Below, piece after piece: positions 1 to 64,000 of a stretch of 64,000 bases of DNA (its first letter is position 1; each line of letters starts with the position of its first letter). The DNA is from Lachnospiraceae bacterium. Lineage in GTDB: Bacteria > Bacillota_A > Clostridia > Lachnospirales > Lachnospiraceae. The notes below the pieces were generated by a model. It did not search any database and had not been told where the DNA came from. It saw only the letters and a program-made list of their open reading frames with translations. The translations under genes and the position numbers were made by a program. The stretch lies in contig JAGAIR010000008.1 in the NCBI GenBank assembly GCA_017626435.1, positions 1-64,000 on the forward strand, given 5' to 3'.

Positions 1-545
1 CGTTACAAAATATACCTTTACATCGTTTTCAGTATTTGCCATACCTATTCCTCCAATACTTATTAAGTAGCAATCATAAGGCTTGATAATAGTGCGAAGG
101 ACAACGGGGACGGGATTACTGCGGTACTCATCGGGTGTTATCACGAAAATGCATTCCCGAGATCTCTCTGAATTTACGGGAAATATAAAATTCAGAATAG
201 TTCAGCTTTCGAGCAAGGCAGGAAAGCGTTACTGCTTCATCATCTCGCTTTTTGATTGCCTTATGATAATTATACAGGATAAAAAACTCTCGTCCCAACG
301 CCTTTGTTGCAAGACCATACACATCGTTGCTTTCTGTGAAGGTGTGGAAAATATCGACATTACTGAGATTCCAATCCGTACTGTTCCCAACAAAGCGGAA
401 AGCTGTACCGCTTGCAGCCATGATAAGGGTGTAGTCAATATCCTCACCGGGATATGCAGCCGCAGATTTCAGGCAGATTGGATAAGGGGTAAGTCCGCCG
501 TATTTTCCCCAACCTGCTTTCGGTACACCATATAAAATGGTGCTG
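1..545 (-). pseudogene. AraC-family regulator with effector domain, decayed and cut by window edge
   Basis: Reading the minus strand from about 545 gives a BtrH-like stretch (VPKAGWGKYGGLTPYPICLK, then MAASGTAFRF) joined to an AraC-type helix-turn-helix start (LARKLNYSEFYISRKFREI, about 160-210). After GMHFRD the frame breaks. In another frame the sequence resumes as TPDEYRSNPVPVVLRTIIKP and then GIGMANTENDVKVYFVT, which runs off the left edge. That order (HTH, then a GyrI-like effector domain) fits a known Lachnospiraceae regulator family, recalled rather than searched. About 50 codons of the HTH region are missing at the shift, so the gene should be inactive. A good GGAGG sits upstream of ATG at 42-40, so the effector part could still be translated by itself. 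Family assignment fairly sure, exact limits not. Confidence 0.6.
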
Positions 546-547
546 TC

Positions 548-919
548 ATTATTACGGTAAATATCCTTACTTATACAGCTGTAAAGCTGAGCGGTTTTCC
601 TGAAAAGTTAAGCGAGTATTTAGAAGTTGATAGCCATAGCATACATTTTTTTATCATTGGCGAACATGGCGACAGCGAAATCGCCGCATGGAGCAGTACG
701 AATGTATCCGGTATTCCATTAAATAAATTTTGCGAAATGAGGGGGCACTTTAACCATGAGAAAGCAATGTGGCAGATTGCGGAAGATGTAAAAAACAGCG
801 CCTATGATAGTATCTCCAAAAAGCAGGCTGCCTATTATGGCATTGCCATGTCGGTAAGGCGAATCTGCGAATGGATTGTAAGGAATGAAAAGTCGATACT
901 GTTGTGGTATATGTTGTAA
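548..919 (+). pseudogene. ldh: L-lactate dehydrogenase fragment
   Basis: The open frame from about 548 reads ILTYTAVKLSGFPE, then KLSEYLEVDSHS, then FIIGEHGDSEIAAWSSTNV, NVSGIPLNKFCEMRGHFNHE and VRRICEWIVRNEKSIL. These are consecutive blocks of NAD-dependent L-lactate dehydrogenase. The catalytic-histidine motif GEHGDSE is kept. The block between SGFPE and KLSEYLE, which normally carries the GSGT-LD-R substrate-binding segment, is gone. The whole N-terminal Rossmann part is absent, and the protein stops after SILLWYML instead of continuing about 45 residues. It abuts the antiparallel AraC remnant at about 546. It is therefore a dead fragment created by several deletions. Identification is strong; function is not expected. 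Confidence 0.7.
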
Positions 920-969
920 TCTGCATATATAATATTCATCTTATCTGTCCTCTTTCCTTAAATTTTTTG

Positions 970-1019
970 AAAGCATTTCAATCAATTTATCATATCCTAT
1001 TTATTTTGTGTTATAATGT
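970..1019 (+). repeat. 50-bp imperfect direct repeat, copy A, with promoter-like end
   Basis: This 50-bp segment matches 9765-9814 at 44 of 50 positions by eye. It ends in an extended -10 motif (TGTTATAAT, TATAAT at 1012-1017). The similarity resumes more weakly downstream (TTATGTGATTTT and TTAGG-TT-GT-ATG blocks). Copy A carries an extra hairpin insert of about 35 bp (1023-1056) absent from copy B. It may be a shared promoter region or a recombination repeat. Confidence 0.55.
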
Positions 1020-1022
1020 ATG

Positions 1023-1056
1023 ACAATAGAATTTTTGTTTTATAAAATTCTATTGT
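1023..1056. repeat. 13-bp perfect inverted repeat (hairpin)
   Basis: ACAATAGAATTTT at 1023-1035 is the exact reverse complement of AAAATTCTATTGT at 1044-1056, with an 8-nt loop. It starts six bases after the TATAAT of repeat copy A and is missing from copy B, so it looks like a small insert. It could be an operator or an RNA hairpin at a transcript start. Confidence 0.5.
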
Positions 1057-1083
1057 ATGTTATGTGATTTTGTTTCTCTCATT

Positions 1084-1150
1084 TTTTCCCTTATTAGGAT
1101 TCGTAATGCCCTATGGGAAGATATAACACAAGGGAAAACATAAGGGAAAA
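1084..1150. repeat. 67-bp element with 11-bp terminal inverted repeats
   Basis: TTTTCCCTTAT (1084-1094) is perfectly inverted at 1140-1150. A related, more degenerate stretch with TTCGTAAT and CAAGGGAAAA blocks lies at about 2407-2485, and weaker similarity exists at about 9835-9905. The rest of the gene-free stretch 920-1390 shows no complete gene. It has only short broken reading frames, one of them hydrophobic (1261-1335). Confidence 0.4.
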
Positions 1151-1260
1151 CTCACTTGCGATAAACTTAGTGTTTTCAAGGGTTAGCGGAGATTTTGAAT
1201 TAATAAAAATATATCAAATTGCACGAGAATGAGTTGGCAGAAAAAAATATAAAAAGATTG

Positions 1261-1335
1261 ATGGGTATAGGTATTGCCATGACGAATATTTTCTTACCTG
1301 TAGGTATAATAGGGATTGTTATTCAATTCATTTAA
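1261..1335 (+). pseudogene. Hydrophobic 24-residue fragment, unrecognised
   Basis: ATG at 1261 opens a 24-residue frame (MGIGIAMTNIFLPVGIIGIV and four more residues) that is almost entirely hydrophobic. The frame is open upstream (ENELAEKNIKRL) but lacks a start there, which suggests the tail of a lost membrane protein rather than a designed peptide. No ribosome site is visible. Family unknown. Confidence 0.2.
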
Positions 1336-1393
1336 ATGAACAACTTCCAGTTTGTAGAGTTGAAAAATCGATGGTTGTGAGGAGGAAGAAGTG

Positions 1394-2230
1394 ATGAAAA
1401 AGGAGATAGAAGTTGAATTTGATAATTTAGAATGGTTGTATTCACAAAATTGGGAATATTTTGATTATGGAAACTGTAAGCGCCATTTACAAGTTATTAT
1501 GCCGTACAGAAGACAAGGGCTTGAAAAGAAATATCCTATTATCTTTTATGTTCCGGGAGCATCATGGCACAAACAGGAAATGTATAATGATATTCCGAAG
1601 CTTACAGAGTTGGCGAAGAAAGGATTTGCTATTGTATCAATTCAGGTTCGTGAATCGGATATTGCAATTTTTCCGGCACAAATAGAAGATATCAAAAATG
1701 CAATGGAATGTATTGTAAGGAAGATAGCAGAATTTAATCTGCCATTTAATATGAATGAGGCATATCTTATGGGACATTCTTCAGGTGGTCATTTAGCTAT
1801 GATGGCAGTGTTACATAACGCTTGCGGTATGATTGAAATGCCGAAGGTAAAAGGTGTTATTTTAGAGAGTGCATCATCTGATATTTTGATCTGTTCTAGT
1901 GAGCCTCTGCCACCTTGGATGTCTGTTCGACCATCGACAGTTCTTCTGGGTGTGGACAGCATTGAAGGCAATGAAGAAATTGCATATAAGGCATCCTGTG
2001 TGTCTTTGGTTAGTAAAGATATAATATTGCCACCTGTATTGATGTTTCATTGTGCAAATGATCCTGTCGTTTCCGTTGAAAATAGCAGAACCCTATATCA
2101 AAAATTGGAAGAGGAAAATCACAGTGTGGATTATTATGAAATAACGGATTTTGAAGAACATGGGGGTAACATATATTTTTCAGAATCTGTTTTATCAATT
2201 ATTCAAGAATTTATAAAGAATACCATATAG
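1394..2230 (+). CDS. Alpha/beta hydrolase
   Basis: A 278-aa cytoplasmic protein of the BD-FAE/HSL-like esterase group. The nucleophile elbow GHSSGG lies near residue 129. An oxyanion-region loop YVPGASWHKQ follows the first strands, an aspartate sits in HCANDPVVS (about 230) and a histidine in EEHGG (about 260), so the full Ser-Asp-His triad is visible. There is no signal peptide. ATG 1394 lies 8 nt after GGAGG (1381-1385); a GTG one codon earlier is also possible. Neighbours are decayed sequence and a DUF1848 gene, which say nothing of the substrate. It is probably an esterase or peptidase acting on small carboxyl esters (inference). The family call is firm; the substrate is unknown. Confidence 0.85.
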   Translation: MKKEIEVEFDNLEWLYSQNWEYFDYGNCKRHLQVIMPYRRQGLEKKYPIIFYVPGASWHKQEMYNDIPKLTELAKKGFAIVSIQVRESDIAIFPAQIEDIKNAMECIVRKIAEFNLPFNMNEAYLMGHSSGGHLAMMAVLHNACGMIEMPKVKGVILESASSDILICSSEPLPPWMSVRPSTVLLGVDSIEGNEEIAYKASCVSLVSKDIILPPVLMFHCANDPVVSVENSRTLYQKLEEENHSVDYYEITDFEEHGGNIYFSESVLSIIQEFIKNTI

Positions 2231-2233
2231 GAT

Positions 2234-2377
2234 GTGGGACTAAAGATAACAGGAAAATTTAGGCAAATTGGAATAGAAGAAGTATCGTTTTATAAAGATT
2301 CAGAAGGAAAAGATATTATTTTCGATGGTGGTATTTTTAAGTTGAATATGACTAGAGATATTAACGACAGAGCATGA
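2234..2377 (+). pseudogene. Short unrecognised frame after the hydrolase
   Basis: Just after the hydrolase stop an open frame reads VGLKITGKFRQIGIEEVSFY and continues to GIFKLNMTRDINDRA. It could start at GTG 2234 (47 aa) but has no clear ribosome site. The composition looks protein-like, so it may be a C-terminal scrap of a lost gene. I do not recognise a family. Confidence 0.2.
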
Positions 2378-2553
2378 ATTAAATGTGTTGATGCAGAAAT
2401 GGTTTTCCTTTTTTCCTTATGCGGGTTCGTAATACAAGGGAAAAGGGATTTATACCAAGGAAAGTGTAAGAGAAAATTCAATTGGACGAACATTACCTTT
2501 CAGTGATACCAACGATTTGGGGTTCTGGATATTGTAAAGGAAGTGGAGGATAA

Positions 2554-3495
2554 ATGATTATACAGACAGGAATGAGAACGGATATTCCGGCATTTTTCTC
2601 CGAATGGTTTCTCAATAGAATAAAGGAAGGATTTGTGCTTGTTCGCAATCCATATCATCCAAGCCAGGTGACAAGGTATAGTTTGTCTTCGGATGTGGTA
2701 GACCTTATTGTTTTCTGTTCTAAAAATCCTGCTCCAATGTTGCCACATATGAGTGCATTAAAACCATATGGACAGTATTGGTTTGTGACAATAACTCCTT
2801 ATGGAAAAGAGATAGAACCAAATGTGCCGGATAAAGAAAAGGGGATAGAGGATTTCAAAAGATTATCTGACTTGGTTGGTGCAGACAGCATGGGCTGGAG
2901 ATATGATCCGATTTTTGTTGATGATAAACATTCGGTAGAATGGCATATATCCGAATTTGAAAAAATGGCAGTTTCGCTATCTGGCTATACGAAATCTTGT
3001 GTTATTAGTTTCATTGATCTTTATAAAAAAGTAGAACGGAATTTCCCTTCAGTAAAAGAGGTTTCGCAGAATGATAGAATTACGATGGGAAGAGAATTTA
3101 TCAAGATAGCAAAGCAGTATGGTATGACGATCAGGCCATGCGCAGAAGGAAATGATTTGGCTCCATATGGTGCAGATTGCTCCGGCTGTATGACCGTGAA
3201 TATTTTTGAAACAGCACTTCATGCACATCTGGATGTACCTAAGAGAAAGAATAATCAGCGAAATGGGCAATGTGCCTGTTTGCTTGGAGTGGATATTGGA
3301 ACTTATGATACATGTGGTCATCTGTGTAAGTACTGTTATGCGAATACAAGTGCAGCCCTTGTAAAAGAAAATATCAGGAAACATGACCCGTCATCACCGT
3401 TCTTGATTGGGAGTAATATGCCGGGAGATGTGATCCATGAAGCACAACAGAAAAGTTGGATTGATGGGCAGATCTGTTTTGATTTTATTGAATAG
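2554..3495 (+). CDS. DUF1848 family protein
   Basis: A 313-aa protein beginning MIIQTGMRTDIPAFFSEWF, the signature start of DUF1848. Later blocks are VRNPYHPSQVTRYSL, CSKNPAPMLP, RYDPIFVDD and a cysteine-rich end: CAEGNDLAPYGADCSGC (about 200), then CACLLGVDIGTYDTCGHLCKY (about 250). The latter contains C-G-H-L-C-K-Y-C, a CxxxCxxC spacing like that of radical SAM iron-sulfur sites but placed near the C terminus. The family is widespread in anaerobes and has no established function that I know; a metal or Fe-S protein is an inference from the cysteines. GGAGG sits about 6 nt before the ATG. A terminator follows at 3521. A broken relative lies at 40684. Confidence 0.85.
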   Translation: MIIQTGMRTDIPAFFSEWFLNRIKEGFVLVRNPYHPSQVTRYSLSSDVVDLIVFCSKNPAPMLPHMSALKPYGQYWFVTITPYGKEIEPNVPDKEKGIEDFKRLSDLVGADSMGWRYDPIFVDDKHSVEWHISEFEKMAVSLSGYTKSCVISFIDLYKKVERNFPSVKEVSQNDRITMGREFIKIAKQYGMTIRPCAEGNDLAPYGADCSGCMTVNIFETALHAHLDVPKRKNNQRNGQCACLLGVDIGTYDTCGHLCKYCYANTSAALVKENIRKHDPSSPFLIGSNMPGDVIHEAQQKSWIDGQICFDFIE

Positions 3496-3520
3496 ATTAA
3501 GATAGATTATCCGTATAAAG

Positions 3521-3551
3521 GGGAGATTGATGTAACGCAATCTCCCTTTTT
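3521..3551 (+). terminator. Rho-independent terminator after DUF1848 gene
   Basis: GGGAGATTG (3521-3529) pairs perfectly with CAATCTCCC (3538-3546) across an 8-nt loop and is followed by five T. It ends the DUF1848 transcript just before the insertion sequence. Confidence 0.85.
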
Positions 3552-3574
3552 CGGTTTGCGCGCCATGGGCACGC

Positions 3575-5162
3575 CAGACTGTCTAACGATTATGATATAT
3601 GTTATAATAAAAATACAATATTGGGTATTGGAGGTGCTTTGCTATGGCATTTATCGTAGGGACAGATAGAAATCAAATAAGAATGATAACAACATCTTTG
3701 AATGATTTGATTGATAGAGATAATTCAGTTCGTGTTATAGATGCATATGTCGAGTCACTTGATTTGCAGGACTTAGGTTTTACTGAGTATAGCGGCTCAA
3801 ACAGAGGGCAATCTCCATACCGACGTTCTGATTTGTTAAAACTTCATATTTATGGCTATCTTAACAAAATCAGATCAAGCAGAGCTTTAGAAGCGGAAGC
3901 CAAACGAAATATAGAACTTATGTGGCTCATTAACTCAATTACACCGGACCATGGAACCATTGCCAGTTTTGTGCAGAAAAATAAAGAGGCGTTTCACAAT
4001 ACGTTACGAAATTTAACTTTAGTTCTTAAAGGGTGGGGCTTAATTGATGGAAAACTTGTTGCTATAGACGGTACAAAGATTAGAGCACAAAATAGTAAGC
4101 ACAACTGCATTACGCAAAGCGGATTAGATAAAAAAATAGAGTATGCCGAGGCACAGATCAATGCATATCTTATGGCAATGGAAAAGGAAGATACATCCAA
4201 TGTTGAGATAAAGGAAAAGCTGCAAAAATATCATGATTTAAAAGAACAGTATCTTAGCCAAAAACAAGAATTAAAAAATGAGGGGTTAGAACAAAAAAGT
4301 CTAACTGATACGGATTCACGCCGAATGAAAAATAATGGTTCTCTAGATATCTGTTACAATGTACAGTCAGTTGTAGATGCTCAAAACCATTTCGTTATTG
4401 ATATTTCAACTACAAATGATATAAATGACCAAAATCAACTTTACGTTATGGCAAAAGATGCGACCAATTTACTAAACATCGAAAATTCTACAGTAATAGC
4501 AGATACAGGGTATTATAATGGAACAGAAATTAAAAATTGCATCGATGATGGGATGAAAGTATATATAAAAAAGGCAAAAGCTAATAACAGCACCAAGGAC
4601 AATGAGTTTCGTAAAGAGAAGTTTTTATATAACAAGGAACAAGATATATACATTTGTCCGGCAGGTAATAAGTTATCTTTTTTTGAAAACACTTCCAAGA
4701 ATAGAATAAAATATAGAAGATATAAATGTTTAGACTGTAATTCCTGTAAGTACAAAAACGCATGTACATCCTCCGCAAGCGGTCGTACTATACAACGTTG
4801 GGAACACGAGGATGTCTTAGAATCTGTTTGTCAAGATACTTTGGAAAATAACGATATATACAAGCAACGCAGATGTATTGTTGAACATCCATTTGGTACA
4901 GTCAAAAGGGCTTTAGGATATAGTTTCTTTTTACGTCGCCAAATAGACAATGTTGATGCAGAAGCTTCTTCTATGTTTATCGCTTACAACTTCAAGCGAT
5001 TATTAAGCATGTTTTCAACACAGGAATTAATAAAGAAATTTGAATAATTTCTAAATATAATAATAGAGTTTATTCAATATTATATAAAAATTTGAAAACA
5101 ACATGATTAATGACAGAAACACCGTACAGTCAAACCGCAAAATATAATCGTTAGACAGTCTG
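3575..5162 (+). mobile_element. IS1182-family insertion sequence, complete
   Basis: A 19-bp perfect terminal inverted repeat, CAGACTGTCTAACGATTAT at 3575-3593 and its complement at 5144-5162, bounds a 1588-bp element holding one intact transposase gene. ACGC is found directly outside both ends (3571-3574 and 5163-5166) and may be a 4-bp target duplication. The right flank resembles the 3' end of a group II intron. With an intact transposase and perfect ends the element may still be mobile. Confidence 0.85.
3644..5047 (+). CDS. IS1182 family transposase
   Basis: A 467-aa DDE transposase. The N-terminal DUF772-type region (DNSVRVIDAYVESLDLQDLG) is followed by a helix-rich DNA-binding part with SPYRRSDLLKLHIYGYLN. 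The catalytic core shows VAIDGTKIRAQNSK (first Asp, about 142), VIADTGYYNG (second Asp, about 290) and the C-terminal KQRRCIVEHPFGTVKRALGY with the Glu (about 425). A cysteine cluster CLDCNSCKYKNAC (about 365) fits the zinc-ribbon region of this family. The start ATG 3644 is preceded by GGAGG at 3632. The gene is unbroken between perfect inverted repeats. It is more AT-rich than genes to its right, as expected for a mobile gene. Confidence 0.92.
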   Translation: MAFIVGTDRNQIRMITTSLNDLIDRDNSVRVIDAYVESLDLQDLGFTEYSGSNRGQSPYRRSDLLKLHIYGYLNKIRSSRALEAEAKRNIELMWLINSITPDHGTIASFVQKNKEAFHNTLRNLTLVLKGWGLIDGKLVAIDGTKIRAQNSKHNCITQSGLDKKIEYAEAQINAYLMAMEKEDTSNVEIKEKLQKYHDLKEQYLSQKQELKNEGLEQKSLTDTDSRRMKNNGSLDICYNVQSVVDAQNHFVIDISTTNDINDQNQLYVMAKDATNLLNIENSTVIADTGYYNGTEIKNCIDDGMKVYIKKAKANNSTKDNEFRKEKFLYNKEQDIYICPAGNKLSFFENTSKNRIKYRRYKCLDCNSCKYKNACTSSASGRTIQRWEHEDVLESVCQDTLENNDIYKQRRCIVEHPFGTVKRALGYSFFLRRQIDNVDAEASSMFIAYNFKRLLSMFSTQELIKKFE

Positions 5163-5220
5163 ACGCACGGTGGTGTGAGAGGTCGAGATTTCTCGTTTAG
5201 AGAAATCTCTCCTACTTGAT
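5163..5220 (+). other. Probable group II intron 3' end (domains V/VI remnant)
   Basis: Immediately right of the IS the sequence GCACGGTGGTGTGAGAGGTC, followed by a strong hairpin GAGATTTCTC/GAGAAATCTC (5185-5209) and CCTACTTGAT, matches the layout I remember for the end of bacterial group II introns. That layout is the domain V 3' strand, then a domain VI stem with a bulged A near the splice site. The 5' half of domain V and the intron body are absent. Hence it is a remnant or a chance likeness. In the rest of 5221-5337 I see nothing. Confidence 0.4.
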
Positions 5221-5337
5221 TGACACGTCATCCTATCGAACATTAAGCCCTATATATTCTACAAAACCTAATAAAGATAATGATTTCCCCAATTGCTTAG
5301 AATGCAGTAGAAATTATATAAGATTTTTTTAAAAATA

Positions 5338-5366
5338 TTGACAAATTCTTCAATGGGGCATATGAT
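5338..5366 (+). promoter_or_regulatory. Promoter of tetR-type regulator
   Basis: TTGACA (5338-5343), a 17-bp spacer and TATGAT (5361-5366), about 40 bp before the regulator start. The spacing and boxes are near consensus for the main sigma factor. Confidence 0.75.
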
Positions 5367-5392
5367 ATAACAGTGTTATATAACATCGTTAT
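5366..5392. promoter_or_regulatory. Palindromic operator candidates before the TetR regulator
   Basis: TATAACAGTGTTATA (5366-5380) and ATAACATCGTTAT (5380-5392) are two touching palindromes that overlap the -10 box and the transcription start. Such sites are typical of autorepression by TetR-family proteins. The assignment to this regulator is an inference from position. Confidence 0.55.
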
Positions 5393-5408
5393 GACAGGAG
5401 AAACAGAA

Positions 5409-6029
5409 ATGAGTGAAATAGAGCAGGCAACAACCTTAAACTTAATCCATACAGCAGCCATGCAGGAATTTCTTGAAAAAGGCTTTCAATCTGCTTCCTT
5501 ACGAAATATTGTCAAATCAGCGGGTGTTACGACAGGCGCATTTTATGGCTATTACAACAGCAAAGAGGATTTATTTGAAGCATTAGTTGGTGAGCAATAC
5601 GGATACTTTATGGATTGTTTCTGCAAGGCACAACAGGAGTTTGCAGATATGCCGCCGGAAGAACAGCCCGATAATCTTAGCACTATTTCCGGTGAGTGTA
5701 TGCACGATATGCTTTTATATGCCTATGGACATTTGAACGAATTTAAGCTCATTCTCTGCCGGTCAGAGGGAACACGTTTTTCAAAACTGATTGATGAAAT
5801 GGTAGAAATAGAAACCAAAGGAACACATGACTATTTGGAGGTGCTAGAAAAGTTAGGCAGACCATCACCCCCTATTGATGAACGGTTAGAGCATATATTG
5901 ATTACAGGAATGTTTAATACATTTTTTGAATTGATTATACATGAAATGCCACTTGCAGAAGCGGAGTACTATTTAAAGGAAATGAGAGCTTTTTACACTG
6001 CCGGGTGGATGAAAATTATGGGGCAATAA
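5409..6029 (+). CDS. TetR/AcrR family transcriptional regulator
   Basis: A 206-aa repressor-type protein. The N-terminal HTH (about 10-55) reads QEFLEKGFQSASLRNIVKSA then VTTGAFYGYYNSKEDLFEAL, the classic TetR pattern. The remaining helical domain is the ligand-binding and dimer region and is not conserved. ATG 5409 is chosen because AGGAG (5396-5400) lies 8 nt before it; an earlier in-frame start at 5373 would overlap the operator. It precedes two ABC exporter genes in the same direction, so it very likely controls their expression, with an unknown inducer. Palindromes lie in front of both this gene and the exporter operon. Confidence 0.9.
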   Translation: MSEIEQATTLNLIHTAAMQEFLEKGFQSASLRNIVKSAGVTTGAFYGYYNSKEDLFEALVGEQYGYFMDCFCKAQQEFADMPPEEQPDNLSTISGECMHDMLLYAYGHLNEFKLILCRSEGTRFSKLIDEMVEIETKGTHDYLEVLEKLGRPSPPIDERLEHILITGMFNTFFELIIHEMPLAEAEYYLKEMRAFYTAGWMKIMGQ

Positions 6030-6061
6030 TCAAGGGCGATCTGCCCTATAATTTTTACACG

Positions 6062-6083
6062 ATAGTTAGTTAAAACTAACTAT
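6062..6083. promoter_or_regulatory. Perfect 22-bp palindrome before ABC exporter operon
   Basis: ATAGTTAGTT-AA-AACTAACTAT is perfectly symmetrical, and a further half-site ACTAACTA follows at 6094. It lies between the regulator and the first exporter gene, so it is a likely operator. It differs in sequence from the palindromes at 5366, so either a second regulator or a different site type is involved. The surrounding -35/-10 boxes are not clear. Confidence 0.55.
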
Positions 6084-6170
6084 TAAATGGCATGACTAAC
6101 TACAAAGAGGATATTCGAGGGTGGCTATTCTGTCCTCATATCATAAAAATATGTTTAAGGAGGTTTTTTA

Positions 6171-7946
6171 ATGAAAAAACAGTCTAATTTATCAAGATTG
6201 ATGGAATATGCCGGAGGGCATAAGATATTAACCTATCTTTCTTGGGTACTGTCCGTAATGAGTGCGTTGCTTTCTCTTGTGCCTTTTTGGTACATATGGC
6301 GTATCATTCACGACATACTGGAAGTTTCCCCTGATTATTCACAGGCGGGGAATGTTACACGTTATGGCTGGTCTGCCGTATTGTTCGCGGTTATATCTAT
6401 TGTCGTTTATATAGCTGCCTTGATGTGCTCACACATAAGTGCGTTCCGGGTTGCCTCTAATATCCGAAAAGAGCTTATGCGGCATATTACAGCATTACCG
6501 CTTGGTGTAACAGAAAAATATGGAAGCGGAAAACTGCGAAGAATAGTAAATACTTCCAGCACCGCTACAGAAACTTATCTTGCACACAGACTGCCAGATA
6601 AAGCGGGAGCAATTGCTACACCGATAGGACTGCTCTTTTTGCTGCTTGTGTTTGATTGGCGGTTAGGTCTGTTAAGCCTTGTTCCTGTCGTACTTGGTTT
6701 TTTTATAATGATGAAAATGACTGGGGAAAACATGGAACAGAAAATGAAAGAATATCAAAACTCACTTGCAGATATGTCAAATGAAGCTGTTGAATATGTG
6801 AGGGGTGTACCCGTAGTAAAAACATTTGGACAAACGATATTTTCTTTCAAACGCTTCAAAGCTGCGATTGATAATTATGAAAAATGGGTGATTGCCTACA
6901 CAAAGGCGTTACGACTGCCTATGATGTTTTATACAACTGCAATCAATGGAGTGTTCGCATTTCTGATTGCCGGAGGTATTTTCTTTACAAGGGGCGGCGT
7001 GACAAATGAATTGCTGTTAAATCTGATCTTCTACATTGTGATTACACCGGTTATTGGAACAACATTGAATAAAATCATGTTTATGAGCGAGGACGCAATG
7101 CTTGTAAATGATGCGATCAACAGGATTGATGAAGTGTTGAACGAAAAACCGCTATCTGATAGCCGGGTGAATAATGTGCCGTCTGATCATGCTATTACGT
7201 TAGAACATGTTAGTTACAGCTACGACGGAGAGAAAAATGCACTCAATGATGTATCATTATCAATTAAATCGGGAGAGACAATTGCATTAGTAGGCGCGTC
7301 GGGTGGTGGCAAGACGACCCTTGCGAATATTGTGACAAGATTCTTTGATCCGCAAAAAGGGCGCATATTGATAGGAAATATCGACATACGCGAAATCCCA
7401 AAAGAAACGCTGATGAATAAAGTGTCTTTTGTATTTCAGAACAGCCGCCTGATTAAAGCATCTATATTGGAAAATGTGCGGATGGCAAAGCCAGGGGCGA
7501 CACGCAAGGAAGTCACCCATGCGTTAAAGATGGCACAGTGTTTGGATATTATTGATAAGTTACCGAGTGGCATAGATACGGTTATCGGTACAAACGGCGT
7601 GTATTTGTCCGGCGGCGAGCAGCAACGGATAGCAATTGCCCGCGCTATTTTGAAAAATGCACCTATTCTGATTCTGGATGAAGCAACCGCATTTGCTGAT
7701 CCGGATAATGAGGTGCGTATGGGAAAGGCGTTATCTGCTCTTTCAAAGGGAAAAACGGTTATTATGATTGCACATAGGCTATCCTCAATTACAGGCGCGG
7801 ATTGCATTTATGTACTGCAAGATGGTGAAATTGCCGAAAGTGGCACACATAGCAAACTGATAGAGAAAAACGGCATATTCACGCGTATGTGGAAAAACTA
7901 TTCCGAAGCAGCAGAATGGAAAATTGCAAAGGAGGTAAAAGCATGA
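6171..7946 (+). CDS. ABC transporter, fused permease/ATPase (half 1)
   Basis: A 591-aa half-transporter: six membrane segments in residues 15-310, then a nucleotide-binding domain (about 340-580). Walker A GASGGGKTT (about 375-383), Q-loop FVFQNSRL, signature YLSGGEQQRIAIARA, Walker B ILILDEATA with the catalytic Glu, and the H-loop IAHR are all present. It is an MsbA/multidrug-type exporter in the membrane. AAGGAGG lies 8 nt before ATG 6171. The stop overlaps the next start (ATGA), so the two halves are translationally coupled and probably form a heterodimer. The substrate is unknown; the TetR neighbour suggests an inducible drug or metabolite exporter. Family certain, cargo not. Confidence 0.93.
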   Translation: MKKQSNLSRLMEYAGGHKILTYLSWVLSVMSALLSLVPFWYIWRIIHDILEVSPDYSQAGNVTRYGWSAVLFAVISIVVYIAALMCSHISAFRVASNIRKELMRHITALPLGVTEKYGSGKLRRIVNTSSTATETYLAHRLPDKAGAIATPIGLLFLLLVFDWRLGLLSLVPVVLGFFIMMKMTGENMEQKMKEYQNSLADMSNEAVEYVRGVPVVKTFGQTIFSFKRFKAAIDNYEKWVIAYTKALRLPMMFYTTAINGVFAFLIAGGIFFTRGGVTNELLLNLIFYIVITPVIGTTLNKIMFMSEDAMLVNDAINRIDEVLNEKPLSDSRVNNVPSDHAITLEHVSYSYDGEKNALNDVSLSIKSGETIALVGASGGGKTTLANIVTRFFDPQKGRILIGNIDIREIPKETLMNKVSFVFQNSRLIKASILENVRMAKPGATRKEVTHALKMAQCLDIIDKLPSGIDTVIGTNGVYLSGGEQQRIAIARAILKNAPILILDEATAFADPDNEVRMGKALSALSKGKTVIMIAHRLSSITGADCIYVLQDGEIAESGTHSKLIEKNGIFTRMWKNYSEAAEWKIAKEVKA

Positions 7947-9673
7947 TCAATATATTGCAAAGACGCTTTGCGTTATCAAGACAAGGGGCTGTTGATTTGA
8001 TAAAAGGGTGTATTGCTTGTGTTGCGCAGGATATATCCTTAATGCTTCCTGTCGGACTTCTGTATTACTTTGTCATTGATACCATGAATGGGGATATCAA
8101 TGGAAATCGAGTTGCTTTCTATGTAATTGGTACTTTCGTTTGCCTTGCCCTCATATTTATTGTGACCTGGTTTCAATATAATGCGACTTATTTAGCAACT
8201 TATGTAGAAAGCGGGGTAAGGCGCATTTCCTTAGCCGAACAACTCCGTAAAATCCCGCTATCTTTTTTTGGTAAAAAAGACCTTGCCGATTTGACAAATT
8301 CCATTATGGGTGATTGTGCAACACTTGAAATGGCATTTTCCCATTACGTACCCGCTTTGGCAGGTTCTTTAATTTCAACAACGCTGATTGCGGTTTGCCT
8401 ATTTGCTTACGACTGGCGTATGGCTCTTGCGGCGGTTTGGGTTTTGCCTATTGCATTTGCAATCACGTTTTTTTCATCACGGATACAAGAATATTTTAAT
8501 CGTAAATCCGTAGTGGCAAATGTCGCCCTTGAAAACGGGGTGCAGGAGTGCATGGAATGTTTACAGGACCTGAAAGCGAATAATGCGGAAACAAACTATT
8601 TGAAAGGACTTGACAAGAAAATTGACTATGTGGAAAAGCGACATATTATTACAGAACTTGGAACAGCCCTGTTTGTTGTTTCGTCAACATTGATATTAAA
8701 GTTTGGGATTGCTACGGTTGCGCTTGTAGGATCTGCGCTGCTTATTCGCGGGGAGATTGATATTCCGCTGTTCTTTATGTTCTTGCTTGTCGCTTCAAGA
8801 TTGTATGCTCCGCTGGAAGGCGCATTACAAAATCTTGCGGCGGTGATCTCTACCAAAACGAACATAAACCGTATGAATGAAATTCTTGAACATCCTGTTC
8901 AGACGGGCAGTAACAGAGTGACAAACAGAGGTTATGATATTGTGTTCGATCATGTAGCTTTTGCCTACAATACTGGGGAAACGGTTTTGAAAGATGTGTC
9001 CTTTACTGCAAAACAAGGGGAAGTTACCGCTTTAGTCGGTCCGTCCGGCGGAGGCAAAACTACAGTATCACGCCTTGCTGCAAGATTTTGGGATATCAAC
9101 AAAGGGAAAATCACTGTCGGCGGTATGGATATTTCAAAAATAGAACCGGAAACATTATTGTCACTGTACTCTATCGTATTTCAAGATGTAACACTGTTCA
9201 ATAATACAATTATGGAAAATATCAGAATAGGCAGAAAAGACGCTACTGACGAAGAAGTGATTGCGGCTGCAAGGTTGGCAAATTGTGAGGAATTTGCTTC
9301 AAAACTTTCGGATGGCTATAACAGTATGATTGGAGAAAATGGTTGTGAACTGTCCGGTGGCGAAAGACAGCGTATTTCAATCGCCCGTGCTTTTCTTAAA
9401 AATTCCCCTATTATTTTACTGGACGAAGTAACAGCAAGTCTTGATGTAGAAAACGAAACTCTGATACAAGCTGCTTTATCAAGGCTGATAAAAGATAAGA
9501 CGGTACTTGTGATTGCTCATCGTATGCGTACTGTAAGTGGCGCAGATAAAGTAGTCGTACTTTCTGATGGTACGGTTGCAGAACAGGGAACACCAGAGGA
9601 ACTGATGAGCACCGGGACAATTTATCCCCACATGGTAAAGCTCCAAACAATTAGTCAAGATTGGGGGATTTAG
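7943..9673 (+). CDS. ABC transporter, fused permease/ATPase (half 2)
   Basis: A 576-aa partner of the preceding gene with the same layout: six membrane segments to about residue 300, then an ATPase domain with Walker A GPSGGGKTT, signature ELSGGERQRISIARA, Walker B IILLDEVTASLD and H-loop IAHR. Both halves keep the catalytic Glu, so no degenerate ATP site is evident, unlike many heterodimeric exporters. The start is ATG 7943, 7 nt after GGAGG (7931-7935) and overlapping the upstream stop by 4 nt; longer readings upstream lack a ribosome site. It ends the operon; a truncated KTR gene follows two bases later. Confidence 0.93.
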   Translation: MINILQRRFALSRQGAVDLIKGCIACVAQDISLMLPVGLLYYFVIDTMNGDINGNRVAFYVIGTFVCLALIFIVTWFQYNATYLATYVESGVRRISLAEQLRKIPLSFFGKKDLADLTNSIMGDCATLEMAFSHYVPALAGSLISTTLIAVCLFAYDWRMALAAVWVLPIAFAITFFSSRIQEYFNRKSVVANVALENGVQECMECLQDLKANNAETNYLKGLDKKIDYVEKRHIITELGTALFVVSSTLILKFGIATVALVGSALLIRGEIDIPLFFMFLLVASRLYAPLEGALQNLAAVISTKTNINRMNEILEHPVQTGSNRVTNRGYDIVFDHVAFAYNTGETVLKDVSFTAKQGEVTALVGPSGGGKTTVSRLAARFWDINKGKITVGGMDISKIEPETLLSLYSIVFQDVTLFNNTIMENIRIGRKDATDEEVIAAARLANCEEFASKLSDGYNSMIGENGCELSGGERQRISIARAFLKNSPIILLDEVTASLDVENETLIQAALSRLIKDKTVLVIAHRMRTVSGADKVVVLSDGTVAEQGTPEELMSTGTIYPHMVKLQTISQDWGI

Positions 9674-9674
9674 G

Positions 9675-9743
9675 ATGAGTACCAAGTGGATCATATGTCC
9701 GATATGTCAAAGTAAAACGCGATTAAAAATGCGGGAAGAATAG
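9675..9743 (+). pseudogene. Truncated cysteine-rich KTR protein
   Basis: ATG 9675 opens MSTKWIICPICQSKTRLKMR then EE and a stop. This is the first third of the small 'cysteine-rich KTR' family (normally about 55-60 aa with a second CPKC pair), found beside resistance genes and conjugative elements in Firmicutes. The second zinc-binding half is missing, so the product could not form the paired site. It begins directly after the ABC gene, which suggests it once travelled with it. The match is from memory of the family. Confidence 0.5.
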
Positions 9744-9764
9744 TCAAGCGAGTCGTCTATTGCC

Positions 9765-9814
9765 AAAGCATTTCAATCAGTTTCCCATATCCCGTTTATT
9801 TTGTGCTATAATGT
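9765..9814 (+). repeat. 50-bp imperfect direct repeat, copy B; likely promoter of isoprenoid gene
   Basis: Matches 970-1019 at 44 of 50 bases. It ends with the extended -10 TGCTATAAT (TATAAT at 9807-9812), about 150 bp before the isoprenoid synthase gene. The stretch 9815-9955 has no gene and shows weak likeness to 1075-1160. Confidence 0.5.
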
Positions 9815-9959
9815 TTTATGTGATTTTTTTCCTTAAGAGTTATCGATTGTTTTAATTTTGTACTTAGGTTTGTTATGGAGAGCCATATCAAAATAAAGGA
9901 AAGTGTTCAATACACATAGAAAGTGAGTGAAATAGTATACTAACGATGGGAGAGGAAAT

Positions 9960-11138
9960 ATGAGAGAAACAAGAGAAATCAGGGCAGTATGGCAACAACA
10001 GCCAGAAAGCTTTCCAGTTTTCCTAAAGGAGAATCCCAGTGTTTTTTGGAAGACAGATACCAGACAGAAAAAAGAAAATGAGGCACTTGTGCAGGAGTTT
10101 TCCCAACGGGTACAGAAGAAATTCCGGCAAAAACCAAAAAATGCAGATGCACGAAGGCAATGGGAACAGAATTTAGAACAGGATTTTCAGGATTTTCTTG
10201 GAAGAGAAAAGATACTGTCTCTTTCCGAATGGATGGACCCAAAACTGTTGGATGCATTGAAACGGGAAACAAAACATTTTATTGATAAAGTCAGAAACTT
10301 TGACGAAACATTAAATCAGGAGCAGATCTGGCAGAGCATGAAGAATTATCTTGTCTATGCTATGATTGTGGAACTGCAGGGAGAAGAACAGAATGCAAAG
10401 AGTCCGATTCTGGCGTATAGCCTGCTTTATCCCTATACGGACAATTATATTGATGATAAACGAGTCTCTACACAGGAAAAAGAACGATATAATCGGATGA
10501 TTGCTTCCAAATTAATGAAACAGGCAGTAAGACCCGAAAAACCTCTGGAAGAGAAGACATGCTGTCTTTTAGATATGATTCTGAAAGATTATCAAGGAGA
10601 AAAACAGAAAAGAATAGCAGAAACGCTGTTGCATCTGTTGGAAGCGCAGAATCAGAGCATCACACAGCAGAAAGCAGGTGTAGCAGAAGAACAGATTCTG
10701 GAGATTTCCATCAGGAAGGGGAGTGCCTCGGTATTGGCAGATTATCTTTTTGCGGCATCGGACTGGCTGGAAGATGAGGAGAAGTTCTATCTGAAATTCG
10801 GATTTCTGTTACAGCTGGTAGATGATCTGCAGGATATCAAGGAAGACCGGGAAAACGGAAGACATACGTTGATGACGCAGGCGGAGGAATGGCAGAAGCT
10901 GGAGCAGTGTGTCAATCATTTGCTATGGTTTTCCTGGAATGTGATTCGTGGATTTCATCCTAAAAATCCGGGAATAAAAAGTTTTATACTAAAAAACTGC
11001 GTGGAAATTTCACTTTTGGCAGTAGCCATGAATCAGCAATTCTTCTCAATGGAATACCTGAAAGCATTGGAACCATATCTTCCTTTTTCTTTAGAGTTTT
11101 TAAAAAAGAGAAAGAAACAGATTTCAGTCCCAATATAA
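9960..11138 (+). CDS. Class I isoprenoid-synthase-like protein
   Basis: A 392-aa all-helical protein without signal peptide. Two acidic metal-binding motifs of the class I prenyltransferase/terpene synthase fold are seen: D161-N-Y-I-D165-D166 in the middle and DDLQD at 288-292, about 125 residues apart, as in trans-prenyltransferases and class I cyclases. It lacks the usual polyprenyl synthetase sequence around DDxxD. It fits the group annotated as 'class 1 isoprenoid biosynthesis enzyme', which has few characterised members. The N-terminal about 110 residues are charged and not recognised. A cis-prenyltransferase lies two genes on, so the two may make or use the same polyprenyl diphosphate (inference). 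GAGAGGAAAT precedes ATG 9960. Confidence 0.7.
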   Translation: MRETREIRAVWQQQPESFPVFLKENPSVFWKTDTRQKKENEALVQEFSQRVQKKFRQKPKNADARRQWEQNLEQDFQDFLGREKILSLSEWMDPKLLDALKRETKHFIDKVRNFDETLNQEQIWQSMKNYLVYAMIVELQGEEQNAKSPILAYSLLYPYTDNYIDDKRVSTQEKERYNRMIASKLMKQAVRPEKPLEEKTCCLLDMILKDYQGEKQKRIAETLLHLLEAQNQSITQQKAGVAEEQILEISIRKGSASVLADYLFAASDWLEDEEKFYLKFGFLLQLVDDLQDIKEDRENGRHTLMTQAEEWQKLEQCVNHLLWFSWNVIRGFHPKNPGIKSFILKNCVEISLLAVAMNQQFFSMEYLKALEPYLPFSLEFLKKRKKQISVPI

Positions 11139-11213
11139 ACTGGTATATGTTCTGGAAAACCATAACATATATGAGTGCATGAAATGAAATAGGATAGAAA
11201 GGATAAGATAACG

Positions 11214-12065
11214 ATGGTAAAAATCATTTCAGACAGTACATGTGACCTATCCAGGGAGTTGCTACAAAAGTATGAGATATCAATTTTACCCTTACACATT
11301 ATTTTGGGGGAAAGGGAGTTTGAGGACGGTCAGGATATTTTGCCGGATGATATCTATCAATGGTCAGATGAGCATAAGAGCACACCAAAAACCTCAGCTC
11401 CGGCGTTGGATAAAACCATGGAGTTACTGAGACCTTATGTGGAAGCAGGCAGAGAAGTAGTATGTTTTTCCATATCAGAAGATATGTCGACATCAGCGAA
11501 TGTTATGCGTCTTGCGGCAGAAGAGCTGGATGGGAGTCATTTGGTTACTGTTATCAATTCAGCAAACCTTTCTACCGGTATCGGACTTCTGGTGGTTGAA
11601 GCAGCCATTATGGCACAGGAAGGAAAGAATGCTCAAGAGATTGCACAGAAAATGGAAGAATTAAAGCCTCTTGTCCGATCCAGTTTTGTAGTAGATACAT
11701 TGGTTTATCTTCATAGAGGAGGACGATGCAGTGGCCTGGCTGCCATGGCTGGCAGTGCATTGAAACTTCATCCCAAAATTGTGGTTGAAGATGGAAGAAT
11801 GAATCCCTCTAAGAAATACCGCGGAAGGATGGATAAGATTTTAATGAACTATGTTAATGATATGGAGAATGATCTGAAAAATGCAAAAAAGGACCGGGTA
11901 TTCATTACACATTCCGGATGTGATCAAGAGACAATAGAAATGATTCGTGCTTACCTGGATCGTTTAAAAGTTTTTGATGAAATCCTGATCACCAGAGCCG
12001 GCGGAGTGATATCTAGTCATTGTGGACCAGGAACACTGGGAGTTTTATTTCTCTCAAAAAGCTGA
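11214..12065 (+). CDS. DegV family fatty-acid-binding protein
   Basis: A 283-aa protein opening with KIISDSTCDLSRELLQKY, the DegV start, and TSAPALDKTMELLRPY, SISEDMSTSANVMRLAAEEL and DTLVYLHRGGRCSGLAA later. DegV/FakB proteins bind a single fatty acid and in characterised cases hand it to a FakA kinase. It lies between the two isoprenoid-type genes with gaps of 75 and about 130 bp, so it may be co-expressed and might bind an isoprenoid or fatty-acid ligand for them (inference). Upstream at 11144-11171 is an 8-bp inverted repeat (TATATGTT/AACATATA). The family is certain and the ligand unknown. Confidence 0.9.
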   Translation: MVKIISDSTCDLSRELLQKYEISILPLHIILGEREFEDGQDILPDDIYQWSDEHKSTPKTSAPALDKTMELLRPYVEAGREVVCFSISEDMSTSANVMRLAAEELDGSHLVTVINSANLSTGIGLLVVEAAIMAQEGKNAQEIAQKMEELKPLVRSSFVVDTLVYLHRGGRCSGLAAMAGSALKLHPKIVVEDGRMNPSKKYRGRMDKILMNYVNDMENDLKNAKKDRVFITHSGCDQETIEMIRAYLDRLKVFDEILITRAGGVISSHCGPGTLGVLFLSKS

Positions 12066-12194
12066 TTCATTGATTGAAATAATTTAGTATAATAATTTGT
12101 CCTTTGCCAATAATAATTGGAAAAATATTAAAAATTTCGATATGCACAATAGGTAAAGGTAAATAAAAATCCCTTTGCAGAAATGAGGTGGATG

Positions 12195-12806
12195 ATGTAT
12201 CGTATTCCAAGACATATTGGAGTGATTCCCGACGGAAACAGAAGATGGGCGAAGGAAAATGGTTTAAAGAAGGAAGAAGGATATGCCTTCGGTCTGAAGC
12301 CTGGATTAACCCTTTTGCGGATGGCAAAACAATTCGGTGTACAGGAATTGACCTATTATGGATTCACAGTAGATAATTGCAAACGTCCCAAGGAACAGGT
12401 GAAATCATTTTCAAAAGCCTGTGTGGAAGCCGCAAAAATGATAGAGCAGGAAAATGTAACATTATATGTGGTAGGTAATACCAAATCCCCCTGCTTTCCA
12501 AAGGAATTACTGCCATATGCAGAGTGGAGGAAAGAGGATGCTTCATCAGAAAAAATGAAAGTAAACTTACTGGTAAATTACGGATGGGAATGGGATATGA
12601 AAAATGACTGGGTTTCCCAAAATATTTCCAGAGTAGATATGGTGATACGCTGGGGAGGAATGTGCCGGTTATCTGGTTTTCTTCCAATTCAGACTGTATA
12701 TTCTGATTTTTATATTGTAAAAGAATTTTGGCCGGATTTTAAAGAAGAGCAGTTTCAAAATGCGTTGGACTGGTATCAGAAACAGGATGTGACGCTGGGG
12801 GGATAA
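12195..12806 (+). CDS. Atypical cis-prenyltransferase (undecaprenyl diphosphate synthase family)
   Basis: A 203-aa protein, about 45 residues shorter than UppS. The start HIGVIPDGNRRWAKENGL keeps the catalytic Asp (D13) and the allylic-site DGNxRWA motif. The usual GHxxG becomes GYAFG (Tyr 30 for His). The C-terminal R-T-S/G-G-E-R-S-N-F-L-L-W-Q block is R152-W-G-G-M-C-R158-L-S160-G-F-L-P-I-Q. It keeps both Arg and the Ser but has Met for Glu, and D171 stands for the metal-binding Glu. It is thus probably not the housekeeping UppS but a specialised short-chain or head-to-middle enzyme (inference). The start ATG 12195 follows GAGGTGG at 12185; ATG 12183 and 12192 are alternatives. Confidence 0.75.
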   Translation: MYRIPRHIGVIPDGNRRWAKENGLKKEEGYAFGLKPGLTLLRMAKQFGVQELTYYGFTVDNCKRPKEQVKSFSKACVEAAKMIEQENVTLYVVGNTKSPCFPKELLPYAEWRKEDASSEKMKVNLLVNYGWEWDMKNDWVSQNISRVDMVIRWGGMCRLSGFLPIQTVYSDFYIVKEFWPDFKEEQFQNALDWYQKQDVTLGG

Positions 12807-12887
12807 AGTCATCTCCTGTTCTGTATTGTCATATCAGAATTCTGTGAGATAGTATAATAAGCCTGTTCAAGGATGGAGGTGGTAAAG

Positions 12888-13844
12888 ATGGCTGAACTGG
12901 AATTTATAAAGAATATTCATTATAGAGAGTTATGTTTAGAGGAAATAGACCGGAAATTATTTGAAAATTTCATCCGTCATCAAAAGGTTACAAGGTGCTG
13001 GAGAAAAGAAAATAATATATGGATAATCAAAAATGCTCCTTTTATTGATGACTGGACAGAAAAAGATTATCAGACATTGATTGATTGTCTGAAACATACG
13101 ATTACATCAGGTGGTTTTGTATATGCTGCCTTTTATGATGGCAGTTTGAAGGGGTTTGTATCCGTTGAGCCTGTTCTGTTTGGTGGGGAACAAAAATATC
13201 TTGATTTATCAAGTATCCATGTGTCTGAAGATATGCGTGGCCAAGGGATTGGAAAATCCCTTTTTCTTGCGGCAAAAGACTGGGCTAAGAAAAAGGGAGC
13301 AAAAAAGCTTTATATATCTTCACATTCTGCTGTTGAAAGCCAGGCATTTTACAAAGCGATGGGATGTGTTGAAGCACAAGAGTATGATCAAAAGCATGTG
13401 GAGCAGGAACCTTATGACTGTCAGCTGGAATGTGAATTGTTAAAAGGTATTACATATAAAACAGAGAAAAAATTTAAAGAACAACAACTAAAGGAGTTAT
13501 TTGAATCTGTTCATTGGCTGTCAGCAAATTATAGTGTTCGTTTGGTGAATGCACTGGTACAATCTGATACTGTGATCTCTGCATGGGATGGTGATAAATT
13601 GATTGGTTTGATCAATGCGATAGACGATGGGGAATTGACTGCATACGCACATTATTTATTGATCAATCCAGAATATCAGAAAATGGGGATTGGCACAGAA
13701 TTGATTGTCAGGTTAAAAAGGAGATATGAGGGATATCTGAATTTGATATTAATGGCAGAAAATAAGGAACTGGTGTACTTCTATGAGAAACTGGGATTTA
13801 AGGTACTCGAAGGCGCAATTCCTATGGTGTTACAAACTTTATAG
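12888..13844 (+). CDS. Tandem GNAT-family N-acetyltransferase
   Basis: A 318-aa protein made of two acetyltransferase domains. The first (about 40-185) has the acetyl-CoA loop SEDMRGQGIGKSLFLAA and the family end SQAFYKAMGC. The second (about 195-315) has NPEYQKMGIGTELIVRL and ENKELVYFYEKLGF. Both carry the R/Q-x-x-G-x-G/A motif, so both may bind acetyl-CoA. The fusion probably arose by joining two unrelated GNAT genes rather than recent duplication, as the halves differ widely. GGAGGTGG (12875-12882) sits 5 nt before ATG 12888. It is possibly transcribed alone from a TATAAT at 12853. The acceptor substrate cannot be told. Confidence 0.88.
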   Translation: MAELEFIKNIHYRELCLEEIDRKLFENFIRHQKVTRCWRKENNIWIIKNAPFIDDWTEKDYQTLIDCLKHTITSGGFVYAAFYDGSLKGFVSVEPVLFGGEQKYLDLSSIHVSEDMRGQGIGKSLFLAAKDWAKKKGAKKLYISSHSAVESQAFYKAMGCVEAQEYDQKHVEQEPYDCQLECELLKGITYKTEKKFKEQQLKELFESVHWLSANYSVRLVNALVQSDTVISAWDGDKLIGLINAIDDGELTAYAHYLLINPEYQKMGIGTELIVRLKRRYEGYLNLILMAENKELVYFYEKLGFKVLEGAIPMVLQTL

Positions 13845-13923
13845 ATAATATGGAGCAGTCTTATGTAGTCTCCAAAGAAAGGAATAAAATCAATTAAAAG
13901 ATGATGAAAAGATTAAAAGGAAA

Positions 13924-14244
13924 TTGGTTAAATCTTCCTCTGCCTTTGGAGAATATACCTTGCGTTTTGATCAGAACTATTGTCATTGGTATGACAAGAA
14001 TGAAATAGTGGAAAGAAAGGATAAGATTGTATCTGTGAAGAAAAATTCTGCAAAATCTTATCAAATCAAAATGAAGCAGGATGACGGTGTCAAATTTCAT
14101 TATATTGGCCGGGTGAAAAATGGGAAATTTTATGTACCGGAGTATCATACAGGCTGGAAAAAGAAACAGGGATACTATTATTGCAGTTCATCATTCAACC
14201 GTACACCAACTGTTCCTGTGAATAAAAAAGTATTGCTCAGATAA
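13924..14244 (+). CDS. Small hypothetical protein, start uncertain
   Basis: The open frame from 13888 to 14244 contains no ATG near its beginning. TTG 13924 (preceded by AAAAGG) would give 106 aa: VKSSSAFGEYTLRFDQNYCH... ending ...FNRTPTVPVNKKVLLR. It is rich in Lys, Tyr and aromatic residues, resembling an all-beta secreted or envelope-associated domain, but no signal peptide is encoded. ATG 13901 and 13904 lie in another frame (MMKRLKGNWLNL), so a frameshift may separate a former start from the body. A strong terminator follows. I do not recognise the family. It may be a pseudogene. Confidence 0.4.
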   Translation: MVKSSSAFGEYTLRFDQNYCHWYDKNEIVERKDKIVSVKKNSAKSYQIKMKQDDGVKFHYIGRVKNGKFYVPEYHTGWKKKQGYYYCSSSFNRTPTVPVNKKVLLR

Positions 14245-14257
14245 CCAATTAGCCAGT

Positions 14258-14298
14258 AAAACCGCCGCTATGGAATAACCATACACGGCGGTTTTTTT
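14258..14298. terminator. Bidirectional terminator
   Basis: AAAACCGCCG (14258-14267) pairs with CGGCGGTTTT (14286-14295), and an inner TATGG/CCATA stem closes the loop. Runs of A on one side and T on the other allow it to serve both the plus-strand gene and the convergent MFS gene. Confidence 0.85.
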
Positions 14299-14334
14299 GG
14301 TAACAATAGAATATCATGCATGATGGATCAGGAG

Positions 14335-15600
14335 CTATATTTCTTTTTGCCGGGATAAAATCAAGCTGAACAGGCTGCCAAGTATTCCGGTGCATAAAAA
14401 CATCACTGCCATGCCGCTTCCGGTTCCTTCGCCAACAATCCTGTGTAATATTACTGTAAATACATTCTTCTCCTGCATAAAAGGCTCAAAGACATAGTCA
14501 GCCAGGAAACCTCCTAAAAGAATTCCAATGGGAATGGTACTATACTGTATTGCGTTACGGACTGCAAACACCCTGCCCTGCAGGCAATCTGGTACCCGTT
14601 TGTATAAAATTACATTCTGCCCTGCATTGATAAAAGGAATCGGCAGACTTGCTGCTAACCCGGCAATAGACCATATTATAACATTTCTTCCTGCACCCAT
14701 CAGGAAATCTCCGAATAAAAAGGAAAAGGTAGCTGATACATAGATCATTTTTATGTTATCTTTTGGTAGTTTCCCTGTGGAAACAATGATTCCTCCCAGG
14801 ATACCTCCTATTCCCATGACAGCATTTACCGTTCCAAGTACCAGACTGTTATTTCCGCTTCTTGAAAGTATCATTGGCGAGAGAATATTTTCGTAAGTCA
14901 GTCTGGAAAAGAAATTTAACAATGCCATGGTCAATATAATATTAAGGATTCCTTTGTTGTCTGCCAGAAAAGTAACTCCTGTTCTGTAATCGGTTAAAAC
15001 AGATTTCCTGTTTTCCGTATCGGTTTCATTTTCTGGAATGGAAATCATAAATAACAGCACAAGAAATGCGATTGCAAAACTGCTTAAATCAATGATCAGA
15101 ATAATTTTTAATCCGTCCAGTGCAAAAAAGAAGGATGCAAGAACCGGCGTAAATACTGTTATGATACTGTTAGAAAAAGAGTTCATTCCGCTCACATTCG
15201 CCAGCTTGTTTTTCGGAACCATTCTTCCGATTGCCACACTGGAAGCTGGTGACTGAAAAGCATTCATAAAGCCAATTACGCAATTTACCAAATAAATATG
15301 CCAAACCTGTAATCCATTGATAAGCCAAAGTATTAAAACCAATATAGTGCAGCCCGCTGCAACACTGTCTGCTGTCAGCATGATTTTTTTCTTGTTGTGT
15401 CTGTCAACAAATGTTCCGGCAAATAAACTGACAATAATGTATGGTATATAATTACACAATGAGATCAGTGAAATAGCCAGGGCTGAAGGGTTGATTGTGT
15501 AGACCCACAGAATCAGCGCAAAACTGGTCATGGCACTGCCTGACTGTGATACTGCCTGGCTGAGCCAAAAAACGATATATTTTTTAAATTTGTTATTCAT
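14335..15600 (-). CDS. MFS transporter, macrolide-efflux (Mef-like) type
   Basis: A 421-aa membrane protein with about 12 hydrophobic segments. It starts MNNKFKKYIVFWLSQAVSQ, then GSAMTSFALILWVYTINPSA, with the loop-2 motif GTFVDRHNKKKIML. This pattern (MFS_3, Mef/EmrB-like) is usual for macrolide-type efflux pumps, though the cargo cannot be proven here. ATG 15600 is used because AAGGAG lies 9 nt before it; a longer reading to 15639 has no ribosome site. It is transcribed from a strong promoter at 15860/15832 with a leader of about 225 nt that encodes a 26-residue peptide and alternative hairpins, suggesting induction by attenuation. Confidence 0.88.
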   Translation of the reverse strand: MNNKFKKYIVFWLSQAVSQSGSAMTSFALILWVYTINPSALAISLISLCNYIPYIIVSLFAGTFVDRHNKKKIMLTADSVAAGCTILVLILWLINGLQVWHIYLVNCVIGFMNAFQSPASSVAIGRMVPKNKLANVSGMNSFSNSIITVFTPVLASFFFALDGLKIILIIDLSSFAIAFLVLLFMISIPENETDTENRKSVLTDYRTGVTFLADNKGILNIILTMALLNFFSRLTYENILSPMILSRSGNNSLVLGTVNAVMGIGGILGGIIVSTGKLPKDNIKMIYVSATFSFLFGDFLMGAGRNVIIWSIAGLAASLPIPFINAGQNVILYKRVPDCLQGRVFAVRNAIQYSTIPIGILLGGFLADYVFEPFMQEKNVFTVILHRIVGEGTGSGMAVMFLCTGILGSLFSLILSRQKEI

Positions 15601-15648
15601 TGAATTTATCTCCTTATAGATTTTTTCCCATAAGTACAAAATCCAATG

Positions 15649-15744
15649 AGGACGAATGCTTAAATGGTAAATCTGTTTATTAAATTACCTTCTGTTTGTT
15701 ATCTCTGCACAGGTTTCGTCCTGTCATCAGACCTTGTACAGAGA
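15649..15744 (-). promoter_or_regulatory. Alternative hairpins in MFS leader (attenuator candidate)
   Basis: On the minus strand, TCTCTGTACAAGGT (15744-15731) pairs with ACCTGTGCAGAGA (15714-15702), enclosing the end of the leader peptide frame. The loop and adjoining sequence AGGACGAA (15722-15715) can instead pair perfectly with TTCGTCCT (15656-15649) nearer the pump gene. The two pairings exclude each other sterically, the usual layout for translation-controlled attenuation. No strong T run follows the second hairpin, so control might be at translation instead. Confidence 0.5.
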
Positions 15745-15779
15745 AAAGAGCTTAAATCAATTATCATATGGCATAGCAT
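15699..15779 (-). CDS. 26-aa leader peptide of MFS pump
   Basis: The minus-strand ATG 15779-15777 is preceded by GGAGGTGATC, an almost complete match to the 16S 3' end. It encodes MLCHMIIDLSSFLCTRSDDR then TKPVQR and a stop. The codons for the C-terminal half lie inside the first attenuator hairpin. A short, strongly initiated frame in the leader of an efflux gene is typical of ribosome-stalling regulation by an antibiotic (known for Erm and Mef-type genes). The specific drug is unknown. Confidence 0.55.
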   Translation of the reverse strand: MLCHMIIDLSSFLCTRSDDRTKPVQR

Positions 15780-15831
15780 GCGATCACCTCCATCGAATTC
15801 AAATCGTGTCTGATTGACAGATATCAAAATT

Positions 15832-15860
15832 ATCATAGAACAGAAAATCTGCAAAGTCAA
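15832..15860 (-). promoter_or_regulatory. Promoter of MFS pump
   Basis: Minus strand TTGACT (15860-15855), 17-bp spacer, TATGAT (15837-15832). It is about 50 bp before the leader peptide start. The remaining gene-free part up to 16036 holds the divergent sigma-factor promoter region, with a GTGACC-like -35 at about 15953. Confidence 0.75.
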
Positions 15861-16036
15861 TAATGTACTGGGTTGTTGCCCGCAGAAAAATTGGTTATTC
15901 TTGTGTCAAAAGGGTGTACATGACCGGGAGTAATGAATGAAAAATTTTTTCTCGTGACCATTTTGGGACTTTTAGTGTATATATTAGTGAATGATAGTTT
16001 ACCGGTATTATTATCATTTGCCAGGAGGTGATTGTT

Positions 16037-16585
16037 TTGGATGATGCAGAATTCATACAAAGGCTCAAAAAAAGAAAACAGAAGGCTTTGATTCAGGTTA
16101 TGGATTTCTATGGAGGATATGTGTACACCATAGTAAAAAATATTATTGGAGACTGTATGCAGCCGGAAGATATTGAAGAAACGGTATCGGATGTATTTTA
16201 CAAACTTTGGATTAATATCGACAACGTCGAAAATGGCAAATCTCTGAAACCGTATCTGATCGGTATGGCGAGAAACATGGCAAGAAATAAATTGCGTGAA
16301 CATAAGCTGATGTCTCCTTTGGAGGAAGCTGAGATAATACAGGAAGATGTTTTGTGTGAAGAAATGGAACGAAAAGAACAGATTCAGATCATAAAAGAGG
16401 TTCTTGGGGGACTGCCTGAGATGGAACGGGAAATATTTATCCGATATTATTATAATTACGAAAAGATAAAAGATATTGCAGAAAAATACCATGTCTCGCC
16501 ATCGAAGGTGAAAATGTCATTGCATCGCATACGCAAACGATTAAAAACAGAATTGGAGGGAAAAGGCTATGGGTATGGAACGTAA
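16037..16585 (+). CDS. ECF-type RNA polymerase sigma factor
   Basis: A 182-aa sigma-70 family protein. Region 2 (about 20-85) includes YVYTIVKNIIGDCMQPEDIE and ETVSDVFYKLWINI with LIGMARNMARNKLREH. Region 4 (about 120-170) is LPEMEREIFIRYYYNYEKIK followed by IAEKYHVSPSKVKMSLHRIR. No regions 1.1 or 3, hence extracytoplasmic-function type. The start is taken as TTG 16037, 8 nt after AGGAGG (16023-16028), since the in-frame GTG 16028 overlaps that site. It overlaps the next gene, a one-pass membrane protein that is probably its anti-sigma factor. Confidence 0.87.
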   Translation: MDDAEFIQRLKKRKQKALIQVMDFYGGYVYTIVKNIIGDCMQPEDIEETVSDVFYKLWINIDNVENGKSLKPYLIGMARNMARNKLREHKLMSPLEEAEIIQEDVLCEEMERKEQIQIIKEVLGGLPEMEREIFIRYYYNYEKIKDIAEKYHVSPSKVKMSLHRIRKRLKTELEGKGYGYGT

Positions 16586-16976
16586 TTTATTTGATATCAT
16601 GCAGGATTTTATACCAGAAGAGAAGTTGATGGAAGACAATAGTAAGAAGATAGAGATGGAACGTATAAAGTTCAGAGTATTTCAGAAGAAAGGTGTAAAA
16701 ACAATGAGAGTTAAGATTATAAAGAGACTGGCTGTAGCTGCACTGGCTGTTATCGTGCTTGCAGGAGGTGTTGTGAGCGTAGATGCAGCAACAGGAGGGC
16801 ATATTATGGAAAGCATTGGGGCGGTAAAAATAACCATCTTTCATAAAGATGGTTCGGAGGAAGTGAAATCTGCTGAAATGAAAAAAGAAAAGGATGGTTC
16901 TTATACTGTGGAAGTGGAAGGGGATGAGGATACATCGTTTTCTATCGAAACAAATGAGACAGAAGAGCAAAAGTAA
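16569..16976 (+). CDS. Probable membrane anti-sigma factor
   Basis: A 135-aa protein: a charged N-terminal cytoplasmic part (1-45), one membrane helix (about 53-72, LAVAALAVIVLAGGVV) and a short acidic outside domain (VKITIFHKDGSEEV, DGSYTVEVEGDEDTSF). It overlaps the sigma gene by 17 bp; GGAGGG is 8 nt before ATG 16569. The layout and coupling to an ECF sigma gene are the evidence for an anti-sigma role; no zinc-binding HxxxCxxC is present. A small DUF4179/RsgI-like membrane protein is an alternative. Confidence 0.6.
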   Translation: MGMERNLFDIMQDFIPEEKLMEDNSKKIEMERIKFRVFQKKGVKTMRVKIIKRLAVAALAVIVLAGGVVSVDAATGGHIMESIGAVKITIFHKDGSEEVKSAEMKKEKDGSYTVEVEGDEDTSFSIETNETEEQK

Positions 16977-17058
16977 AGTCAGAACTCAGGCATTTTTGAG
17001 TTTGGAACTATTTTGGCTGTTCCTGAATAGAATAACAAAAAGGTTAAGAGACGGGATT

Positions 17059-17604
17059 ATGCTGATTACAACGACTTACCATAGAGAACGTGCCAGAGAA
17101 TATGCCAGACGCTGGGCGTTTGAACGTAATCCGATATTCTATGATTTTGCAGGGATCGGAGGAGACTGTACGAGCTTTGTGTCACAGTGTGTTTATGCCG
17201 GATGCTGTGAGATGAATTATAATGTGATCAATGGCTGGTATTACAGCAATTTAGAGAATCGTTCTCCTTCCTGGTCAGGAGTATCTTTTTTCTATGACTT
17301 TATCGTGACGAACAAAGGAAATGGTCCTTTTGGTATGGAGACAGATGAGAACGGGCTGGAGGTGGGAGATGTGATCCAGCTGCAAAATCCACAGGGGCGG
17401 TTTTATCATACTCTCCTGGTAACAGGGTTTGAGGATAATACGTATCTGGTCAGTGCCCATACGGATGATGCATTTGACAGAAGACTGGATTCTTACCGCT
17501 ATGCCGGAATACGTTTCCTGCATATTTTAGGAGTCAGAGAATACGAAAAAAATAAAGAATCCTGTTTTTATAATTTTTATAACGGAATTTCTCTAAATGG
17601 TTAA
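17059..17604 (+). CDS. Amidase-domain (Amidase_6) protein
   Basis: A 181-aa protein with the putative cysteine-hydrolase motif GGDCTSFVSQCVYAG (Cys about 37), a mid-sequence GLEVGDVIQLQNPQGRFYHT (His about 117) and SAHTDD. This is the arrangement of the putative amidase domain PF12671, often found in envelope or spore-related proteins. No signal peptide is visible with the start ATG 17059; readings from further upstream are not supported by a ribosome site. It lies 80 bp after the anti-sigma gene and ends in a terminator, so the three genes may form one operon in which this enzyme is an output (inference). Confidence 0.75.
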   Translation: MLITTTYHRERAREYARRWAFERNPIFYDFAGIGGDCTSFVSQCVYAGCCEMNYNVINGWYYSNLENRSPSWSGVSFFYDFIVTNKGNGPFGMETDENGLEVGDVIQLQNPQGRFYHTLLVTGFEDNTYLVSAHTDDAFDRRLDSYRYAGIRFLHILGVREYEKNKESCFYNFYNGISLNG

Positions 17605-17670
17605 ATGATAAAATGAAGCGTAAGGAAAAGCGAATAGTCAGAATGTTCAAAGCTGTAAATAATTCAAGGG

Positions 17671-17726
17671 AGAGTATGAGAAGATTTTCATAATGAGTAT
17701 GTGGATTATCTTTTCATACTCTTTTT
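17671..17726 (+). terminator. Terminator after amidase gene
   Basis: AGAGTATGAGAAGAT (17671-17685) pairs with ATCTTTTCATACTCT (17708-17722), one G-T pair, followed by T5. It ends the sigma/anti-sigma/amidase run. Confidence 0.85.
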
Positions 17727-17794
17727 ATTGCAGGATCAATGCAGATAGATTAAGATAAAAGGGAAAGAATCATTTATGGAGGGGTTATGAAATT

Positions 17795-18149
17795 ATGAAT
17801 AAAACAGAGAGTATAAAATAACTGTGAAATCGGTGTTATACATAAAAAAATCCTCACCCTTCTTCCGGTATTTGAGATAGAAAGGAATGGGAGAATGGTG
17901 GGAAGCATTCAGAAGAAGTTTTCTCTTTTGAAACCAAAATAGGAAATAGACTGTAATGGATGGCGTGTGGAAGGAGATTTTTTTGGATGGGATTATGATG
18001 TCTATTCCGGTTGTAGTTCGATCATACAGATCTCGAAGGAATTATTGCATTGGGGTGACACCTATGTACTTCACTTTAATGATCCAGAAGATGAAATTAT
18101 GGGGCTGCTGCTTGTGATAGCCATTGATGCAGCAAATTGCTCTGATTGA
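17795..18149 (+). pseudogene. LURP-one-related (YxjI/LOR) pseudogene
   Basis: The frame from 17844 reads KKILTLLPVFEIERNGRM, VGSIQKKFSLLKPK, a TAG stop, then EIDCNGWRVEGDFFGWDYDV and LHWGDTYVLHFNDPEDEI, ending LLVIAIDAANCSD. This is the C-terminal half of the LURP-one-related family (tubby-like fold). A short ATG frame at 17795 (MNKTESIK) may be the remnant start in a different frame. The N-terminal strands are missing and an internal stop breaks the rest, so it is dead unless restarted at GTG 17967. It fills most of the gap 17605-18294. Confidence 0.65.
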
Positions 18150-18191
18150 TAATGAAGAAAGCGTTTTACTTTTTAAAAGCGATAGAAAGAG

Positions 18192-18220
18192 TTGTGAATC
18201 AGCTGCAAATAGCTTATAAT
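18192..18220 (+). promoter_or_regulatory. Promoter of the STM4015-STM4011 cluster
   Basis: TTGTGA (18192-18197), 17-bp spacer, TATAAT (18215-18220), 75 bp before the first cluster gene. No operator symmetry was noted. Confidence 0.65.
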
Positions 18221-18294
18221 GAATGAAAAAAGTAAAAAGTGGAAAACAAGTCTGGTAGTATTTTTTATCAGCAAAAGGAAGAAGGAGGTAGGTT

Positions 18295-19164
18295 ATGTAT
18301 AAGAGCAAACGGTTTTCTTACACTTACGAGGACTGGGAAGATGGAGGAAAGAATTCCAAAACTATGGTGGAGGACATTACTAAGGATCCTGATTTTTCTG
18401 GTCTGGAGGAAATAGTGATCGGCTGCTGGGGTGAGTGTTGGGATGAGGAGGAAGGAGCACAGGCTCTGATTGACGGAATCGTAGAAAATAAAGAAAAGTT
18501 TTCTCATATCAAAAGTCTTTTTGTAGGCGATATGGATTTTGAAGACTGCGAGGTTTCCTGGATTATTCAGGGAGATTACTCCAGACTCTGGACTGCTATG
18601 CCACAATTAGAAAAATTGACGATCAAGGGAAGCTGCAATCTGGTGCTGGGAGATATCCAGCATGATAAATTACAGCATCTGGAGATCATCTGTGGAGGAC
18701 TTCCGTCCAGTGTCATTCAGTCTGTACAGAAAGCAAAGCTGCCTTCTTTGAGAACTTTGCTGTTGTATATTGGGGTGGAGGATTATGGATTTGACGGAGA
18801 TGTTTCAACGATTAAAGAATTGCTGACACAATCTGATTTTCCAGAGCTTACTTATCTGGGAATTACGGACAGTGAGATTCAGGATGAGATTACAGAGGCC
18901 GTATTAAACTGTAAATACATAAACCAGATCACAACATTAGATCTGTCTATGGGGTCTTTGACGGATAGGGGCGGACAGATGTTGCTGGATAAATTGCCGG
19001 ATCATCCCAATATAAAAGCATTGGATTTGGAATATCATTTTCTGTCAGATGAAATGATGGATCAATTGCAGGAGATGGATGGCATAGAAGTTAATGTGGA
19101 TGATGAGCAGGAAGCCGATGAATATGACGGAGAAGTGTATTACTATCCGATGCTGACAGAGTAA
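18295..19164 (+). CDS. STM4015 family protein (leucine-rich-repeat-like)
   Basis: A 289-aa acidic cytoplasmic protein. Blocks LEEIVIGCWGECWDEEEGA, IKSLFVGDMDFEDCEVSWI, LEKLTIKGSCNL, LEIICGGLPSSV, LTYLGITDSEIQDEI and ITTLDLSMGSLTDRG then LDLEYHFLSDEMM match, in order, the STM4015 family named after a Salmonella locus. The repeated strand-helix pattern is like a ribonuclease-inhibitor LRR. It has no catalytic motif, so a scaffold or substrate role is plausible (inference). AAGGAGG is 5 nt before the start. It is first in a tight five-gene operon; the next ATG overlaps its stop. No function is established for the family. Confidence 0.85.
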   Translation: MYKSKRFSYTYEDWEDGGKNSKTMVEDITKDPDFSGLEEIVIGCWGECWDEEEGAQALIDGIVENKEKFSHIKSLFVGDMDFEDCEVSWIIQGDYSRLWTAMPQLEKLTIKGSCNLVLGDIQHDKLQHLEIICGGLPSSVIQSVQKAKLPSLRTLLLYIGVEDYGFDGDVSTIKELLTQSDFPELTYLGITDSEIQDEITEAVLNCKYINQITTLDLSMGSLTDRGGQMLLDKLPDHPNIKALDLEYHFLSDEMMDQLQEMDGIEVNVDDEQEADEYDGEVYYYPMLTE

Positions 19165-20156
19165 TGATGATTCTGATCGGAGAGGAAGGTTCCAAGCGGA
19201 CCGATTATATGAAAAAAGCAGCAGCCAGTTTAGACACCGGACTGGAGGTGATAGGCTGGGATGCTCTGCTAAAGGGAATTGATCTGAGACAGTTTGAGGG
19301 GGCGGCGGTAAAAATAGACCCGCCCTCTTTTCAGACTGCCCATTTATTGGATATGCAGAAGCATTTGGAAGAATATCGAGATGTGTTGCAGAGACTGGCC
19401 CAGGCAGAATGCAGGTTTCTGAATCCTCCAGGAAGTATCTGGCAGTTGCTGGATAAAAAGGAGACGAAACTGCTCTTGCAGGGACGGGGGATCCCTGTGA
19501 CACAGATGTTTTCTGAAGACATCCGGACGGCAGAGCAGTTGTTGGAACGTATGGAACGAAAGCACTGCTATTCTGTTTTTGTCAAGCCAAGATATTTTTC
19601 CGGGGCTGCGGGAGTGGCAGCATTTCGCATTCACCCAGTTTCTGGAAAAATGAGACTGTATACTTCCTGCCGGACAGAGGGAAAACAGCTGGTCAATACG
19701 AAAAAGCTTTTTGCACTGGATGACAGGAGAGAAATCCTTCCGCTGCTCAACCAGTTATTATTATTGGATTGTGTGGTGGAGCGATGGCATCCCAAAGCAG
19801 ATTTTCAGAAGAAAAGCTTTGATCTGCGGATCGTATTTCAGTTTGGACATGTGGCACATGTTGTAGTGAGACAGTCAAAGGGGCCGATTACCAATCTTCA
19901 TCTCAATAATCAGGCACTGGATCTACAGGCATTAGGTCTGGAGAAAAAAATATGGAAGGAGATTGTGGGGGTGTGTGAACAGGCAGTTTCTTTTTTCCCG
20001 AATCTTTCAATGGCTGGAATTGATATTTTACTGGAGAGGGAAACTCTGCGTCCACTGATCATTGAAATGAATGGACAGGGGGACTTAATTTATCAGGATA
20101 TCTATGGGGAAAATCGGATCTATCGGGAGCAGGTGAGAGAATTATGCAGAGCATAG
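19164..20156 (+). CDS. STM4014 family protein (ATP-grasp-like)
   Basis: A 330-aa protein with ATP-grasp features: a preATP-like N-terminal part, LDKKETKLLLQGRGIPVTQM, the P-loop-like strand SVFVKPRYFSGAAGVAAF with the ATP-binding Lys (about 143), DLRIVFQFGHVAHVVVRQ, and the C-terminal metal site MAGIDILL...IEMNGQGDLIYQ with Asp, Glu and Asn. ATP-grasp enzymes join a carboxylate to an amine or thiol through an acyl phosphate, so it may ligate the cluster product or a peptide (inference). Its start overlaps the STM4015 stop (TAATG), which implies coupled translation. The family is recognised by order and motifs; the substrate is unknown. Confidence 0.83.
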   Translation: MMILIGEEGSKRTDYMKKAAASLDTGLEVIGWDALLKGIDLRQFEGAAVKIDPPSFQTAHLLDMQKHLEEYRDVLQRLAQAECRFLNPPGSIWQLLDKKETKLLLQGRGIPVTQMFSEDIRTAEQLLERMERKHCYSVFVKPRYFSGAAGVAAFRIHPVSGKMRLYTSCRTEGKQLVNTKKLFALDDRREILPLLNQLLLLDCVVERWHPKADFQKKSFDLRIVFQFGHVAHVVVRQSKGPITNLHLNNQALDLQALGLEKKIWKEIVGVCEQAVSFFPNLSMAGIDILLERETLRPLIIEMNGQGDLIYQDIYGENRIYREQVRELCRA

Positions 20157-20947
20157 ATATGAATCAGATTGTGGGAAAGTACCATATTTTATTTGTCTGT
20201 CTGGATTCCCTTCGATATGATGTGGCATATGAAGAACAACAGAACCAGGGGACTCCTGTATTAAACCGCTATGGGGGATGGAGGAAATGCCAGGCTCCCG
20301 GAAATTTTACCTATCCTTCCCATCAGGCGATGTTTGCAGGCTTTTTTCCTGTGGACGAAGGTGTTTTGGAAATGAAGAACCGGGAAAAATTGTTCTTCTC
20401 GGAGGATATAGGGATGGGACGAAAAGCACCGGAGGGAGCCTTTACCTTTCGAGGTTCAAACTGGATTGAGGGACTGGAAAAGGAAGGATATGAAACCATC
20501 TGCATCGGTGGTGTCAGTTTCTTTGACAAAAGAACTGATATCGGAAAGGTCATGCCATCCTATTTTAAACAGAGCTATTGGAATCCTTCTTTTGGATGCA
20601 GGGTAAAGGATTCTCCACGAAATCAGGTAGACTTTGCTGTGCGTAAGATCGGACAGATGCCTGAAGGGCAAAAAATAATGATGTATCTGAATTTTTCTGC
20701 TCTGCACTATCCCAATTACTTTTATGTACAGGGAGAAAAAAAGGATAGCAAACAGGCTCATGCGGCGGCACTCCGTTATGTAGATGAACAGCTGAAGCGG
20801 TTGTTTGCAGCATTTTGTGAAAAGGGAAAGACTTTTGTTATCTGCTGTTCCGATCATGGTACCTGTTATGGAGAGGATGGAGTCTGGTATCACGGAGTGA
20901 ATCATCCTATTGTAAATACAGTACCATACAAACATTTTATCTTGTGA
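20144..20947 (+). CDS. STM4013/SEN3800 family hydrolase (alkaline-phosphatase fold)
   Basis: A 267-aa cytoplasmic protein of the sulfatase/alkaline phosphatase superfamily. The first metal Asp is in FVCLDSLRYD (D21), the likely nucleophile Thr in GNFTYPSHQ (T56), and the second metal site in CCSDHGTCYGEDG with a His in VWYHGVNHP near the C terminus. It lacks a formylglycine-type C/S-x-P-x-R site, so a phosphate- or phosphonate-ester substrate is likelier than a sulfate ester. It is shorter than secreted sulfatases and has no signal peptide. It overlaps the upstream gene by 13 bp; ATG 20159 is an alternative start. It is the third gene of the cluster. Confidence 0.83.
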   Translation: MQSIDMNQIVGKYHILFVCLDSLRYDVAYEEQQNQGTPVLNRYGGWRKCQAPGNFTYPSHQAMFAGFFPVDEGVLEMKNREKLFFSEDIGMGRKAPEGAFTFRGSNWIEGLEKEGYETICIGGVSFFDKRTDIGKVMPSYFKQSYWNPSFGCRVKDSPRNQVDFAVRKIGQMPEGQKIMMYLNFSALHYPNYFYVQGEKKDSKQAHAAALRYVDEQLKRLFAAFCEKGKTFVICCSDHGTCYGEDGVWYHGVNHPIVNTVPYKHFIL

Positions 20948-21011
20948 TTCTGAAAGAGTTGTTCTTGTAATTGCTTTTTATTTTCATTTTAGCAGGAGGG
21001 AGGGGATACAG

Positions 21012-22301
21012 ATGGAAAATCCGTATCGTCAATATATGTACAGTTATCCTCATAAAACGGCATACGGTAGATTACAGGATGTTCATTTAAAGGATTATCT
21101 CAGCAGACTGACAGGCAGGGAAAACAGTCTTTATCTTCACATTCCGTTTTGTCAGTATAAATGCGGCTACTGCAATCTGTTTTCGGTTGCCGGCCAGTCA
21201 GAGCGATGGATGAGAGATTATGTGGATGCCATGCAGCGTCAGGCTGAGCAGATTTCAACCGCTTTACCGAAAGGAGTGAAATTTACAGATCTGACACTGG
21301 GAGGCGGGACGCCTTTGATTTTGCCGCCGTCCCTGCTGCGCAGAGTATTTTCTATGGCGAGGGATTCTTTTGGATTTGAGAGTGAAGGACATTCTGTGGT
21401 AGTAGAAACTTCTCCCAATCAGACAACAGAGGAAAAACTAGCCATATTAAAAGAAGAAGGGGTGAAACGGATCAGCATCGGTGTCCAGAGTTTTCATGAG
21501 GAGGAACTGGCTGCCCTGCACCGTTTTCATAAAGTGGAATCTGTCAGAAGGGCGCTGCGGTCTATCAGGAAGATGGAATTTGAGTGTATGAATATTGATC
21601 TGATCTATGGGATTCCGGGACAGACGATGGACAGCCTGAAAGATTCTTTACAGCAGGCTCTGGAATATGAACCGGAGGAATTGTTTGTCTATCCGTTGTA
21701 TGTAAAGCCAGGGACGTTTCTTTACCAGCAGGGTCTAAAACGCTCTGGAGATACTTTTTTGATGTATCAATGTGTCAGAGATATATTGAGGGATGCAGGA
21801 TACCAGCCACATTCCATGCGGAGGTTTGTAAAATCCTCTCAAAAGCTGCCAGAATCGCTGTGTGGTTTTGGCGATACGATTTCTATCGGCTGCGGAGGCA
21901 GAAGTTACATAGATGAATTGCATTTCTGTACAGTATATGCTGTGAAACAGGAGGATTGTCTCACGATTTTAAAGGAATATCTGGAAACAGAGGATTTTTT
22001 AAAGATAACCAATGGATTTATCCTATCCCAGGAAGAACAGAAGAGAAGATATGTGATAAAACATATATTATTTGGCAGGGGAATCAACCAACAGGATTAT
22101 CAGAGACATTTTGGCAGGACGGTATTACAGGATTTTCCGTTAATCAAGGAATGGGAACAGGAAGGGTATGTTACGGCAGGGGAAGAGTATATTACTTTGA
22201 CAGAAGATGGTTTTGCGCTGTCTGACGATCTGGGACCACAGTTGATCTCTTCTGAAGTGAGTAAAAGAACAGAGGAGTTTTATGAAAAATGGATGATTTG
22301 A
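21012..22301 (+). CDS. STM4012 family radical SAM protein (HemN-like)
   Basis: A 429-aa radical SAM enzyme. The motif C47-Q-Y-K-C51-G-Y-C54 in LHIPFCQYKCGYCNLF binds the 4Fe-4S cluster and SAM; LTLGGGTPLIL (GGE-like), VVETSPNQTTEEKLA, GVKRISIGVQSFHEEEL and NIDLIYGIPGQTMDSL are the HemN-type core. The C-terminal HemN-like part is present (about 300-429). Although similar to coproporphyrinogen dehydrogenase, its place between STM4013 and STM4011 argues for the STM4012 family and a different substrate. A very strong ribosome site (GGAGGGAGGGG) precedes ATG 21012, after a 64-bp gap. Confidence 0.87.
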   Translation: MENPYRQYMYSYPHKTAYGRLQDVHLKDYLSRLTGRENSLYLHIPFCQYKCGYCNLFSVAGQSERWMRDYVDAMQRQAEQISTALPKGVKFTDLTLGGGTPLILPPSLLRRVFSMARDSFGFESEGHSVVVETSPNQTTEEKLAILKEEGVKRISIGVQSFHEEELAALHRFHKVESVRRALRSIRKMEFECMNIDLIYGIPGQTMDSLKDSLQQALEYEPEELFVYPLYVKPGTFLYQQGLKRSGDTFLMYQCVRDILRDAGYQPHSMRRFVKSSQKLPESLCGFGDTISIGCGGRSYIDELHFCTVYAVKQEDCLTILKEYLETEDFLKITNGFILSQEEQKRRYVIKHILFGRGINQQDYQRHFGRTVLQDFPLIKEWEQEGYVTAGEEYITLTEDGFALSDDLGPQLISSEVSKRTEEFYEKWMI

Positions 22302-22341
22302 AACCGTGATTGATCAATGCAGGGAAAGTGAGGACAGGCAG

Positions 22342-23910
22342 ATGAAACGACAGTGGTATTACCGGGGACGTTTAAAGTCCTGTAATTATTCCTGCAGTTA
22401 TTGTCCTTTTTCGAAAAGGAAGGGAAATGAACGGGAGAAGCAGGCAGATAAAAAGGCACTGTTTCGTTTTATTGAGGAGATCAACAGACAGAAGGATGCC
22501 GGCGGAGCAGTGCAGATCGTTCCCTATGGAGAAGCGTTGATCTATCCATATTACTGGGAAGGGCTTGCCGGATTAAGTAAAAATCCAAGATTGGACGCAA
22601 TCGGTGCCCAGAGTAATTTTAGTTTTTCGGTGGAGCAGATGCTTTCTGTTTACTGCAGCCAGGGGGGGATATTGGAAAAGCTGCGTTTATGGGGAACCTT
22701 TCATCCGGAAATGACAACGATGGAACAATTTGTGCATCAGTGTAACTTATTGTCTGGGCAGGATGTATCGTATTGTGTGGGGGCTGTGGGTGATCCCGGA
22801 CAGTTGGAGGTGATCCGTCGTTTGCGTCAGGCTCTGCCGGACTCTGTCTATCTCTGGATCAATAAGATGGATGGACTGGAGAGGAACTATACATCCTCTG
22901 AAATAGAGGCGTTTTTGGAAATCGATGAATATTTTGAGATGGAACTGATCCACCATAGGGCAGATGTAACACTATGTGCCAGCAACCGGTTTGTGGAGGC
23001 AGACGGAACCATGCATCGCTGCAATATCTGCCGGGAGAGTCTGGGAAATTTTTACGAAGATACAGAGAGGAGTATGGTGCAGTTTCCTCAAAATACCGGT
23101 GACGTTGTCTGCTGCAATAGAAAAGAATGCAGCTGTTATCTTTCCTATTGCAACCGGAAGGAAGAACAGCTTCTCTTTTTCCATCCCTATCCGGCATTTC
23201 GGATTCCGGTCTACCCGAAGGCAGCCTTTTTTGATGTGGATGGGACTTTGGTGCCAGAGGGACAGAAGCAGATACCAGAGAAGTATGCCAGATGGCTTAT
23301 CCGGTTATCTGATCACTGTGACATTTATCTTGTGACCTCACTTCCCGTTAAAGATGCAAGGAGGAAGCTGGATCCGGTCTGGGATGTACTTTGTGGAGGG
23401 GTCTTTGCCAATGGAGGAAGAAGGATCATATGGAAGCGGTGTCAGAAGGAGAAAGACTGGCAGGACAAAAGAGAAAGATTACTGGATGAGACGGAACAGA
23501 TAGAGACTGGCTGGTTGGAGCAGGCACAAAAGCAGAGAAAACGATATGGATTTACCCTGCATACCTATTGGGATGGAAAGCATGTCTATAAGGTGACACT
23601 GACGTTTCGTAAGGGGAGACTGATAGAAAAAAAACGGGAAGAATTTTTAAAAGAGCTTGCTGTGAGCCTGGGAATTCCGGAATCCTGCCAGTTGATATGG
23701 GAAGATCACTGTATACAGGTTATCCAAAATGGAACCGGGAAATTAGATGGGATTCTGAATATCTGTCGAAAAATGGGATATGAGAAACAGGAGGTTGCAG
23801 TGTTTGGAAATTCCGAAAATGATATCCCGATGCTGGACTATTTTCCATTATCCGTAGCAGCCAGGGGAAGCAGCGGGAAAGTAAAACAATGTGCAGGAAT
23901 TTCGTTTTGA
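22342..23910 (+). CDS. STM4011 family radical SAM protein fused to HAD phosphatase
   Basis: A 522-aa fusion. Residues 1-285 are the STM4011-type radical SAM domain: WYYRGRLKSCNYSC, with C14-N-Y-S-C18-S-Y-C21. It ends in a cysteine-rich tail (HRCNICRES, CCNRKECSCYLSYC) that could hold auxiliary Fe-S clusters. Residues 290-522 are a Cof-type HAD phosphatase: FFDVDGTLV (D298, D300), VTSLPV, and GNSENDIPML (489-498). STM4011 proteins are usually about 280-300 aa, so the fusion is unusual and hints that a phosphate-removal step belongs to the pathway. ATG 22342 is preferred (GAGGACAGG upstream); GTG 22306 has no ribosome site. Last gene of the cluster, followed by a terminator. Confidence 0.85.
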   Translation: MKRQWYYRGRLKSCNYSCSYCPFSKRKGNEREKQADKKALFRFIEEINRQKDAGGAVQIVPYGEALIYPYYWEGLAGLSKNPRLDAIGAQSNFSFSVEQMLSVYCSQGGILEKLRLWGTFHPEMTTMEQFVHQCNLLSGQDVSYCVGAVGDPGQLEVIRRLRQALPDSVYLWINKMDGLERNYTSSEIEAFLEIDEYFEMELIHHRADVTLCASNRFVEADGTMHRCNICRESLGNFYEDTERSMVQFPQNTGDVVCCNRKECSCYLSYCNRKEEQLLFFHPYPAFRIPVYPKAAFFDVDGTLVPEGQKQIPEKYARWLIRLSDHCDIYLVTSLPVKDARRKLDPVWDVLCGGVFANGGRRIIWKRCQKEKDWQDKRERLLDETEQIETGWLEQAQKQRKRYGFTLHTYWDGKHVYKVTLTFRKGRLIEKKREEFLKELAVSLGIPESCQLIWEDHCIQVIQNGTGKLDGILNICRKMGYEKQEVAVFGNSENDIPMLDYFPLSVAARGSSGKVKQCAGISF

Positions 23911-23924
23911 AAAGAAAGAAAAAG

Positions 23925-23949
23925 GGCTGCCGGCAATCTGCCGGCAGCC
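23925..23949. terminator. Terminator after the STM cluster
   Basis: GGCTGCCGGCA (23925-23935) and TGCCGGCAGCC (23939-23949) form a perfect 11-bp stem with a 3-nt loop, followed by TGGTTTT. It sits between convergent genes and is flanked by A and T runs, so it may work both ways. Confidence 0.9.
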
Positions 23950-23980
23950 TGGTTTTATAAAATACTTTTTGGATCAGAGA

Positions 23981-24922
23981 TTAGTATCTTGTGTATACAG
24001 TAAAACCACTGGATGCCAATGATGAAGAGGTGATCTTTCTGTCCCAATGAACGGAGGAATTATAATTTCCTTCTACGACAGTAATAGAATCAGCATTTTT
24101 GGTCAAAACAATGACAGAGTGATAATTTCCGATTCGGATATTGTCTCCAACTTTAATCTGATGGAAGGAGGTATGGGTCTTGTATGGTTTTGCTGTTCCG
24201 AATACAGTATCACTTAATTTTGCAGCAAAGCCATAGCAGCCATAGCCATTCCCGAACTGTGGAGAATAATAGTAATAGCTGTTGGTCAGTGTCATTCCCT
24301 CAGGATAGGTGCTTCGCAGGGAATTTAATGTGTTGTATGCACTTTCCTCTGTAACATTGGAGACAGAAGGAGCCACTGTGGAAACCGGAGTCTGCGTTGT
24401 GACCGGCTTTTGTGTAACAACCGGTTTCTGTGTGTTGACAGGGGACTGGGTTGTTACAGGAATTTTCGTATTGACAGGAGCCTTTGTGGAATCTGGTGTT
24501 TGTATGATGATCGGATTCCTGGTAGCCACAGGAGTCTGTGTGGAAACCGGCTTCTGTGTAGAAACGGGTTTTTGTGTGGAAACGGGTTTCTGGGAGTGAA
24601 CGGGTTTTTTTGATGTTACGGTCACTCTGCAGACATATTTTTTTGTCTTTGTTTTTGCAGTAATCCGTGTTTTACCAGCCTGTTTTGCGGTAACCTTTCC
24701 TTTCTGGCTGACAACAGCTATTTTCTGATTGGATGATTTCCAGGTGATCTTTCCGGTAGTTTTTTTGAGCTTCAGGGTGTATTGTTTTCCCTGGGGGAGC
24801 ACCAGACGGGTCTTATTCAGTTTATTGGATGCTGCACTGGATGTACCTGGCTGTACAAAGCCTGTTGCCAGAGAAAGAGTAAGTAATCCTGTAATTGCTT
24901 TTCTTTTTATACTTTTATTCAT
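23981..24922 (-). CDS. Secreted Big_2 / cysteine-peptidase-like protein with PV repeats
   Basis: A 313-aa exported protein. There is a signal peptide (residues 1-30, MNKSIKRKAITGLLTLSLAT, cut after SSAA). A bacterial Ig-like Big_2 domain follows (about 35-105, ITWKSSNQKIAVVSQKGKVT). Next comes a repeat stalk (105-185) of six-residue T-Q-K-P-V-S units. The C-terminal domain has NGYGCYGFAAKLSD (Cys), GNYHSVIVL (His) and EGNYNSSVHW (Asn), the spacing of a papain/CHAP-like fold. It is probably on the cell surface, the repeats spanning the wall (inference). GGAGG is 5 nt before ATG 24922; a longer reading to 24979 adds no signal-like sequence. Convergent with the STM cluster. Confidence 0.75.
   Translation of the reverse strand: MNKSIKRKAITGLLTLSLATGFVQPGTSSAASNKLNKTRLVLPQGKQYTLKLKKTTGKITWKSSNQKIAVVSQKGKVTAKQAGKTRITAKTKTKKYVCRVTVTSKKPVHSQKPVSTQKPVSTQKPVSTQTPVATRNPIIIQTPDSTKAPVNTKIPVTTQSPVNTQKPVVTQKPVTTQTPVSTVAPSVSNVTEESAYNTLNSLRSTYPEGMTLTNSYYYYSPQFGNGYGCYGFAAKLSDTVFGTAKPYKTHTSFHQIKVGDNIRIGNYHSVIVLTKNADSITVVEGNYNSSVHWDRKITSSSLASSGFTVYTRY
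24390..24603 (-). repeat. 18-bp tandem repeats encoding (T)QKPVS units
   Basis: About twelve imperfect 18-bp units inside the secreted protein gene encode variants of Q-K/T/S-P-V-x-T. The copies nearest the Ig-like domain (24535-24600) are almost identical, which indicates recent expansion; the distal copies have drifted. Copy number is likely to vary between strains. Confidence 0.75.
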
Positions 24923-24954
24923 AGTAACCTCCATTTCTGCGCATGCTTTGCGCG

Positions 24955-24984
24955 TAACATGTGAAGTTTTTTTCTGCACATGTT
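24955..24984. repeat. 9-bp inverted repeat in 5' leader of secreted protein gene
   Basis: TAACATGTG (24955-24963) is perfectly inverted at 24976-24984 with a 12-nt spacer. It lies 33-62 bp before the minus-strand start, so it is either an operator or an mRNA hairpin. Confidence 0.4.
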
Positions 24985-25106
24985 ATCTGATTTTCTGTTG
25001 CAGTGGAAGTATAACATAAATTATTACAAAAATGTTACAAAAATGTTAATTGCATAAAATTACCAGGAGGTGAAAAGGGAATACATGTCTGATTTGCTGG
25101 ATCTGC

Positions 25107-25136
25107 TTGCACAGAAGCCTGGTTTCATTGTATGAT
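25107..25136 (+). promoter_or_regulatory. Promoter of mscL
   Basis: TTGCAC (25107-25112), 18-bp spacer, TATGAT (25131-25136), 37 bp before the mscL start. Confidence 0.6.
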
Positions 25137-25172
25137 AGAAAAAGAATAAACAAATGAGAAGGGAGTTTGGAT

Positions 25173-25601
25173 ATGAAGGAATTTATCAAAGAATTTAAAG
25201 AGTTTATCAGCCGTGGCAATGTGATGGATATGGCAGTTGGTATTATTATCGGAGGTGCTTTTACCAGTATTGTTTCTTCTCTGGTAGAAGATATTATTAA
25301 TCCGGTTCTTGGATTGTTTGGTGGAATGAACTTTGACCAGTATCATGTAAAGCTGTTGGGACAGGTGACCTTAAATTATGGAAGATTTATTACTGCTGTC
25401 ATCAATTTCCTGATTATGGCTTTGGTTATTTTCGTGATTATCAAGGCGATGAATACGGCAGCCGAAAAGCTTGGAAAAAGGGAAGAAGCAGAGGAAGCAG
25501 TAACTACAAAAAAATGTCCATTCTGCCGGAGTGAAATCGACAGGGAGGCTACCAGATGTCCGCATTGCACTTCAGTACTTGAAAACGCATCGGAGGAGTA
25601 G
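25173..25601 (+). CDS. mscL: Large-conductance mechanosensitive channel with zinc ribbon
   Basis: A 142-aa MscL. The N-terminal helix KEFKEFISRGNVMDMAVGII is the family signature, followed by TM1 (to about 45), a short periplasmic loop (LFGGMNFDQYHVKLLG) and TM2 (about 72-95, FLIMALVIFVIIKA). After the cytoplasmic helix (AAEKLGKREEAEEA) comes a two-CxxC zinc ribbon, CPFCRSEIDREATRCPHC, replacing the usual C-terminal bundle end. The channel opens under membrane tension to release solutes on osmotic downshock. ATG 25173 follows AAGGGAG by 7 nt. It is close to the next gene (4 bp gap), so co-transcription with the HAD and dGTPase genes is likely. Confidence 0.93.
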   Translation: MKEFIKEFKEFISRGNVMDMAVGIIIGGAFTSIVSSLVEDIINPVLGLFGGMNFDQYHVKLLGQVTLNYGRFITAVINFLIMALVIFVIIKAMNTAAEKLGKREEAEEAVTTKKCPFCRSEIDREATRCPHCTSVLENASEE

Positions 25602-25605
25602 AAAA

Positions 25606-26490
25606 ATGGCGGAAAAGAGATATCAGGGGTTCATTGGACTTGATTTGGATGGAACGGTATTTAACAATGAAAAAAAAATTTCAGAAGGCAACAAGAAAGC
25701 AATCAGAGAAGCAATAAAGCAGGGATATTGTGTGGCGCCGGTAACAGGAAGACCTATGACGGGGCTTCCAGAGGAACTGATGGATATTTCGGAAATCGAA
25801 TATGCAGTAACTGCCAACGGAGCGGTTATCTATCAGATTGAGGATTTTTCTCAGAAAAAATGGAACAGGATTTATGAGGACCTGATGACAGATGAAAAGG
25901 TTCTGGAGATATTGGAGATTCTGAAGGAATACCCGGTCGTCCCGGACTGTTTTGTTATGGGAAAGGGGCATATGCCGGAGTTTGGAAGGGAATGGATTCC
26001 CAGAATGGGACTGGCACCGGCAATGGCAGATTATATTTTATCTGGCAGAGAGTTTTTTCCAGATCTGATGGAATACGTCCGGAAGAAACCGGAAAAGGTA
26101 GAAAAAGTCACCATCAACTTTTTTCAGAATACAGAAGGTCTGAAAAAGAAACAGGAAGTCTATGAGCGTCTGAGCCAGGTCAAAGATATCACACTGGTTT
26201 CCGGTGCACCGCACAATCTGGAGGTCAATACGCCAACTGCAAGAAAAGGCAATGGGTTGCTGAAGCTGGCACAGCTGCTGGGTATTCCGGAAGAAAATAC
26301 AATGGCATGCGGTGATGACAGTAATGACCTGGACATGCTCCAGAAAGCTGCGTTTGGAGTTGCTATGGGCAATGCTACAGAAAATGTAAAGAAAGAGGCA
26401 GATTTTGTTACTCTGAGTAATGAGGAAGACGGGGTTGCCTTTGCCATTGGTGAGTTTATGAAAGGTGGTAGAAGGGATGGCAGATTATAA
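25606..26490 (+). CDS. Cof-type HAD-IIB family hydrolase
   Basis: A 294-aa phosphatase-type enzyme. Motif I GLDLDGTVF (about 10-18), motif II APVTGRPM (about 45), motif III region NTPTARKGNGLLKLAQLLGI with the Lys, and motif IV MACGDDSNDLDML are all present, plus the C2B cap between. Such enzymes remove phosphate from sugar phosphates or nucleotide-like substrates; specificity cannot be predicted. GGAGGAG lies 8 nt before ATG 25606, so longer upstream readings through the mscL end are rejected. It overlaps the next gene by 14 bp. Confidence 0.92.
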   Translation: MAEKRYQGFIGLDLDGTVFNNEKKISEGNKKAIREAIKQGYCVAPVTGRPMTGLPEELMDISEIEYAVTANGAVIYQIEDFSQKKWNRIYEDLMTDEKVLEILEILKEYPVVPDCFVMGKGHMPEFGREWIPRMGLAPAMADYILSGREFFPDLMEYVRKKPEKVEKVTINFFQNTEGLKKKQEVYERLSQVKDITLVSGAPHNLEVNTPTARKGNGLLKLAQLLGIPEENTMACGDDSNDLDMLQKAAFGVAMGNATENVKKEADFVTLSNEEDGVAFAIGEFMKGGRRDGRL

Positions 26491-27697
26491 ATCCTTATCA
26501 AAAGGGGTACAGGAGCAGATCCGGCAGGATAGAAAGGAGCACTGGATAAATCCCTGCGCATTTCGGGATGAAGATGTAGTGCGCCGTCATATGGATCACG
26601 ACAGACCATTCCTTTGGCGTCCGGCCTTTGTCAGTGATACGGAAAAGATCATGCATAACACCTACTATAATCGGTATAGTGATAAGACACAGGTGTTTTC
26701 CCTGTACAAAAATGATGATATCACCAGACGTGGTTTTCATGTACAGCTGGTGTCACGGATAGCCCGAAACATTGGAGCAGCATTAAATTTGAATCTGGAT
26801 CTGATAGAGGCAATTTCTCTTGGTCATGATCTGGGACATACTCCCTTTGGTCATGATGGGGAACGGATGCTGAATCAGCTGCTGTTTGATCATACTGGAC
26901 GATATTTTAATCATAATGTCCACAGTGTCCGTATTTTGGACCAGCTGATCCAGCGTAATATCAGTCTGCAGACCCTGGATGGTATCCTCTGTCATAACGG
27001 AGAGATGGAACAGCAGGAATACCGTCCCCAAATATTAGACGGATTTGATGATTTTGACAGCCGGGTGGAGCAATGTTATACCGAAGAGGGAGTTGTACGG
27101 GAACTGGTACCTTCCACTCTGGAGGCATGCGTTATGCGGATCTGTGATATTATTGCGTATCTGGGAAAGGACAGACAGGATGCTCAGCGGGTTGGCCTGA
27201 TTTCAGCAGAGGATGACCGGTTTTCCAGACTTGCCATAGGTAACAGCAATGCAGAGATTATCAATAATCTGACTGTAGATATTATCGAGAACAGTTACCG
27301 AAAAGACTATCTTTCCATGTCCCCGGAGGTTTATGAAGCCTTGCAGCAGGGAAAACGGGAAAATGGAAAATTAATCTATAAAGACGAAGAGATGATGAAG
27401 GTATATCATGAGCAGATTCGTCCAATGTTTTCGGCTATTTATGAAAAACTGCTGCAACAGGCGGAGAGCAAAGAGAAAAACTCAATCCTGTATCGCCATC
27501 ATATTTGCTTTTTAAAGGAAAATAATCAATACAGCAGTTATTTTAATCTGGATGCATACATAGAAGGTGAACCGAACCAGATTGTGGTGGATTATATGGC
27601 AAGCATGACAGATGATTATCTGGTAGAATTGTATCATCATCTGTTTCCGGATAGAGAATACAAGGTAAAATATGTGGGATATTTTGAACAGGAATAG
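26477..27697 (+). CDS. dGTPase-like HD-domain triphosphohydrolase
   Basis: A 406-aa protein of the deoxyguanosinetriphosphate triphosphohydrolase family. The HD motif is in GHDLGHTPFGHDGERML (about 115-130); the first metal His region is HVQLVSRIARNIG, and a later Asp in MRICDIIAYLGKDRQDAQ completes the set. It splits dNTPs to nucleosides and triphosphate, balancing the dNTP pool or limiting phage (general knowledge). The length is in the usual range. ATG 26477 is 9 nt after GGTGG; GTG 26465 is a possible longer start. It overlaps the HAD gene and converges with the ABC-ATPase gene 9 bp away, without a visible terminator. Confidence 0.88.
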   Translation: MADYKSLSKGVQEQIRQDRKEHWINPCAFRDEDVVRRHMDHDRPFLWRPAFVSDTEKIMHNTYYNRYSDKTQVFSLYKNDDITRRGFHVQLVSRIARNIGAALNLNLDLIEAISLGHDLGHTPFGHDGERMLNQLLFDHTGRYFNHNVHSVRILDQLIQRNISLQTLDGILCHNGEMEQQEYRPQILDGFDDFDSRVEQCYTEEGVVRELVPSTLEACVMRICDIIAYLGKDRQDAQRVGLISAEDDRFSRLAIGNSNAEIINNLTVDIIENSYRKDYLSMSPEVYEALQQGKRENGKLIYKDEEMMKVYHEQIRPMFSAIYEKLLQQAESKEKNSILYRHHICFLKENNQYSSYFNLDAYIEGEPNQIVVDYMASMTDDYLVELYHHLFPDREYKVKYVGYFEQE

Positions 27698-27706
27698 TTT
27701 GTATCT

Positions 27707-29404
27707 TTAAAAATACAGTTTCCGGTATCTGTTTATACAGCCTGCCAGCTCCTGTCGCCTTGGTGCAGCCAGGGATGAGCGGACATACTCTTTGTCAAAC
27801 AAAGCCTCAAGTCCCTTTTTTGCCATCAATTCTTCTATCTCATCCAACAGCTTGGGGATTGTTTTTTGTCCGTCCATCAGGTGAAGCTCCATATATTTCA
27901 GCGCATAAGCAAGGGAGTTGGTCTGTTCGTTGTCGATCAGCTGTTCCAGGTAACGCAGTTCGATGCTGTCCTTTGCCAGCAGTATTTCATGCGTTCCCAT
28001 GGTCTTCATTTTAAGCCGCTGCTCCTTTTTTAATGCAGTATTTGGTTTTGGCGTCCGTTCCGTGCCAGTAGAAGGGAAGTTCTCCTGAAGTGACAAGGCA
28101 GGATAGTCTGCAGAAGCGTTCTTTGCTTTGTCTGTGATATCGTATGGGATGTATTCCCGCATCTGGATAACAGTATCTGCAATCTGAAAGAAGGAGCCGG
28201 AGCTTCCGGCTACAATGACAGAGGAGATACCAAGGTCCTGGTACATACTTTTTACCCGCTCAATAAAAGGGGTGATAGGTTCTTCCTCCCGGCAGATGAC
28301 TTTTTGCATCAGCTCATCGCGGATCATAAAGTTTGTGGCAGAGGTGTCCTCGTCAATGAGAAACAGAGTACTGCCGCTTTCTATTCCCTCCATCAGGTTC
28401 GCTGCCTGGGAGGTGCTGCCGCTGGCATCTTCGGTAGAAAAGTGAACAGTATCCTTTTTGTTAGGCAGATGGTTAATGAAAGGAGAGATATCTACCTGAG
28501 AGATGCTGCGTCCATCCTCAGCCCTCAGTTTCCACGCAGAAGAGTCCGTGATCACAAGTTCCCGTCCATCTCCTGGGATGTGGTTATAGACACCCATCTC
28601 CAATGCCTGTAACAGTGTAGATTTTCCGTGATAGCCGCCACCAACAAAGAGCGTGATACCCTTTGGGATTCCCATGCCGGAAATCTTACCGCGGTGAGGC
28701 AGTGTTAAAGTAACCTTCATCGAATCCGGGCTGACAAAAGCAGTAGCATGTTTCATTGGACGGTCAGAGATACCGCTTTCTCTTGGAAGAACAGAACCTT
28801 CAGCAAGGAAGGCACAGAGGCCCATCGGCTCCAGCTGGTTTCGGATATACTGCTGGTCTTCACACAAAAAAATAGCTTTTTGTAAAGCATTGTGATTAAT
28901 TTTAGCGAAAAACAGACTGGCATTGACTGCTTCCGGAATGTACTGGAATAACATTTTGATCAGTTCTCCTCCATTGATGGAACGTCCATTGGCGGGAAAG
29001 CCTGCTTCAAAACGGACAATAACGCTGCCGTCCGGTTTTACACAGCAGGCGGTACGCTCCAATACCTGTTGTCCGCAATGTGATATTTCCAGAAGCCCGC
29101 TTTTGCCAGAGCCTTTTGCTTTAAAATGATAGGGTGCTAAAGCCTTACCAAAAAGGCGTGTCAGATGATCCTGCAGGGTAATGCGATTTGGTACTGTATG
29201 AAACAACTCTTTTGGAAAACCCGCTTTCTGGCCTTCTACCATTACGGAAAGATGGGAAGGAGAGGCGAAAGGGTCTCCCTGTACATGGTCAATAGAGAGT
29301 AAAAAATCCCCAAAATCATATTCCCCTCTGAGTTCTTTATAGCCAGGATATCCTCTATGGTCGATTGCCTGTATATTTCTTTTTAAATCAGTTGCTTTTT
29401 TCAT
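27707..29404 (-). CDS. ABC-ATPase domain protein (PF09818)
   Basis: A 565-aa soluble protein of the 'predicted ATPase of the ABC class' family. An N-terminal domain (LKRNIQAIDHRGYPGYKELR) is followed by the nucleotide-binding core: Walker A GGGYHGKST (about 250), ISPFINHLP, a signature-like SGSTSQAANLMEGIESG and Walker B STLFLIDEDTSATNFM (about 350). The C-terminal part (SIELRYLEQLIDNEQTNSLA) is the conserved tail. There is no membrane partner, so it is not a transporter; eukaryotic relatives bind RNA, but the bacterial role is unknown. Transcribed alone on the minus strand; AAAGGAA precedes ATG 29404. Confidence 0.85.
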   Translation of the reverse strand: MKKATDLKRNIQAIDHRGYPGYKELRGEYDFGDFLLSIDHVQGDPFASPSHLSVMVEGQKAGFPKELFHTVPNRITLQDHLTRLFGKALAPYHFKAKGSGKSGLLEISHCGQQVLERTACCVKPDGSVIVRFEAGFPANGRSINGGELIKMLFQYIPEAVNASLFFAKINHNALQKAIFLCEDQQYIRNQLEPMGLCAFLAEGSVLPRESGISDRPMKHATAFVSPDSMKVTLTLPHRGKISGMGIPKGITLFVGGGYHGKSTLLQALEMGVYNHIPGDGRELVITDSSAWKLRAEDGRSISQVDISPFINHLPNKKDTVHFSTEDASGSTSQAANLMEGIESGSTLFLIDEDTSATNFMIRDELMQKVICREEEPITPFIERVKSMYQDLGISSVIVAGSSGSFFQIADTVIQMREYIPYDITDKAKNASADYPALSLQENFPSTGTERTPKPNTALKKEQRLKMKTMGTHEILLAKDSIELRYLEQLIDNEQTNSLAYALKYMELHLMDGQKTIPKLLDEIEELMAKKGLEALFDKEYVRSSLAAPRRQELAGCINRYRKLYF

Positions 29405-29536
29405 TTTCTTTGTTCCTTTCTATCTATTTCTAAAAAAAGAATAAACCATTTTGGATGTGTTTGCAATAAATGAAAGGGTATGATACGCTAAAAGAAGATT
29501 TTGGGATAATGAATGAGCGAAAAGGAGAAGAATAAG

Positions 29537-30418
29537 ATGATAGAAACCGATGTATTAAACTCGATGCTTCAGACAGGTATTTTTGCGATTACAGTACCTG
29601 TAGTCCTGATTGTAGCGTGGAAGATGAGAAACAGAAAAAGCCTGGTTCCGTTTTTTGTGGGGATCTTTATTTTTTTATTGTTTGCCAAGGGACTGGAGAT
29701 GATTCCGCATACATTGTTTGTGCTGACTGACAGTCCGGTATCCAGAGTGGTAACGGGGAATGTACTGCTGTATGCCCTCTATGGTGGCCTGGCTGCTGGT
29801 CTGTTTGAAGAAACCGGCAGGTATATGGCTTTCCGTTTCCTGATCAGGAAATATCCGGAGAAAGAAACAGCAGTGACCTATGGTATCGGGCATGGAGGGA
29901 TTGAATGTATTCTGTTACTGGGATTGGGATACCTCCAATACTATACATATGGTCAGCTGATCAACAATGGAACTTTACAGAAGATGATGGAGTCAGCTGG
30001 TGGAAACGATCAGATGACAGCATCGTTTCAGTCTTTGGTTGATACGATTACAGGTATACAGAAATCAACCTGCTGGTTTGCAGGATGGGAAAGGATTTCC
30101 GCCCTGATGCTTCAGATTGCCCTCTCTATTCTGGTATTTCAGGCTGTAAAGGAGGCAGGGAAAAAGCATATGCTCTGGGTAGCTGTTCTGCTTCATGCAG
30201 CGGCAGATATTCCGGCTGGATTTTATCAGAAGGGTGCCATTCCGTTGCTGACAGCGGAAATAATTATATTTGTATTTGCCGTTCTTGTGTTTCTTTATGC
30301 AATCCGGACTTACCGTGACATGGAAACACAAAAGATTGATCCGGTGCAGCAAGAAAGGAAGCATTCCCTGCATCAGATGGCAAATCAACGGTTTAAGGAT
30401 CATACTACAGAGAATTAA
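29537..30418 (+). CDS. YhfC family intramembrane protein
   Basis: A 293-aa membrane protein with about seven hydrophobic helices. Motifs GLFEETGRYMAFRFL (about 98) and YGIGHGGIECILLL (about 121) carry the conserved Glu and His residues of the YhfC family. This is a relative of the CPBP/Abi intramembrane proteases, and a metalloprotease role is assumed for the family rather than proven. A third block VLLHAAADIPAGFYQ adds a further His and Asp. ATG 29537 is chosen since AAGGAG is 8 nt upstream; ATG 29513 lacks a site. The next gene follows 12 bp after the stop, so the two are probably co-transcribed. Confidence 0.82.
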   Translation: MIETDVLNSMLQTGIFAITVPVVLIVAWKMRNRKSLVPFFVGIFIFLLFAKGLEMIPHTLFVLTDSPVSRVVTGNVLLYALYGGLAAGLFEETGRYMAFRFLIRKYPEKETAVTYGIGHGGIECILLLGLGYLQYYTYGQLINNGTLQKMMESAGGNDQMTASFQSLVDTITGIQKSTCWFAGWERISALMLQIALSILVFQAVKEAGKKHMLWVAVLLHAAADIPAGFYQKGAIPLLTAEIIIFVFAVLVFLYAIRTYRDMETQKIDPVQQERKHSLHQMANQRFKDHTTEN

Positions 30419-30430
30419 ACGGTGCATGTT

Positions 30431-31603
30431 ATGAAAATTTTATTGTTTGAGTCAAAAAGGCTGAGCTATGATTCTTCCTGGTGCTTCATGGAAATGTTTC
30501 GCAGAGGACTGGAGCGGCTGGGGGCAGATGTGACAGTCTGTCTGTTAGAAAATATACAGAGACAGGAAAAGGAACTGGAATCTTTTTGTTCTATGGGATT
30601 TGAGGCTGTTTTTGATATCAATTCTGCCCTTGTGGCGGCAGAAATGGATGGAAACTATTATCTGGATTGTTTGGATGCACCCTTCTATCATATTATTGTA
30701 GACCATCCGCTGCATGTACATGCTGCTCTGCAGATTCCATTACAGAATTATCATGTGATCTGTCTGGATCATTATCATAAGGAATATCTGGAAAAATATT
30801 ATCCTCATATCAAAAAGGTATATGTGATGCCTTTTGGAGGGATTTTGGCAGAAGAGTTTAATGATGAATACAAGATATTGCCGATGGAAAAAAGACCATA
30901 CCACATACTTTTTCCGGGTACCTATACACCACTGGTTTATTATCAGCAGCAGATGGATGCAAAAGGGGAGTTTTACCGGGAAATAGCAGAAGAAATCCTG
31001 CTGGAGTATCAAAGAGGCAGTCAGAAAACGATAGATGAGCTTTTTATGGAAAAATCAGAATCGGATGGAAGTTTTTTTGCGATGAAGATGCATAAGGCGC
31101 GTTTTATTGACCGCTATATCCGTGAATGGTACCGGGAACAGATATTGGAGTCCCTGTTAAGCCGGGATGTTGTTGTGGATGTGGTTGGATTCCGATGGGA
31201 AATGTATCATGGATCTGGCAGTCACAATCTTCGCATACATGAGCCATGCAGCTATGCACAGCAGCTTGCTATGCTGGGGCAAAGTAAAATGGTGTTGAAT
31301 GTACAGCCTCTTTTTCTGGATGGAATCCATGACCGGGTAATGAATGCGATGATGAATCAAAGTGTTGCAGTGACAGATGGGTGCTGCTGGCTTCAGGAAA
31401 ACTTTTCAGAAACAGAGGAGTTTTTTCGGTATGATAAAAATCATCCGGAAGAAATGGCTTCGTGGGTAAAAGAAAACAGGGAAGAAAATCCTAAATTAGA
31501 AGATTTGACTCAAAAAGTGTATAGAAAGGTGAAGGATGGTCATTCTTGGTATGAGAGGGTAAAGGTTTTGATGCAGGAAATTGGCATTGTAGGAAAAATT
31601 TAA
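30431..31603 (+). CDS. CgeB-like glycosyltransferase
   Basis: A 390-aa protein similar to the DUF3880/CgeB group of GT4-type glycosyltransferases. The N-terminal Rossmann half starts MKILLFESKRLSYDSSWCFM and contains LDAPFYHIIVDHPLHVHAAL and VICLDHYHKEYLEKYYPHIK. The C-terminal half contains HNLRIHEPCSYAQQLAMLGQ, SKMVLNVQPLFLDGIHDRVM and NQSVAVTD, the usual nucleotide-sugar-binding pattern where an E-x-x-E block is replaced by HDR-MNAMM. No signal peptide. The start ATG 30431 is preferred over GTG 30422, but neither has a good ribosome site. It is followed by an LtaS-like gene under its own promoter, so both may act in envelope glycopolymer synthesis (inference). Confidence 0.72.
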   Translation: MKILLFESKRLSYDSSWCFMEMFRRGLERLGADVTVCLLENIQRQEKELESFCSMGFEAVFDINSALVAAEMDGNYYLDCLDAPFYHIIVDHPLHVHAALQIPLQNYHVICLDHYHKEYLEKYYPHIKKVYVMPFGGILAEEFNDEYKILPMEKRPYHILFPGTYTPLVYYQQQMDAKGEFYREIAEEILLEYQRGSQKTIDELFMEKSESDGSFFAMKMHKARFIDRYIREWYREQILESLLSRDVVVDVVGFRWEMYHGSGSHNLRIHEPCSYAQQLAMLGQSKMVLNVQPLFLDGIHDRVMNAMMNQSVAVTDGCCWLQENFSETEEFFRYDKNHPEEMASWVKENREENPKLEDLTQKVYRKVKDGHSWYERVKVLMQEIGIVGKI

Positions 31604-31614
31604 TATCTTTTCCG

Positions 31615-31644
31615 TTGACAAATGAATAGAGAAAAATGTATCAT
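31615..31644 (+). promoter_or_regulatory. Promoter of LtaS-like gene
   Basis: TTGACA (31615-31620), 18-bp spacer, TATCAT (31639-31644), about 108 bp before the gene start. Confidence 0.65.
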
Positions 31645-31752
31645 AACAACGGATTAGGATACTGGATATCAATGATGCAGTGTACTAAATGGATGATGAC
31701 GATTAATTGGATGGGAGTATCCAATATCACAGAAGAGGTTAGTTAAAAGATT

Positions 31753-34479
31753 ATGTTTCATAAATATTTTAAAATAACAAAAAATAGAATGATTTTCTTT
31801 TGTATTTTATTATCGGTGTTTTTGGGAATACAATTTTTTTTGACGGGTTCTCTGGTATCTCAACAGCAGATTACCACAGAGGCGGGTACCAGTAATAGTA
31901 GTGTGATTGGTATTCTTCCTGATACAGAGGTTGTTCGTCAGAAGTTTTGCTTTGACCGAAAGGTGGTTTTAAATTCATTTTCCATCAGCTTTGGATCATT
32001 TAAGAAAAAAGAGGTAGGAACTACCCTCCATATCCAGATGCTGGACGGAAATAATGATATTGTCTATGAGACATCTGTTCCGGTGGAGAATATCACAGCT
32101 AATGCAGATTATACTGTGACAATGGACAGGGCGGTCACTATTCCGAAAGGAGTCAGCTGTTGTATCCGTATGACCTGCAGCTCAAAAAATTCTGCCTACG
32201 AGACGATACCGACAGTGAATACCACAAACCGTACTGATCCGAATACGTATATGTCAACTCTGAAAATGCAGACGCGGTCAAAATCAGTCAATATTTCGTA
32301 TTCTTATACCTATCGGCAGATTTATCCATTGTTCGTATTTCTCGCAGAGATTCTTCTGTTGTTCCTGATTGTTTTTGAACGTCTGTCAGAATATTCTGTA
32401 TATTATAAGAAAAAACGTCAGAAGGAAGAACGGAAAGAAGCTAGAACAAAAGAATACAAAAAAGAGAAAATGGCACAACGTAAGGCACAGGGCAAGAGCA
32501 ATGCTTCTGAGACGATAAAGCAGGATAAGAGAAGGAAAAAAGCGGCCAATGCGCCAAAGCATTCCAGATACTGGTCTGTAAAGAGCATGATAAAACGCTG
32601 TCTGTCTGATCAAAAGACTATTCGCGTTATCCGGCTTCTCGTTCTTATTTTTAATCCATTATTGCTGGCAGTTATGCTGGAAATGATGAATGGTACTTTT
32701 CTGAATATCCTACCGAATGTATGGATTTTTACATGGATCCTGCTGGGGGGAATGCAGTTCCTCTTTATAGCAGTTTTCGGAAATGCCGGAATTGCGATGC
32801 TGGTGATGGATTTGATCTTGTTCCCGGTTGGGATTGCAAATCTTTTTATTATGAATGTCCGTGGCACTCCGTTTTTGCCGTCTGATATTCTGGGGGTTGC
32901 TACTGCGACTGAGGTGGCTTCTACCTATACGTTTTCACTGACACCGGCACAGTTTGTTGTGATACCGGCATTTGCTATCTGGTGTATCATTTTGTTCCGT
33001 ACCAGACGGAAAGAAAAACAGCGGGGACTGAAGAAGAGGCTGCTTCGGGCAGCAACTGCATTGGCTCCAGGGCTTGCAGTGGTGCTGGTATTGTATCATA
33101 CAGATGTGCTCAGCACCTGCGGAATTAAGGATAATGTATGGAATAAGGTGGCTTCCTGTCGTGCGAATGGATTTTATATGAATTATTTTATCAACCTTCA
33201 CTATTTGAAGGTATCAGCTCCGGTAGGGTACTCAAAGGAAAAGGTAGAAGAGATCTTACAGGAGCTGGATGGAAACAGCCAGACTGTTTCTAATGCAGCC
33301 AGTTCCTCAGCACTAGCAGCCGGTACAGGAAATACTATTCTGGGAAATGCAGATTTCGGAATGAATACGACATTAAACGGAAAGAAACCAAATATTATTC
33401 TGATCATGAATGAAAGTCTGGCAGATTTTACGTTGGTAGGAGAGATGAATTACAATAAAGATCCACTGCCTTTTATCCATAGCCTGAAGAAAAATACCAT
33501 AAAGGGATTAGACTATGTATCTGTATTTGGAGCAGGCACCAGTAATTCTGAGTTTGAGGCAATGACAGGAAATACGATGGCTTATTTCCCAAGCGGATGT
33601 AATGTATATCAGCAGTTTATGCATGATTCTACGTTCTCTATGCCATCCTATCTGAAAGAGCTTGGTTATGTATGCAATGCAGTGCATCCAAGTAGTGGAG
33701 CCAACTGGAACCGTATTGCCACATACAAGAGTATGAAGTTTGACAAGTTTATTACCATTGATGATTTTAAAAATCCAGAATATGTCCGTTATATCAGTGA
33801 CAAAGAGAGCTACAAAAAGGTCATTGAGCTGTATGAAAAGAAAGGTGATAAGCCGATGTTCCTGTTTGATATGACGATACAGAATCACGGAGGTTATCTC
33901 ACAAATACAAACTGGAAGGATCCGGTTTTTGTAAAGGATTCCTATTATACTGAGACAAAAGAGTATTTGTCTGCGATCCATGTGTCCGATGAGGCATTTG
34001 AGTATCTGGTGGATTACTTCAGCAAAGAGGATGAGCCTACTCTGATCTGTATGTTTGGGGATCATTTCCCGTCTGTTGAAACAGAATTCTATGAGGAACT
34101 TCTGGGAAAGAAGCAGAGTGAATGGGAGCTGGAGGATATTCAGAAGCGATATGCAGCACCTTTCGTATTGTGGGCGAACTATGATATTGAGGAAGCAGAA
34201 AATGTGGTGCTGGGAAATAATTATCTGGAGAATCTGATGTTGAAACAGGCAGGCATCGATCTGCCGGTATATAACCAGTATATTGAAAAGGTTTCCCGTG
34301 AGGTTCCGGCCATGAATGTAAATGGTTATATGGACAAAGAAGGGTACTGGCATTCTTATGGAAAGGATGATACAGATATGGTGTCAGAGCTTCTCAATAA
34401 CTATGAGATATTACAATATGGATATTACAGTGATATGGATAAGGAAAAAATGAGTGAGTTATTTCAAATGAAACCATAA
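31753..34479 (+). CDS. LtaS-like sulfatase-fold membrane phosphotransferase
   Basis: A 908-aa membrane protein. TM1 is at about 13-33, then an outside beta-rich domain (40-190), TM2 (about 195-215), and a very Lys/Arg-rich cytoplasmic loop (220-285). Several more helices (290-450) precede a large extracellular sulfatase-type domain (500-880). In it, IILIMNESLADF (metal Glu), GAGTSNSEFEAMTG with the nucleophile Thr, and CMFGDHFPSVE (metal Asp/His) match lipoteichoic acid synthase and related phosphoglycerol transferases. Typical LtaS is about 650 aa; the extra N-terminal ectodomain and basic loop account for the size. It likely transfers glycerol phosphate or another alcohol phosphate to a surface polymer. 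Confidence 0.85.
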   Translation: MFHKYFKITKNRMIFFCILLSVFLGIQFFLTGSLVSQQQITTEAGTSNSSVIGILPDTEVVRQKFCFDRKVVLNSFSISFGSFKKKEVGTTLHIQMLDGNNDIVYETSVPVENITANADYTVTMDRAVTIPKGVSCCIRMTCSSKNSAYETIPTVNTTNRTDPNTYMSTLKMQTRSKSVNISYSYTYRQIYPLFVFLAEILLLFLIVFERLSEYSVYYKKKRQKEERKEARTKEYKKEKMAQRKAQGKSNASETIKQDKRRKKAANAPKHSRYWSVKSMIKRCLSDQKTIRVIRLLVLIFNPLLLAVMLEMMNGTFLNILPNVWIFTWILLGGMQFLFIAVFGNAGIAMLVMDLILFPVGIANLFIMNVRGTPFLPSDILGVATATEVASTYTFSLTPAQFVVIPAFAIWCIILFRTRRKEKQRGLKKRLLRAATALAPGLAVVLVLYHTDVLSTCGIKDNVWNKVASCRANGFYMNYFINLHYLKVSAPVGYSKEKVEEILQELDGNSQTVSNAASSSALAAGTGNTILGNADFGMNTTLNGKKPNIILIMNESLADFTLVGEMNYNKDPLPFIHSLKKNTIKGLDYVSVFGAGTSNSEFEAMTGNTMAYFPSGCNVYQQFMHDSTFSMPSYLKELGYVCNAVHPSSGANWNRIATYKSMKFDKFITIDDFKNPEYVRYISDKESYKKVIELYEKKGDKPMFLFDMTIQNHGGYLTNTNWKDPVFVKDSYYTETKEYLSAIHVSDEAFEYLVDYFSKEDEPTLICMFGDHFPSVETEFYEELLGKKQSEWELEDIQKRYAAPFVLWANYDIEEAENVVLGNNYLENLMLKQAGIDLPVYNQYIEKVSREVPAMNVNGYMDKEGYWHSYGKDDTDMVSELLNNYEILQYGYYSDMDKEKMSELFQMKP

Positions 34480-34513
34480 CGGATCAACCGGAAGTTATGC
34501 AGCAACGAAGAAG

Positions 34514-34545
34514 CTGCCGCACGATTTTTTGTGTGGCAGTTTTTT
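34514..34545 (+). terminator. Terminator after LtaS-like gene
   Basis: CTGCCGCAC (34514-34522) pairs with GTGTGGCAG (34531-34539), followed by T6. Confidence 0.85.
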
Positions 34546-34621
34546 ACTTTGATAAGAAAGTTCTTTGTTACGTATATATTTTGAAGTTGAGTATATAGTA
34601 AACGAAAGAGAGGAGAATATC

Positions 34622-34990
34622 GTGAGGTATTTAAAACAATTTTTTCTGATTCTGGTTTTTACTTTTTTGGGAGAAGGACTGAAATTCATGATCCCGTTGT
34701 CGGTTCCTGCCAGTATATATGGCCTGTTGTTATTGTTTCTGGCATTAAAGCTTGGCATATTAAAGCTGGAGCAGGTTAAGGAAGCGGCAGACTTTTTGAT
34801 TGAGATTATGCCGGTCATGTTCATACCGGCTGCGGTGGGACTGATAGACAGCTGGGGTATTTTAAAGCCGATTTTTGCTCCGGTTTTTGTGATCACTGTG
34901 GTTACTACGGTGATTGTTATGGTGGTATCTGGGCATACTACCCAGTGGATTATCCGTCAGCAAAAGAAAAACAAAAAGAAAGCAGGTTGA
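34622..34990 (+). CDS. lrgA: CidA/LrgA family holin-like protein
   Basis: A 122-aa small membrane protein with four hydrophobic segments. FLGEGLKFMIPLSVPASIYG and FLIEIMPVMFIPAAVGLID are the family signatures. CidA/LrgA proteins act with LrgB in autolysis control and, in several bacteria, in pyruvate uptake. GTG 34622 is chosen as start, since GAGGAG is 5-6 nt upstream and the protein then begins MRYLKQFF as in relatives; ATG 34565 would add an unlikely extension. The lrgB gene follows 7 bp after the stop. Confidence 0.87.
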   Translation: MRYLKQFFLILVFTFLGEGLKFMIPLSVPASIYGLLLLFLALKLGILKLEQVKEAADFLIEIMPVMFIPAAVGLIDSWGILKPIFAPVFVITVVTTVIVMVVSGHTTQWIIRQQKKNKKKAG

Positions 34991-34997
34991 ATATACT

Positions 34998-35687
34998 ATG
35001 GGATTTATTGAGGATTCATTATTTTTTGGATTATTTATCAGTTTGTTGGGATATGAAGTGGGTGTATTGATGAAACGAAAATGGAAAATAGCCATTTTTA
35101 ATCCGCTGCTGGTTTCTATCGCTCTGATCATATTACTCCTGAAACTATGTCATATTTCCTATGGGGATTATAACAGCAGTGCAAAGTATATCAGCTATCT
35201 TCTGACACCGGCGACAGTCTGTCTGGGGGTTCCTCTCTATGAGCAAATGGAAATATTGAAGAAAAATGCGAAGGCTATTTTATGTGGCATCATTGCAGGG
35301 GTTCTGGCAAGCATGGGAAGTGTGCTGGGTTTATCGGTCCTGTTTGGTTTAAGCCATGAGGAGTATGTCACACTGTTGCCAAAATCAATTACTACGGCCA
35401 TCGGAATGGGTGTCTCACAGGAACTCGGAGGGATTGTCACTATTACCGTTGCTGTTATCGTAGTGACGGGGATTGTCGGTAATATTCTCGCGGAGGGAGT
35501 ATGCAGACTGGCACGGATTGAAGAGCCTGTGGCAAAAGGAATCGGGATTGGTTCTTCCGCTCATGCGATGGGGACCACCAAGGCAATGGAAATGGGTGAG
35601 GTGGAAGGAGCGATGAGTGGTCTCTCCATTGCAGTTTCTGGATTGATCACAGTAGCTGGTGCGGCATTATTTGCTAACTTCTATTGA
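34998..35687 (+). CDS. lrgB: LrgB family protein
   Basis: A 229-aa membrane protein with seven or more helices. [40 protein letters not shown] and [19 protein letters not shown] are the conserved LrgB/CidB blocks. It partners LrgA in the same operon (7-bp gap), giving a complete pair. The role may be murein-hydrolase regulation or pyruvate/organic-acid transport (known for homologues); no LytSR-type regulator lies beside it here. ATG 34998 has only a distant AGCAGG, so translation is probably coupled to lrgA. Confidence 0.9.
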
Positions 35688-35745
35688 TTTGTGGTAGAAT
35701 AAAAAACACAGGATGAAATAGAAGAAAGGATGCGATGAGGATAAA

Positions 35746-36672
35746 ATGTCCAAAGGGAAAATTCAAGAATTAGAGCTGTTTTTAGAGGAAGTAAAAAGAG
35801 AAAAAACAAAAGAAAAGATAGACGAAATGATGAAGAGAATGGAACAGTGCGATCTGTTTTTGCCGGCGGTCCTGCCACCTAACACGGACCCGGGATTTAT
35901 CAAGGCTATGGTAGATTCAAAAGGAAAACAGGTTCCGATTCCCAAAGGAGTTGCTCCGAGACCGGCTGTCCTGGAAAATAAAGAGGGGCAGAAGTTTTTG
36001 CCGTTGTTTACCAGCAAGGAGCAGGCAGCAAAGGGGAGCCAGAAATATCCGCTGACATTGGGAATGCCGTTTCAGGCATGTATGGATTTGCTGGCAAGCG
36101 AGAAAGAACTTGCCGGAATCGTCATCAATGCATTTGACCAGAATATTGTTTTGAATATGAGTGTGAAGAAGAACCAGCAGCCAGAGAAAAAGGAAGTTAA
36201 GCTGACAGAAGCGCAGATGCATGCGGTAATACGGCAGCAGGTGGAGGCAACTGTTCTTCCGGCTGCCTTTTTTGAACAAAAAGGAGAACTGGTGGAGGAG
36301 ATAAAGAATGGAGCTGGGGAAGTGATGACAGAGCTGTATTCAGAGGCTTATCCCGAACAGATTGCGTGTCCATACACAGCAGATGAGTTTGAAGCCATGG
36401 TGCTGAATATCCGTGATGATCTGACGGTACTGCGTATTACAATGCCGGACAAAAAACTGGTGCCTGGAACCTGTCCAATGGTGCTGGTATCATGGGATCC
36501 GGTTCAGGAACACATTCGTTACTTCGGTATTGTGAAGGGAAGAGGAGAAGAAGGAGCCCATATTATGGAGGCATTTGCAGACGGAAGGAAAGAGGATTTG
36601 GGCAAGGCTCCGGAAGAAGGGTATGAACTTCAGTTTATGATAGATCTCAATGAGAAAGAAAAGAAGGAATGA
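35746..36672 (+). CDS. SseB family protein
   Basis: A 308-aa soluble protein. The N-terminal region (about 25-130) with FLPAVLPPNTDPGF, FLPLFTSKEQAAK and LTLGMPFQACMDLLASEKEL, VIN-AFDQNIVL is the SseB-N domain pattern. The C-terminal half (150-300) is of the less conserved SseB C-terminal type. SseB-domain proteins occur widely in Firmicutes without a settled function. A 58-bp gap separates it from lrgB. Start ATG 35746 is without a strong ribosome site (GATGAGGAT). Nothing in its surroundings points to a pathway. Confidence 0.75.
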   Translation: MSKGKIQELELFLEEVKREKTKEKIDEMMKRMEQCDLFLPAVLPPNTDPGFIKAMVDSKGKQVPIPKGVAPRPAVLENKEGQKFLPLFTSKEQAAKGSQKYPLTLGMPFQACMDLLASEKELAGIVINAFDQNIVLNMSVKKNQQPEKKEVKLTEAQMHAVIRQQVEATVLPAAFFEQKGELVEEIKNGAGEVMTELYSEAYPEQIACPYTADEFEAMVLNIRDDLTVLRITMPDKKLVPGTCPMVLVSWDPVQEHIRYFGIVKGRGEEGAHIMEAFADGRKEDLGKAPEEGYELQFMIDLNEKEKKE

Positions 36673-36776
36673 GTTTATTGAAATTTTTATCAAAAAGAAT
36701 GTTGGGAGTTATTGCAAAAGGTTAGGTATTCGGTATATAATTTATGATATCAGTAAGAGATGATAGGAGAGAGTTT

Positions 36777-37745
36777 ATGCAGAAAAGAAACAGAGGACAT
36801 GTTCTGTTGTCCTGGGTGCTGACAGGTGCTTTGGCAGTGGGAATGTTATCAGGATGCTCTCAGAAGAAAAATACAGGAAATGAAGAAACCTCACAGGAGG
36901 AAATGGCGCAGGAAAATAGCAATGAATTACAGGGACATAATGAGGATGCAGATTCCAATCTGGGTTCCTGGGGACGTGCTATGGGGTCTGTTTTAATTTC
37001 TATCAATGAAGGAAGCCCATATTATTTTGGCGGTTATGCTGCTTCGGAGGCTAATAAAAAGGCGGCGGCAGATATTTTGAAAAAAAGCTGGAATATAACC
37101 TGCCGTTTGGAATTGTTGGAGCAGATTGAGTATTTGTTGAAGACCGGCAGCAGAAAAGAATATCGTCAGGAAGCAAAAGAAATGAAGCAGCTTTCCAAAA
37201 AGAAACTGGAGCAGGCCATGAAGCAGCTTTCCGGTCAGCTTTTGATCCATTACCAGTTGATTCAGAAAAATTGGGAAAACTGGGACAAACGTGGACTTCT
37301 GGCATGGGATATGTGTCGTGTTTCCCATTTAGTACAGTGGGGATATATTGCTGGATATCTGGATGTAGAAGAAGCGCAGGCTATGATTGAGCCGGCAGCA
37401 ATAAAGCTGAAAGACAACTTTGATAATTGGGAAGATGTCATTATGAACTGGCTGGATGGTTATGCTTTGTATGCTTCTGTTGATCTGGAGGCGGCAGACA
37501 ATGATTATGAAAAGAGAAAACAGGTGTATGATTCCCTGGTTTCAGAACAAGAGAAAAAGGGAACTCTGTTTGATGACTCTCTTTTCCAGAAGGACATCAT
37601 ACCACTCTCTGGTATCTCCTACACTTCCCTGGTGGAAGAGATAAAACAGGAAAAGAAGGACAAGAAGAAATCGACAAAGAAAAAGAAGATAAAGAATAAG
37701 AAAGAAAAGCAGCAAGGGACAGTTAGTGAGGAAAATAAAGAATGA
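36777..37745 (+). CDS. DUF1266-containing lipoprotein
   Basis: A 322-aa exported lipoprotein. The signal peptide ends in the lipobox LSGC (Cys about 27). An acidic linker (about 30-70) is followed by a DUF1266-type domain: LGSWGRAMGSVLISINEGSP, SWNITCRLELLEQIEYLL, LAWDMCRVSHLVQWGYIAGY. The C terminus is an unusual Lys-rich tail (300-322). ATG 36777 follows AGGAG by about 7 nt. The stop overlaps the start of the phosphatase gene (ATGA). DUF1266 proteins are common in gut Firmicutes; no function is known to me. Confidence 0.78.
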   Translation: MQKRNRGHVLLSWVLTGALAVGMLSGCSQKKNTGNEETSQEEMAQENSNELQGHNEDADSNLGSWGRAMGSVLISINEGSPYYFGGYAASEANKKAAADILKKSWNITCRLELLEQIEYLLKTGSRKEYRQEAKEMKQLSKKKLEQAMKQLSGQLLIHYQLIQKNWENWDKRGLLAWDMCRVSHLVQWGYIAGYLDVEEAQAMIEPAAIKLKDNFDNWEDVIMNWLDGYALYASVDLEAADNDYEKRKQVYDSLVSEQEKKGTLFDDSLFQKDIIPLSGISYTSLVEEIKQEKKDKKKSTKKKKIKNKKEKQQGTVSEENKE

Positions 37746-38467
37746 TAATTTATTTGATTCGTCATGGCAGACAGAGCAGTTCTGACTGCAATGTCAATGT
37801 ACCTCTTTCGCCGGAGGGAAGGAGACAGGCACAGCTATTAGGGGAACGGATGGAACGTTATCCTGTGGATGCACTGTATTCCAGTAATCTGATCCGTGCA
37901 GAGGAAACGGCAAAAATTGCTTTTCAGAATCGAGAGGGTTTAGTGGAGCAGCTGCAGATCCGGCCTGGGCTTGCAGAGGTGGATTTTGGAGCTTTGACAG
38001 GTAAGCCGGATAAAGAAGTGAAAGAGTTTTATCGGGATTATTATCAGGATCAGATGGAGTTGTTTGAAGAGGGACGTATCCAGAAGGGAAACGCTCTGGA
38101 TGAGGTCAATGAGTTTGTCGGTGATTTTTTTGTTCCAACAGAGGAAATCTGGTATCCGGAAGGAGAGGATGGACCCAGTGTTCTAAGCAGAGTGATGCCT
38201 GTTATCCAGGAATGGATTGAAAGTGAGAAACAGAACATTGCAGTAATTACTCATGGTGGTGTAATCCGTATCCTGCTGACAGCATTGTTTGGCGGGGATT
38301 TTGCCAAGAGACTTCTCTTTGGTACTTCTCTGGAAAACTGCAGTATTACACAGTTGCATTTTGATGAAGAAAAGCATGGCTTTTATCTGGACCGGTTTAA
38401 TGATTATGCGCATCTGGAGCTGGAACCATCCCTTTTACGGTGCCATTTTACAAAGCCGGGTAACTAA
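37742..38467 (+). CDS. Histidine phosphatase family protein
   Basis: A 241-aa enzyme of the phosphoglycerate-mutase-like superfamily. The catalytic motif IRHGRQ (His about 8) at the N terminus, YSSNLIRAEETAKIAF, LAEVDFGALTG with the acid Glu, and ITHGGVIRIL (second His, about 165) are complete. It is a phosphatase or mutase; sequence alone does not separate GpmB, alpha-ribazole phosphatase (CobC) or broad phosphatases. It overlaps the DUF1266 gene by 4 bp, so it is co-translated with it. Maf follows after 72 bp. Confidence 0.88.
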   Translation: MIIYLIRHGRQSSSDCNVNVPLSPEGRRQAQLLGERMERYPVDALYSSNLIRAEETAKIAFQNREGLVEQLQIRPGLAEVDFGALTGKPDKEVKEFYRDYYQDQMELFEEGRIQKGNALDEVNEFVGDFFVPTEEIWYPEGEDGPSVLSRVMPVIQEWIESEKQNIAVITHGGVIRILLTALFGGDFAKRLLFGTSLENCSITQLHFDEEKHGFYLDRFNDYAHLELEPSLLRCHFTKPGN

Positions 38468-38539
38468 CAGAGAATGAGAATAGAGTAAGAAAAAATTACA
38501 ATCGTTATAAAATACATAAAGAAAGGGAAATACAATATT

Positions 38540-39121
38540 ATGGCAAGAATTATTTTAGCATCGGCATCATCCAGAAGAAAGGATTTGCTGGAACAGGTAG
38601 GGGTACACTGCGAGGTTATTCCAAGCCAGATCGTAGAAGAGGCACAGGCAGACAATCCAGGTTCTTATGTGGAAGCATTATCGTCTGCAAAAGCAGAGGA
38701 CATTGCAGGTCAGCTGGATGGAGATTTTGTGATTATTGGTGCAGATACGGTTGTTGTGAAAGATGGCATGATTTATGGGAAGCCATCCTCTGAGGAAGAA
38801 GCCTGTCAGATGTTGGGAACGCTTCAGGGAGACCGGCACGAGGTTTATACAGGTGTCACTTTGATTTCTGTTGCCAATGGAGAGGGGCTGATCGATACCT
38901 TCCATGTACGGACAGTTGTGGATATGATGCCGATGACAGCAGAACAGATTTCTTCCTATGTACAGTCTGGTGAGCCGATGGACAAAGCCGGTGGATATGG
39001 TATTCAGGGAAAAGGGGCAGCTTATATCCGGGATGTAGCTGGAGATTTCTTTAATGTCGTTGGTCTGCCGATTTCTACGGTATTGTACAGATTGGAAAAT
39101 ATGGGTGTCGATTTGTATTGA
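38540..39121 (+). CDS. maf: Maf family nucleotide pyrophosphatase
   Basis: A 193-aa Maf protein. The start IILASASSRRKDLLEQVGV is the signature loop; VIIGADTVVVKDGMIYGKP contains the catalytic Asp, followed by MLGTLQGDRHEVYTGV and MDKAGGYGIQGKGAAYI. Maf enzymes hydrolyse non-canonical or pyrimidine nucleoside triphosphates to monophosphates and are linked with septum formation. Length as usual. A 10-bp-stem terminator follows at 39165. AAAGAAAGGG precedes the ATG. Confidence 0.93.
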   Translation: MARIILASASSRRKDLLEQVGVHCEVIPSQIVEEAQADNPGSYVEALSSAKAEDIAGQLDGDFVIIGADTVVVKDGMIYGKPSSEEEACQMLGTLQGDRHEVYTGVTLISVANGEGLIDTFHVRTVVDMMPMTAEQISSYVQSGEPMDKAGGYGIQGKGAAYIRDVAGDFFNVVGLPISTVLYRLENMGVDLY

Positions 39122-39164
39122 TCCATACTGGCATTTGGGACTTTCTTTTGAAATGAGAGAGAAG

Positions 39165-39220
39165 TCCGGAGAAATGAATCAGATAGTATCTGCTGTTTGA
39201 TTGGTTTCTCCGGATTTTTT
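39165..39220 (+). terminator. Terminator after maf
   Basis: TCCGGAGAAA (39165-39174) pairs perfectly with TTTCTCCGGA (39205-39214), followed by T6. Confidence 0.85.
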
Positions 39221-39285
39221 CGATGTAAAAAAGCAAAATTACTAGAAAATGGGTATCAATAAGATAAAAGGAGAGGTAAGAGTTT

Positions 39286-40674
39286 ATGAAGGAACAAGAG
39301 AAAACAAATCCGTTGGGAACAGCTCCGGTATCAAAATTAATGGTGAAATTTGCAGTGCCAAGCATTATTGCTATGCTGGTGGGAGCTCTTTATAATATTG
39401 TGGATCAGTTGTTTATCGGGCAGGCAGTGGGGACACTGGGAAATGCAGCAACCAATATTGCTTTTCCACTGTCTACCTCCTGTATTGCATTGTCCCTGCT
39501 TTTTGGCATCGGAGGAGCTTCCTGTTTTAATCTGACAATGGGAAAGGGGGATCGGGAAACAGCGGCATATTATATTGGAAATGCAGCTGTGATGCTTGCT
39601 TTTTGTGGAGTAATGCTTTGTGTGCTGACAGAAGTTTTTCTTACCCCGATGCTCCGTGGATTTGGAGCACCGGGGGAGGTACTCCCTTATGCGGTACAAT
39701 ATGTACGGATTACTGCTATCGGTTTTCCGTTTCTTCTTCTGACTACTGGAGGAGGACATTTGATCCGTGCCGATGGCAGTCCGAGGATGACAATGATATG
39801 TAATCTGTCAGGAGCCATTATCAATACGATTCTGGATGCCATTTTTGTTATGGTTCTTGATTGGGGAATGGCTGGTGCAGCACTGGCAACAATCATCGGA
39901 CAGATTTTTTCCGGAGGGATTGTGATTGTTTATCTCTTTCACTATAAGACAGTTTCCCTGCGAATAAACCACTTACGGATACACTGGAAATATACAAAAA
40001 AAATCATATCCATTGGCATGGCATCCTTTTTCAACCAGGTAGCAATGATGATCGTACAGATCATATCCAATAATCTGCTGAGATATTATGGTGCCCTTTC
40101 GGTTTATGGCGAGTCGATTCCAATCGCCTGTGCCGGAATCGTAATGAAGGTAAGCCAGGTGTTCTTTTCTGTTGTCATAGGTCTGGGACAGGGAACCCAG
40201 CCGATTGAGAGTTTTAATTATGGTGCCAGAAGATATCCGAGAGTGCGGGCTGCTTACCGGATGGCATTAGTTGCAGGAGGCGGCATTGCCGTTTTGTCTT
40301 TTGTATTATTCCAGGCATTTCCAAGACAGCTTTTGTCGCTGTTTGGCTCAGGAAGTGAAAGCTATTATCGGTTTGGTATCAGTTATTTTCGGATTTTTAT
40401 GTTTTTTACCTGTTTAAACTTCTTGCAGCCTATCACGTCTACCTTTTTTACGTCAATCGGAAAACCTGTCAAGGGTATCTTTTTGTCACTGACCAGGCAG
40501 ATTTTGTTTCTGCTCCCTCTAATGATTCTTTTGCCAAGGTTTATGGGGATTGATGGTATTCTGTATGCTGGTCCGGCAGCGGACCTGATAGCCGCAGCAG
40601 TTACAGTGATCATGGCGGCGGTGGAATTGAAGTCAATGAGAGTTGTGGAACGAGAAGAAATGATAGAAAGATAG
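39286..40674 (+). CDS. MATE family efflux transporter
   Basis: A 462-aa membrane protein with twelve helices. The start LGTAPVSKLMVKFAVPSIIA, LYNIVDQLFIGQAVG and the later MKVSQVFFSVVIGLGQGTQP with NYGAR are the MATE signatures (NorM/DinF-like branch common in Clostridia). It exchanges Na+ or H+ for cationic compounds; the cargo is unknown. AGAGGT precedes ATG 39286. Downstream lies a broken DUF1848 fragment and a terminator shared with argG. Confidence 0.92.
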   Translation: MKEQEKTNPLGTAPVSKLMVKFAVPSIIAMLVGALYNIVDQLFIGQAVGTLGNAATNIAFPLSTSCIALSLLFGIGGASCFNLTMGKGDRETAAYYIGNAAVMLAFCGVMLCVLTEVFLTPMLRGFGAPGEVLPYAVQYVRITAIGFPFLLLTTGGGHLIRADGSPRMTMICNLSGAIINTILDAIFVMVLDWGMAGAALATIIGQIFSGGIVIVYLFHYKTVSLRINHLRIHWKYTKKIISIGMASFFNQVAMMIVQIISNNLLRYYGALSVYGESIPIACAGIVMKVSQVFFSVVIGLGQGTQPIESFNYGARRYPRVRAAYRMALVAGGGIAVLSFVLFQAFPRQLLSLFGSGSESYYRFGISYFRIFMFFTCLNFLQPITSTFFTSIGKPVKGIFLSLTRQILFLLPLMILLPRFMGIDGILYAGPAADLIAAAVTVIMAAVELKSMRVVEREEMIER

Positions 40675-40683
40675 GTGAATGAG

Positions 40684-40792
40684 ATGATCATCAATACCGG
40701 TTGCCGTACGGATATACGTCATATTACAGTGACTGGTTTTATTAAAGCATCCGGGAGGGAGCTGTTCTGATCAGGAATCTGCAGAAACCATA
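40684..40792 (+). pseudogene. DUF1848 N-terminal remnant, frameshifted
   Basis: ATG 40684 starts MIINTGCRTDIR, the DUF1848 opening (compare MIIQTGMRTDIP at 2554). One frame away the sequence continues YYSDWFY, stop, SIREGAVLIRNL, matching the family's F-S-D/E-W-F-x-x-R-I-x-E-G-x-V-L-x-R-N. So at least one frameshift and one stop break it, and nothing after about residue 35 remains. It is the scrap of a second DUF1848 gene. Confidence 0.7.
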
Positions 40793-40864
40793 AGAATCGT
40801 GCCGATGGGAAGCAGAAAAAAATAATTTTAGAATAAAGGTGATTCCTTTTTATGACTATGATTG

Positions 40865-40909
40865 AAAAAGGAGCTTGTACAGGGAATTTCCCAATACAAG
40901 CTCCTTTTT
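40865..40909. terminator. Bidirectional terminator between MATE and argG
   Basis: AAAAAGGAGCTTGTA (40865-40879) pairs perfectly over 15 bp with TACAAGCTCCTTTTT (40895-40909), with more T after. It serves the plus-strand side and, reading leftward, the argG transcript. Confidence 0.9.
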
Positions 40910-40957
40910 TTCATATCCTGATAATGTTATCTGTACAAAGAAACGTTTCAGATCAAC

Positions 40958-42184
40958 TTATTTGTCGTTGAGTTCTACAAATGATCCCTGCTTCATTGCA
41001 CGAACCTTGGAAGAAAGACCAAACAGGTTGATGAAGCCTTCTGCATCCTTGTGGTTATAAAGCTCACCGGTAGTAAAGGAAGCGATTGACTCACTGTACA
41101 GAGAATATGGAGAAGTAGTACCCATCTTGATGATATTTCCCTTGTAAAGCTTAAACTTCACTTCACCGGTTACCTTTTCCTGGGTAGACTCGATAAATGC
41201 CTGCTCTGCCTCACGGAGAGGAGTGAACCATTTTCCTTCATATACAATATCAGCAAACTTGTTGCCCATATCCTTCTTGGCTGTGTATGTGTCACGGTCA
41301 AGGATCAATTCCTCCAGCTGCTGGTGTGCTTCCATCAGAATCGTTCCGCCAGGAGTCTCATAGACACCACGGGACTTCATACCAACCACACGGTTTTCTA
41401 CGATATCTACGATACCAATACCATGTTTGCCGCCTAACTTATTCAGAGTGCGGATAATATCAGATACTTTCATTTCCTGACCGTTTACAGACTTTGGAAC
41501 CCCTTTTTCAAAAGTCATGGTAACGATTTCGCCTTCCTCCGGTGCCTTTTCAGGAGAAACACCGAGTACCAGAAGATGATCATAGTCCGGTGCATTGGCT
41601 GGATCTTCCAGCTCCAATCCTTCGTGGCTGATATGCCATAAGTTTCTGTCACGGCTGTAGCTGTTGTCAGCAGAGAATGGAAGGTCAATGCCATGAGCTT
41701 TGCAGTATTCAATCTCAGATTCACGGGAATCCATTGTCCATTTATCATCTCTCCATGCTGCAATGATCTTAAGGTCAGGAGCCAGAGCTTTGATACCCAG
41801 CTCAAAACGAACCTGGTCATTTCCCTTACCGGTAGCACCATGGCAGATAGCAGTAGCACCTTCGATGCGGGCGATTTCTACCAGTCTTTTAGCAATCAGA
41901 GGGCGTGCCATGGAAGTTCCCAACAGGTACTTATTCTCATAGATTGCATTTGCCTGTACGCAAGGGACGATGTAATCGTCACAAAATTCATCTGTAACAT
42001 CCTCGATATATAATTTGGAAGCACCACAGAATTTTGCTCTTTCTTCTAAGCCGTCCAGTTCGCTTTCCTGTCCTACGTCAATACAAACGCAGACCACTTC
42101 ATAATCATAATTTTCCTTCAGCCATGGAATGATAGCTGTGGTGTCCAGTCCGCCAGAGTAGGCGAGAATTACTTTTTCCTTCAT
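40958..42184 (-). CDS. argG: Argininosuccinate synthase
   Basis: A 408-aa cytoplasmic enzyme joining citrulline and aspartate with ATP, the next-to-last step of arginine synthesis. The PP-loop [12 protein letters not shown] is at residues 8-19; [35 protein letters not shown] and [19 protein letters not shown] are the family blocks. Full length. It is divergent from argC-argB-argD, with ARG-box-like sites between. AAAGGAGG is 8 nt before ATG 42184. Confidence 0.97.
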
Positions 42185-42214
42185 ATTTATCCTCCTTTGA
42201 TTTTTCTGTCTATA

Positions 42215-42243
42215 AGTATAATCAGAATTGGGTGCTAATGCAA
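42215..42243 (-). promoter_or_regulatory. argG promoter
   Basis: Minus strand TTGCAT (42243-42238), 17-bp spacer, TATACT (42220-42215), about 30 bp before the argG start. Confidence 0.7.
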
Positions 42244-42311
42244 TGGTGTTTTAATGATTTTATCCAATTTCGCTGAAATGCACAAAAAATAGAATAAAAA
42301 TACAAAAACAA

Positions 42312-42400
42312 TGAATAATTATGCAACAAATTTCTGGTGAATATCAATGAATAATTGGATTTAAAGTAAAACCAGAAAAGAGGAAATGAATTTTTATGCA
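42312..42400. promoter_or_regulatory. ARG-box-like operator cluster
   Basis: TGAATAATTATGCA (42312-42325), TGAATAATTGGATT (42348-42361) and TGAATTTTTATGCA (42387-42400) resemble the ArgR/AhrC box (TGAATAATTATTCA type). They are spaced by 36 and 39 bp, nearly four helical turns, fit for looping by a hexameric ArgR. A further half-site GCATAATCA overlaps the argC -35 at 42421. This explains most of the gene-free stretch 42185-42494. No argR gene lies in the window. Confidence 0.65.
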
Positions 42401-42418
42401 AAAAAATCAAAAATAGAG

Positions 42419-42447
42419 TTGCATAATCAGAGTGGCAGCGTTATAAT
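42419..42447 (+). promoter_or_regulatory. argCBD promoter
   Basis: TTGCAT (42419-42424), 17-bp spacer, TATAAT (42442-42447), 48 bp before argC. Confidence 0.75.
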
Positions 42448-42494
42448 GATTTCGTCTTAGACAACAGAAGATGTTTAAAAAATGGAGGAATACT

Positions 42495-43535
42495 ATGATT
42501 AAGGTAGGGATTATTGGTTCAACAGGCTATGCAGGACAGGAGCTGGTACGGATTTTACTGCGCCATCCGGAGGCAAAGATTGTCTGGTATGGCTCCAGAT
42601 CCTATATTGATAAAAAATATAGCGAAGTTTTTGGAAATATGTTTCAGCTGGTTGAGGATGTTTGTAAAGGGGAGGATATGGATGAGCTGGCAAGCCAGGT
42701 GGATGTGATATTTACTGCCACACCGCAGGGGCTTTGTGGTTCTCTGGTCAGGGAAGAGATTCTTTCTAAAGTAAAGATCATTGACCTCAGTGCAGATTTC
42801 CGTATCAAAGATGTGGCAAAGTATGAAAAATGGTATGGCATCACCCACCAGAGCCCGGCGTTTGTAGAAGAAGCTGTGTATGGGCTTTGTGAGATTAACC
42901 GGGAAGATGTGAAAAAAGCACGTCTGATTGCTAATCCGGGATGTTTTCCAACCTGCTCTATTTTGTCTGTTTATCCATTGGCGAAGGAAGGTCTCATTGA
43001 TATGAGTACCGTGATCGTGGATGCTAAATCCGGTACTTCTGGTGCAGGACGTGGCGCCAAGGTTGCCAATCTTTACTGTGAGGTAAATGAAAGCATTAAG
43101 GCATATGGTGTAACGACCCATCGTCATACACCGGAGATAGAAGACCAGTTGAGTTATGCTTCCGGGGAAGAGGTTATGATCAATTTTACGCCGCATCTGG
43201 TACCAATGAACCGAGGTATTCTGGTGACAGCTTATGCCACACTGAAAAAGAAGGTTTCTTATGAAGAGGTAAAGGCAGTTTATGACAAATATTATCAGAA
43301 CGAATACTTTGTCCGTGTTCTGGAAAAGGATGTTTGTCCGGAAACAAGATGGGTAGAGGGAAGTAATTTTGCAGATGTGAATTTCCGGATTGATGAGCGG
43401 ACCAACCGCATCATTATGATGGGGGCTATTGACAATGTGGTGAAGGGTGCCGCTGGTCAGGCAGTACAGAACATGAATCTGATGTTTGGCCTGGAAGAAA
43501 ATACCGGGTTGCAGATGATTCCAATATTTCCATAA
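42495..43535 (+). CDS. argC: N-acetyl-gamma-glutamyl-phosphate reductase
   Basis: A 346-aa NADPH-dependent enzyme of the ornithine branch. The Rossmann start IKVGIIGSTGYAGQELVRIL, the catalytic Cys in NPGCFPTCS (about 150), DAKSGTSGAGRGA and VTTHRHTPEIEDQL with the His are visible. Length is that of type 1 ArgC. ATG 42495 is used since GGAGG is 6 nt before it; ATG 42471 overlaps nothing but has no site. First gene of argC-argB-argD. Confidence 0.96.
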   Translation: MIKVGIIGSTGYAGQELVRILLRHPEAKIVWYGSRSYIDKKYSEVFGNMFQLVEDVCKGEDMDELASQVDVIFTATPQGLCGSLVREEILSKVKIIDLSADFRIKDVAKYEKWYGITHQSPAFVEEAVYGLCEINREDVKKARLIANPGCFPTCSILSVYPLAKEGLIDMSTVIVDAKSGTSGAGRGAKVANLYCEVNESIKAYGVTTHRHTPEIEDQLSYASGEEVMINFTPHLVPMNRGILVTAYATLKKKVSYEEVKAVYDKYYQNEYFVRVLEKDVCPETRWVEGSNFADVNFRIDERTNRIIMMGAIDNVVKGAAGQAVQNMNLMFGLEENTGLQMIPIFP

Positions 43536-43615
43536 AATCTTCTGGATTTTAGAGAAAAGCAGACTGTCAAAAGAAAAAAAATAAATGATAAAAAGAGAAA
43601 AGAGGTAACAAAAGG

Positions 43616-44536
43616 ATGAGTGCAGAAGAAAAGAAGGAATACATGAATGAGATTCTTGGAAAGGCGGAAACGCTGATTGAGGCATTACCATATATCCGGG
43701 ATTTTAATAATAAAATTGTCGTTGTCAAATATGGCGGCAGTGCCATGCTGGACAAAAAGCTGGAGGAAAGTGTGATCAAGGATGTGGCACTGCTGAAGCT
43801 GGTTGGGATGCAGCCTATCATTGTTCATGGTGGCGGAAAGGAAATCAGCAAATGGATCAGCAAGGTGGGTAAGGATACGGAATTTGTAGAAGGATTCCGT
43901 AAAACGGATAAGGATACCATGGAAATTGCCGAGATGGTATTGAACCGTCTGAATAAATATCTGGTACAGATGATAGAAAAACTGGGCGTAAAGGCAGTGG
44001 GTGTTTCCGGTAAGGATGGCGGAATGCTTCGTGTTGATAAGAAGACACCCAATGGGAAGGATATCGGTTATGTAGGAGATGTGAAGGAGGTGGATTCCCT
44101 GCTTTTAGATACTCTTCTTGCCAATGATTTTATTCCGGTGATCGCACCGATTGGTCTGGGGGATGACGGAGAAACCTATAATATCAATGCAGATGATGCC
44201 GCTTGTGCTATCGCAGCAGCAGTGGGAGCGGAAAAACTGGCATTTTTAACAGATGTAGAGGGAGTTTATATGAATCCGGAGGATAAGTCTTCCCTGATAT
44301 CCGTTATGAGTTTAGAGGAGGCAGATGAGCTGATTGCAGACGGCATCATCAGCGGCGGAATGCTTCCGAAGGTAAATAATTGTATTAATGCAGTCAATGC
44401 CGGCGTGGGGAGAGTACATATTCTGGATGGACGGATCCAACACTGCCTGCTGTTGGAGTTCTTTACCAAAAAGGGGATTGGAACTGCTATTATCGACACA
44501 GAAAGTGGCCTCTATGAGAACGAAAGGGAAAATTAA
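43616..44536 (+). CDS. argB: Acetylglutamate kinase
   Basis: A 306-aa amino-acid kinase phosphorylating N-acetylglutamate. [14 protein letters not shown] (about 40), [21 protein letters not shown] replaced here by NIND-type [15 protein letters not shown], and [16 protein letters not shown] near the C terminus are the family motifs. The N-terminal helix (residues 1-25) fits the arginine-inhibited hexameric type. Located 80 bp after argC. An argJ gene, often found between argC and argB, is absent here. Confidence 0.96.
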
Positions 44537-44604
44537 AAGAGTAACGGTAACAGAAAGAGCGGAGGAATGTACCGCAAATGCATAGGAATAACAGGAGGTG
44601 CCGT

Positions 44605-45783
44605 ATGGACGTGAAACAAGCAGACTTACATTTTATACATACCTATAACCGTAATGTGACTTTTGTCAAAGGGGAGGGAATGTATCTTTATGATGACCAT
44701 GGTAAAAAATATCTGGATATGGGAGCAGGGATTGCCGTGTCAGCGCTGGGTTACAGCAACGAAGAGTATAAACAGGGAATTAAGGAACAGGTAGACAAAT
44801 TAATTCATGTGTCAAACCTCTATTATACAGAGCCTGCCATCAAGGCAGCCGGGTATTTATCCAAGGCATCCGGTCTGGATAAGGTGTTTTTTACCAACAG
44901 TGGAGCAGAGGCGATTGAAGGAGCAATCAAGCTGGCAAGAAAATATGCCTGGATGAAGGATCCGTCCAGCAAAGGAGAAATCATTGCCATGGAACATTCC
45001 TTTCACGGCCGGACCATGGGGGCATTGTCTGTCACAGGGACAAAGCATTACAGAGAAGCATTTGAGCCATTGATCGGTGGTGTATCTTTTGCAGAATACA
45101 ATAATCTGGAAAGTGTTAAGGCATTGATCACACCGGATACCTGTGCGATCATTATGGAGACGTTACAGGGTGAGGGCGGCATCCATCCTGCAACAGAAGA
45201 ATTTGTTACAGGTATCCGGGATCTGTGTGATAAAAATGATATTTTGCTGATACTGGATGAGATTCAGTGTGGTATGGGACGAACCGGAAAGATGTTCACT
45301 TATCAGCATTATGGAGTGATGCCGGATATCATCACCAGTGCCAAAGCTCTTGGATGTGGTGTGCCAGTAGGAGCTTTTGCTGCAAAGGAAGAGGTTGCCA
45401 AGGCTATGGTACCGGGAGATCACGGTACTACCTATGGCGGGAATCCACTTGCAACTGCAGCAGTCTGCAAAGTGTTTGAAATCTTTGAGAAAGAGCATAT
45501 TCTGGAGCATGTGCAGGAAACAGCACCTTATCTGACAGAGAAGCTGCAGGAACTGGCAGATAAGCACAGTTGCATTCAGGAAGTCCGGGGGATGGGCTTT
45601 ATGCAGGGAATGGAACTGACGGTTCCGGCAGGCAGCATTGTGGCTCAGGCAATGGAAAAGGGACTGGTTCTGATTTCCGCAGGAACCAGCATTATCCGTT
45701 TTGTGCCTCCTCTGGTTGCACAGAAAGAGCATATTGACCAGATGTGCCGAATTCTGGATGAGATATTTTCTGGGATAGAATGA
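44605..45783 (+). CDS. argD: Acetylornithine aminotransferase
   Basis: A 392-aa PLP enzyme making N-acetylornithine from the semialdehyde. The PLP-phosphate region is FFTNSGAEAIEGAIKLARKY (about 90), the aromatic platform and Arg are in MEHSFHGRTMGALSVTG, the Asp in LLILDEIQCGMGRTG (about 215) and the Schiff-base Lys in DIITSAKALGCG (about 245). ATG 44605 follows AGGAGGTG by 5 nt; an earlier in-frame ATG at 44578 has no site. Ends the arg operon. Confidence 0.95.
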   Translation: MDVKQADLHFIHTYNRNVTFVKGEGMYLYDDHGKKYLDMGAGIAVSALGYSNEEYKQGIKEQVDKLIHVSNLYYTEPAIKAAGYLSKASGLDKVFFTNSGAEAIEGAIKLARKYAWMKDPSSKGEIIAMEHSFHGRTMGALSVTGTKHYREAFEPLIGGVSFAEYNNLESVKALITPDTCAIIMETLQGEGGIHPATEEFVTGIRDLCDKNDILLILDEIQCGMGRTGKMFTYQHYGVMPDIITSAKALGCGVPVGAFAAKEEVAKAMVPGDHGTTYGGNPLATAAVCKVFEIFEKEHILEHVQETAPYLTEKLQELADKHSCIQEVRGMGFMQGMELTVPAGSIVAQAMEKGLVLISAGTSIIRFVPPLVAQKEHIDQMCRILDEIFSGIE

Positions 45784-45846
45784 TTGACACAAAGTCACAC
45801 ATGAGACTGTGTCACGGTGTTTGACTGGTCTGATTTGAATAATAAG

Positions 45847-45898
45847 ACCTCTTTTTGGGAAAGCTTTTTTAAAACAGCTTGCCAAAAGGAGGTTTTTT
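45847..45898 (+). terminator. Terminator hairpin containing the next gene's ribosome site
   Basis: ACCTCTTTTTGG (45847-45858) pairs with CCAAAAGGAGGT (45882-45893), plus AGC/GCT inner pairs, followed by T6 and ATG at 45899. The GGAGG in the 3' arm is the ribosome site of the transporter gene, so the same hairpin can end the argD transcript and hide that site in any read-through RNA. Confidence 0.7.
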
Positions 45899-46333
45899 AT
45901 GTGGGGAATGTTAATATCATTATTGTCCGGAATTTTAATGAGTGTACAAGGGGTATTTAATACAGAGACGACTAAGCAGACCAGTGTATGGGTATCTGCT
46001 TCGTTTGTACAGCTGACAGCACTGGTGGTCTGTCTGGCGGCATGGTTTTTTACCGGAAGAGAAGGGCAGTTTTCCGGGATTTTACGTGTTCAGCCCAAAT
46101 ATATGCTGTTAGGAGGCGTAATCGGAGCGTTTATCACATACACTGTCATTGTGGGAATGGATCAGCTTGGTCCTGCAAAGGCAGTCATGCTCATTGTGGC
46201 GGCACAGATTGTTGCTGCTTACCTGATTGAATTATTTGGATGGTTTGGTGTAGAAAAGGTGGGGTTCGTGTGGACAAAACTGGCAGGTGCCGTTTTGTTT
46301 ATTGCAGGCATTATACTATTCAAAAAAAATTAA
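45899..46333 (+). CDS. DMT family transporter, YdcZ type
   Basis: A 144-aa membrane protein with five hydrophobic helices. WGMLISLLSGILMSVQGVFN, GGVIGAFITYTVIVGMDQLG and AAQIVAAYLIELFGWFGVEK match the YdcZ (DUF606) half-size drug/metabolite transporter family, which likely works as a dimer. ATG 45899 sits directly behind a hairpin that contains its GGAGG site, so expression may be low or structure-controlled. Cargo unknown. Confidence 0.85.
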   Translation: MWGMLISLLSGILMSVQGVFNTETTKQTSVWVSASFVQLTALVVCLAAWFFTGREGQFSGILRVQPKYMLLGGVIGAFITYTVIVGMDQLGPAKAVMLIVAAQIVAAYLIELFGWFGVEKVGFVWTKLAGAVLFIAGIILFKKN

Positions 46334-46365
46334 GAAAAGGTTCATAAATTTGTGGATTGTATCTC

Positions 46366-46394
46366 TTGTATTTGTTTTATGGATTCGATAGAAT
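46366..46394 (+). promoter_or_regulatory. Promoter of comEA operon
   Basis: TTGTAT (46366-46371), 17-bp spacer, TAGAAT (46389-46394), 70 bp before comEA. Confidence 0.5.
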
Positions 46395-46464
46395 AGATTT
46401 GTACTGAGCATTTCTTCAAGAATCGGGCACATACCTGCTATGAATTTCAGTAATAGGAGGTATT

Positions 46465-47094
46465 ATGAAGAAAGATACAAGGGTAACAATCATTATTTGC
46501 ATTGCATTTCTTTTCGTTGCAGGAGTATTGTATTTGCGTTCAGGTTCCTGGCAGAAAGTGCAGGAGCAGACACTGGAAGGATGGACATTTCGTCCGGCAG
46601 AGTCTCCACAGGAGTCACAGATTCCATCTGGAACTGGTGGGGAAGAGGGGAAACCGGAAGAGGAATGTACGGTATACATCTGTGGTGCGGTGAAGCATCC
46701 GGGCGTATATTCATTTTCAGCAGATGCCAGAGTCTGTGATGCGGTAGAGGCAGCAGGGGGATTTACCGGAAAAGCAGTGCCGGATACCGTAAACCAGGCA
46801 AGGATACTGGCAGATGGAGAACAGATTACCATTCCTTCTGTCTCTGATGGCGGGAAAAAGGGGAACAGCATATCAGTGAATACAGAGTCTCAGACAGAGG
46901 AAACTCTGGTGAATATCAACAAGGCAGACAGAGAAGAACTGATGACCCTGACGGGTATCGGTGAGGCAAAGGCACAGATGATTATTGAATATCGCAGCGA
47001 AAATGGTCAGTTTGCCCGAAAAGAAGATATTATGAAAATATCTGGTATTAAAGAGGGAATCTATAACCAGATTAAAGACAGCATAACAGTATAA
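46465..47094 (+). CDS. comEA: ComEA family DNA-binding protein
   Basis: A 209-aa exported or membrane-anchored protein. One N-terminal helix (about 8-24) is followed by a linker and an SLBB domain (about 70-125, CTVYICGAVKHPGVYSFSAD). Two helix-hairpin-helix motifs (about 148-205, NINKADREELMTLTGIGEAK and FARKEDIMKISGIKEGIYNQ) complete it. It binds double-stranded DNA at the cell surface for uptake. ATG 46465 is preceded by AGGAGG. Four further genes with gaps of 27-42 bp follow, ending in comEC, so the DNA-uptake pair brackets a two-component system in one likely operon. Confidence 0.9.
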   Translation: MKKDTRVTIIICIAFLFVAGVLYLRSGSWQKVQEQTLEGWTFRPAESPQESQIPSGTGGEEGKPEEECTVYICGAVKHPGVYSFSADARVCDAVEAAGGFTGKAVPDTVNQARILADGEQITIPSVSDGGKKGNSISVNTESQTEETLVNINKADREELMTLTGIGEAKAQMIIEYRSENGQFARKEDIMKISGIKEGIYNQIKDSITV

Positions 47095-47136
47095 ACAGTT
47101 AAAATGATTGGTTAGTAACCTGGAGGTTGAAATAGG

Positions 47137-47826
47137 ATGGCAAAAAAGGTTTTGGTAGTTGATGATGAGAAGCTTATCGTAAAGGGGATTCGTTTTAGCC
47201 TGGAGCAGGATGGTATGGAGGTGGACTGTGCCTATGATGGTCAGGAAGCATTGGATCTGATCAATCGGAATCAGTATGATGTGGTTTTGCTGGATGTCAT
47301 GCTTCCGGTTCTGACTGGATTTGAGGTTTGCCAGCAGGTGAGAGAATTTTCAGATGTGCCGATCATTATGCTTACTGCAAAAGGTGATGACATGGACAAG
47401 ATTCTTGGCTTAGAATATGGAGCGGATGATTACATTACCAAGCCGTTTAATATTCTGGAGGTAAAGGCAAGGATCAAAGCGATCATCCGCCGGAGCGGTT
47501 CGGGACATTCCAAAGAGGAAGAGAAAAAGGTGCTTGCCTATGATGGGCTGAAGGTTGATTGTGACAGCCGTAGAGCATATATTGAGGACAGGGAAGTAAA
47601 TCTGACAGCAAAAGAATTTGATCTGCTGGAGCTTCTGATGCTTCATCCCAATAAGGTATACAGTCGTGAAGAATTGCTGAATACAGTATGGGGATATGAT
47701 TATCCTGGTGATGTCCGTACTGTGGATGTGCATATCCGCCGGTTGAGAGAGAAAATAGAAGGAAATCCAAGCGATCCAAAGTATATACATACCAAATGGG
47801 GAGTTGGATACTATTTTCAGAAATGA
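47137..47826 (+). CDS. OmpR/PhoB-type response regulator
   Basis: A 229-aa regulator. Receiver domain (1-120) has DDE at 9-11, phospho-acceptor D53 in VVLLDVMLP, Thr in MLTAKG and Lys in YITKPF. The winged-helix DNA-binding domain (about 130-228) has VNLTAKEFDLLELLMLHPNK and VDVHIRRLREKIE. It is close to the WalR/PhoP type. GGAGG precedes ATG 47137. It is 36 bp before its cognate kinase. Confidence 0.93.
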   Translation: MAKKVLVVDDEKLIVKGIRFSLEQDGMEVDCAYDGQEALDLINRNQYDVVLLDVMLPVLTGFEVCQQVREFSDVPIIMLTAKGDDMDKILGLEYGADDYITKPFNILEVKARIKAIIRRSGSGHSKEEEKKVLAYDGLKVDCDSRRAYIEDREVNLTAKEFDLLELLMLHPNKVYSREELLNTVWGYDYPGDVRTVDVHIRRLREKIEGNPSDPKYIHTKWGVGYYFQK

Positions 47827-47862
47827 TCATAGAAAGATGATGAAATCGACGGAGGATGCATT

Positions 47863-49296
47863 TTGAAACAGTTTGTAAGCAGAGCACTGTACTTTCTGCG
47901 CAGTATGCGTGTGCAGGTTCTAATAGTTTTTATTATTATTGGTCTGGTGCCGTTGTATCTGTTTTCTGCTATTATTACAGATGCATATGAGTCAAAACTG
48001 GTATCCCAGCGTGTGGATGAGCTTCAGTCTTATGGAACCATGATTTCCAATCTGGTGATATCTTCTGGGTATCTGCTGGAGGCAGACGCTGTGGAAGTAG
48101 ACACAGAGGCAGCGGAGATTGCTGAGGTTTATCAGGGGAGGATTATGCTCGTAGACCAGAATCTTCGTATTATCAAGGATACATATGGACTGGAGACGGG
48201 GAAAACGGTAATATCTACAGAAGTAGTCCAGTGTTTTAATGGAACAGGAAGTAAATATGTAAATGAGTTGGGAGAATATATGCAGCTGACCATGCCGATC
48301 ATTGATTCTTCTGACCAGCAAGTATCCGGTGTGATCATCATGAGTTTTTCTACGAAAAATCTTCATATAGTTGCAGATGCCGTAAAACAGAAGGTTTACA
48401 TTGTTCTCCTGGTATTTACGATACTGCTTCTTTTGGGAGCTTTTGTATATTCTGCTCTCTTGACGAAGCCATTAAAAAAGGTGACGGATTCCATTGATGA
48501 AATTTCCCAGGGGGATATGGATGTGAAAATTGATATGCGGGGATTTTCCGAAATCAGCAGTATATCAGATTCTTTCAATCAGATGATAGATGTTATCCGG
48601 AAGCAGGAGAAATCCCGGCAGGAATTTGTATCCAATGTATCTCATGAATTAAAGACACCATTGGCATCGATGAAGGTTTTGTCTGATTCCCTTCTTTCCC
48701 AGGAGGGCATGCCGGAGGAGCTGTACCGGGAGTTTCTGGGAGATATTACAGAGGAAATTGAGAGAATGACTGAAATCATCAATGACCTGTTATCCATGGT
48801 GAAGCTGGACAAAAATTCGGCACAGATGCAGGTGGTCAATATCAGCATCAATGATTTGCTGGAACAGTTGTTGAAACGCCTGCGTCCGATCGCGGCCAAG
48901 AGGAATATTGAGCTGGTTTATGAAAGTTATCGTCCGGTTATGGCAGATGTAGATGAAGTGAAGATATCCATGGCACTGAACAATCTGATAGAAAATGCCA
49001 TTAAATATAATTATGATGATGGATGGGTGCGTGTCACCTTAAATGCAGACCATAAGTTTTTCTATGTTACAGTACAGGATTCCGGTGTAGGCATTCCGGA
49101 GGATGTACAGGACAGTGTATTCGAACGTTTTTTCCGTGTGGACAAGGCACGTTCCAGAGATACCGGAGGTACCGGCCTGGGATTATCTCTTACCAGAAGT
49201 GCTGTTTTGCTGCACCGTGGTTCGATCAAGCTGCATAGCAAGGAAAAGGAAGGAACCACCTTCACAGTCCGGATTCCGCTTAATTATATTCCTTAA
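47863..49296 (+). CDS. Sensor histidine kinase
   Basis: A 477-aa membrane kinase. TM1 is at about 18-40, an extracellular sensor region (40-175) follows, then TM2 (about 177-198) and HAMP (200-250, PLKKVTDSIDEISQGDMDVK). The H-box is FVSNVSHELKTPLAS (phospho-His 261), then the N-box (NNLIENAIKYN), G1 DSGVGIPEDV, F-box FERFFRVDKARSR and G2 GTGLGLSL. WalK-like without PAS. The start is TTG 47863, 7 nt after GGAGG; no in-frame ATG fits. It pairs with the preceding regulator. The signal is unknown; the lipoprotein that follows is a possible accessory factor. Confidence 0.93.
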   Translation: MKQFVSRALYFLRSMRVQVLIVFIIIGLVPLYLFSAIITDAYESKLVSQRVDELQSYGTMISNLVISSGYLLEADAVEVDTEAAEIAEVYQGRIMLVDQNLRIIKDTYGLETGKTVISTEVVQCFNGTGSKYVNELGEYMQLTMPIIDSSDQQVSGVIIMSFSTKNLHIVADAVKQKVYIVLLVFTILLLLGAFVYSALLTKPLKKVTDSIDEISQGDMDVKIDMRGFSEISSISDSFNQMIDVIRKQEKSRQEFVSNVSHELKTPLASMKVLSDSLLSQEGMPEELYREFLGDITEEIERMTEIINDLLSMVKLDKNSAQMQVVNISINDLLEQLLKRLRPIAAKRNIELVYESYRPVMADVDEVKISMALNNLIENAIKYNYDDGWVRVTLNADHKFFYVTVQDSGVGIPEDVQDSVFERFFRVDKARSRDTGGTGLGLSLTRSAVLLHRGSIKLHSKEKEGTTFTVRIPLNYIP

Positions 49297-49335
49297 ATGG
49301 ATTGAATGAATACTGCATGATTATGGAGGCGAAAA

Positions 49336-50301
49336 ATGTTTCTGCGAGTTGATGAGAATGGAAGAGCCTGGTTGTACCCTCTGTTGATGCTGGTCCTTGT
49401 GGGCAGCATACTGATCACCGGATGTTCCCGGAAAGAGAAAGAGGAATACGATGGGAAATATATATTCTGTCCGGATACCAGTGAGACAAAGGTTGGATTT
49501 GAAAAATATACGCTTGCTTCCGAGGGAACCCAGGACCAGGTGGATGAACTGTTGAAGAAAATGCAGGCAGAGCCATCGGATCTTTCTTTGAAAAAGGCAT
49601 TTCCTGATGATGTCAGAGTCGATGAGTATATTTTGGACGAATCAGGGCAGTTGACATTATATTTAAATTCCGGTTACAGCAATCTGAATGGTGTGTCTGA
49701 GATCCTCCGCCGTGCAGCGATTGTAAAAACACTTTGTCAGGTGGATGGTGTAGAGTGTGTTCAGTTTTATGTATCAGGTCAGCCTTTGACAGATTCTAAT
49801 ATGGAAGCAATCGGCTATATGACAGCAGATTCCTTTATCGATAACACAGGGGGAGAGACTACTTATAAACAGCAGGCGACATTAAATATGTATTTTAGTG
49901 ACAATACAGGAAAGGCATTGGTGGAGGTTCCGGTGAATATCACCTATGATGCGACGATTCCGCTGGAACAGTTAGCAATGGAGCAGTTGATCAACGGTCC
50001 TTATTCCATTGATGGGGTGGATGCAGACCAGATACTGCCGACGATACCAGAAGGGACACAGCTTAATAAAGTGACTGTGAAGGAAAATACCTGTTATGTA
50101 GATTTTTCTGCTGCTTTTTTAAAAAAGCGCAGAGATATTTCAGCAGATGTAGCAATTTATTCTATCGTCAATACTCTGGTAGAGCTTTCCAATGTCAATA
50201 AAGTACAGTTTAGCATTAATGGAGAGCAGGTTCTTCTCTATAACGATACGATTGATTTTGGCTCTACCTTTGAACGGAATCTGGATATCGTAAAGAAATA
50301 G
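49336..50301 (+). CDS. GerMN-domain lipoprotein
   Basis: A 321-aa exported lipoprotein. The signal sequence is at about 12-31 with lipobox LITGC. Two GerMN-type modules follow: about 60-165 (TLYLNSGYSNLNGVSEILRR) and 175-310 (TLNMYFSDNTGKALVEVPV, QLINGPYSIDGVDADQILPT, TCYVDFSAAFLKKR). GerMN domains occur in GerM (spore) and LpqB-type lipoproteins, the latter linked to MtrAB-type two-component systems. Its place after a WalRK/MtrAB-like pair therefore suggests an accessory role in sensing (inference). GGAGGCGAAAA leads ATG 49336. Confidence 0.87.
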   Translation: MFLRVDENGRAWLYPLLMLVLVGSILITGCSRKEKEEYDGKYIFCPDTSETKVGFEKYTLASEGTQDQVDELLKKMQAEPSDLSLKKAFPDDVRVDEYILDESGQLTLYLNSGYSNLNGVSEILRRAAIVKTLCQVDGVECVQFYVSGQPLTDSNMEAIGYMTADSFIDNTGGETTYKQQATLNMYFSDNTGKALVEVPVNITYDATIPLEQLAMEQLINGPYSIDGVDADQILPTIPEGTQLNKVTVKENTCYVDFSAAFLKKRRDISADVAIYSIVNTLVELSNVNKVQFSINGEQVLLYNDTIDFGSTFERNLDIVKK

Positions 50302-50367
50302 AAATTAAAATGAATACAGAACAGGGGTGAGAACATCAGACGTCCATTTGTATGGATACTTGGTGCC

Positions 50368-52686
50368 ATGATTGTTTTGTTCTTGTTATACCGGGCATTT
50401 TATTCCGCAAGGGATGATGCCCGGTATTATATTTTTCAGGGTATCTGGGAAGAAACAGCAGAAGCTGAGGTGGTTGGACAGGTAGATTATCTTCAACTGC
50501 GTCAGGGACAGGACAGAACAGTCAGCACTAGCATCTATTTGAAAAAATGCAAAATCTATTTGAAAAAAGAACATAAGAATTTTTATCTAAAACGGCTTCT
50601 GGTTTATTGTGACAACCAGGTGGATTTAGAACCGGGGAACCAAATACATATTCAGGGAGAGATAAAAGAATTTACGGTTTCTTCCAATCCGGGGCAGTTT
50701 GATCAGAAATCATATTACAAAGAAAAGGGAATTTACTATCAATTTCAGTCAGAGAGGTATCAGATCATCGATTCCCGGTATTCTGTCTGGCAAAAAACGT
50801 TGTACGGTATCAGGGACAAAATGGCAGAGGTGTATCAGGCAGCTTTGCCGGAAAAAGAAGGTGGTATCATTACCGCAATGATCTTGGGGGACAAGTCTTT
50901 GCTGGATATGGATATCAAAAAACTGTACCAGGAGAATGGAATCGGACATTTACTTGCTATCAGCGGACTTCATATTACGATATTAGGAATGGCACTTTAC
51001 CGGCTGTTACAGCGAATGGGGATTCCGGCAAAAGGCTGTGTTCTGTTTTGTATTCTGGTCCTGTTCTGTTATGGAAGAATGACAGACTTTAGTATCTCTA
51101 CCAGCCGGGCAGTGATCATGATGATCTTATTTCTGGCAGCACAATGGATAGGCAGGACTTATGATATGAAAAGTGCACTGGCATTTAGTGGCATCTGGAT
51201 ACTTCTTCAAAAACCATTTGCCCTGTTTTCCTGCAGCTTTTTATTATCCTTTGGTGCGATGACAGGGATTGGAATCATCCTGCCGGTTTTATGCCGTCTG
51301 GTCTATGGTGGGGAGGAAAAGCAAAGAGAACGAAAACGCAGACGGCACCGTTGGGAAAAAGAGATAACGGCAAATTACCGCTTTGGGAAAGTGGCTGTAT
51401 CCGGTTGCCGGTTGAGAGACCATATCATTTCTATGTTATTGACCAGTATATCTGTGCAGCTTATGACTCTTCCGGTGCTTTTATATTTTTTCTTTGAGAT
51501 ACCTCTCTATGGAATTGTGATCAATCTGTTTGTCATTCCCCTTGCCTCTTTTGTGGTTCTTCTGGCGTTTGCAGGAGGCAGTATGGGATGTCTGTGTCTG
51601 CCTCTGGGGAAGCTATTACTTGGGAGTGTCTATTATCTGCTGCGGTTTTATGAGAAAATCTGTCGTTTTTTTCAACACCTTCCGGGACAGATTCAGATAT
51701 TGGGGCGTCCGTCTGTATGGGAGATCATACTGTATTATATTGGATTATCTGGTCTCCTGGTTATAATATGGTGGAGAGCAGAACAAAAAGGGGAAGTTTC
51801 GTACAGATTCCTGGCTGGCTTTTTTGTGTTGGGATTGCTCTTTTATCCAGTTAGGCAAACGGGATTTCAGATGACTTTTCTGGATGTGGGTCAGGGAGAT
51901 GGAATCGTTATTCGTAGTGCCTCTGGGGAAATTATTCTTCTGGATGGCGGAAGCAGCAGTGTTTCAGGAGTAGGGACCTACCGTATTTTTCCCTTTTTGA
52001 AGTACAGTGGGATACGCCGGGTGGATCATATGATCATGACCCATTCAGACGAAGATCATATCAGTGGTCTGATGGAGATTCTGAAGGAAAGTGGGGAAAG
52101 TGGATTCCGTGTAGAAAACCTTGTGGTGCCGGATATTCAGAACAGGGAAACTGGTTTTTTTCAGATAGTAAAACTGGCACGGGAAAAAGGAGTTTCCGTT
52201 ACATCACTTTCAGAGGGATATGTGCTGAGATGCGGGGAATTATCTTTGACCTGCCTGAATCCGGAACAGGGAGCGTTAGTGGAATCTGCCAATGCCGGTT
52301 CCCTTACCCTGAGTATGCGGTATGGAGGCTTTTCCTGTCTGCTGACTGGTGATCTGGAGGGTGAGGGAGAGCAGCATGTAAAGCAGTTATTGAAAGATTC
52401 CCGAAAGAAATATTTGCTGCCGGATGCCTATACGATGCTGAAGGTAGCACATCATGGTTCTAAAAATTCAACTTCTGAGGAATTTCTACAGATGGTAACA
52501 CCACAGCTCGCGCTGATATCCTGCGGTAAAAAGAATTGGTATGGGCATCCCCATGAGGAACTGATAAAACGGCTTGAGGCGGAAAATAGTAAAATATTTC
52601 GTACGGACCAGTCAGGAGCAGTGTCCGTACGGATTAAGAAGGACAGGCTGTCTATCAGGGAATATAGTAGAAAAAATTCTAAATGA
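50368..52686 (+). CDS. comEC: ComEC/Rec2 DNA-uptake protein
   Basis: A 772-aa membrane protein (from ATG 50368). An N-terminal OB/DUF4131-like part is followed by the competence channel domain (about 180-480, GIGHLLAISGLHITILGMAL) with about ten helices. The C-terminal metallo-beta-lactamase domain (about 505-750) has FLDVGQGDGIVI, MTHSDEDHISGL (HxDxDH type) and KVAHHGSKNSTSEEF. It passes single-stranded DNA into the cell. The natural start looks to be codon 50335, with AGGGGTG 6 nt upstream and the usual R-R-P-F-V protein start after it. That codon is ATC, not ATG, and no other standard start exists before 50368. Last gene of the comEA run. Confidence 0.92.
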   Translation: MIVLFLLYRAFYSARDDARYYIFQGIWEETAEAEVVGQVDYLQLRQGQDRTVSTSIYLKKCKIYLKKEHKNFYLKRLLVYCDNQVDLEPGNQIHIQGEIKEFTVSSNPGQFDQKSYYKEKGIYYQFQSERYQIIDSRYSVWQKTLYGIRDKMAEVYQAALPEKEGGIITAMILGDKSLLDMDIKKLYQENGIGHLLAISGLHITILGMALYRLLQRMGIPAKGCVLFCILVLFCYGRMTDFSISTSRAVIMMILFLAAQWIGRTYDMKSALAFSGIWILLQKPFALFSCSFLLSFGAMTGIGIILPVLCRLVYGGEEKQRERKRRRHRWEKEITANYRFGKVAVSGCRLRDHIISMLLTSISVQLMTLPVLLYFFFEIPLYGIVINLFVIPLASFVVLLAFAGGSMGCLCLPLGKLLLGSVYYLLRFYEKICRFFQHLPGQIQILGRPSVWEIILYYIGLSGLLVIIWWRAEQKGEVSYRFLAGFFVLGLLFYPVRQTGFQMTFLDVGQGDGIVIRSASGEIILLDGGSSSVSGVGTYRIFPFLKYSGIRRVDHMIMTHSDEDHISGLMEILKESGESGFRVENLVVPDIQNRETGFFQIVKLAREKGVSVTSLSEGYVLRCGELSLTCLNPEQGALVESANAGSLTLSMRYGGFSCLLTGDLEGEGEQHVKQLLKDSRKKYLLPDAYTMLKVAHHGSKNSTSEEFLQMVTPQLALISCGKKNWYGHPHEELIKRLEAENSKIFRTDQSGAVSVRIKKDRLSIREYSRKNSK

Positions 52687-52711
52687 CAAATAAATGGCTT
52701 TGTGCTACAAT
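52683..52711 (+). promoter_or_regulatory. Promoter of purM operon
   Basis: ATGACA (52683-52688), 17-bp spacer, TACAAT (52706-52711), about 90 bp before purM. No riboswitch or PurBox was recognised. Confidence 0.5.
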
Positions 52712-52802
52712 AAATTTATCTTTGGGCAATTTGCTTTAATTTGTCTGAAAGAAGATGAAAGTACGAATATTTTAAATGCTGTAAAGCAGAATGGAGGCAA
52801 TC

Positions 52803-53831
52803 ATGGATTACAAGAATGCAGGCGTTGATATTGAGGCTGGTTACAAAGCCGTTGAACTGATGAAGAAGCATGTAGCAAGTACCATGCGCAGTGAGGTGTT
52901 GACTGACATCGGCGGATTTTCAGGTGCCTTTTCTCTGGAGAGCTTTCAAAATATGGAGCAGCCTACTTTAGTATCTGGTACAGATGGAGTAGGTACGAAG
53001 TTAAAGCTTGCTTTTGAAATGGACAAGCATGATACCATAGGAATTGATTGTGTAGCAATGTGTGTCAATGACATTGCCTGTGCAGGTGGTGAACCATTAT
53101 TTTTCTTAGATTATATTGCCTGTGGCAAAAATGAGCCGGAAAAGATTGCAAAGATTGTTAGTGGTGTGGCAGATGGCTGTCGTCAGTCAGAGGCTGCACT
53201 GATCGGTGGTGAGACTGCAGAAATGCCAGGATTTTATCCGGTAGATGAGTATGATCTGGCTGGTTTTGCAGTAGGGATTGTAGACCGTGCCAAGATGATT
53301 ACCGGAAAAAGTATTTCTAAGGGAGATGTATTGGTAGGGATTGCATCCTCTGGCATTCACAGCAATGGTTACTCTCTGGTCCGTAAGGTTTTTGACATCA
53401 AGAAGGATGCACTGGAGCGTTCTTACGAATGTTTGGGAGGGGCAACGCTGGGAAGTACCCTGCTGACTCCTACGATTATCTATGTGAAGGCATTAAAGAG
53501 TGTGAAAGATGGTGGTGTTACCATAAAAGGCTGCAGCCACATTACTGGCGGTGGTTTTTATGAGAATATACCACGTATGCTGCCGGAAGGTGTCAGAGCA
53601 AGTATCAAGGCAGACAGCTATCCAATTCCTCCAATTTTTGATATGCTGGCTAAGGATGGCGACATTGCAAGAGAAATGATGTACAATACATATAATATGG
53701 GTATCGGTATGCTTCTGGCAGTGGATGCAGCAGATGCCGATAAGACAGTAGAGCTGGTAGGTCAGTCAGGACAGAAGGCGTATATTGTGGGCGAGATCGT
53801 TGAGGGAGAAAAGGGTGTCGATCTAGTCTAA
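52803..53831 (+). CDS. purM: Phosphoribosylformylglycinamidine cyclo-ligase
   Basis: A 342-aa enzyme (AIR synthetase), the fifth step of purine synthesis, closing FGAM to AIR with [78 protein letters not shown] and [14 protein letters not shown] are the signature blocks. ATG 52803 follows GGAGG by 5 nt; ATG 52791 is inside that site. First of purM-purN-purD-glyA. Confidence 0.96.
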
Positions 53832-53858
53832 TGGTCTAAAGAAAGGAAATGGCAAATC

Positions 53859-54482
53859 ATGCAGAAAATTGCAGTATGTGTATCCGGAGGAGGCACCAAT
53901 CTGCAGGCAATCATGGATGCGGTGTCAGATGGAACGATACAAAATACAGAAATTGCTGTGGTCATCAGCAATAAAAAGGATGCTTACGCACTGGAACGTG
54001 CCAGTAAGGCAGGGATTGAAGCGGAATATATCAGTCCAAAAGATTTTACCGACAGAGAGGCATTTGCGGATGCCATGTTAGATACTCTGGAAAAACATGA
54101 AGTAGATCTGGTGGTACTGGCTGGATATCTGGTTATTGTACCGAAAAAAATGATAAAGAAGTATCATAACCGGATCATCAATATTCATCCATCCCTGATT
54201 CCAGCTCACTGTGGTATGGGATATTATGGACTGAAGGTACATGAAAGTGTATTGGCAGCTGGAAACAAGGTGACAGGTGCCACTGTACATTTTGTAGATG
54301 AGGAAGCGGATCATGGTCCGATTTTATTACAGAAAGCAGTGGAAGTGTTGGAAGGAGATACACCGGAGGTTCTTCAGAAAAGAGTGATGGAACAGGCGGA
54401 GTGGAAGATCCTTCCACAGGCTATTGACCTGATTGGTGCTGGAAAAGTCAGCATTGTTGATGGCATTGCGCACATTGATTAG
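53859..54482 (+). CDS. purN: Phosphoribosylglycinamide formyltransferase
   Basis: A 207-aa GART enzyme moving a formyl group from 10-formyl-THF to GAR. VSGGGTNLQAIMDAV (about 8-22), IINIHPSLIPAHCGMGYYG (catalytic Asn and His, about 106-125), and VTGATVHFVDEEADHGPI with the catalytic Asp are present. It lies 27 bp after purM. glyA, three genes on, supplies one-carbon units for it, so the operon links the cofactor and the pathway. Confidence 0.95.
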   Translation: MQKIAVCVSGGGTNLQAIMDAVSDGTIQNTEIAVVISNKKDAYALERASKAGIEAEYISPKDFTDREAFADAMLDTLEKHEVDLVVLAGYLVIVPKKMIKKYHNRIINIHPSLIPAHCGMGYYGLKVHESVLAAGNKVTGATVHFVDEEADHGPILLQKAVEVLEGDTPEVLQKRVMEQAEWKILPQAIDLIGAGKVSIVDGIAHID

Positions 54483-54503
54483 TATGGAGGTTAGAAGGTA
54501 AAA

Positions 54504-55778
54504 ATGAAAGTATTGATTGTAGGAAGCGGTGGACGTGAACATGCCATTGCATGGAGTGTTTCACAGAGCAAACGGGTGGATAAAATTTATTGTGCACCTG
54601 GCAATGGCGGAATCAGCCAGATTGCAGAATGTGTAGATATCTCAGCAATGGAATTTGACAAGCTGGCAGATTTTGCACAGGAAAATCAGATCGATTTAAC
54701 AATCATTGGGATGGATGACCCGTTGGTTGGCGGTGTTGTGGATGTCTTTGAAGAAAGAGGACTTCGTGTGTTTGGTCCTCGTAAGAATGCAGCGATCATT
54801 GAAGGTTCCAAAAGCTTTTCCAAGGATCTGATGAAGAAGTACGAGATTCCAACTTGTCATTATGAAACATTCCATTCACCGGAGGAGGCTCTGCTTTATC
54901 TGGGAAACTGTCAGTTTCCAGTGGTGATCAAGGCAGACGGACTGGCTCTTGGCAAAGGTGTTCTGATCTGTCAGACACTGGAGGAGGCAGAAGCTGGTAT
55001 TGCTGCATTGATGCTGGACAAGCAGTTTGGCGATGCCGGTGATACAGTAGTCATTGAGGATTTTATGACCGGAAGAGAGGCATCTGTTCTTTGTTTCTGT
55101 GATGGAACCCATATTAAGCCGATGACCAGTGCACAGGATCACAAGCGTGCCAAGGATGGTGACCAGGGGTTGAACACAGGGGGTATGGGAACTTTTTCTC
55201 CAAGTCCGTTCTATACAGAAGAGATTCAGAAGTTCTGTGAGGAAAAAATCTACCAGCCTACTATGGATGCCATGAAGGCGGAAGGCAGAGACTTTGTTGG
55301 TATTCTTTTTGTCGGTCTGATGATGACAGAGGATGGTCCAAAGGTATTGGAATATAATGCCCGTTTTGGAGACCCGGAGGCACAGGTCGTTCTTCCGAGA
55401 ATGAAAAATGATATCATTGATGTGATTGATGCCTGCATTGATGGCAAGCTGGACGAGATAGACCTGCAGTTTGAGGATAATGCAGCTGTCTGCGTAGTAC
55501 TGGCATCTGATGGCTATCCAGAGCACTATGAGAAAGGGAAGCTGATTTCCGGACTGGAGAATTTTGAGGACAAGGATGGCTATTATGTCTTCCATGCCGG
55601 TACCAAAAGGACAGAAGAAGGGATCGTCACTAATGGAGGCCGTGTACTTGGTGTCACTGCAAAGGGAAAAGACCTGAAGGAAGCAAGAGCAAATGCTTAC
55701 CAGGCAACAGAATGGATTTCCTTTGAAAATAAATATATGCGCCATGATATTGGAAAAGCTATTGATGAAACGGTGTAA
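54504..55778 (+). CDS. purD: Phosphoribosylamine-glycine ligase
   Basis: A 424-aa ATP-grasp enzyme joining glycine to phosphoribosylamine. MKVLIVGSGGREHAIAWS, PVVIKADGLALGKGVLIC, GREASVLCFCDGTHIKPMTS and LEYNARFGDPEAQVVLPRM are the family motifs in order. It is 21 bp after purN. purH and earlier steps are not in the window. Confidence 0.96.
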   Translation: MKVLIVGSGGREHAIAWSVSQSKRVDKIYCAPGNGGISQIAECVDISAMEFDKLADFAQENQIDLTIIGMDDPLVGGVVDVFEERGLRVFGPRKNAAIIEGSKSFSKDLMKKYEIPTCHYETFHSPEEALLYLGNCQFPVVIKADGLALGKGVLICQTLEEAEAGIAALMLDKQFGDAGDTVVIEDFMTGREASVLCFCDGTHIKPMTSAQDHKRAKDGDQGLNTGGMGTFSPSPFYTEEIQKFCEEKIYQPTMDAMKAEGRDFVGILFVGLMMTEDGPKVLEYNARFGDPEAQVVLPRMKNDIIDVIDACIDGKLDEIDLQFEDNAAVCVVLASDGYPEHYEKGKLISGLENFEDKDGYYVFHAGTKRTEEGIVTNGGRVLGVTAKGKDLKEARANAYQATEWISFENKYMRHDIGKAIDETV

Positions 55779-55827
55779 AGTAAAGGTAATAGCATTAATA
55801 TAATAAATTCAAATAGGAGGATGTGAA

Positions 55828-57069
55828 ATGTATTCATTTGCAGAAGTGGAAAACTTTGATCCTGCTCTTGCCAAGGCAATGGCAGACGAAACAGGAAGAC
55901 AGCGGGAAAATATCGAGCTGATCGCTTCCGAAAATCTGGTTAGCAAGGCTGTTATGGCAGCTATGGGAAGCACCCTGACCAACAAATACGCAGAGGGTTA
56001 TCCTGGAAAGAGATATTATGGCGGATGCGAATATGTTGACGTTGTCGAGGATCTGGCACGCGATCGTGCTATGGAGTTGTTTGGCTGTACTTATGCCAAT
56101 GTTCAGCCTCATTCCGGTGCCCAGGCAAATATGACTGTATTTTTTGCCCTGATGAATCCGGGAGATACCTTTATGGGAATGAACCTGGATCATGGCGGAC
56201 ATTTAACACATGGCAGCCCTGTTAATCTTTCCGGTAAGTATTTTAACTGTGTTCCTTACGGTGTCAATGATAACGGTGTGATTGATTATGACGAAGTAGA
56301 GAAAATTGCAAAGGAATGTAAGCCAAAGGTAATCGTGGCAGGAGCAAGTGCTTATGCCCGTAAGATTGATTTTAAGCGTTTCCGTGAAATTGCAGATTCC
56401 GTCGGGGCATATCTGATGGTAGATATGGCACACATTGCAGGACTGGTTGCTTCCGGTTATCATGAAAGCCCAATCCCATATGCGCATGTAACTACAACTA
56501 CTACCCATAAGACACTTCGCGGACCTCGTGGCGGTATGATTCTTTCCAGCAAAGAATTTGCAGAGGAAGTGAAGTTGAATAAAGCATTATTCCCTGGAAT
56601 CCAGGGAGGGCCTCTGATGCATGTGATCGCAGCAAAGGCTGTCTGCTTCAAGGAAGCACTGGACCCAAGCTTTAAGGAATATGGTAAGAATATCATTGAT
56701 AATGCACAGGCTCTCTGCAAGGGTCTCCAGAACCGTGGATTTAAGATTGTATCTGACGGTACAGACAATCATCTGATGCTGGTTGATCTGGCAGCAAAGG
56801 GACTGACTGGTAAGGAAGTAGAGAAATGGCTGGATGAGGCACATATCACCTGTAATAAGAATACGATTCCAAATGACCCACAGTCTCCATTTGTAACAAG
56901 CGGTGTCCGTCTTGGTACAGCTGCTGTTACTACACGTGGATTTAAGACAGATGATATGGATCAGGTGGCTGAAGCGATTGCACTGATGGTAAACGACCCT
57001 CAGGCAAATAAAGCAAAGGCGATAGAAATCGTAAAGACATTGACTGACAAGTATCCGTTATATGAGTAA
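55828..57069 (+). CDS. glyA: Serine hydroxymethyltransferase
   Basis: A 413-aa PLP enzyme turning serine and THF into glycine and methylene-[59 protein letters not shown] and the PLP-Lys motif [15 protein letters not shown] (Lys about 228) are present. AGGAGG is 8 nt before ATG 55828. It shares the operon with purM-N-D, providing both glycine for PurD and one-carbon units for PurN. A GC-rich hairpin follows. Confidence 0.97.
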
Positions 57070-57075
57070 TCATCC

Positions 57076-57110
57076 GGGGTGCCGGGGCTTTTACCCTGGT
57101 ACCCCTTTGT
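57076..57110 (+). terminator. Terminator after glyA
   Basis: GGGGTGCCGGGG (57076-57087) pairs with CCCTGGTACCCC (57094-57105) using G-T pairs, followed by TTTGTCTTTG. The T tract is interrupted. Confidence 0.65.
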
Positions 57111-57155
57111 CTTTGCGGAGAAACAAAAAATCAGAACAATAAAATGGAGGTAGCT

Positions 57156-57791
57156 ATGTCGTTTAAGCAGAAATATTATGAGAATTTAGCGGAAAGTATC
57201 ATTGAGAAGTTTAATTTGCGAGGAATTGAGGGATACTATTGTGCAGACCGCGAGGAAGCAAATGCCAAGGCAAAGCGTTTTCTCACTCCGGGATGCAGTG
57301 TGTCCTGGGGTGGCTCCATGACGATTCAGGAAGTAGGTCTTATTGATGATCTGAAAGAATCCGACTATACCATTTATGACAGGGCGGAGGCAGTTACTCC
57401 GGAAGAAAAGAAGGAAATGTTCAGCCGGATTGTTACATCAGATTTTTATTTTATGAGTTCGAATGCTATTACGCTCAATGGAGAACTGGTCAATATTGAT
57501 GGTTCAGGCAACCGGGTGGCATGTCTTTGCCATGGCCCGGAGCATGTCATTATGATTGCGGGAATGAATAAAATAGTTCCAGACGTGAAAAGTGGAATTG
57601 CAAGAGTCCATAATATGGCGGCACCACCAAATGCATTGAGACTGGGGCTGGATACGCCTTGTGCGGAATATGGGAGATGCGCGGACTGTCTGTCCCAGGA
57701 TTGTATCTGTGCCCAGACTGTAGTGACCCGTTACTCCCGTGTGCCAGGCAGATTAAAAGTGATTCTGGTGGGCGAAGAGCTGGGATACTAA
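57156..57791 (+). CDS. LUD-domain protein (lactate utilisation family)
   Basis: A 211-aa protein of the LUD/DUF162 family (LutC-like). FNLRGIEGYYCADREEANAK, VSWGGSMTIQEVGLIDDLKE, FYFMSSNAITLNGELVNIDG, VIMIAGMNKIVPDVKSGIAR and RLGLDTPCAEYGRCADCLSQ are family blocks. The C-terminal CAEYGRCADCLSQDCICAQ cysteines suggest a metal site. No lutA/lutB partner is nearby, so a role in lactate oxidation is doubtful. ATG 57156 follows GGAGG by 5 nt. Confidence 0.85.
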   Translation: MSFKQKYYENLAESIIEKFNLRGIEGYYCADREEANAKAKRFLTPGCSVSWGGSMTIQEVGLIDDLKESDYTIYDRAEAVTPEEKKEMFSRIVTSDFYFMSSNAITLNGELVNIDGSGNRVACLCHGPEHVIMIAGMNKIVPDVKSGIARVHNMAAPPNALRLGLDTPCAEYGRCADCLSQDCICAQTVVTRYSRVPGRLKVILVGEELGY

Positions 57792-57822
57792 AGAAAAGGG
57801 TGTCAGAAAGGAGAACCGGTAT

Positions 57823-57996
57823 ATGAATGATTGTGAATCAGAGGAAAGGGAGGGCTATATGGTGAAAATCGAAGTGAATGTAACGAAGATTGTAAAATAT
57901 GTCTGTATTACAGGTGTTTTGATTGTCGGCTGTATTTTTGGAGAGAAGTGTTTTCGGGATTTTGTTGGATCCCGGTTTAAGGCTGACCATTCGTGA
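57823..57996 (+). CDS. Small one-pass membrane protein, unknown
   Basis: A 57-aa frame in the gap before topB, with AAAGGAG 8 nt before ATG 57823. It begins MNDCESEEREGYMVKIEVNV, has one hydrophobic segment (about 24-41, VKYVCITGVLIVGCIFG) and a basic end (FRDFVGSRFKADHS). Four cysteines. A second start, ATG 57859 after AGGGAGG, would give a 45-aa form. The good ribosome site and clear topology support a real gene; I know no family. Confidence 0.5.
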   Translation: MNDCESEEREGYMVKIEVNVTKIVKYVCITGVLIVGCIFGEKCFRDFVGSRFKADHS

Positions 57997-58034
57997 TGGA
58001 AGATTGAAATCTGGAAATAGAATAGGAAGAGAGT

Positions 58035-60125
58035 ATGAGTAAGGATTTGTTTATTGCGGAAAAACCCAGTGTAGCAAAGGAATTTGCCAGGACGCTGGGT
58101 GTATCCGGCAACGCGGGGCGGGGCTATCTGGAATCAGAGGCTTATGTGGTGACCTGGTGTGTCGGTCATCTGGTAACCATGAGCTATCCGGATGCCTATG
58201 ACCCGGCTTTGAAAAAATGGTCTTTGCAGACGATACCATTTCTGCCGGACCATTTTCTGTATGAGCTGATACCAGATGTACAAAAGCAGTTTCAGATTGT
58301 GGAAGAACTTCTGAACCGTCAGGATATCGTAAGAATTTATGTCTGTACTGACTCTGGGCGGGAAGGAGAGTACATATACCGTCTGGTGGACCAGATGGCA
58401 AAGGTTCCTGCTGACAAGGAGAAGCGGCGTGTCTGGATCGATTCCCAGACGGAGGAAGAAATCCAGAGAGGAATCCGGGAAGCAAAGCCTCTGGAGGAAT
58501 ATGACAATCTGGCTTCCTCTGCCTATCTGCGGGCAAAAGAAGATTATCTGATGGGAATTAATTTTTCACGGGTATTGTCTTTAAAATACGGACAGACGGT
58601 AATGAATTACCGGAAAAGTGATAAATGGTCTGCTATTTCCGTGGGACGTGTCATGACCTGCGTACTGGGAATGGTGGTACGAAGAGAACGGGAAATCAGG
58701 AACTTTGTGAAGACACCGTTTTACCGTGTGCTGGGGCATTTTGACTATCAGGGACAGACCTTTGAGGGAGAATGGCGGAGCGTGGAGGGCTCTGAGTATT
58801 TCCAGTCACCAAAGCTCTATAAAGAAAATGGCTTTAAAGAGCGGGAAGATGCCGTGAAGCTTTGTGAACAGCTGGGGTATCCGAAGGAATCTGCACAGAA
58901 TCTGTTTTCTGATGCTGTCAGCCAGCTGGCAATGGTAGAAAAGGTGGAACGCAAAAAGGAGAAAAAGAATCCTCCATTATTGTTTAATCTGGCAGAACTG
59001 CAAAATGTCTGTTCCAAACTGTTTAAAATCAGCCCGGATGAAACACTGAAAATTGTACAGGAATTGTATGAGAAAAAACTGGTGACTTATCCCAGAACCG
59101 ATGCCAGAGTTCTTTCTACAGCCGTTTCCAAAGAGATACAAAAGAACATCGGCGGTCTTCGGAATTATCCGATTGTAGAGGAAATTGCCCGGAAAATATT
59201 GGAAGAGGGCAGTTATCAAGCAATTGCTAAAACAAGATACTGCAATGATAAGCAGATTACTGACCACTATGCTATTATTCCTACTGGTCAGGGGTTTGGA
59301 GCATTAAGCAGTGTCAGTATGACGGCACAAAGAGTTTATGAGGTGATCGTCCGAAGGTTTTTGTGTATCTTTTATCCGCCGGCAGAGTACCAGAAGATCA
59401 GTCTGACAGCCCTTCGTCAGCCGGAACGGTTCTTTGCGTCTTTTAAAATTCTGGTAAATCAGGGATATCTGGAGATTGCCACTGCCTCCTTTGCGATCAA
59501 AAAGAGTTCACAGACGGAAAACGAAGAGGAAACCTTTGACCAGTCACTGATCGAGCTGATGAAAAAAATCAAAAAGGGAACGCAGATTACGCTTTCTACG
59601 CTGGAAATCAAAGAGGGGGAGACGTCACCGCCGAAACGGTATAATTCCGGTTCTATTATTCTTGCCATGGAAAACGCAGGACAGCTGATAGAAGATGAAG
59701 AGCTTCGTTCCCAGATTAAAGGAAGTGGCATTGGTACCAGTGCAACCCGCGCTGAGATACTCAGTAAGCTGGTAAAGATCAAATATCTGAAGCTCAATAA
59801 AAAGACACAGATCATCACTCCGGAACTGTTGGGGGAGATGGTGTATGATGTGGTGGATTCCTCTATCCGTTCTCTTTTGAATCCGGAGTTGACTGCAAGC
59901 TGGGAAAAGGGGCTGACTTATGTGGCAGAGGGAAGTATTACCGAGGAAGAATATATGAAGAAGCTGGAGGATTTTATCACCAGCCGGGTGAATGGAGTCA
60001 AGCAGCTGAATAACCAGGGGATGCTTCGGGCAAAATTCAACGAAGCAGCGGTCTATTATAAAAATTGTGGCGCAGATGATGCGAGCGGGAAAGGAGCAAA
60101 AAATGTACGAAAAATTAAAAAATAA
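58035..60125 (+). CDS. topB: DNA topoisomerase III
   Basis: A 696-aa type IA topoisomerase. The Toprim domain (1-150) opens LFIAEKPSVAKEFARTLG with the acidic triad in YVCTDSGREGEYIYRLV. The catalytic Tyr lies in KKLVTYPRTDARVLS (about 355). GSGIGTSATRAEILSKLVKI and ELTASWEKGLTYVAEGSIT are C-terminal blocks. It lacks the zinc fingers of TopA, as fits TopB. It decatenates DNA and resolves recombination intermediates. Chromosomal setting, not clearly on a mobile element. Its end overlaps the next gene by 23 bp. Confidence 0.93.
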   Translation: MSKDLFIAEKPSVAKEFARTLGVSGNAGRGYLESEAYVVTWCVGHLVTMSYPDAYDPALKKWSLQTIPFLPDHFLYELIPDVQKQFQIVEELLNRQDIVRIYVCTDSGREGEYIYRLVDQMAKVPADKEKRRVWIDSQTEEEIQRGIREAKPLEEYDNLASSAYLRAKEDYLMGINFSRVLSLKYGQTVMNYRKSDKWSAISVGRVMTCVLGMVVRREREIRNFVKTPFYRVLGHFDYQGQTFEGEWRSVEGSEYFQSPKLYKENGFKEREDAVKLCEQLGYPKESAQNLFSDAVSQLAMVEKVERKKEKKNPPLLFNLAELQNVCSKLFKISPDETLKIVQELYEKKLVTYPRTDARVLSTAVSKEIQKNIGGLRNYPIVEEIARKILEEGSYQAIAKTRYCNDKQITDHYAIIPTGQGFGALSSVSMTAQRVYEVIVRRFLCIFYPPAEYQKISLTALRQPERFFASFKILVNQGYLEIATASFAIKKSSQTENEEETFDQSLIELMKKIKKGTQITLSTLEIKEGETSPPKRYNSGSIILAMENAGQLIEDEELRSQIKGSGIGTSATRAEILSKLVKIKYLKLNKKTQIITPELLGEMVYDVVDSSIRSLLNPELTASWEKGLTYVAEGSITEEEYMKKLEDFITSRVNGVKQLNNQGMLRAKFNEAAVYYKNCGADDASGKGAKNVRKIKK

Positions 60126-60774
60126 AAATTTGTTTCAAATGGATGAGACCATTGCCTGTGAAATTTTTGAGGGAGTGGATTTTCCATGGGAGGTTCTGCC
60201 CAGGATCAAAGATTTTATCCTGGTGCTTGGGCATACTTTAAGCTTGGAGGAGTATGAAAAAAGAGGAGAGGATATCTGGGTTGCCAAATCGGCAAAGATA
60301 GCACCTACCGTTTCTTTAAATGGTCCATGTATCATTGGGAAGCATGCAGAAATCCGTCAATGTGCCTTTATCCGTGGCAATGCCATTGTAGGAGAAAATT
60401 GTGTGGTAGGGAATTCTACGGAGCTGAAGAATGTCATATTATTTAATAATGTACAAGTGCCTCATTATAATTATGTGGGTGATTCCATTTTGGGATACAA
60501 ATCCCATATGGGTGCCGGTTCTATTACGTCTAATGTAAAGTCAGATAAAACACAGGTAACGATCCGTTATGAGGGGGATACGATTGAAACCGGATTGAAA
60601 AAAATGGGTGCCATTCTGGGCAACTATGTGGAGGTGGGCTGCAACAGTGTGCTGAATCCGGGAACTATCATCGGAAGCAATACCAATGTATACCCGCTTT
60701 CCATGGTGCGTGGCTATGTACCAAAAGGTAGTATATACAAAAAACAGGGGGAAATCGTAGAAAAATATCTGTAA
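60103..60774 (+). CDS. Left-handed beta-helix acyltransferase/UDP-GlcNAc pyrophosphorylase-like
   Basis: A 223-aa protein. After an N-terminal helical part (1-60), hexapeptide repeats (about 65-215) form a left-handed beta helix: VAKSAKIAPTVSLNGPCIIG, AEIRQCAFIRGNAIVGENCV, VGNSTELKNVILFNN, YVGDSILGYKSHMGAGSITS, VEVGCNSVLNPGTIIGSNTN. This resembles the C-terminal half of GlmU-like sugar-phosphate nucleotidyltransferases without the nucleotidyl domain. It may acetylate a sugar phosphate (inference). ATG 60103 follows AAAGGAG by 6 nt and lies within the topB end, so it is translationally coupled. Confidence 0.8.
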   Translation: MYEKLKNKNLFQMDETIACEIFEGVDFPWEVLPRIKDFILVLGHTLSLEEYEKRGEDIWVAKSAKIAPTVSLNGPCIIGKHAEIRQCAFIRGNAIVGENCVVGNSTELKNVILFNNVQVPHYNYVGDSILGYKSHMGAGSITSNVKSDKTQVTIRYEGDTIETGLKKMGAILGNYVEVGCNSVLNPGTIIGSNTNVYPLSMVRGYVPKGSIYKKQGEIVEKYL

Positions 60775-60889
60775 TCTTTTTTTGGTCTTTTTTGTCAAAA
60801 AGTGTAGACTAAATGGACAAATTGTGCGAAAATAGTGCTAGAACTGCGGATATGACGCAGATAATAAGCATATTGAAAGGAGTATGAAC

Positions 60890-61597
60890 ATGATTTATTC
60901 ACAGGAAGTAGAAAACATGTGCCCGGTTGCTCAGGGGGTGAATCACGGTTGTGCACCAATTCCAGAAGAAGCAAAATGGGTTAAGGCAAAAGAAGTAAAG
61001 GATATCTCTGGCTTTACACATGGTGTAGGCTGGTGTGCACCACAGCAGGGTGCCTGCAAGCTGAGCCTGAATGTAAAGGAAGGTATCATTCAGGAAGCAT
61101 TAGTTGAGACAATCGGATGTTCTGGTATGACTCATTCTGCAGCGATGGCTGCTGAGATTCTTCCGGGACGTACTGTTATGGAAGCGTTAAATACTGACTT
61201 AGTCTGTGATGCTATCAATACAGCTATGAGAGAGCTGTTCTTACAGATTGTATATGGTCGTTCTCAGTCTGCATTCTCTGAGGATGGACTTCCGGTAGGT
61301 GCTGGTCTTGAGGATTTAGGAAAGGGACTTCGTTCTCAGGTTGGTACAATGTATGGTACCTTAAAGAAAGGTCCTCGTTACCTGGAGATGGCGGAAGGTT
61401 ATGTTACAGCAATCGCTCTGGACGCAGATGACCTGATCATTGGTTATAAGTTCGTTAGCCTTGGAAAGATGACTGACTTCATCAAAAAGGGTGATGATCC
61501 AAACACAGCATGGGAAAAGGCTTGTGGTCAGTATGGCCGTGTTGATGATGCTGTTAAGCTGATCGATCCTAGAACAGATAAAGAAATCGAGAAATAA
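60890..61597 (+). CDS. NifU-like iron-sulfur cluster assembly scaffold protein
   Basis: A 235-aa protein. YSQEVENMCPVAQGVNHGCA opens it; GVGWCAPQQGACKLSLNVKE and ALVETIGCSGMTHSAAMAAE carry the conserved cysteines, comparable to the NifU/IscU scaffold fold. It is far longer than IscU (about 130 aa), and the extra C-terminal part (GLPVGAGLEDLGKGLRSQVG onward) is specific to this group. It is always paired, in my recollection, with the GGGtGRT protein, as here (22-bp gap). Codon use is strongly biased (GGT, CGT, GCT), so it is probably highly expressed. ATG 60890 follows GAAAGGAG by 7 nt. Confidence 0.8.
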   Translation: MIYSQEVENMCPVAQGVNHGCAPIPEEAKWVKAKEVKDISGFTHGVGWCAPQQGACKLSLNVKEGIIQEALVETIGCSGMTHSAAMAAEILPGRTVMEALNTDLVCDAINTAMRELFLQIVYGRSQSAFSEDGLPVGAGLEDLGKGLRSQVGTMYGTLKKGPRYLEMAEGYVTAIALDADDLIIGYKFVSLGKMTDFIKKGDDPNTAWEKACGQYGRVDDAVKLIDPRTDKEIEK

Positions 61598-61619
61598 GAG
61601 AAAAGGAGGCAAACGAATC

Positions 61620-62630
61620 ATGGCATTATTTGAATCATATGAAAGAAGAATAGATAAAATCAATAGCGTATTAAACAGCTATGGTATTGCTTCTATTGAA
61701 GAAGCTGAAAAAATCACAAAGGATGCTGGCCTGAATGTATATGATCAGGTAAAGGGCATTCAGCCAATCTGTTTCGAGAATGCTTGCTGGGCTTATACCG
61801 TAGGTGCAGCTATTGCGATCAAGAAGGATTGTCGTCGTGCAGCAGATGCAGCTGCAGCAATTGGTGAAGGTTTACAGGCATTCTGTATTCCAGGTTCCGT
61901 TGCAGATACCCGTAAGGTAGGTTTGGGACATGGTAACTTAGGAAAGATGCTTCTGGAAGAAGAGACGGAGTGTTTCTGTTTTCTGGCTGGTCATGAGTCC
62001 TTCGCAGCAGCAGAGGGTGCCATCGGTATCGCAGAGAAGGCAAACAAGGTTCGTCAGAAACCTCTTCGCGTTATCCTGAATGGTCTTGGAAAGGATGCAG
62101 CACAGATCATCTCCCGTATCAATGGATTTACCTTTGTTGAGACAGAGTATGACCCATACACAAATACTGTAAAAGAAGTATTCCGTAAGTCTTATTCTGA
62201 GGGACTTCGTGCAAAGGTAAACTGCTACGGTGCAAACGATGTTTGTGAAGGTGTTGCTATCATGCATAAGGAAGGTGTAGATGTTTCTATTACAGGTAAC
62301 TCTACCAACCCAACCCGTTTCCAGCATCCGGTAGCTGGTACATACAAAAAAGAATGTATCGAGCAGGGTAAGAAGTACTTCTCGGTAGCTTCTGGTGGAG
62401 GTACAGGACGTACGCTTCATCCGGATAACATGGCAGCTGGTCCTGCTTCCTATGGTATGACAGATACACTTGGTCGTATGCACAGTGATGCTCAGTTTGC
62501 TGGTTCTTCCTCTGTACCTGCCCATGTTGAGATGATGGGCCTGATCGGTGCTGGTAACAACCCAATGGTTGGTATGACTGTTGCAGTTGCTGTATCCATC
62601 GAGGAAGCTGCTAAGGCAGGTAAGTTCTAA
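61620..62630 (+). CDS. GGGtGRT protein
   Basis: A 336-aa protein named for the motif SVASGGGTGRTLHPDN (about 257-272). Other blocks are INSVLNSYGIASIEEAEKIT, ICFENACWAYTVGAAIAIKK, GTYKKECIEQGKKYFSVASG and HVEMMGLIGAGNNPMVGMTV. There is no known fold assignment or reaction. It follows a NifU-like scaffold and shares its highly biased codons, so the two probably act together in iron-sulfur or sulfur metabolism (inference). The last 33 bp are duplicated at 63451-63483 beyond a toxin-antitoxin pair. AAAGGAGG precedes ATG 61620. Confidence 0.87.
   Translation: MALFESYERRIDKINSVLNSYGIASIEEAEKITKDAGLNVYDQVKGIQPICFENACWAYTVGAAIAIKKDCRRAADAAAAIGEGLQAFCIPGSVADTRKVGLGHGNLGKMLLEEETECFCFLAGHESFAAAEGAIGIAEKANKVRQKPLRVILNGLGKDAAQIISRINGFTFVETEYDPYTNTVKEVFRKSYSEGLRAKVNCYGANDVCEGVAIMHKEGVDVSITGNSTNPTRFQHPVAGTYKKECIEQGKKYFSVASGGGTGRTLHPDNMAAGPASYGMTDTLGRMHSDAQFAGSSSVPAHVEMMGLIGAGNNPMVGMTVAVAVSIEEAAKAGKF
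62598..62630 (+). repeat. Left direct repeat at GGGtGRT gene 3' end
   Basis: The final 33 bp of the gene (encoding IEEAAKAGKF and stop) match 63451-63483 at 29 of 33 positions, with a perfect core of 23 bp (62601-62623, GAGGAAGCTG...GGTAA). See the partner copy. Possible attachment-like site. Confidence 0.65.
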
Positions 62631-62661
62631 AAATATTGAAATAACGTTGTTTATAAGTGAT

Positions 62662-62690
62662 TAGGAGTGACTAAATGCAGGTCACTCCTA
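62662..62690 (+). terminator. Terminator after GGGtGRT gene
   Basis: TAGGAGTGAC (62662-62671) pairs perfectly with GTCACTCCTA (62681-62690); followed by TATTATTTCT. Confidence 0.75.
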
Positions 62691-62824
62691 TATTATTTCT
62701 ACATTATTCCTACATTTGATGAATGATTTTTTGGGCACGATTCTAAATCTTGAAAACAGGAATGGATATTTCTTTGGGATTATGGTAATATATTATTATC
62801 AGAATTTTAGAAGGGGTGATGAAC

Positions 62825-62983
62825 ATGGCATTAGCAGAGGCTGTAAAAACAGTAGAACCTACTTATACAATCAATGATTCTATGAATGTCTTGTTAGGGA
62901 AACTTGATGAAGCCATTGACGATATGGAAAATGGCAGAGTTCAGACAATTGATGAAGCATGGAATGAAATTGACAGAGTATAG
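62825..62983 (+). CDS. Antitoxin of RelE/ParE-type module
   Basis: A 52-aa acidic protein, MALAEAVKTVEPTYTINDSM then NVLLGKLDEAIDDMENGR and a helical end. AGGGGTG is upstream of ATG 62825. Its size, charge, and position 8 bp before a RelE-type toxin gene identify it as the antitoxin; the DNA-binding part is very short. No PhD or RelB signature is certain. Confidence 0.7.
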   Translation: MALAEAVKTVEPTYTINDSMNVLLGKLDEAIDDMENGRVQTIDEAWNEIDRV

Positions 62984-62991
62984 GGGTACAA

Positions 62992-63330
62992 ATGGTAAAA
63001 AGATACAAAGTGGTAATAGCACAGAGTGGAAAAATGGATGTCATGAATAAGAAGCGGTATATTATTGAAAATTTTAGATATCGTGATTATGCTCAAAACT
63101 TTTCCGCTAAGATAAAGAAAGCTGCACAAAAATTGGATACATTGCCAACCGGCTATGGAACAACAGGTTTTCAATACCGGGGATATAACATCTATATGAA
63201 GCCAATTAGTAATCATTTATTGTTTTATACGGTAGATGAAGAAAACATGGTGGTAACTGTGCTTCGTGTATTGCAGGATGGCATGGATTGGGAGTACATA
63301 ATTAAGCATTGGATTGAAAGTAACGCATAA
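62992..63330 (+). CDS. RelE/ParE superfamily toxin
   Basis: A 112-aa basic protein. KRYKVVIAQSGKMDVMNKKR, NFSAKIKKAAQKLDTLPTGY, the strand YNIYMKPISNHLLFYTVDEE and VVTVLRVLQDGMDWEYIIKH show the RelE/ParE fold order (helices, then a sheet with Lys/Arg residues). It probably is an mRNA interferase or gyrase poison; the sequence does not decide. It forms a module with the preceding small gene and lies inside a segment bracketed by duplicated host-gene sequence. Confidence 0.82.
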   Translation: MVKRYKVVIAQSGKMDVMNKKRYIIENFRYRDYAQNFSAKIKKAAQKLDTLPTGYGTTGFQYRGYNIYMKPISNHLLFYTVDEENMVVTVLRVLQDGMDWEYIIKHWIESNA

Positions 63331-63388
63331 GTGAAATGTAAATGCAAACTGTCTGGAAAGAGCAGAACATTGTGTTAAGAAGTGCTTC

Positions 63389-63414
63389 AGTGTAGGGTAT
63401 TCCTACACTTTTTG
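63389..63414 (+). terminator. Terminator after toxin gene
   Basis: AGTGTAGG (63389-63396) pairs with CCTACACT (63402-63409) over a 5-nt loop, followed by a T run. Confidence 0.7.
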
Positions 63415-63450
63415 GGATGAAATACCGTATTTCGGGCGTTTCACGTTGCG

Positions 63451-63483
63451 ATTGAGGAAGCTGCTAAGGCAGGTAAATTTTAG
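63451..63483 (+). repeat. Right direct repeat: duplicated GGGtGRT gene end
   Basis: ATTGAGGAAGCTGCTAAGGC then AGGTAAATTTTAG again encodes IEEAAKAGKF plus stop, with four differences from 62598-62630, all silent or in the stop codon. No more of the gene precedes it. The remaining gap to 63709 holds a weak hairpin (GGACTTC 63522, GAAGTTC 63549, T5) and the next promoter. Confidence 0.65.
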
Positions 63484-63643
63484 GGAACATGTTAACTTCG
63501 CGTAAATAGAAAAGCAGCAAAGGACTTCTTAAATTCTGATGGGTTTGGGAAGTTCTTTTTGTTTAGCCGGATGTTGCAAAGCATGACAACGGCGGTTTGT
63601 ATTTTATGATCATATGGTTTTCAGAATAGAACTGGCATTTAAA

Positions 63644-63690
63644 ATCTTAACTATATCTTAACCGCCGGTTTTATATGACTATGCTATAAT
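63644..63690 (+). promoter_or_regulatory. Extended -10 promoter with direct-repeat activator site
   Basis: TGCTATAAT (TATAAT 63685-63690) has no proper -35 box. In its place, 11 bp apart, are two copies of ATCTTAAC (63644-63651, 63655-63662), the layout of OmpR/PhoB-type regulator sites. It drives the kinase gene starting at 63710. Confidence 0.5.
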
Positions 63691-63709
63691 CGGGACTTGG
63701 AGGTAAATA

Positions 63710-64000
63710 ATGAAAAAGTTTTATAGACATATTGTAAATGTGTATATTACAGTAATGTTATTAACTGCTTTTTTTGGAATCTGTTTACTATTGCAAAAGT
63801 TTTTTGATATTCAGCCTTTGATTCCTGCGATTTTTACACTGGCTGTATTTTTGATTTCAAAATTTACAACAGGATATCTGCAGGGAATCATCGCTTCTTT
63901 TATTAGTATTTTAGCGGTGAATTTTGCTTTTACGTTTCCATATTTTAAATTGCAGTTTACAATATCGGAGGATTTGATATCAGCAATTATCATGTTGGCA
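63710..64000 (+). CDS. DUF4118 (KdpD-like) sensor protein, partial
   Basis: The first 97 residues of a protein cut by the right edge. It starts MKKFYRHIVNVYITVMLLTA, then hydrophobic helices including FTLAVFLISKFTTGYLQGII, ASFISILAVNFAFTFPYFKL and ISEDLISAIIMLA. This is the four-helix DUF4118 domain of KdpD-type histidine kinases, lacking the large KdpD/USP part in front. GGAGG is 5 nt before ATG 63710. A kinase domain is expected beyond the window (inference). Confidence 0.75.
   Translation, partial: MKKFYRHIVNVYITVMLLTAFFGICLLLQKFFDIQPLIPAIFTLAVFLISKFTTGYLQGIIASFISILAVNFAFTFPYFKLQFTISEDLISAIIMLA

Follow-up and report, generated by a model that had tools for sequence, protein, structure and literature searches.

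A five-gene unit of very different bacteria that may build on the C-terminal glutamate of an LRR protein

Ligases of the ArgX/LysX and RimK kinds act on the C-terminal glutamate of proteins; RimK, which like them has an ATP-grasp fold, takes the C-terminus of ribosomal protein S6 (RpsF) as its substrate. In the amino-group carrier systems, whose features we compare here (PMC9303977), the small protein LysW offers an acidic tail with a C-terminal glutamate to an adjacent LysX/ArgX ligase, and in pearlins, according to the same paper, building blocks are processed on a protein C-terminus in a route that includes a radical SAM step. The NCBIfam families STM4011 to STM4015, to which all five proteins described below belong, carry names without a function, and in the open-access papers that we searched the STM4011-STM4015 locus names occur only as single table entries, in three papers, while the family names queried are absent. 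Here, we analyzed such a unit in a 64,000-nucleotide window (the whole stretch of DNA studied) from a Lachnospiraceae bacterium, and we find that these five genes, shared by very different bacteria, appear to add a group to the terminus of a repeat protein and to remodel that group by radical chemistry.

The unit comprises five open reading frames on the plus strand in the order STM4015-STM4014-STM4013-STM4012-STM4011, an assignment that an earlier note had made from the DNA letters and that a family search bears out, with 5/5 proteins, rather than fewer than four, scoring above the NCBIfam curated cut-offs. STM4015 (18295..19164, 289 amino acids [aa]) is an LRR protein matching NF038076 with 336.7 bits (cut-off 275); STM4014 (19164..20156, 330 aa), an ATP-grasp ligase, matches its NCBIfam family with 312.3 bits (cut-off 175); STM4013 (20144..20947, 267 aa), a hydrolase of the alkaline phosphatase fold, matches NF038075 with 377.2 bits (cut-off 250) and PF00884 with 51.3 bits; STM4012 (21012..22301, 429 aa), a HemN-like radical SAM protein, matches NF006067 with 521.4 bits (cut-off 380); and STM4011 (22342..23910) matches NF038073 with 281.1 bits (cut-off 200). 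Of the single promoter and single terminator said to frame the unit, the terminator holds: the plus-strand element at 23924..23950, with a 12-pair stem of 9 GC pairs, is strong and, on the minus strand, also reads as a terminator for the convergent gene at 23981-24979. The promoter stays a sigma-70-like candidate (18192..18220, plus strand) by its match to 10/12 consensus positions, such sites being barely in excess around the unit (18 found compared to 12.4 ± 3.3 in shuffles).

The main finding concerns the very end of STM4015. The final residue is glutamate in 120/120 relatives among the matches listed and in 28/28 diverse sequences from six phyla, and in most cases the protein ends in a linker rich in acidic residues followed by a short tail, which in the window is the heptapeptide YYPMLTE (codons at 19141..19161, plus strand). 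In the 28 sequences, the 20-residue linker holds on average 6.9 acidic and 1.0 basic residues, compared to a whole-protein D+E fraction of 0.17; the least acidic linkers have 2 and 3 acidic residues. This arrangement, an acidic protein tail with a C-terminal glutamate next to a ligase of the same fold that shares a loop, is the one seen in the LysW systems, which have a LysX/ArgX-type ATP-grasp ligase next to the carrier; here, such a ligase adjoins STM4015. Yet the tail itself differs (YxPMLTE or RYVAVGE in place of the EDWGE of LysW), and, unlike the LysW systems, the unit has two radical SAM enzymes and is without a release peptidase. We rejected STM4015 as a LysW-homologous carrier, since it is an LRR protein and a homolog of the solved structure 2ra8, and therefore do not file the unit under the amino-group carrier systems. 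Several observations run counter to a carrier role. A conserved C-terminus may also serve for docking, and conservation extends to the LRR body (8/9 invariant columns lie there). The linker of one sequence, Strep_fung2, is not acidic, its 20 residues including 2 acidic and 3 basic ones, and a Calothrix plasmid with an STM4015 match holds no ligase on the plasmid itself.

For STM4014, the closest folds are ArgX/LysX and RimK. Most of the LysX loop is common to STM4014, and this loop, Rx[SA]xxx[ILV]TN, is not found in E. coli RimK. Even a profile search of the PDB gave STM4014 no sequence match to LysX, so the kinship rests on the fold, the loop, and weak matches to the MptN/RimK families. Membership in the RimK family proper was ruled out, TIGR00768 giving 22.8 bits, far below the cut-off of 143.4. 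The genomic setting is different as well: of the 8 genes annotated within 6 kb around rimK, none encodes a radical SAM protein. In the fold comparison, ligases that act on free small molecules trail the best STM4014 matches by only 1.4 to 2.2 Z units, a further counterpoint to the carrier role.

The best explanation, to which we give a probability of about 0.55, is that STM4014 charges the terminal glutamate of STM4015 with an amine and that the radical SAM enzymes and hydrolases act on the bound group. STM4015 would then be a protein-borne substrate, its LRR body presenting a short C-terminal tail with a free glutamate; STM4014 would activate a carboxylate of this last residue with ATP and couple an amino compound to it; and the radical SAM enzymes STM4012 and STM4011, together with STM4013, would rework the tail-bound group. 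The HAD-IIB phosphatase would remove a phosphate, only in those lineages that carry it, fused or neighboring. The earlier note had inferred a multi-step pathway that acts on a small molecule or a peptide, without choosing between the two. In it, the LRR protein had been proposed as the scaffold or even the substrate, and the invariant C-terminal glutamate and the LysX/ArgX/RimK-type fold of STM4014 favor the substrate side of that proposal.

The fusion of STM4011 to a HAD phosphatase is well supported. The open reading frame opens at GTG 22306 (22306-23910, 534 aa), and homologs suggest that the true start is the ATG at 22342, which would give 522 aa. The HAD-IIB domain (23218..23895, plus strand) occupies residues 307-518 of the 534-aa frame, with 46.3 bits against TIGR01484 (cut-off 41.8) and 62.6 bits against PF08282 (cut-off 20.9), and the predicted model of the fusion has a pLDDT of 88.7. 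In 522-aa numbering, D298, D300, T302, T332, K467, and D494, which we take to be the HAD catalytic motifs, are invariant in 62 aligned sequences, so that the HAD-IIB signature (DxD nucleophile, motif II T/S, motif III K, and motif IV D) is present at D298, D300, T332, K467, and D494. The cysteine-rich tail noted in the radical SAM half is likewise real, with five cysteines past CxxxCxxC invariant in 8 STM4011 sequences from several phyla. However, the fusion is neither unique to this instance nor confined to one genome: many assemblies have it, the fusion length is found in 117/120 homologs among the matches listed, and 12/14 Lachnospiraceae loci that could be judged carry it. Fusion to STM4011 is a lineage form, and the HAD is accessory, because it is a separate, unfused gene in the Salmonella record and was not found in the Paenibacillus-type and actinobacterial units examined. 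Of the two phosphate-type hydrolases that the earlier note placed in the pathway, the HAD half is thus dispensable across the family and not to be read as a core step.

Alternatively, the tail itself could be the core peptide of a RiPP-like pathway, with radical SAM enzymes editing its side chains (the conserved aromatic or the hydrophobic one), the ligase cross-linking or capping it, and a general peptidase freeing it. The five invariant cysteines of STM4011 fit such a role, as they are presumably SPASM/twitch cysteines like those in many radical SAM enzymes that modify peptides. The fold matches of STM4014 include MdnC and PsnB, graspetide ligases by their entry titles, and several STM4015 copies accompany a single ligase in some records, the tandem copies looking like multiple precursors. 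We nevertheless consider this rather unlikely, as across phyla the terminal glutamate is the sole invariant residue of the tail while the side chains upstream vary, all 28 proteins have at least 280 aa with a conserved LRR body, and the unit in the window includes neither a leader peptidase nor an exporter. An Amidase_6 protein is encoded 0.7 kb upstream; it is not conserved beside the unit, with no match in 31 related loci. The conserved C-terminus could instead be a binding motif by which STM4015 merely holds the enzymes together while the chemistry takes place on a free small molecule. We regard this as unlikely, given that what is conserved is a free glutamate at the C-terminus, on a mostly acidic, gapped linker, that the ligase fold is closest to tail-using enzymes, and that the four STM4015 copies per one STM4014 in the Embleya record are hard to fit with a single scaffold.

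That the genes are chance neighbors with unrelated functions, the tail having no link to the ligase, is very improbable. In one genome (G236), the genes are spread over three contigs, and in another locus (L003), only STM4012 and STM4011 adjoin, STM4015 lying on a different contig; these and a B. finegoldii plasmid are the exceptions to the order. Against this, the four of the five families that were tested exceed their cut-offs in the same 6/299 Bacillota genomes, and the five-gene order is kept in 12/15 Lachnospiraceae loci (contig ends cut off two of the remaining three) as well as in Salmonella, Paenibacillus, Methylobacterium, Deinococcus, and Streptomyces. As a last counterpoint to a carrier role, no product-releasing peptidase is present in the unit or named in the annotated units that we read.

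If STM4014 does load STM4015, the unit as proposed would resemble the pearlins described in PMC9303977, in that building blocks are handled while bound to a protein C-terminus and a radical SAM step takes part. Pearlins, in contrast, use tRNA-dependent PEARLs, and no PEARL (LanB-like) ligase family is among the matches listed for the five proteins. We tentatively speculate that this might be a further mode of protein-borne biosynthesis, the third after LysW carriers and pearlins, found in several phyla, in which the C-terminal glutamate of an LRR protein bears a growing amino acid-derived compound built by hydrolases of the phosphoryl-transfer type together with two radical SAM enzymes. If the loading by STM4014 is right, LRR proteins would be added to the few carriers that hold small molecules by an amide bond during their synthesis, and a gene set of unknown function would gain a testable chemistry. 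With the STM4015 C-terminus named as the substrate and STM4014 as the first enzyme, one mass spectrometry experiment can test the unit.

As for the remaining enzymes, the motifs FT[YW] and DHGT of STM4013 are invariant in 7 sequences, and Thr56 is its predicted nucleophile. Among the PADLOC defense models, STM4012 is the only protein of the unit with matches, to PDC-M51A (3e-12) and to two viperin models (7.6e-5 and 1.8e-4), which a radical SAM core in common may account for.

The five genes of the unit lie close-packed on the + strand at the positions that the earlier note had assigned to them, and the family search that it had proposed places STM4015, STM4014, STM4013, STM4012 and STM4011 all above their NCBIfam cut-offs. 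The claim that the last gene carries a C-terminal HAD phosphatase also held, with an HAD-IIB domain found at the C-terminal end of the last ORF; we start this fused STM4011 protein at ATG 22342, which fits the 522-aa length of its closest listed homolog. As for the promoter and terminator said to frame the unit, the terminator (23924-23950) is strong, whereas the promoter candidate at 18192, although a good consensus match, is weakened by the background of such sites: the region holds 18 promoter-like sites compared to 12.4 ± 3.3 in shuffled DNA and is thus only somewhat enriched. In the open-access literature searched, STM4010, STM4013 and STM4015 are each found a single time, in tables of three Salmonella papers. 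Within that literature, a scope that leaves subscription papers outside, STM4011, STM4012, STM4014 and SEN3800 are unmentioned, the family names of STM4015, STM4014, STM4012 and STM4011 are absent, no single paper uses three of the four expressions amino-group carrier protein, leucine-rich repeat, ATP-grasp and radical SAM, and neither the entry nor the accession of structure 2ra8 is mentioned.

Our analysis of STM4015 shows that its homologs are alike right up to the final residue, which is glutamate in all 120 listed homologs (of 1649 found), 92 of these 120 ending in YPMLTE. In a diverse set of 28 sequences, comprising that of the window, six named phyla and further Bacillota genomes, the terminal Glu is again invariant; all 28 have T, S, G or A at position -2, 26 have V, L or I at position -3, and positions -6 (Y or F) and -7 (R or Y) are kept in 24 each. 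Representative tails are NAMYTE in Salmonella, YPMITE in Bacteroides, YPSLTE in Paenibacillus, FVALGE in Deinococcus, YVAVGE in Streptomyces and YCSVAE in Calothrix. The Calothrix match is below the family cut-off and ends at model position 269 of 290, before the tail; since the tail is nevertheless kept, it is not an artefact of the model used. Conservation is not confined to the tail, as the LRR body holds 8 of the 9 columns invariant across the 28 sequences; the distinctive feature of the alignment is an invariant terminal residue behind a gapped, mostly acidic linker. Per 20 residues, this linker averages 6.9 acidic and 1.0 basic residues, with ∼3.4 acidic residues expected from the whole-protein D+E fraction of 0.17; acidity is exceptionally low in Strep_fung2, with 2 acidic and 3 basic residues, and in Strep_cad_orph, with 3 acidic residues. 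As controls, no common last residue was found among 120 listed STM4014 or 120 listed STM4011 homologs, and the two weak LRR matches of G095, a Bacillota genome without an over-cut-off STM4014, end in Y.

A structure model of STM4014, built from 65 sequences (mean pLDDT 90.2), had as its best Foldseek match ArgX in complex with LysW, and the next nine matches include D-cycloserine synthetase, a graspetide ligase, RimK (also with RpsF) and LysX. VIA-align ties ArgX (22.9; rmsd 2.8, 269 aligned), LysX (22.8) and RimK (22.3), with D-cycloserine synthetase (21.5) and the first D-Ala-D-Ala ligase (20.7) lower. By its predicted fold, STM4014 would thus be kin to ArgX, LysX and RimK, although fold by itself proves no function. 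Against this kinship counts that sequence profiles of STM4014 do not reach the ArgX, LysX and RimK enzymes in the PDB, and that STM4014 scores far below the RimK subfamily cut-off. The tail hypothesis, with its comparisons to LysW and RimK, predates the model, yet tail and fold evidence are not fully independent because weak MptN/RimK matches were known before the hypothesis. An ORF ending in EDWGE adjoins each of three LysX-model genes compared (L060 and L061 above the LysX cut-off, L062 below). All 65 aligned STM4014 sequences, and all 8 of a set from several phyla, have the loop Rx[SA]xxx[ILV]TN; its strict form, RxSxxxITN, occurs in 36 of the 65 and 5 of the 8. Two LysX-type genes of the three also have the strict form, while the loop is one residue longer in the remaining gene and missing from E. 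coli RimK. Residues K141, E206, D220, R222, R236, T243, N244, D287, E301 and N303 are invariant in the 65 sequences, as is the stretch 245-248, the sole run of at least 3 residues with pLDDT below 50, which we infer might be a mobile substrate loop.

In amino-group carrier systems, according to excerpts of PMC9303977, the gamma-carboxylate of the carrier's C-terminal Glu is coupled to an amine, which is modified and released; RimK, according to excerpts of PMC4741518, extends the C-terminus of RpsF with glutamates. By analogy with both, STM4014 would attach an amino compound to the terminal Glu of STM4015 before the radical SAM enzymes and the hydrolases come into play. The unit would work like an amino-group carrier system, but we do not class it as one because its carrier, STM4015, is not a LysW homolog. 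The group on the tail may either stay or be released. No peptidase is encoded within the unit. An Amidase_6 protein (PF12671, 113.6 bits, cut-off 23.2) is encoded at 17059-17604, 0.7 kb upstream. A search of 31 related loci gave no match to it, and its gene is therefore probably not connected with the unit.

Among the remaining enzymes, STM4013 keeps the Thr of FT[YW] (T56 in the window) and a downstream DHGT in 7/7 sequences, this Thr sitting in the stretch where sulfatases have their cysteine; in PDB sequence comparisons STM4013 comes closest to choline-sulfatase (2.5e-4), with nucleotide pyrophosphatases matching only at 0.016. STM4012 scores 521 bits as STM4012 versus 182 for the next family, HemW. 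The radical SAM half of STM4011 carries CxxxCxxC and five more invariant cysteines, a pattern similar to that of SPASM/twitch domains.

The listing of fused and adjacent HAD genes suggested in the earlier note returned fusion length (at least 430 aa) in 117 of the best 120 of 618 homologs, 115 of these 117 with DxDGT beyond residue 250; the search admits only 0.55-1.75 times the query length, so that unfused forms are under-counted. In an independent sample of 15 loci found with STM4012, 14 of them judged (in L010, STM4011 lies at a contig end), STM4011 runs into HAD sequence in 12, including L002, where HAD extends as far as the contig end, and L012, where it is shortened; L003 and L014 have no HAD after STM4011. 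In L012 (9284-10513), residues 75 to 182 of the HAD query are unmatched and the reading frame stops after 409 aa, which suggests an HAD half in decay. STM4011 frames in six Bacillota genomes measure 501, 483 and 519 aa (fusion length) and 331, 296 and 309 aa, the 483-aa frame (G155) with an HAD match of 71 residues only and the 519-aa frame (G236) counted on length alone. In the Salmonella record, a Cof-type HAD is encoded by a gene of its own that overlaps the end of STM4011, and the Bacteroides finegoldii record has a fusion; no HAD gene was found in the annotated Paenibacillus, Methylobacterium, Deinococcus and Streptomyces units or at loci L054-L056, which have Paenibacillus-like tails. 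Given this patchy distribution, HAD is an accessory step, within or next to STM4011 in some lineages. Its fold is nearest to 2rar, 2rb5 and 1ymq, the latter two being the sugar-phosphate phosphatase BT4131. A second, unfused Cof-type HAD-IIB hydrolase (157 bits, cut-off 137) lies at 25531-26490, 1.6 kb past the unit.

STM4015, STM4014, STM4013 and STM4011, the four families counted, each exceed the cut-off in the identical six of 299 Bacillota genomes, one of which (G001) is the sample centre, its unit known beforehand. Genomes with matches at E ≤ 0.001, regardless of cut-off, number 7, 66, 12 and 26, respectively; we attribute the excess to generic relatives. The families of G236 are spread over three contigs (C176, C77 and C14), STM4013 and STM4011 sharing C14, and in G002 (L003) STM4015 is on a different contig from STM4012 and STM4011. 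The plasmid copy of Bacteroides finegoldii (L022) looks broken, with STM4013 reduced to a piece matching residues 3-57 (8851-9216) and no STM4012 match within its 14.8-kb stretch. Two adjacent STM4015 genes occur in Streptomyces fungicidicus, Deinococcus QL22 and Nonomuraea, and the Embleya record has four with a single STM4014. In six paralog pairs the tail is always kept, with body identity of 50-57% in five and 76% in one; one ligase for several tail-bearing proteins is the pattern a substrate or carrier would show. Beside a lone STM4015 gene on a Streptomyces cadmiisoli plasmid, an HAD-family acid phosphatase is annotated (L027:7657-8307).

Units of Methylobacterium, Deinococcus, Streptomyces and Nonomuraea are adjoined by a small protein of ∼100 aa with GE[LV]TGH[SA]H and by a DUF6745 protein (L023:5398-6723, L024:11860-13181, L025:7066-8530, L030:11810-13119 and L029:11704-13133). 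The four DUF6745 proteins available in full have similar C-termini (YSPLVET, YEPLKET, YRPAVEA and YQPAAEA), and this protein is possibly a second tail-bearing substrate.
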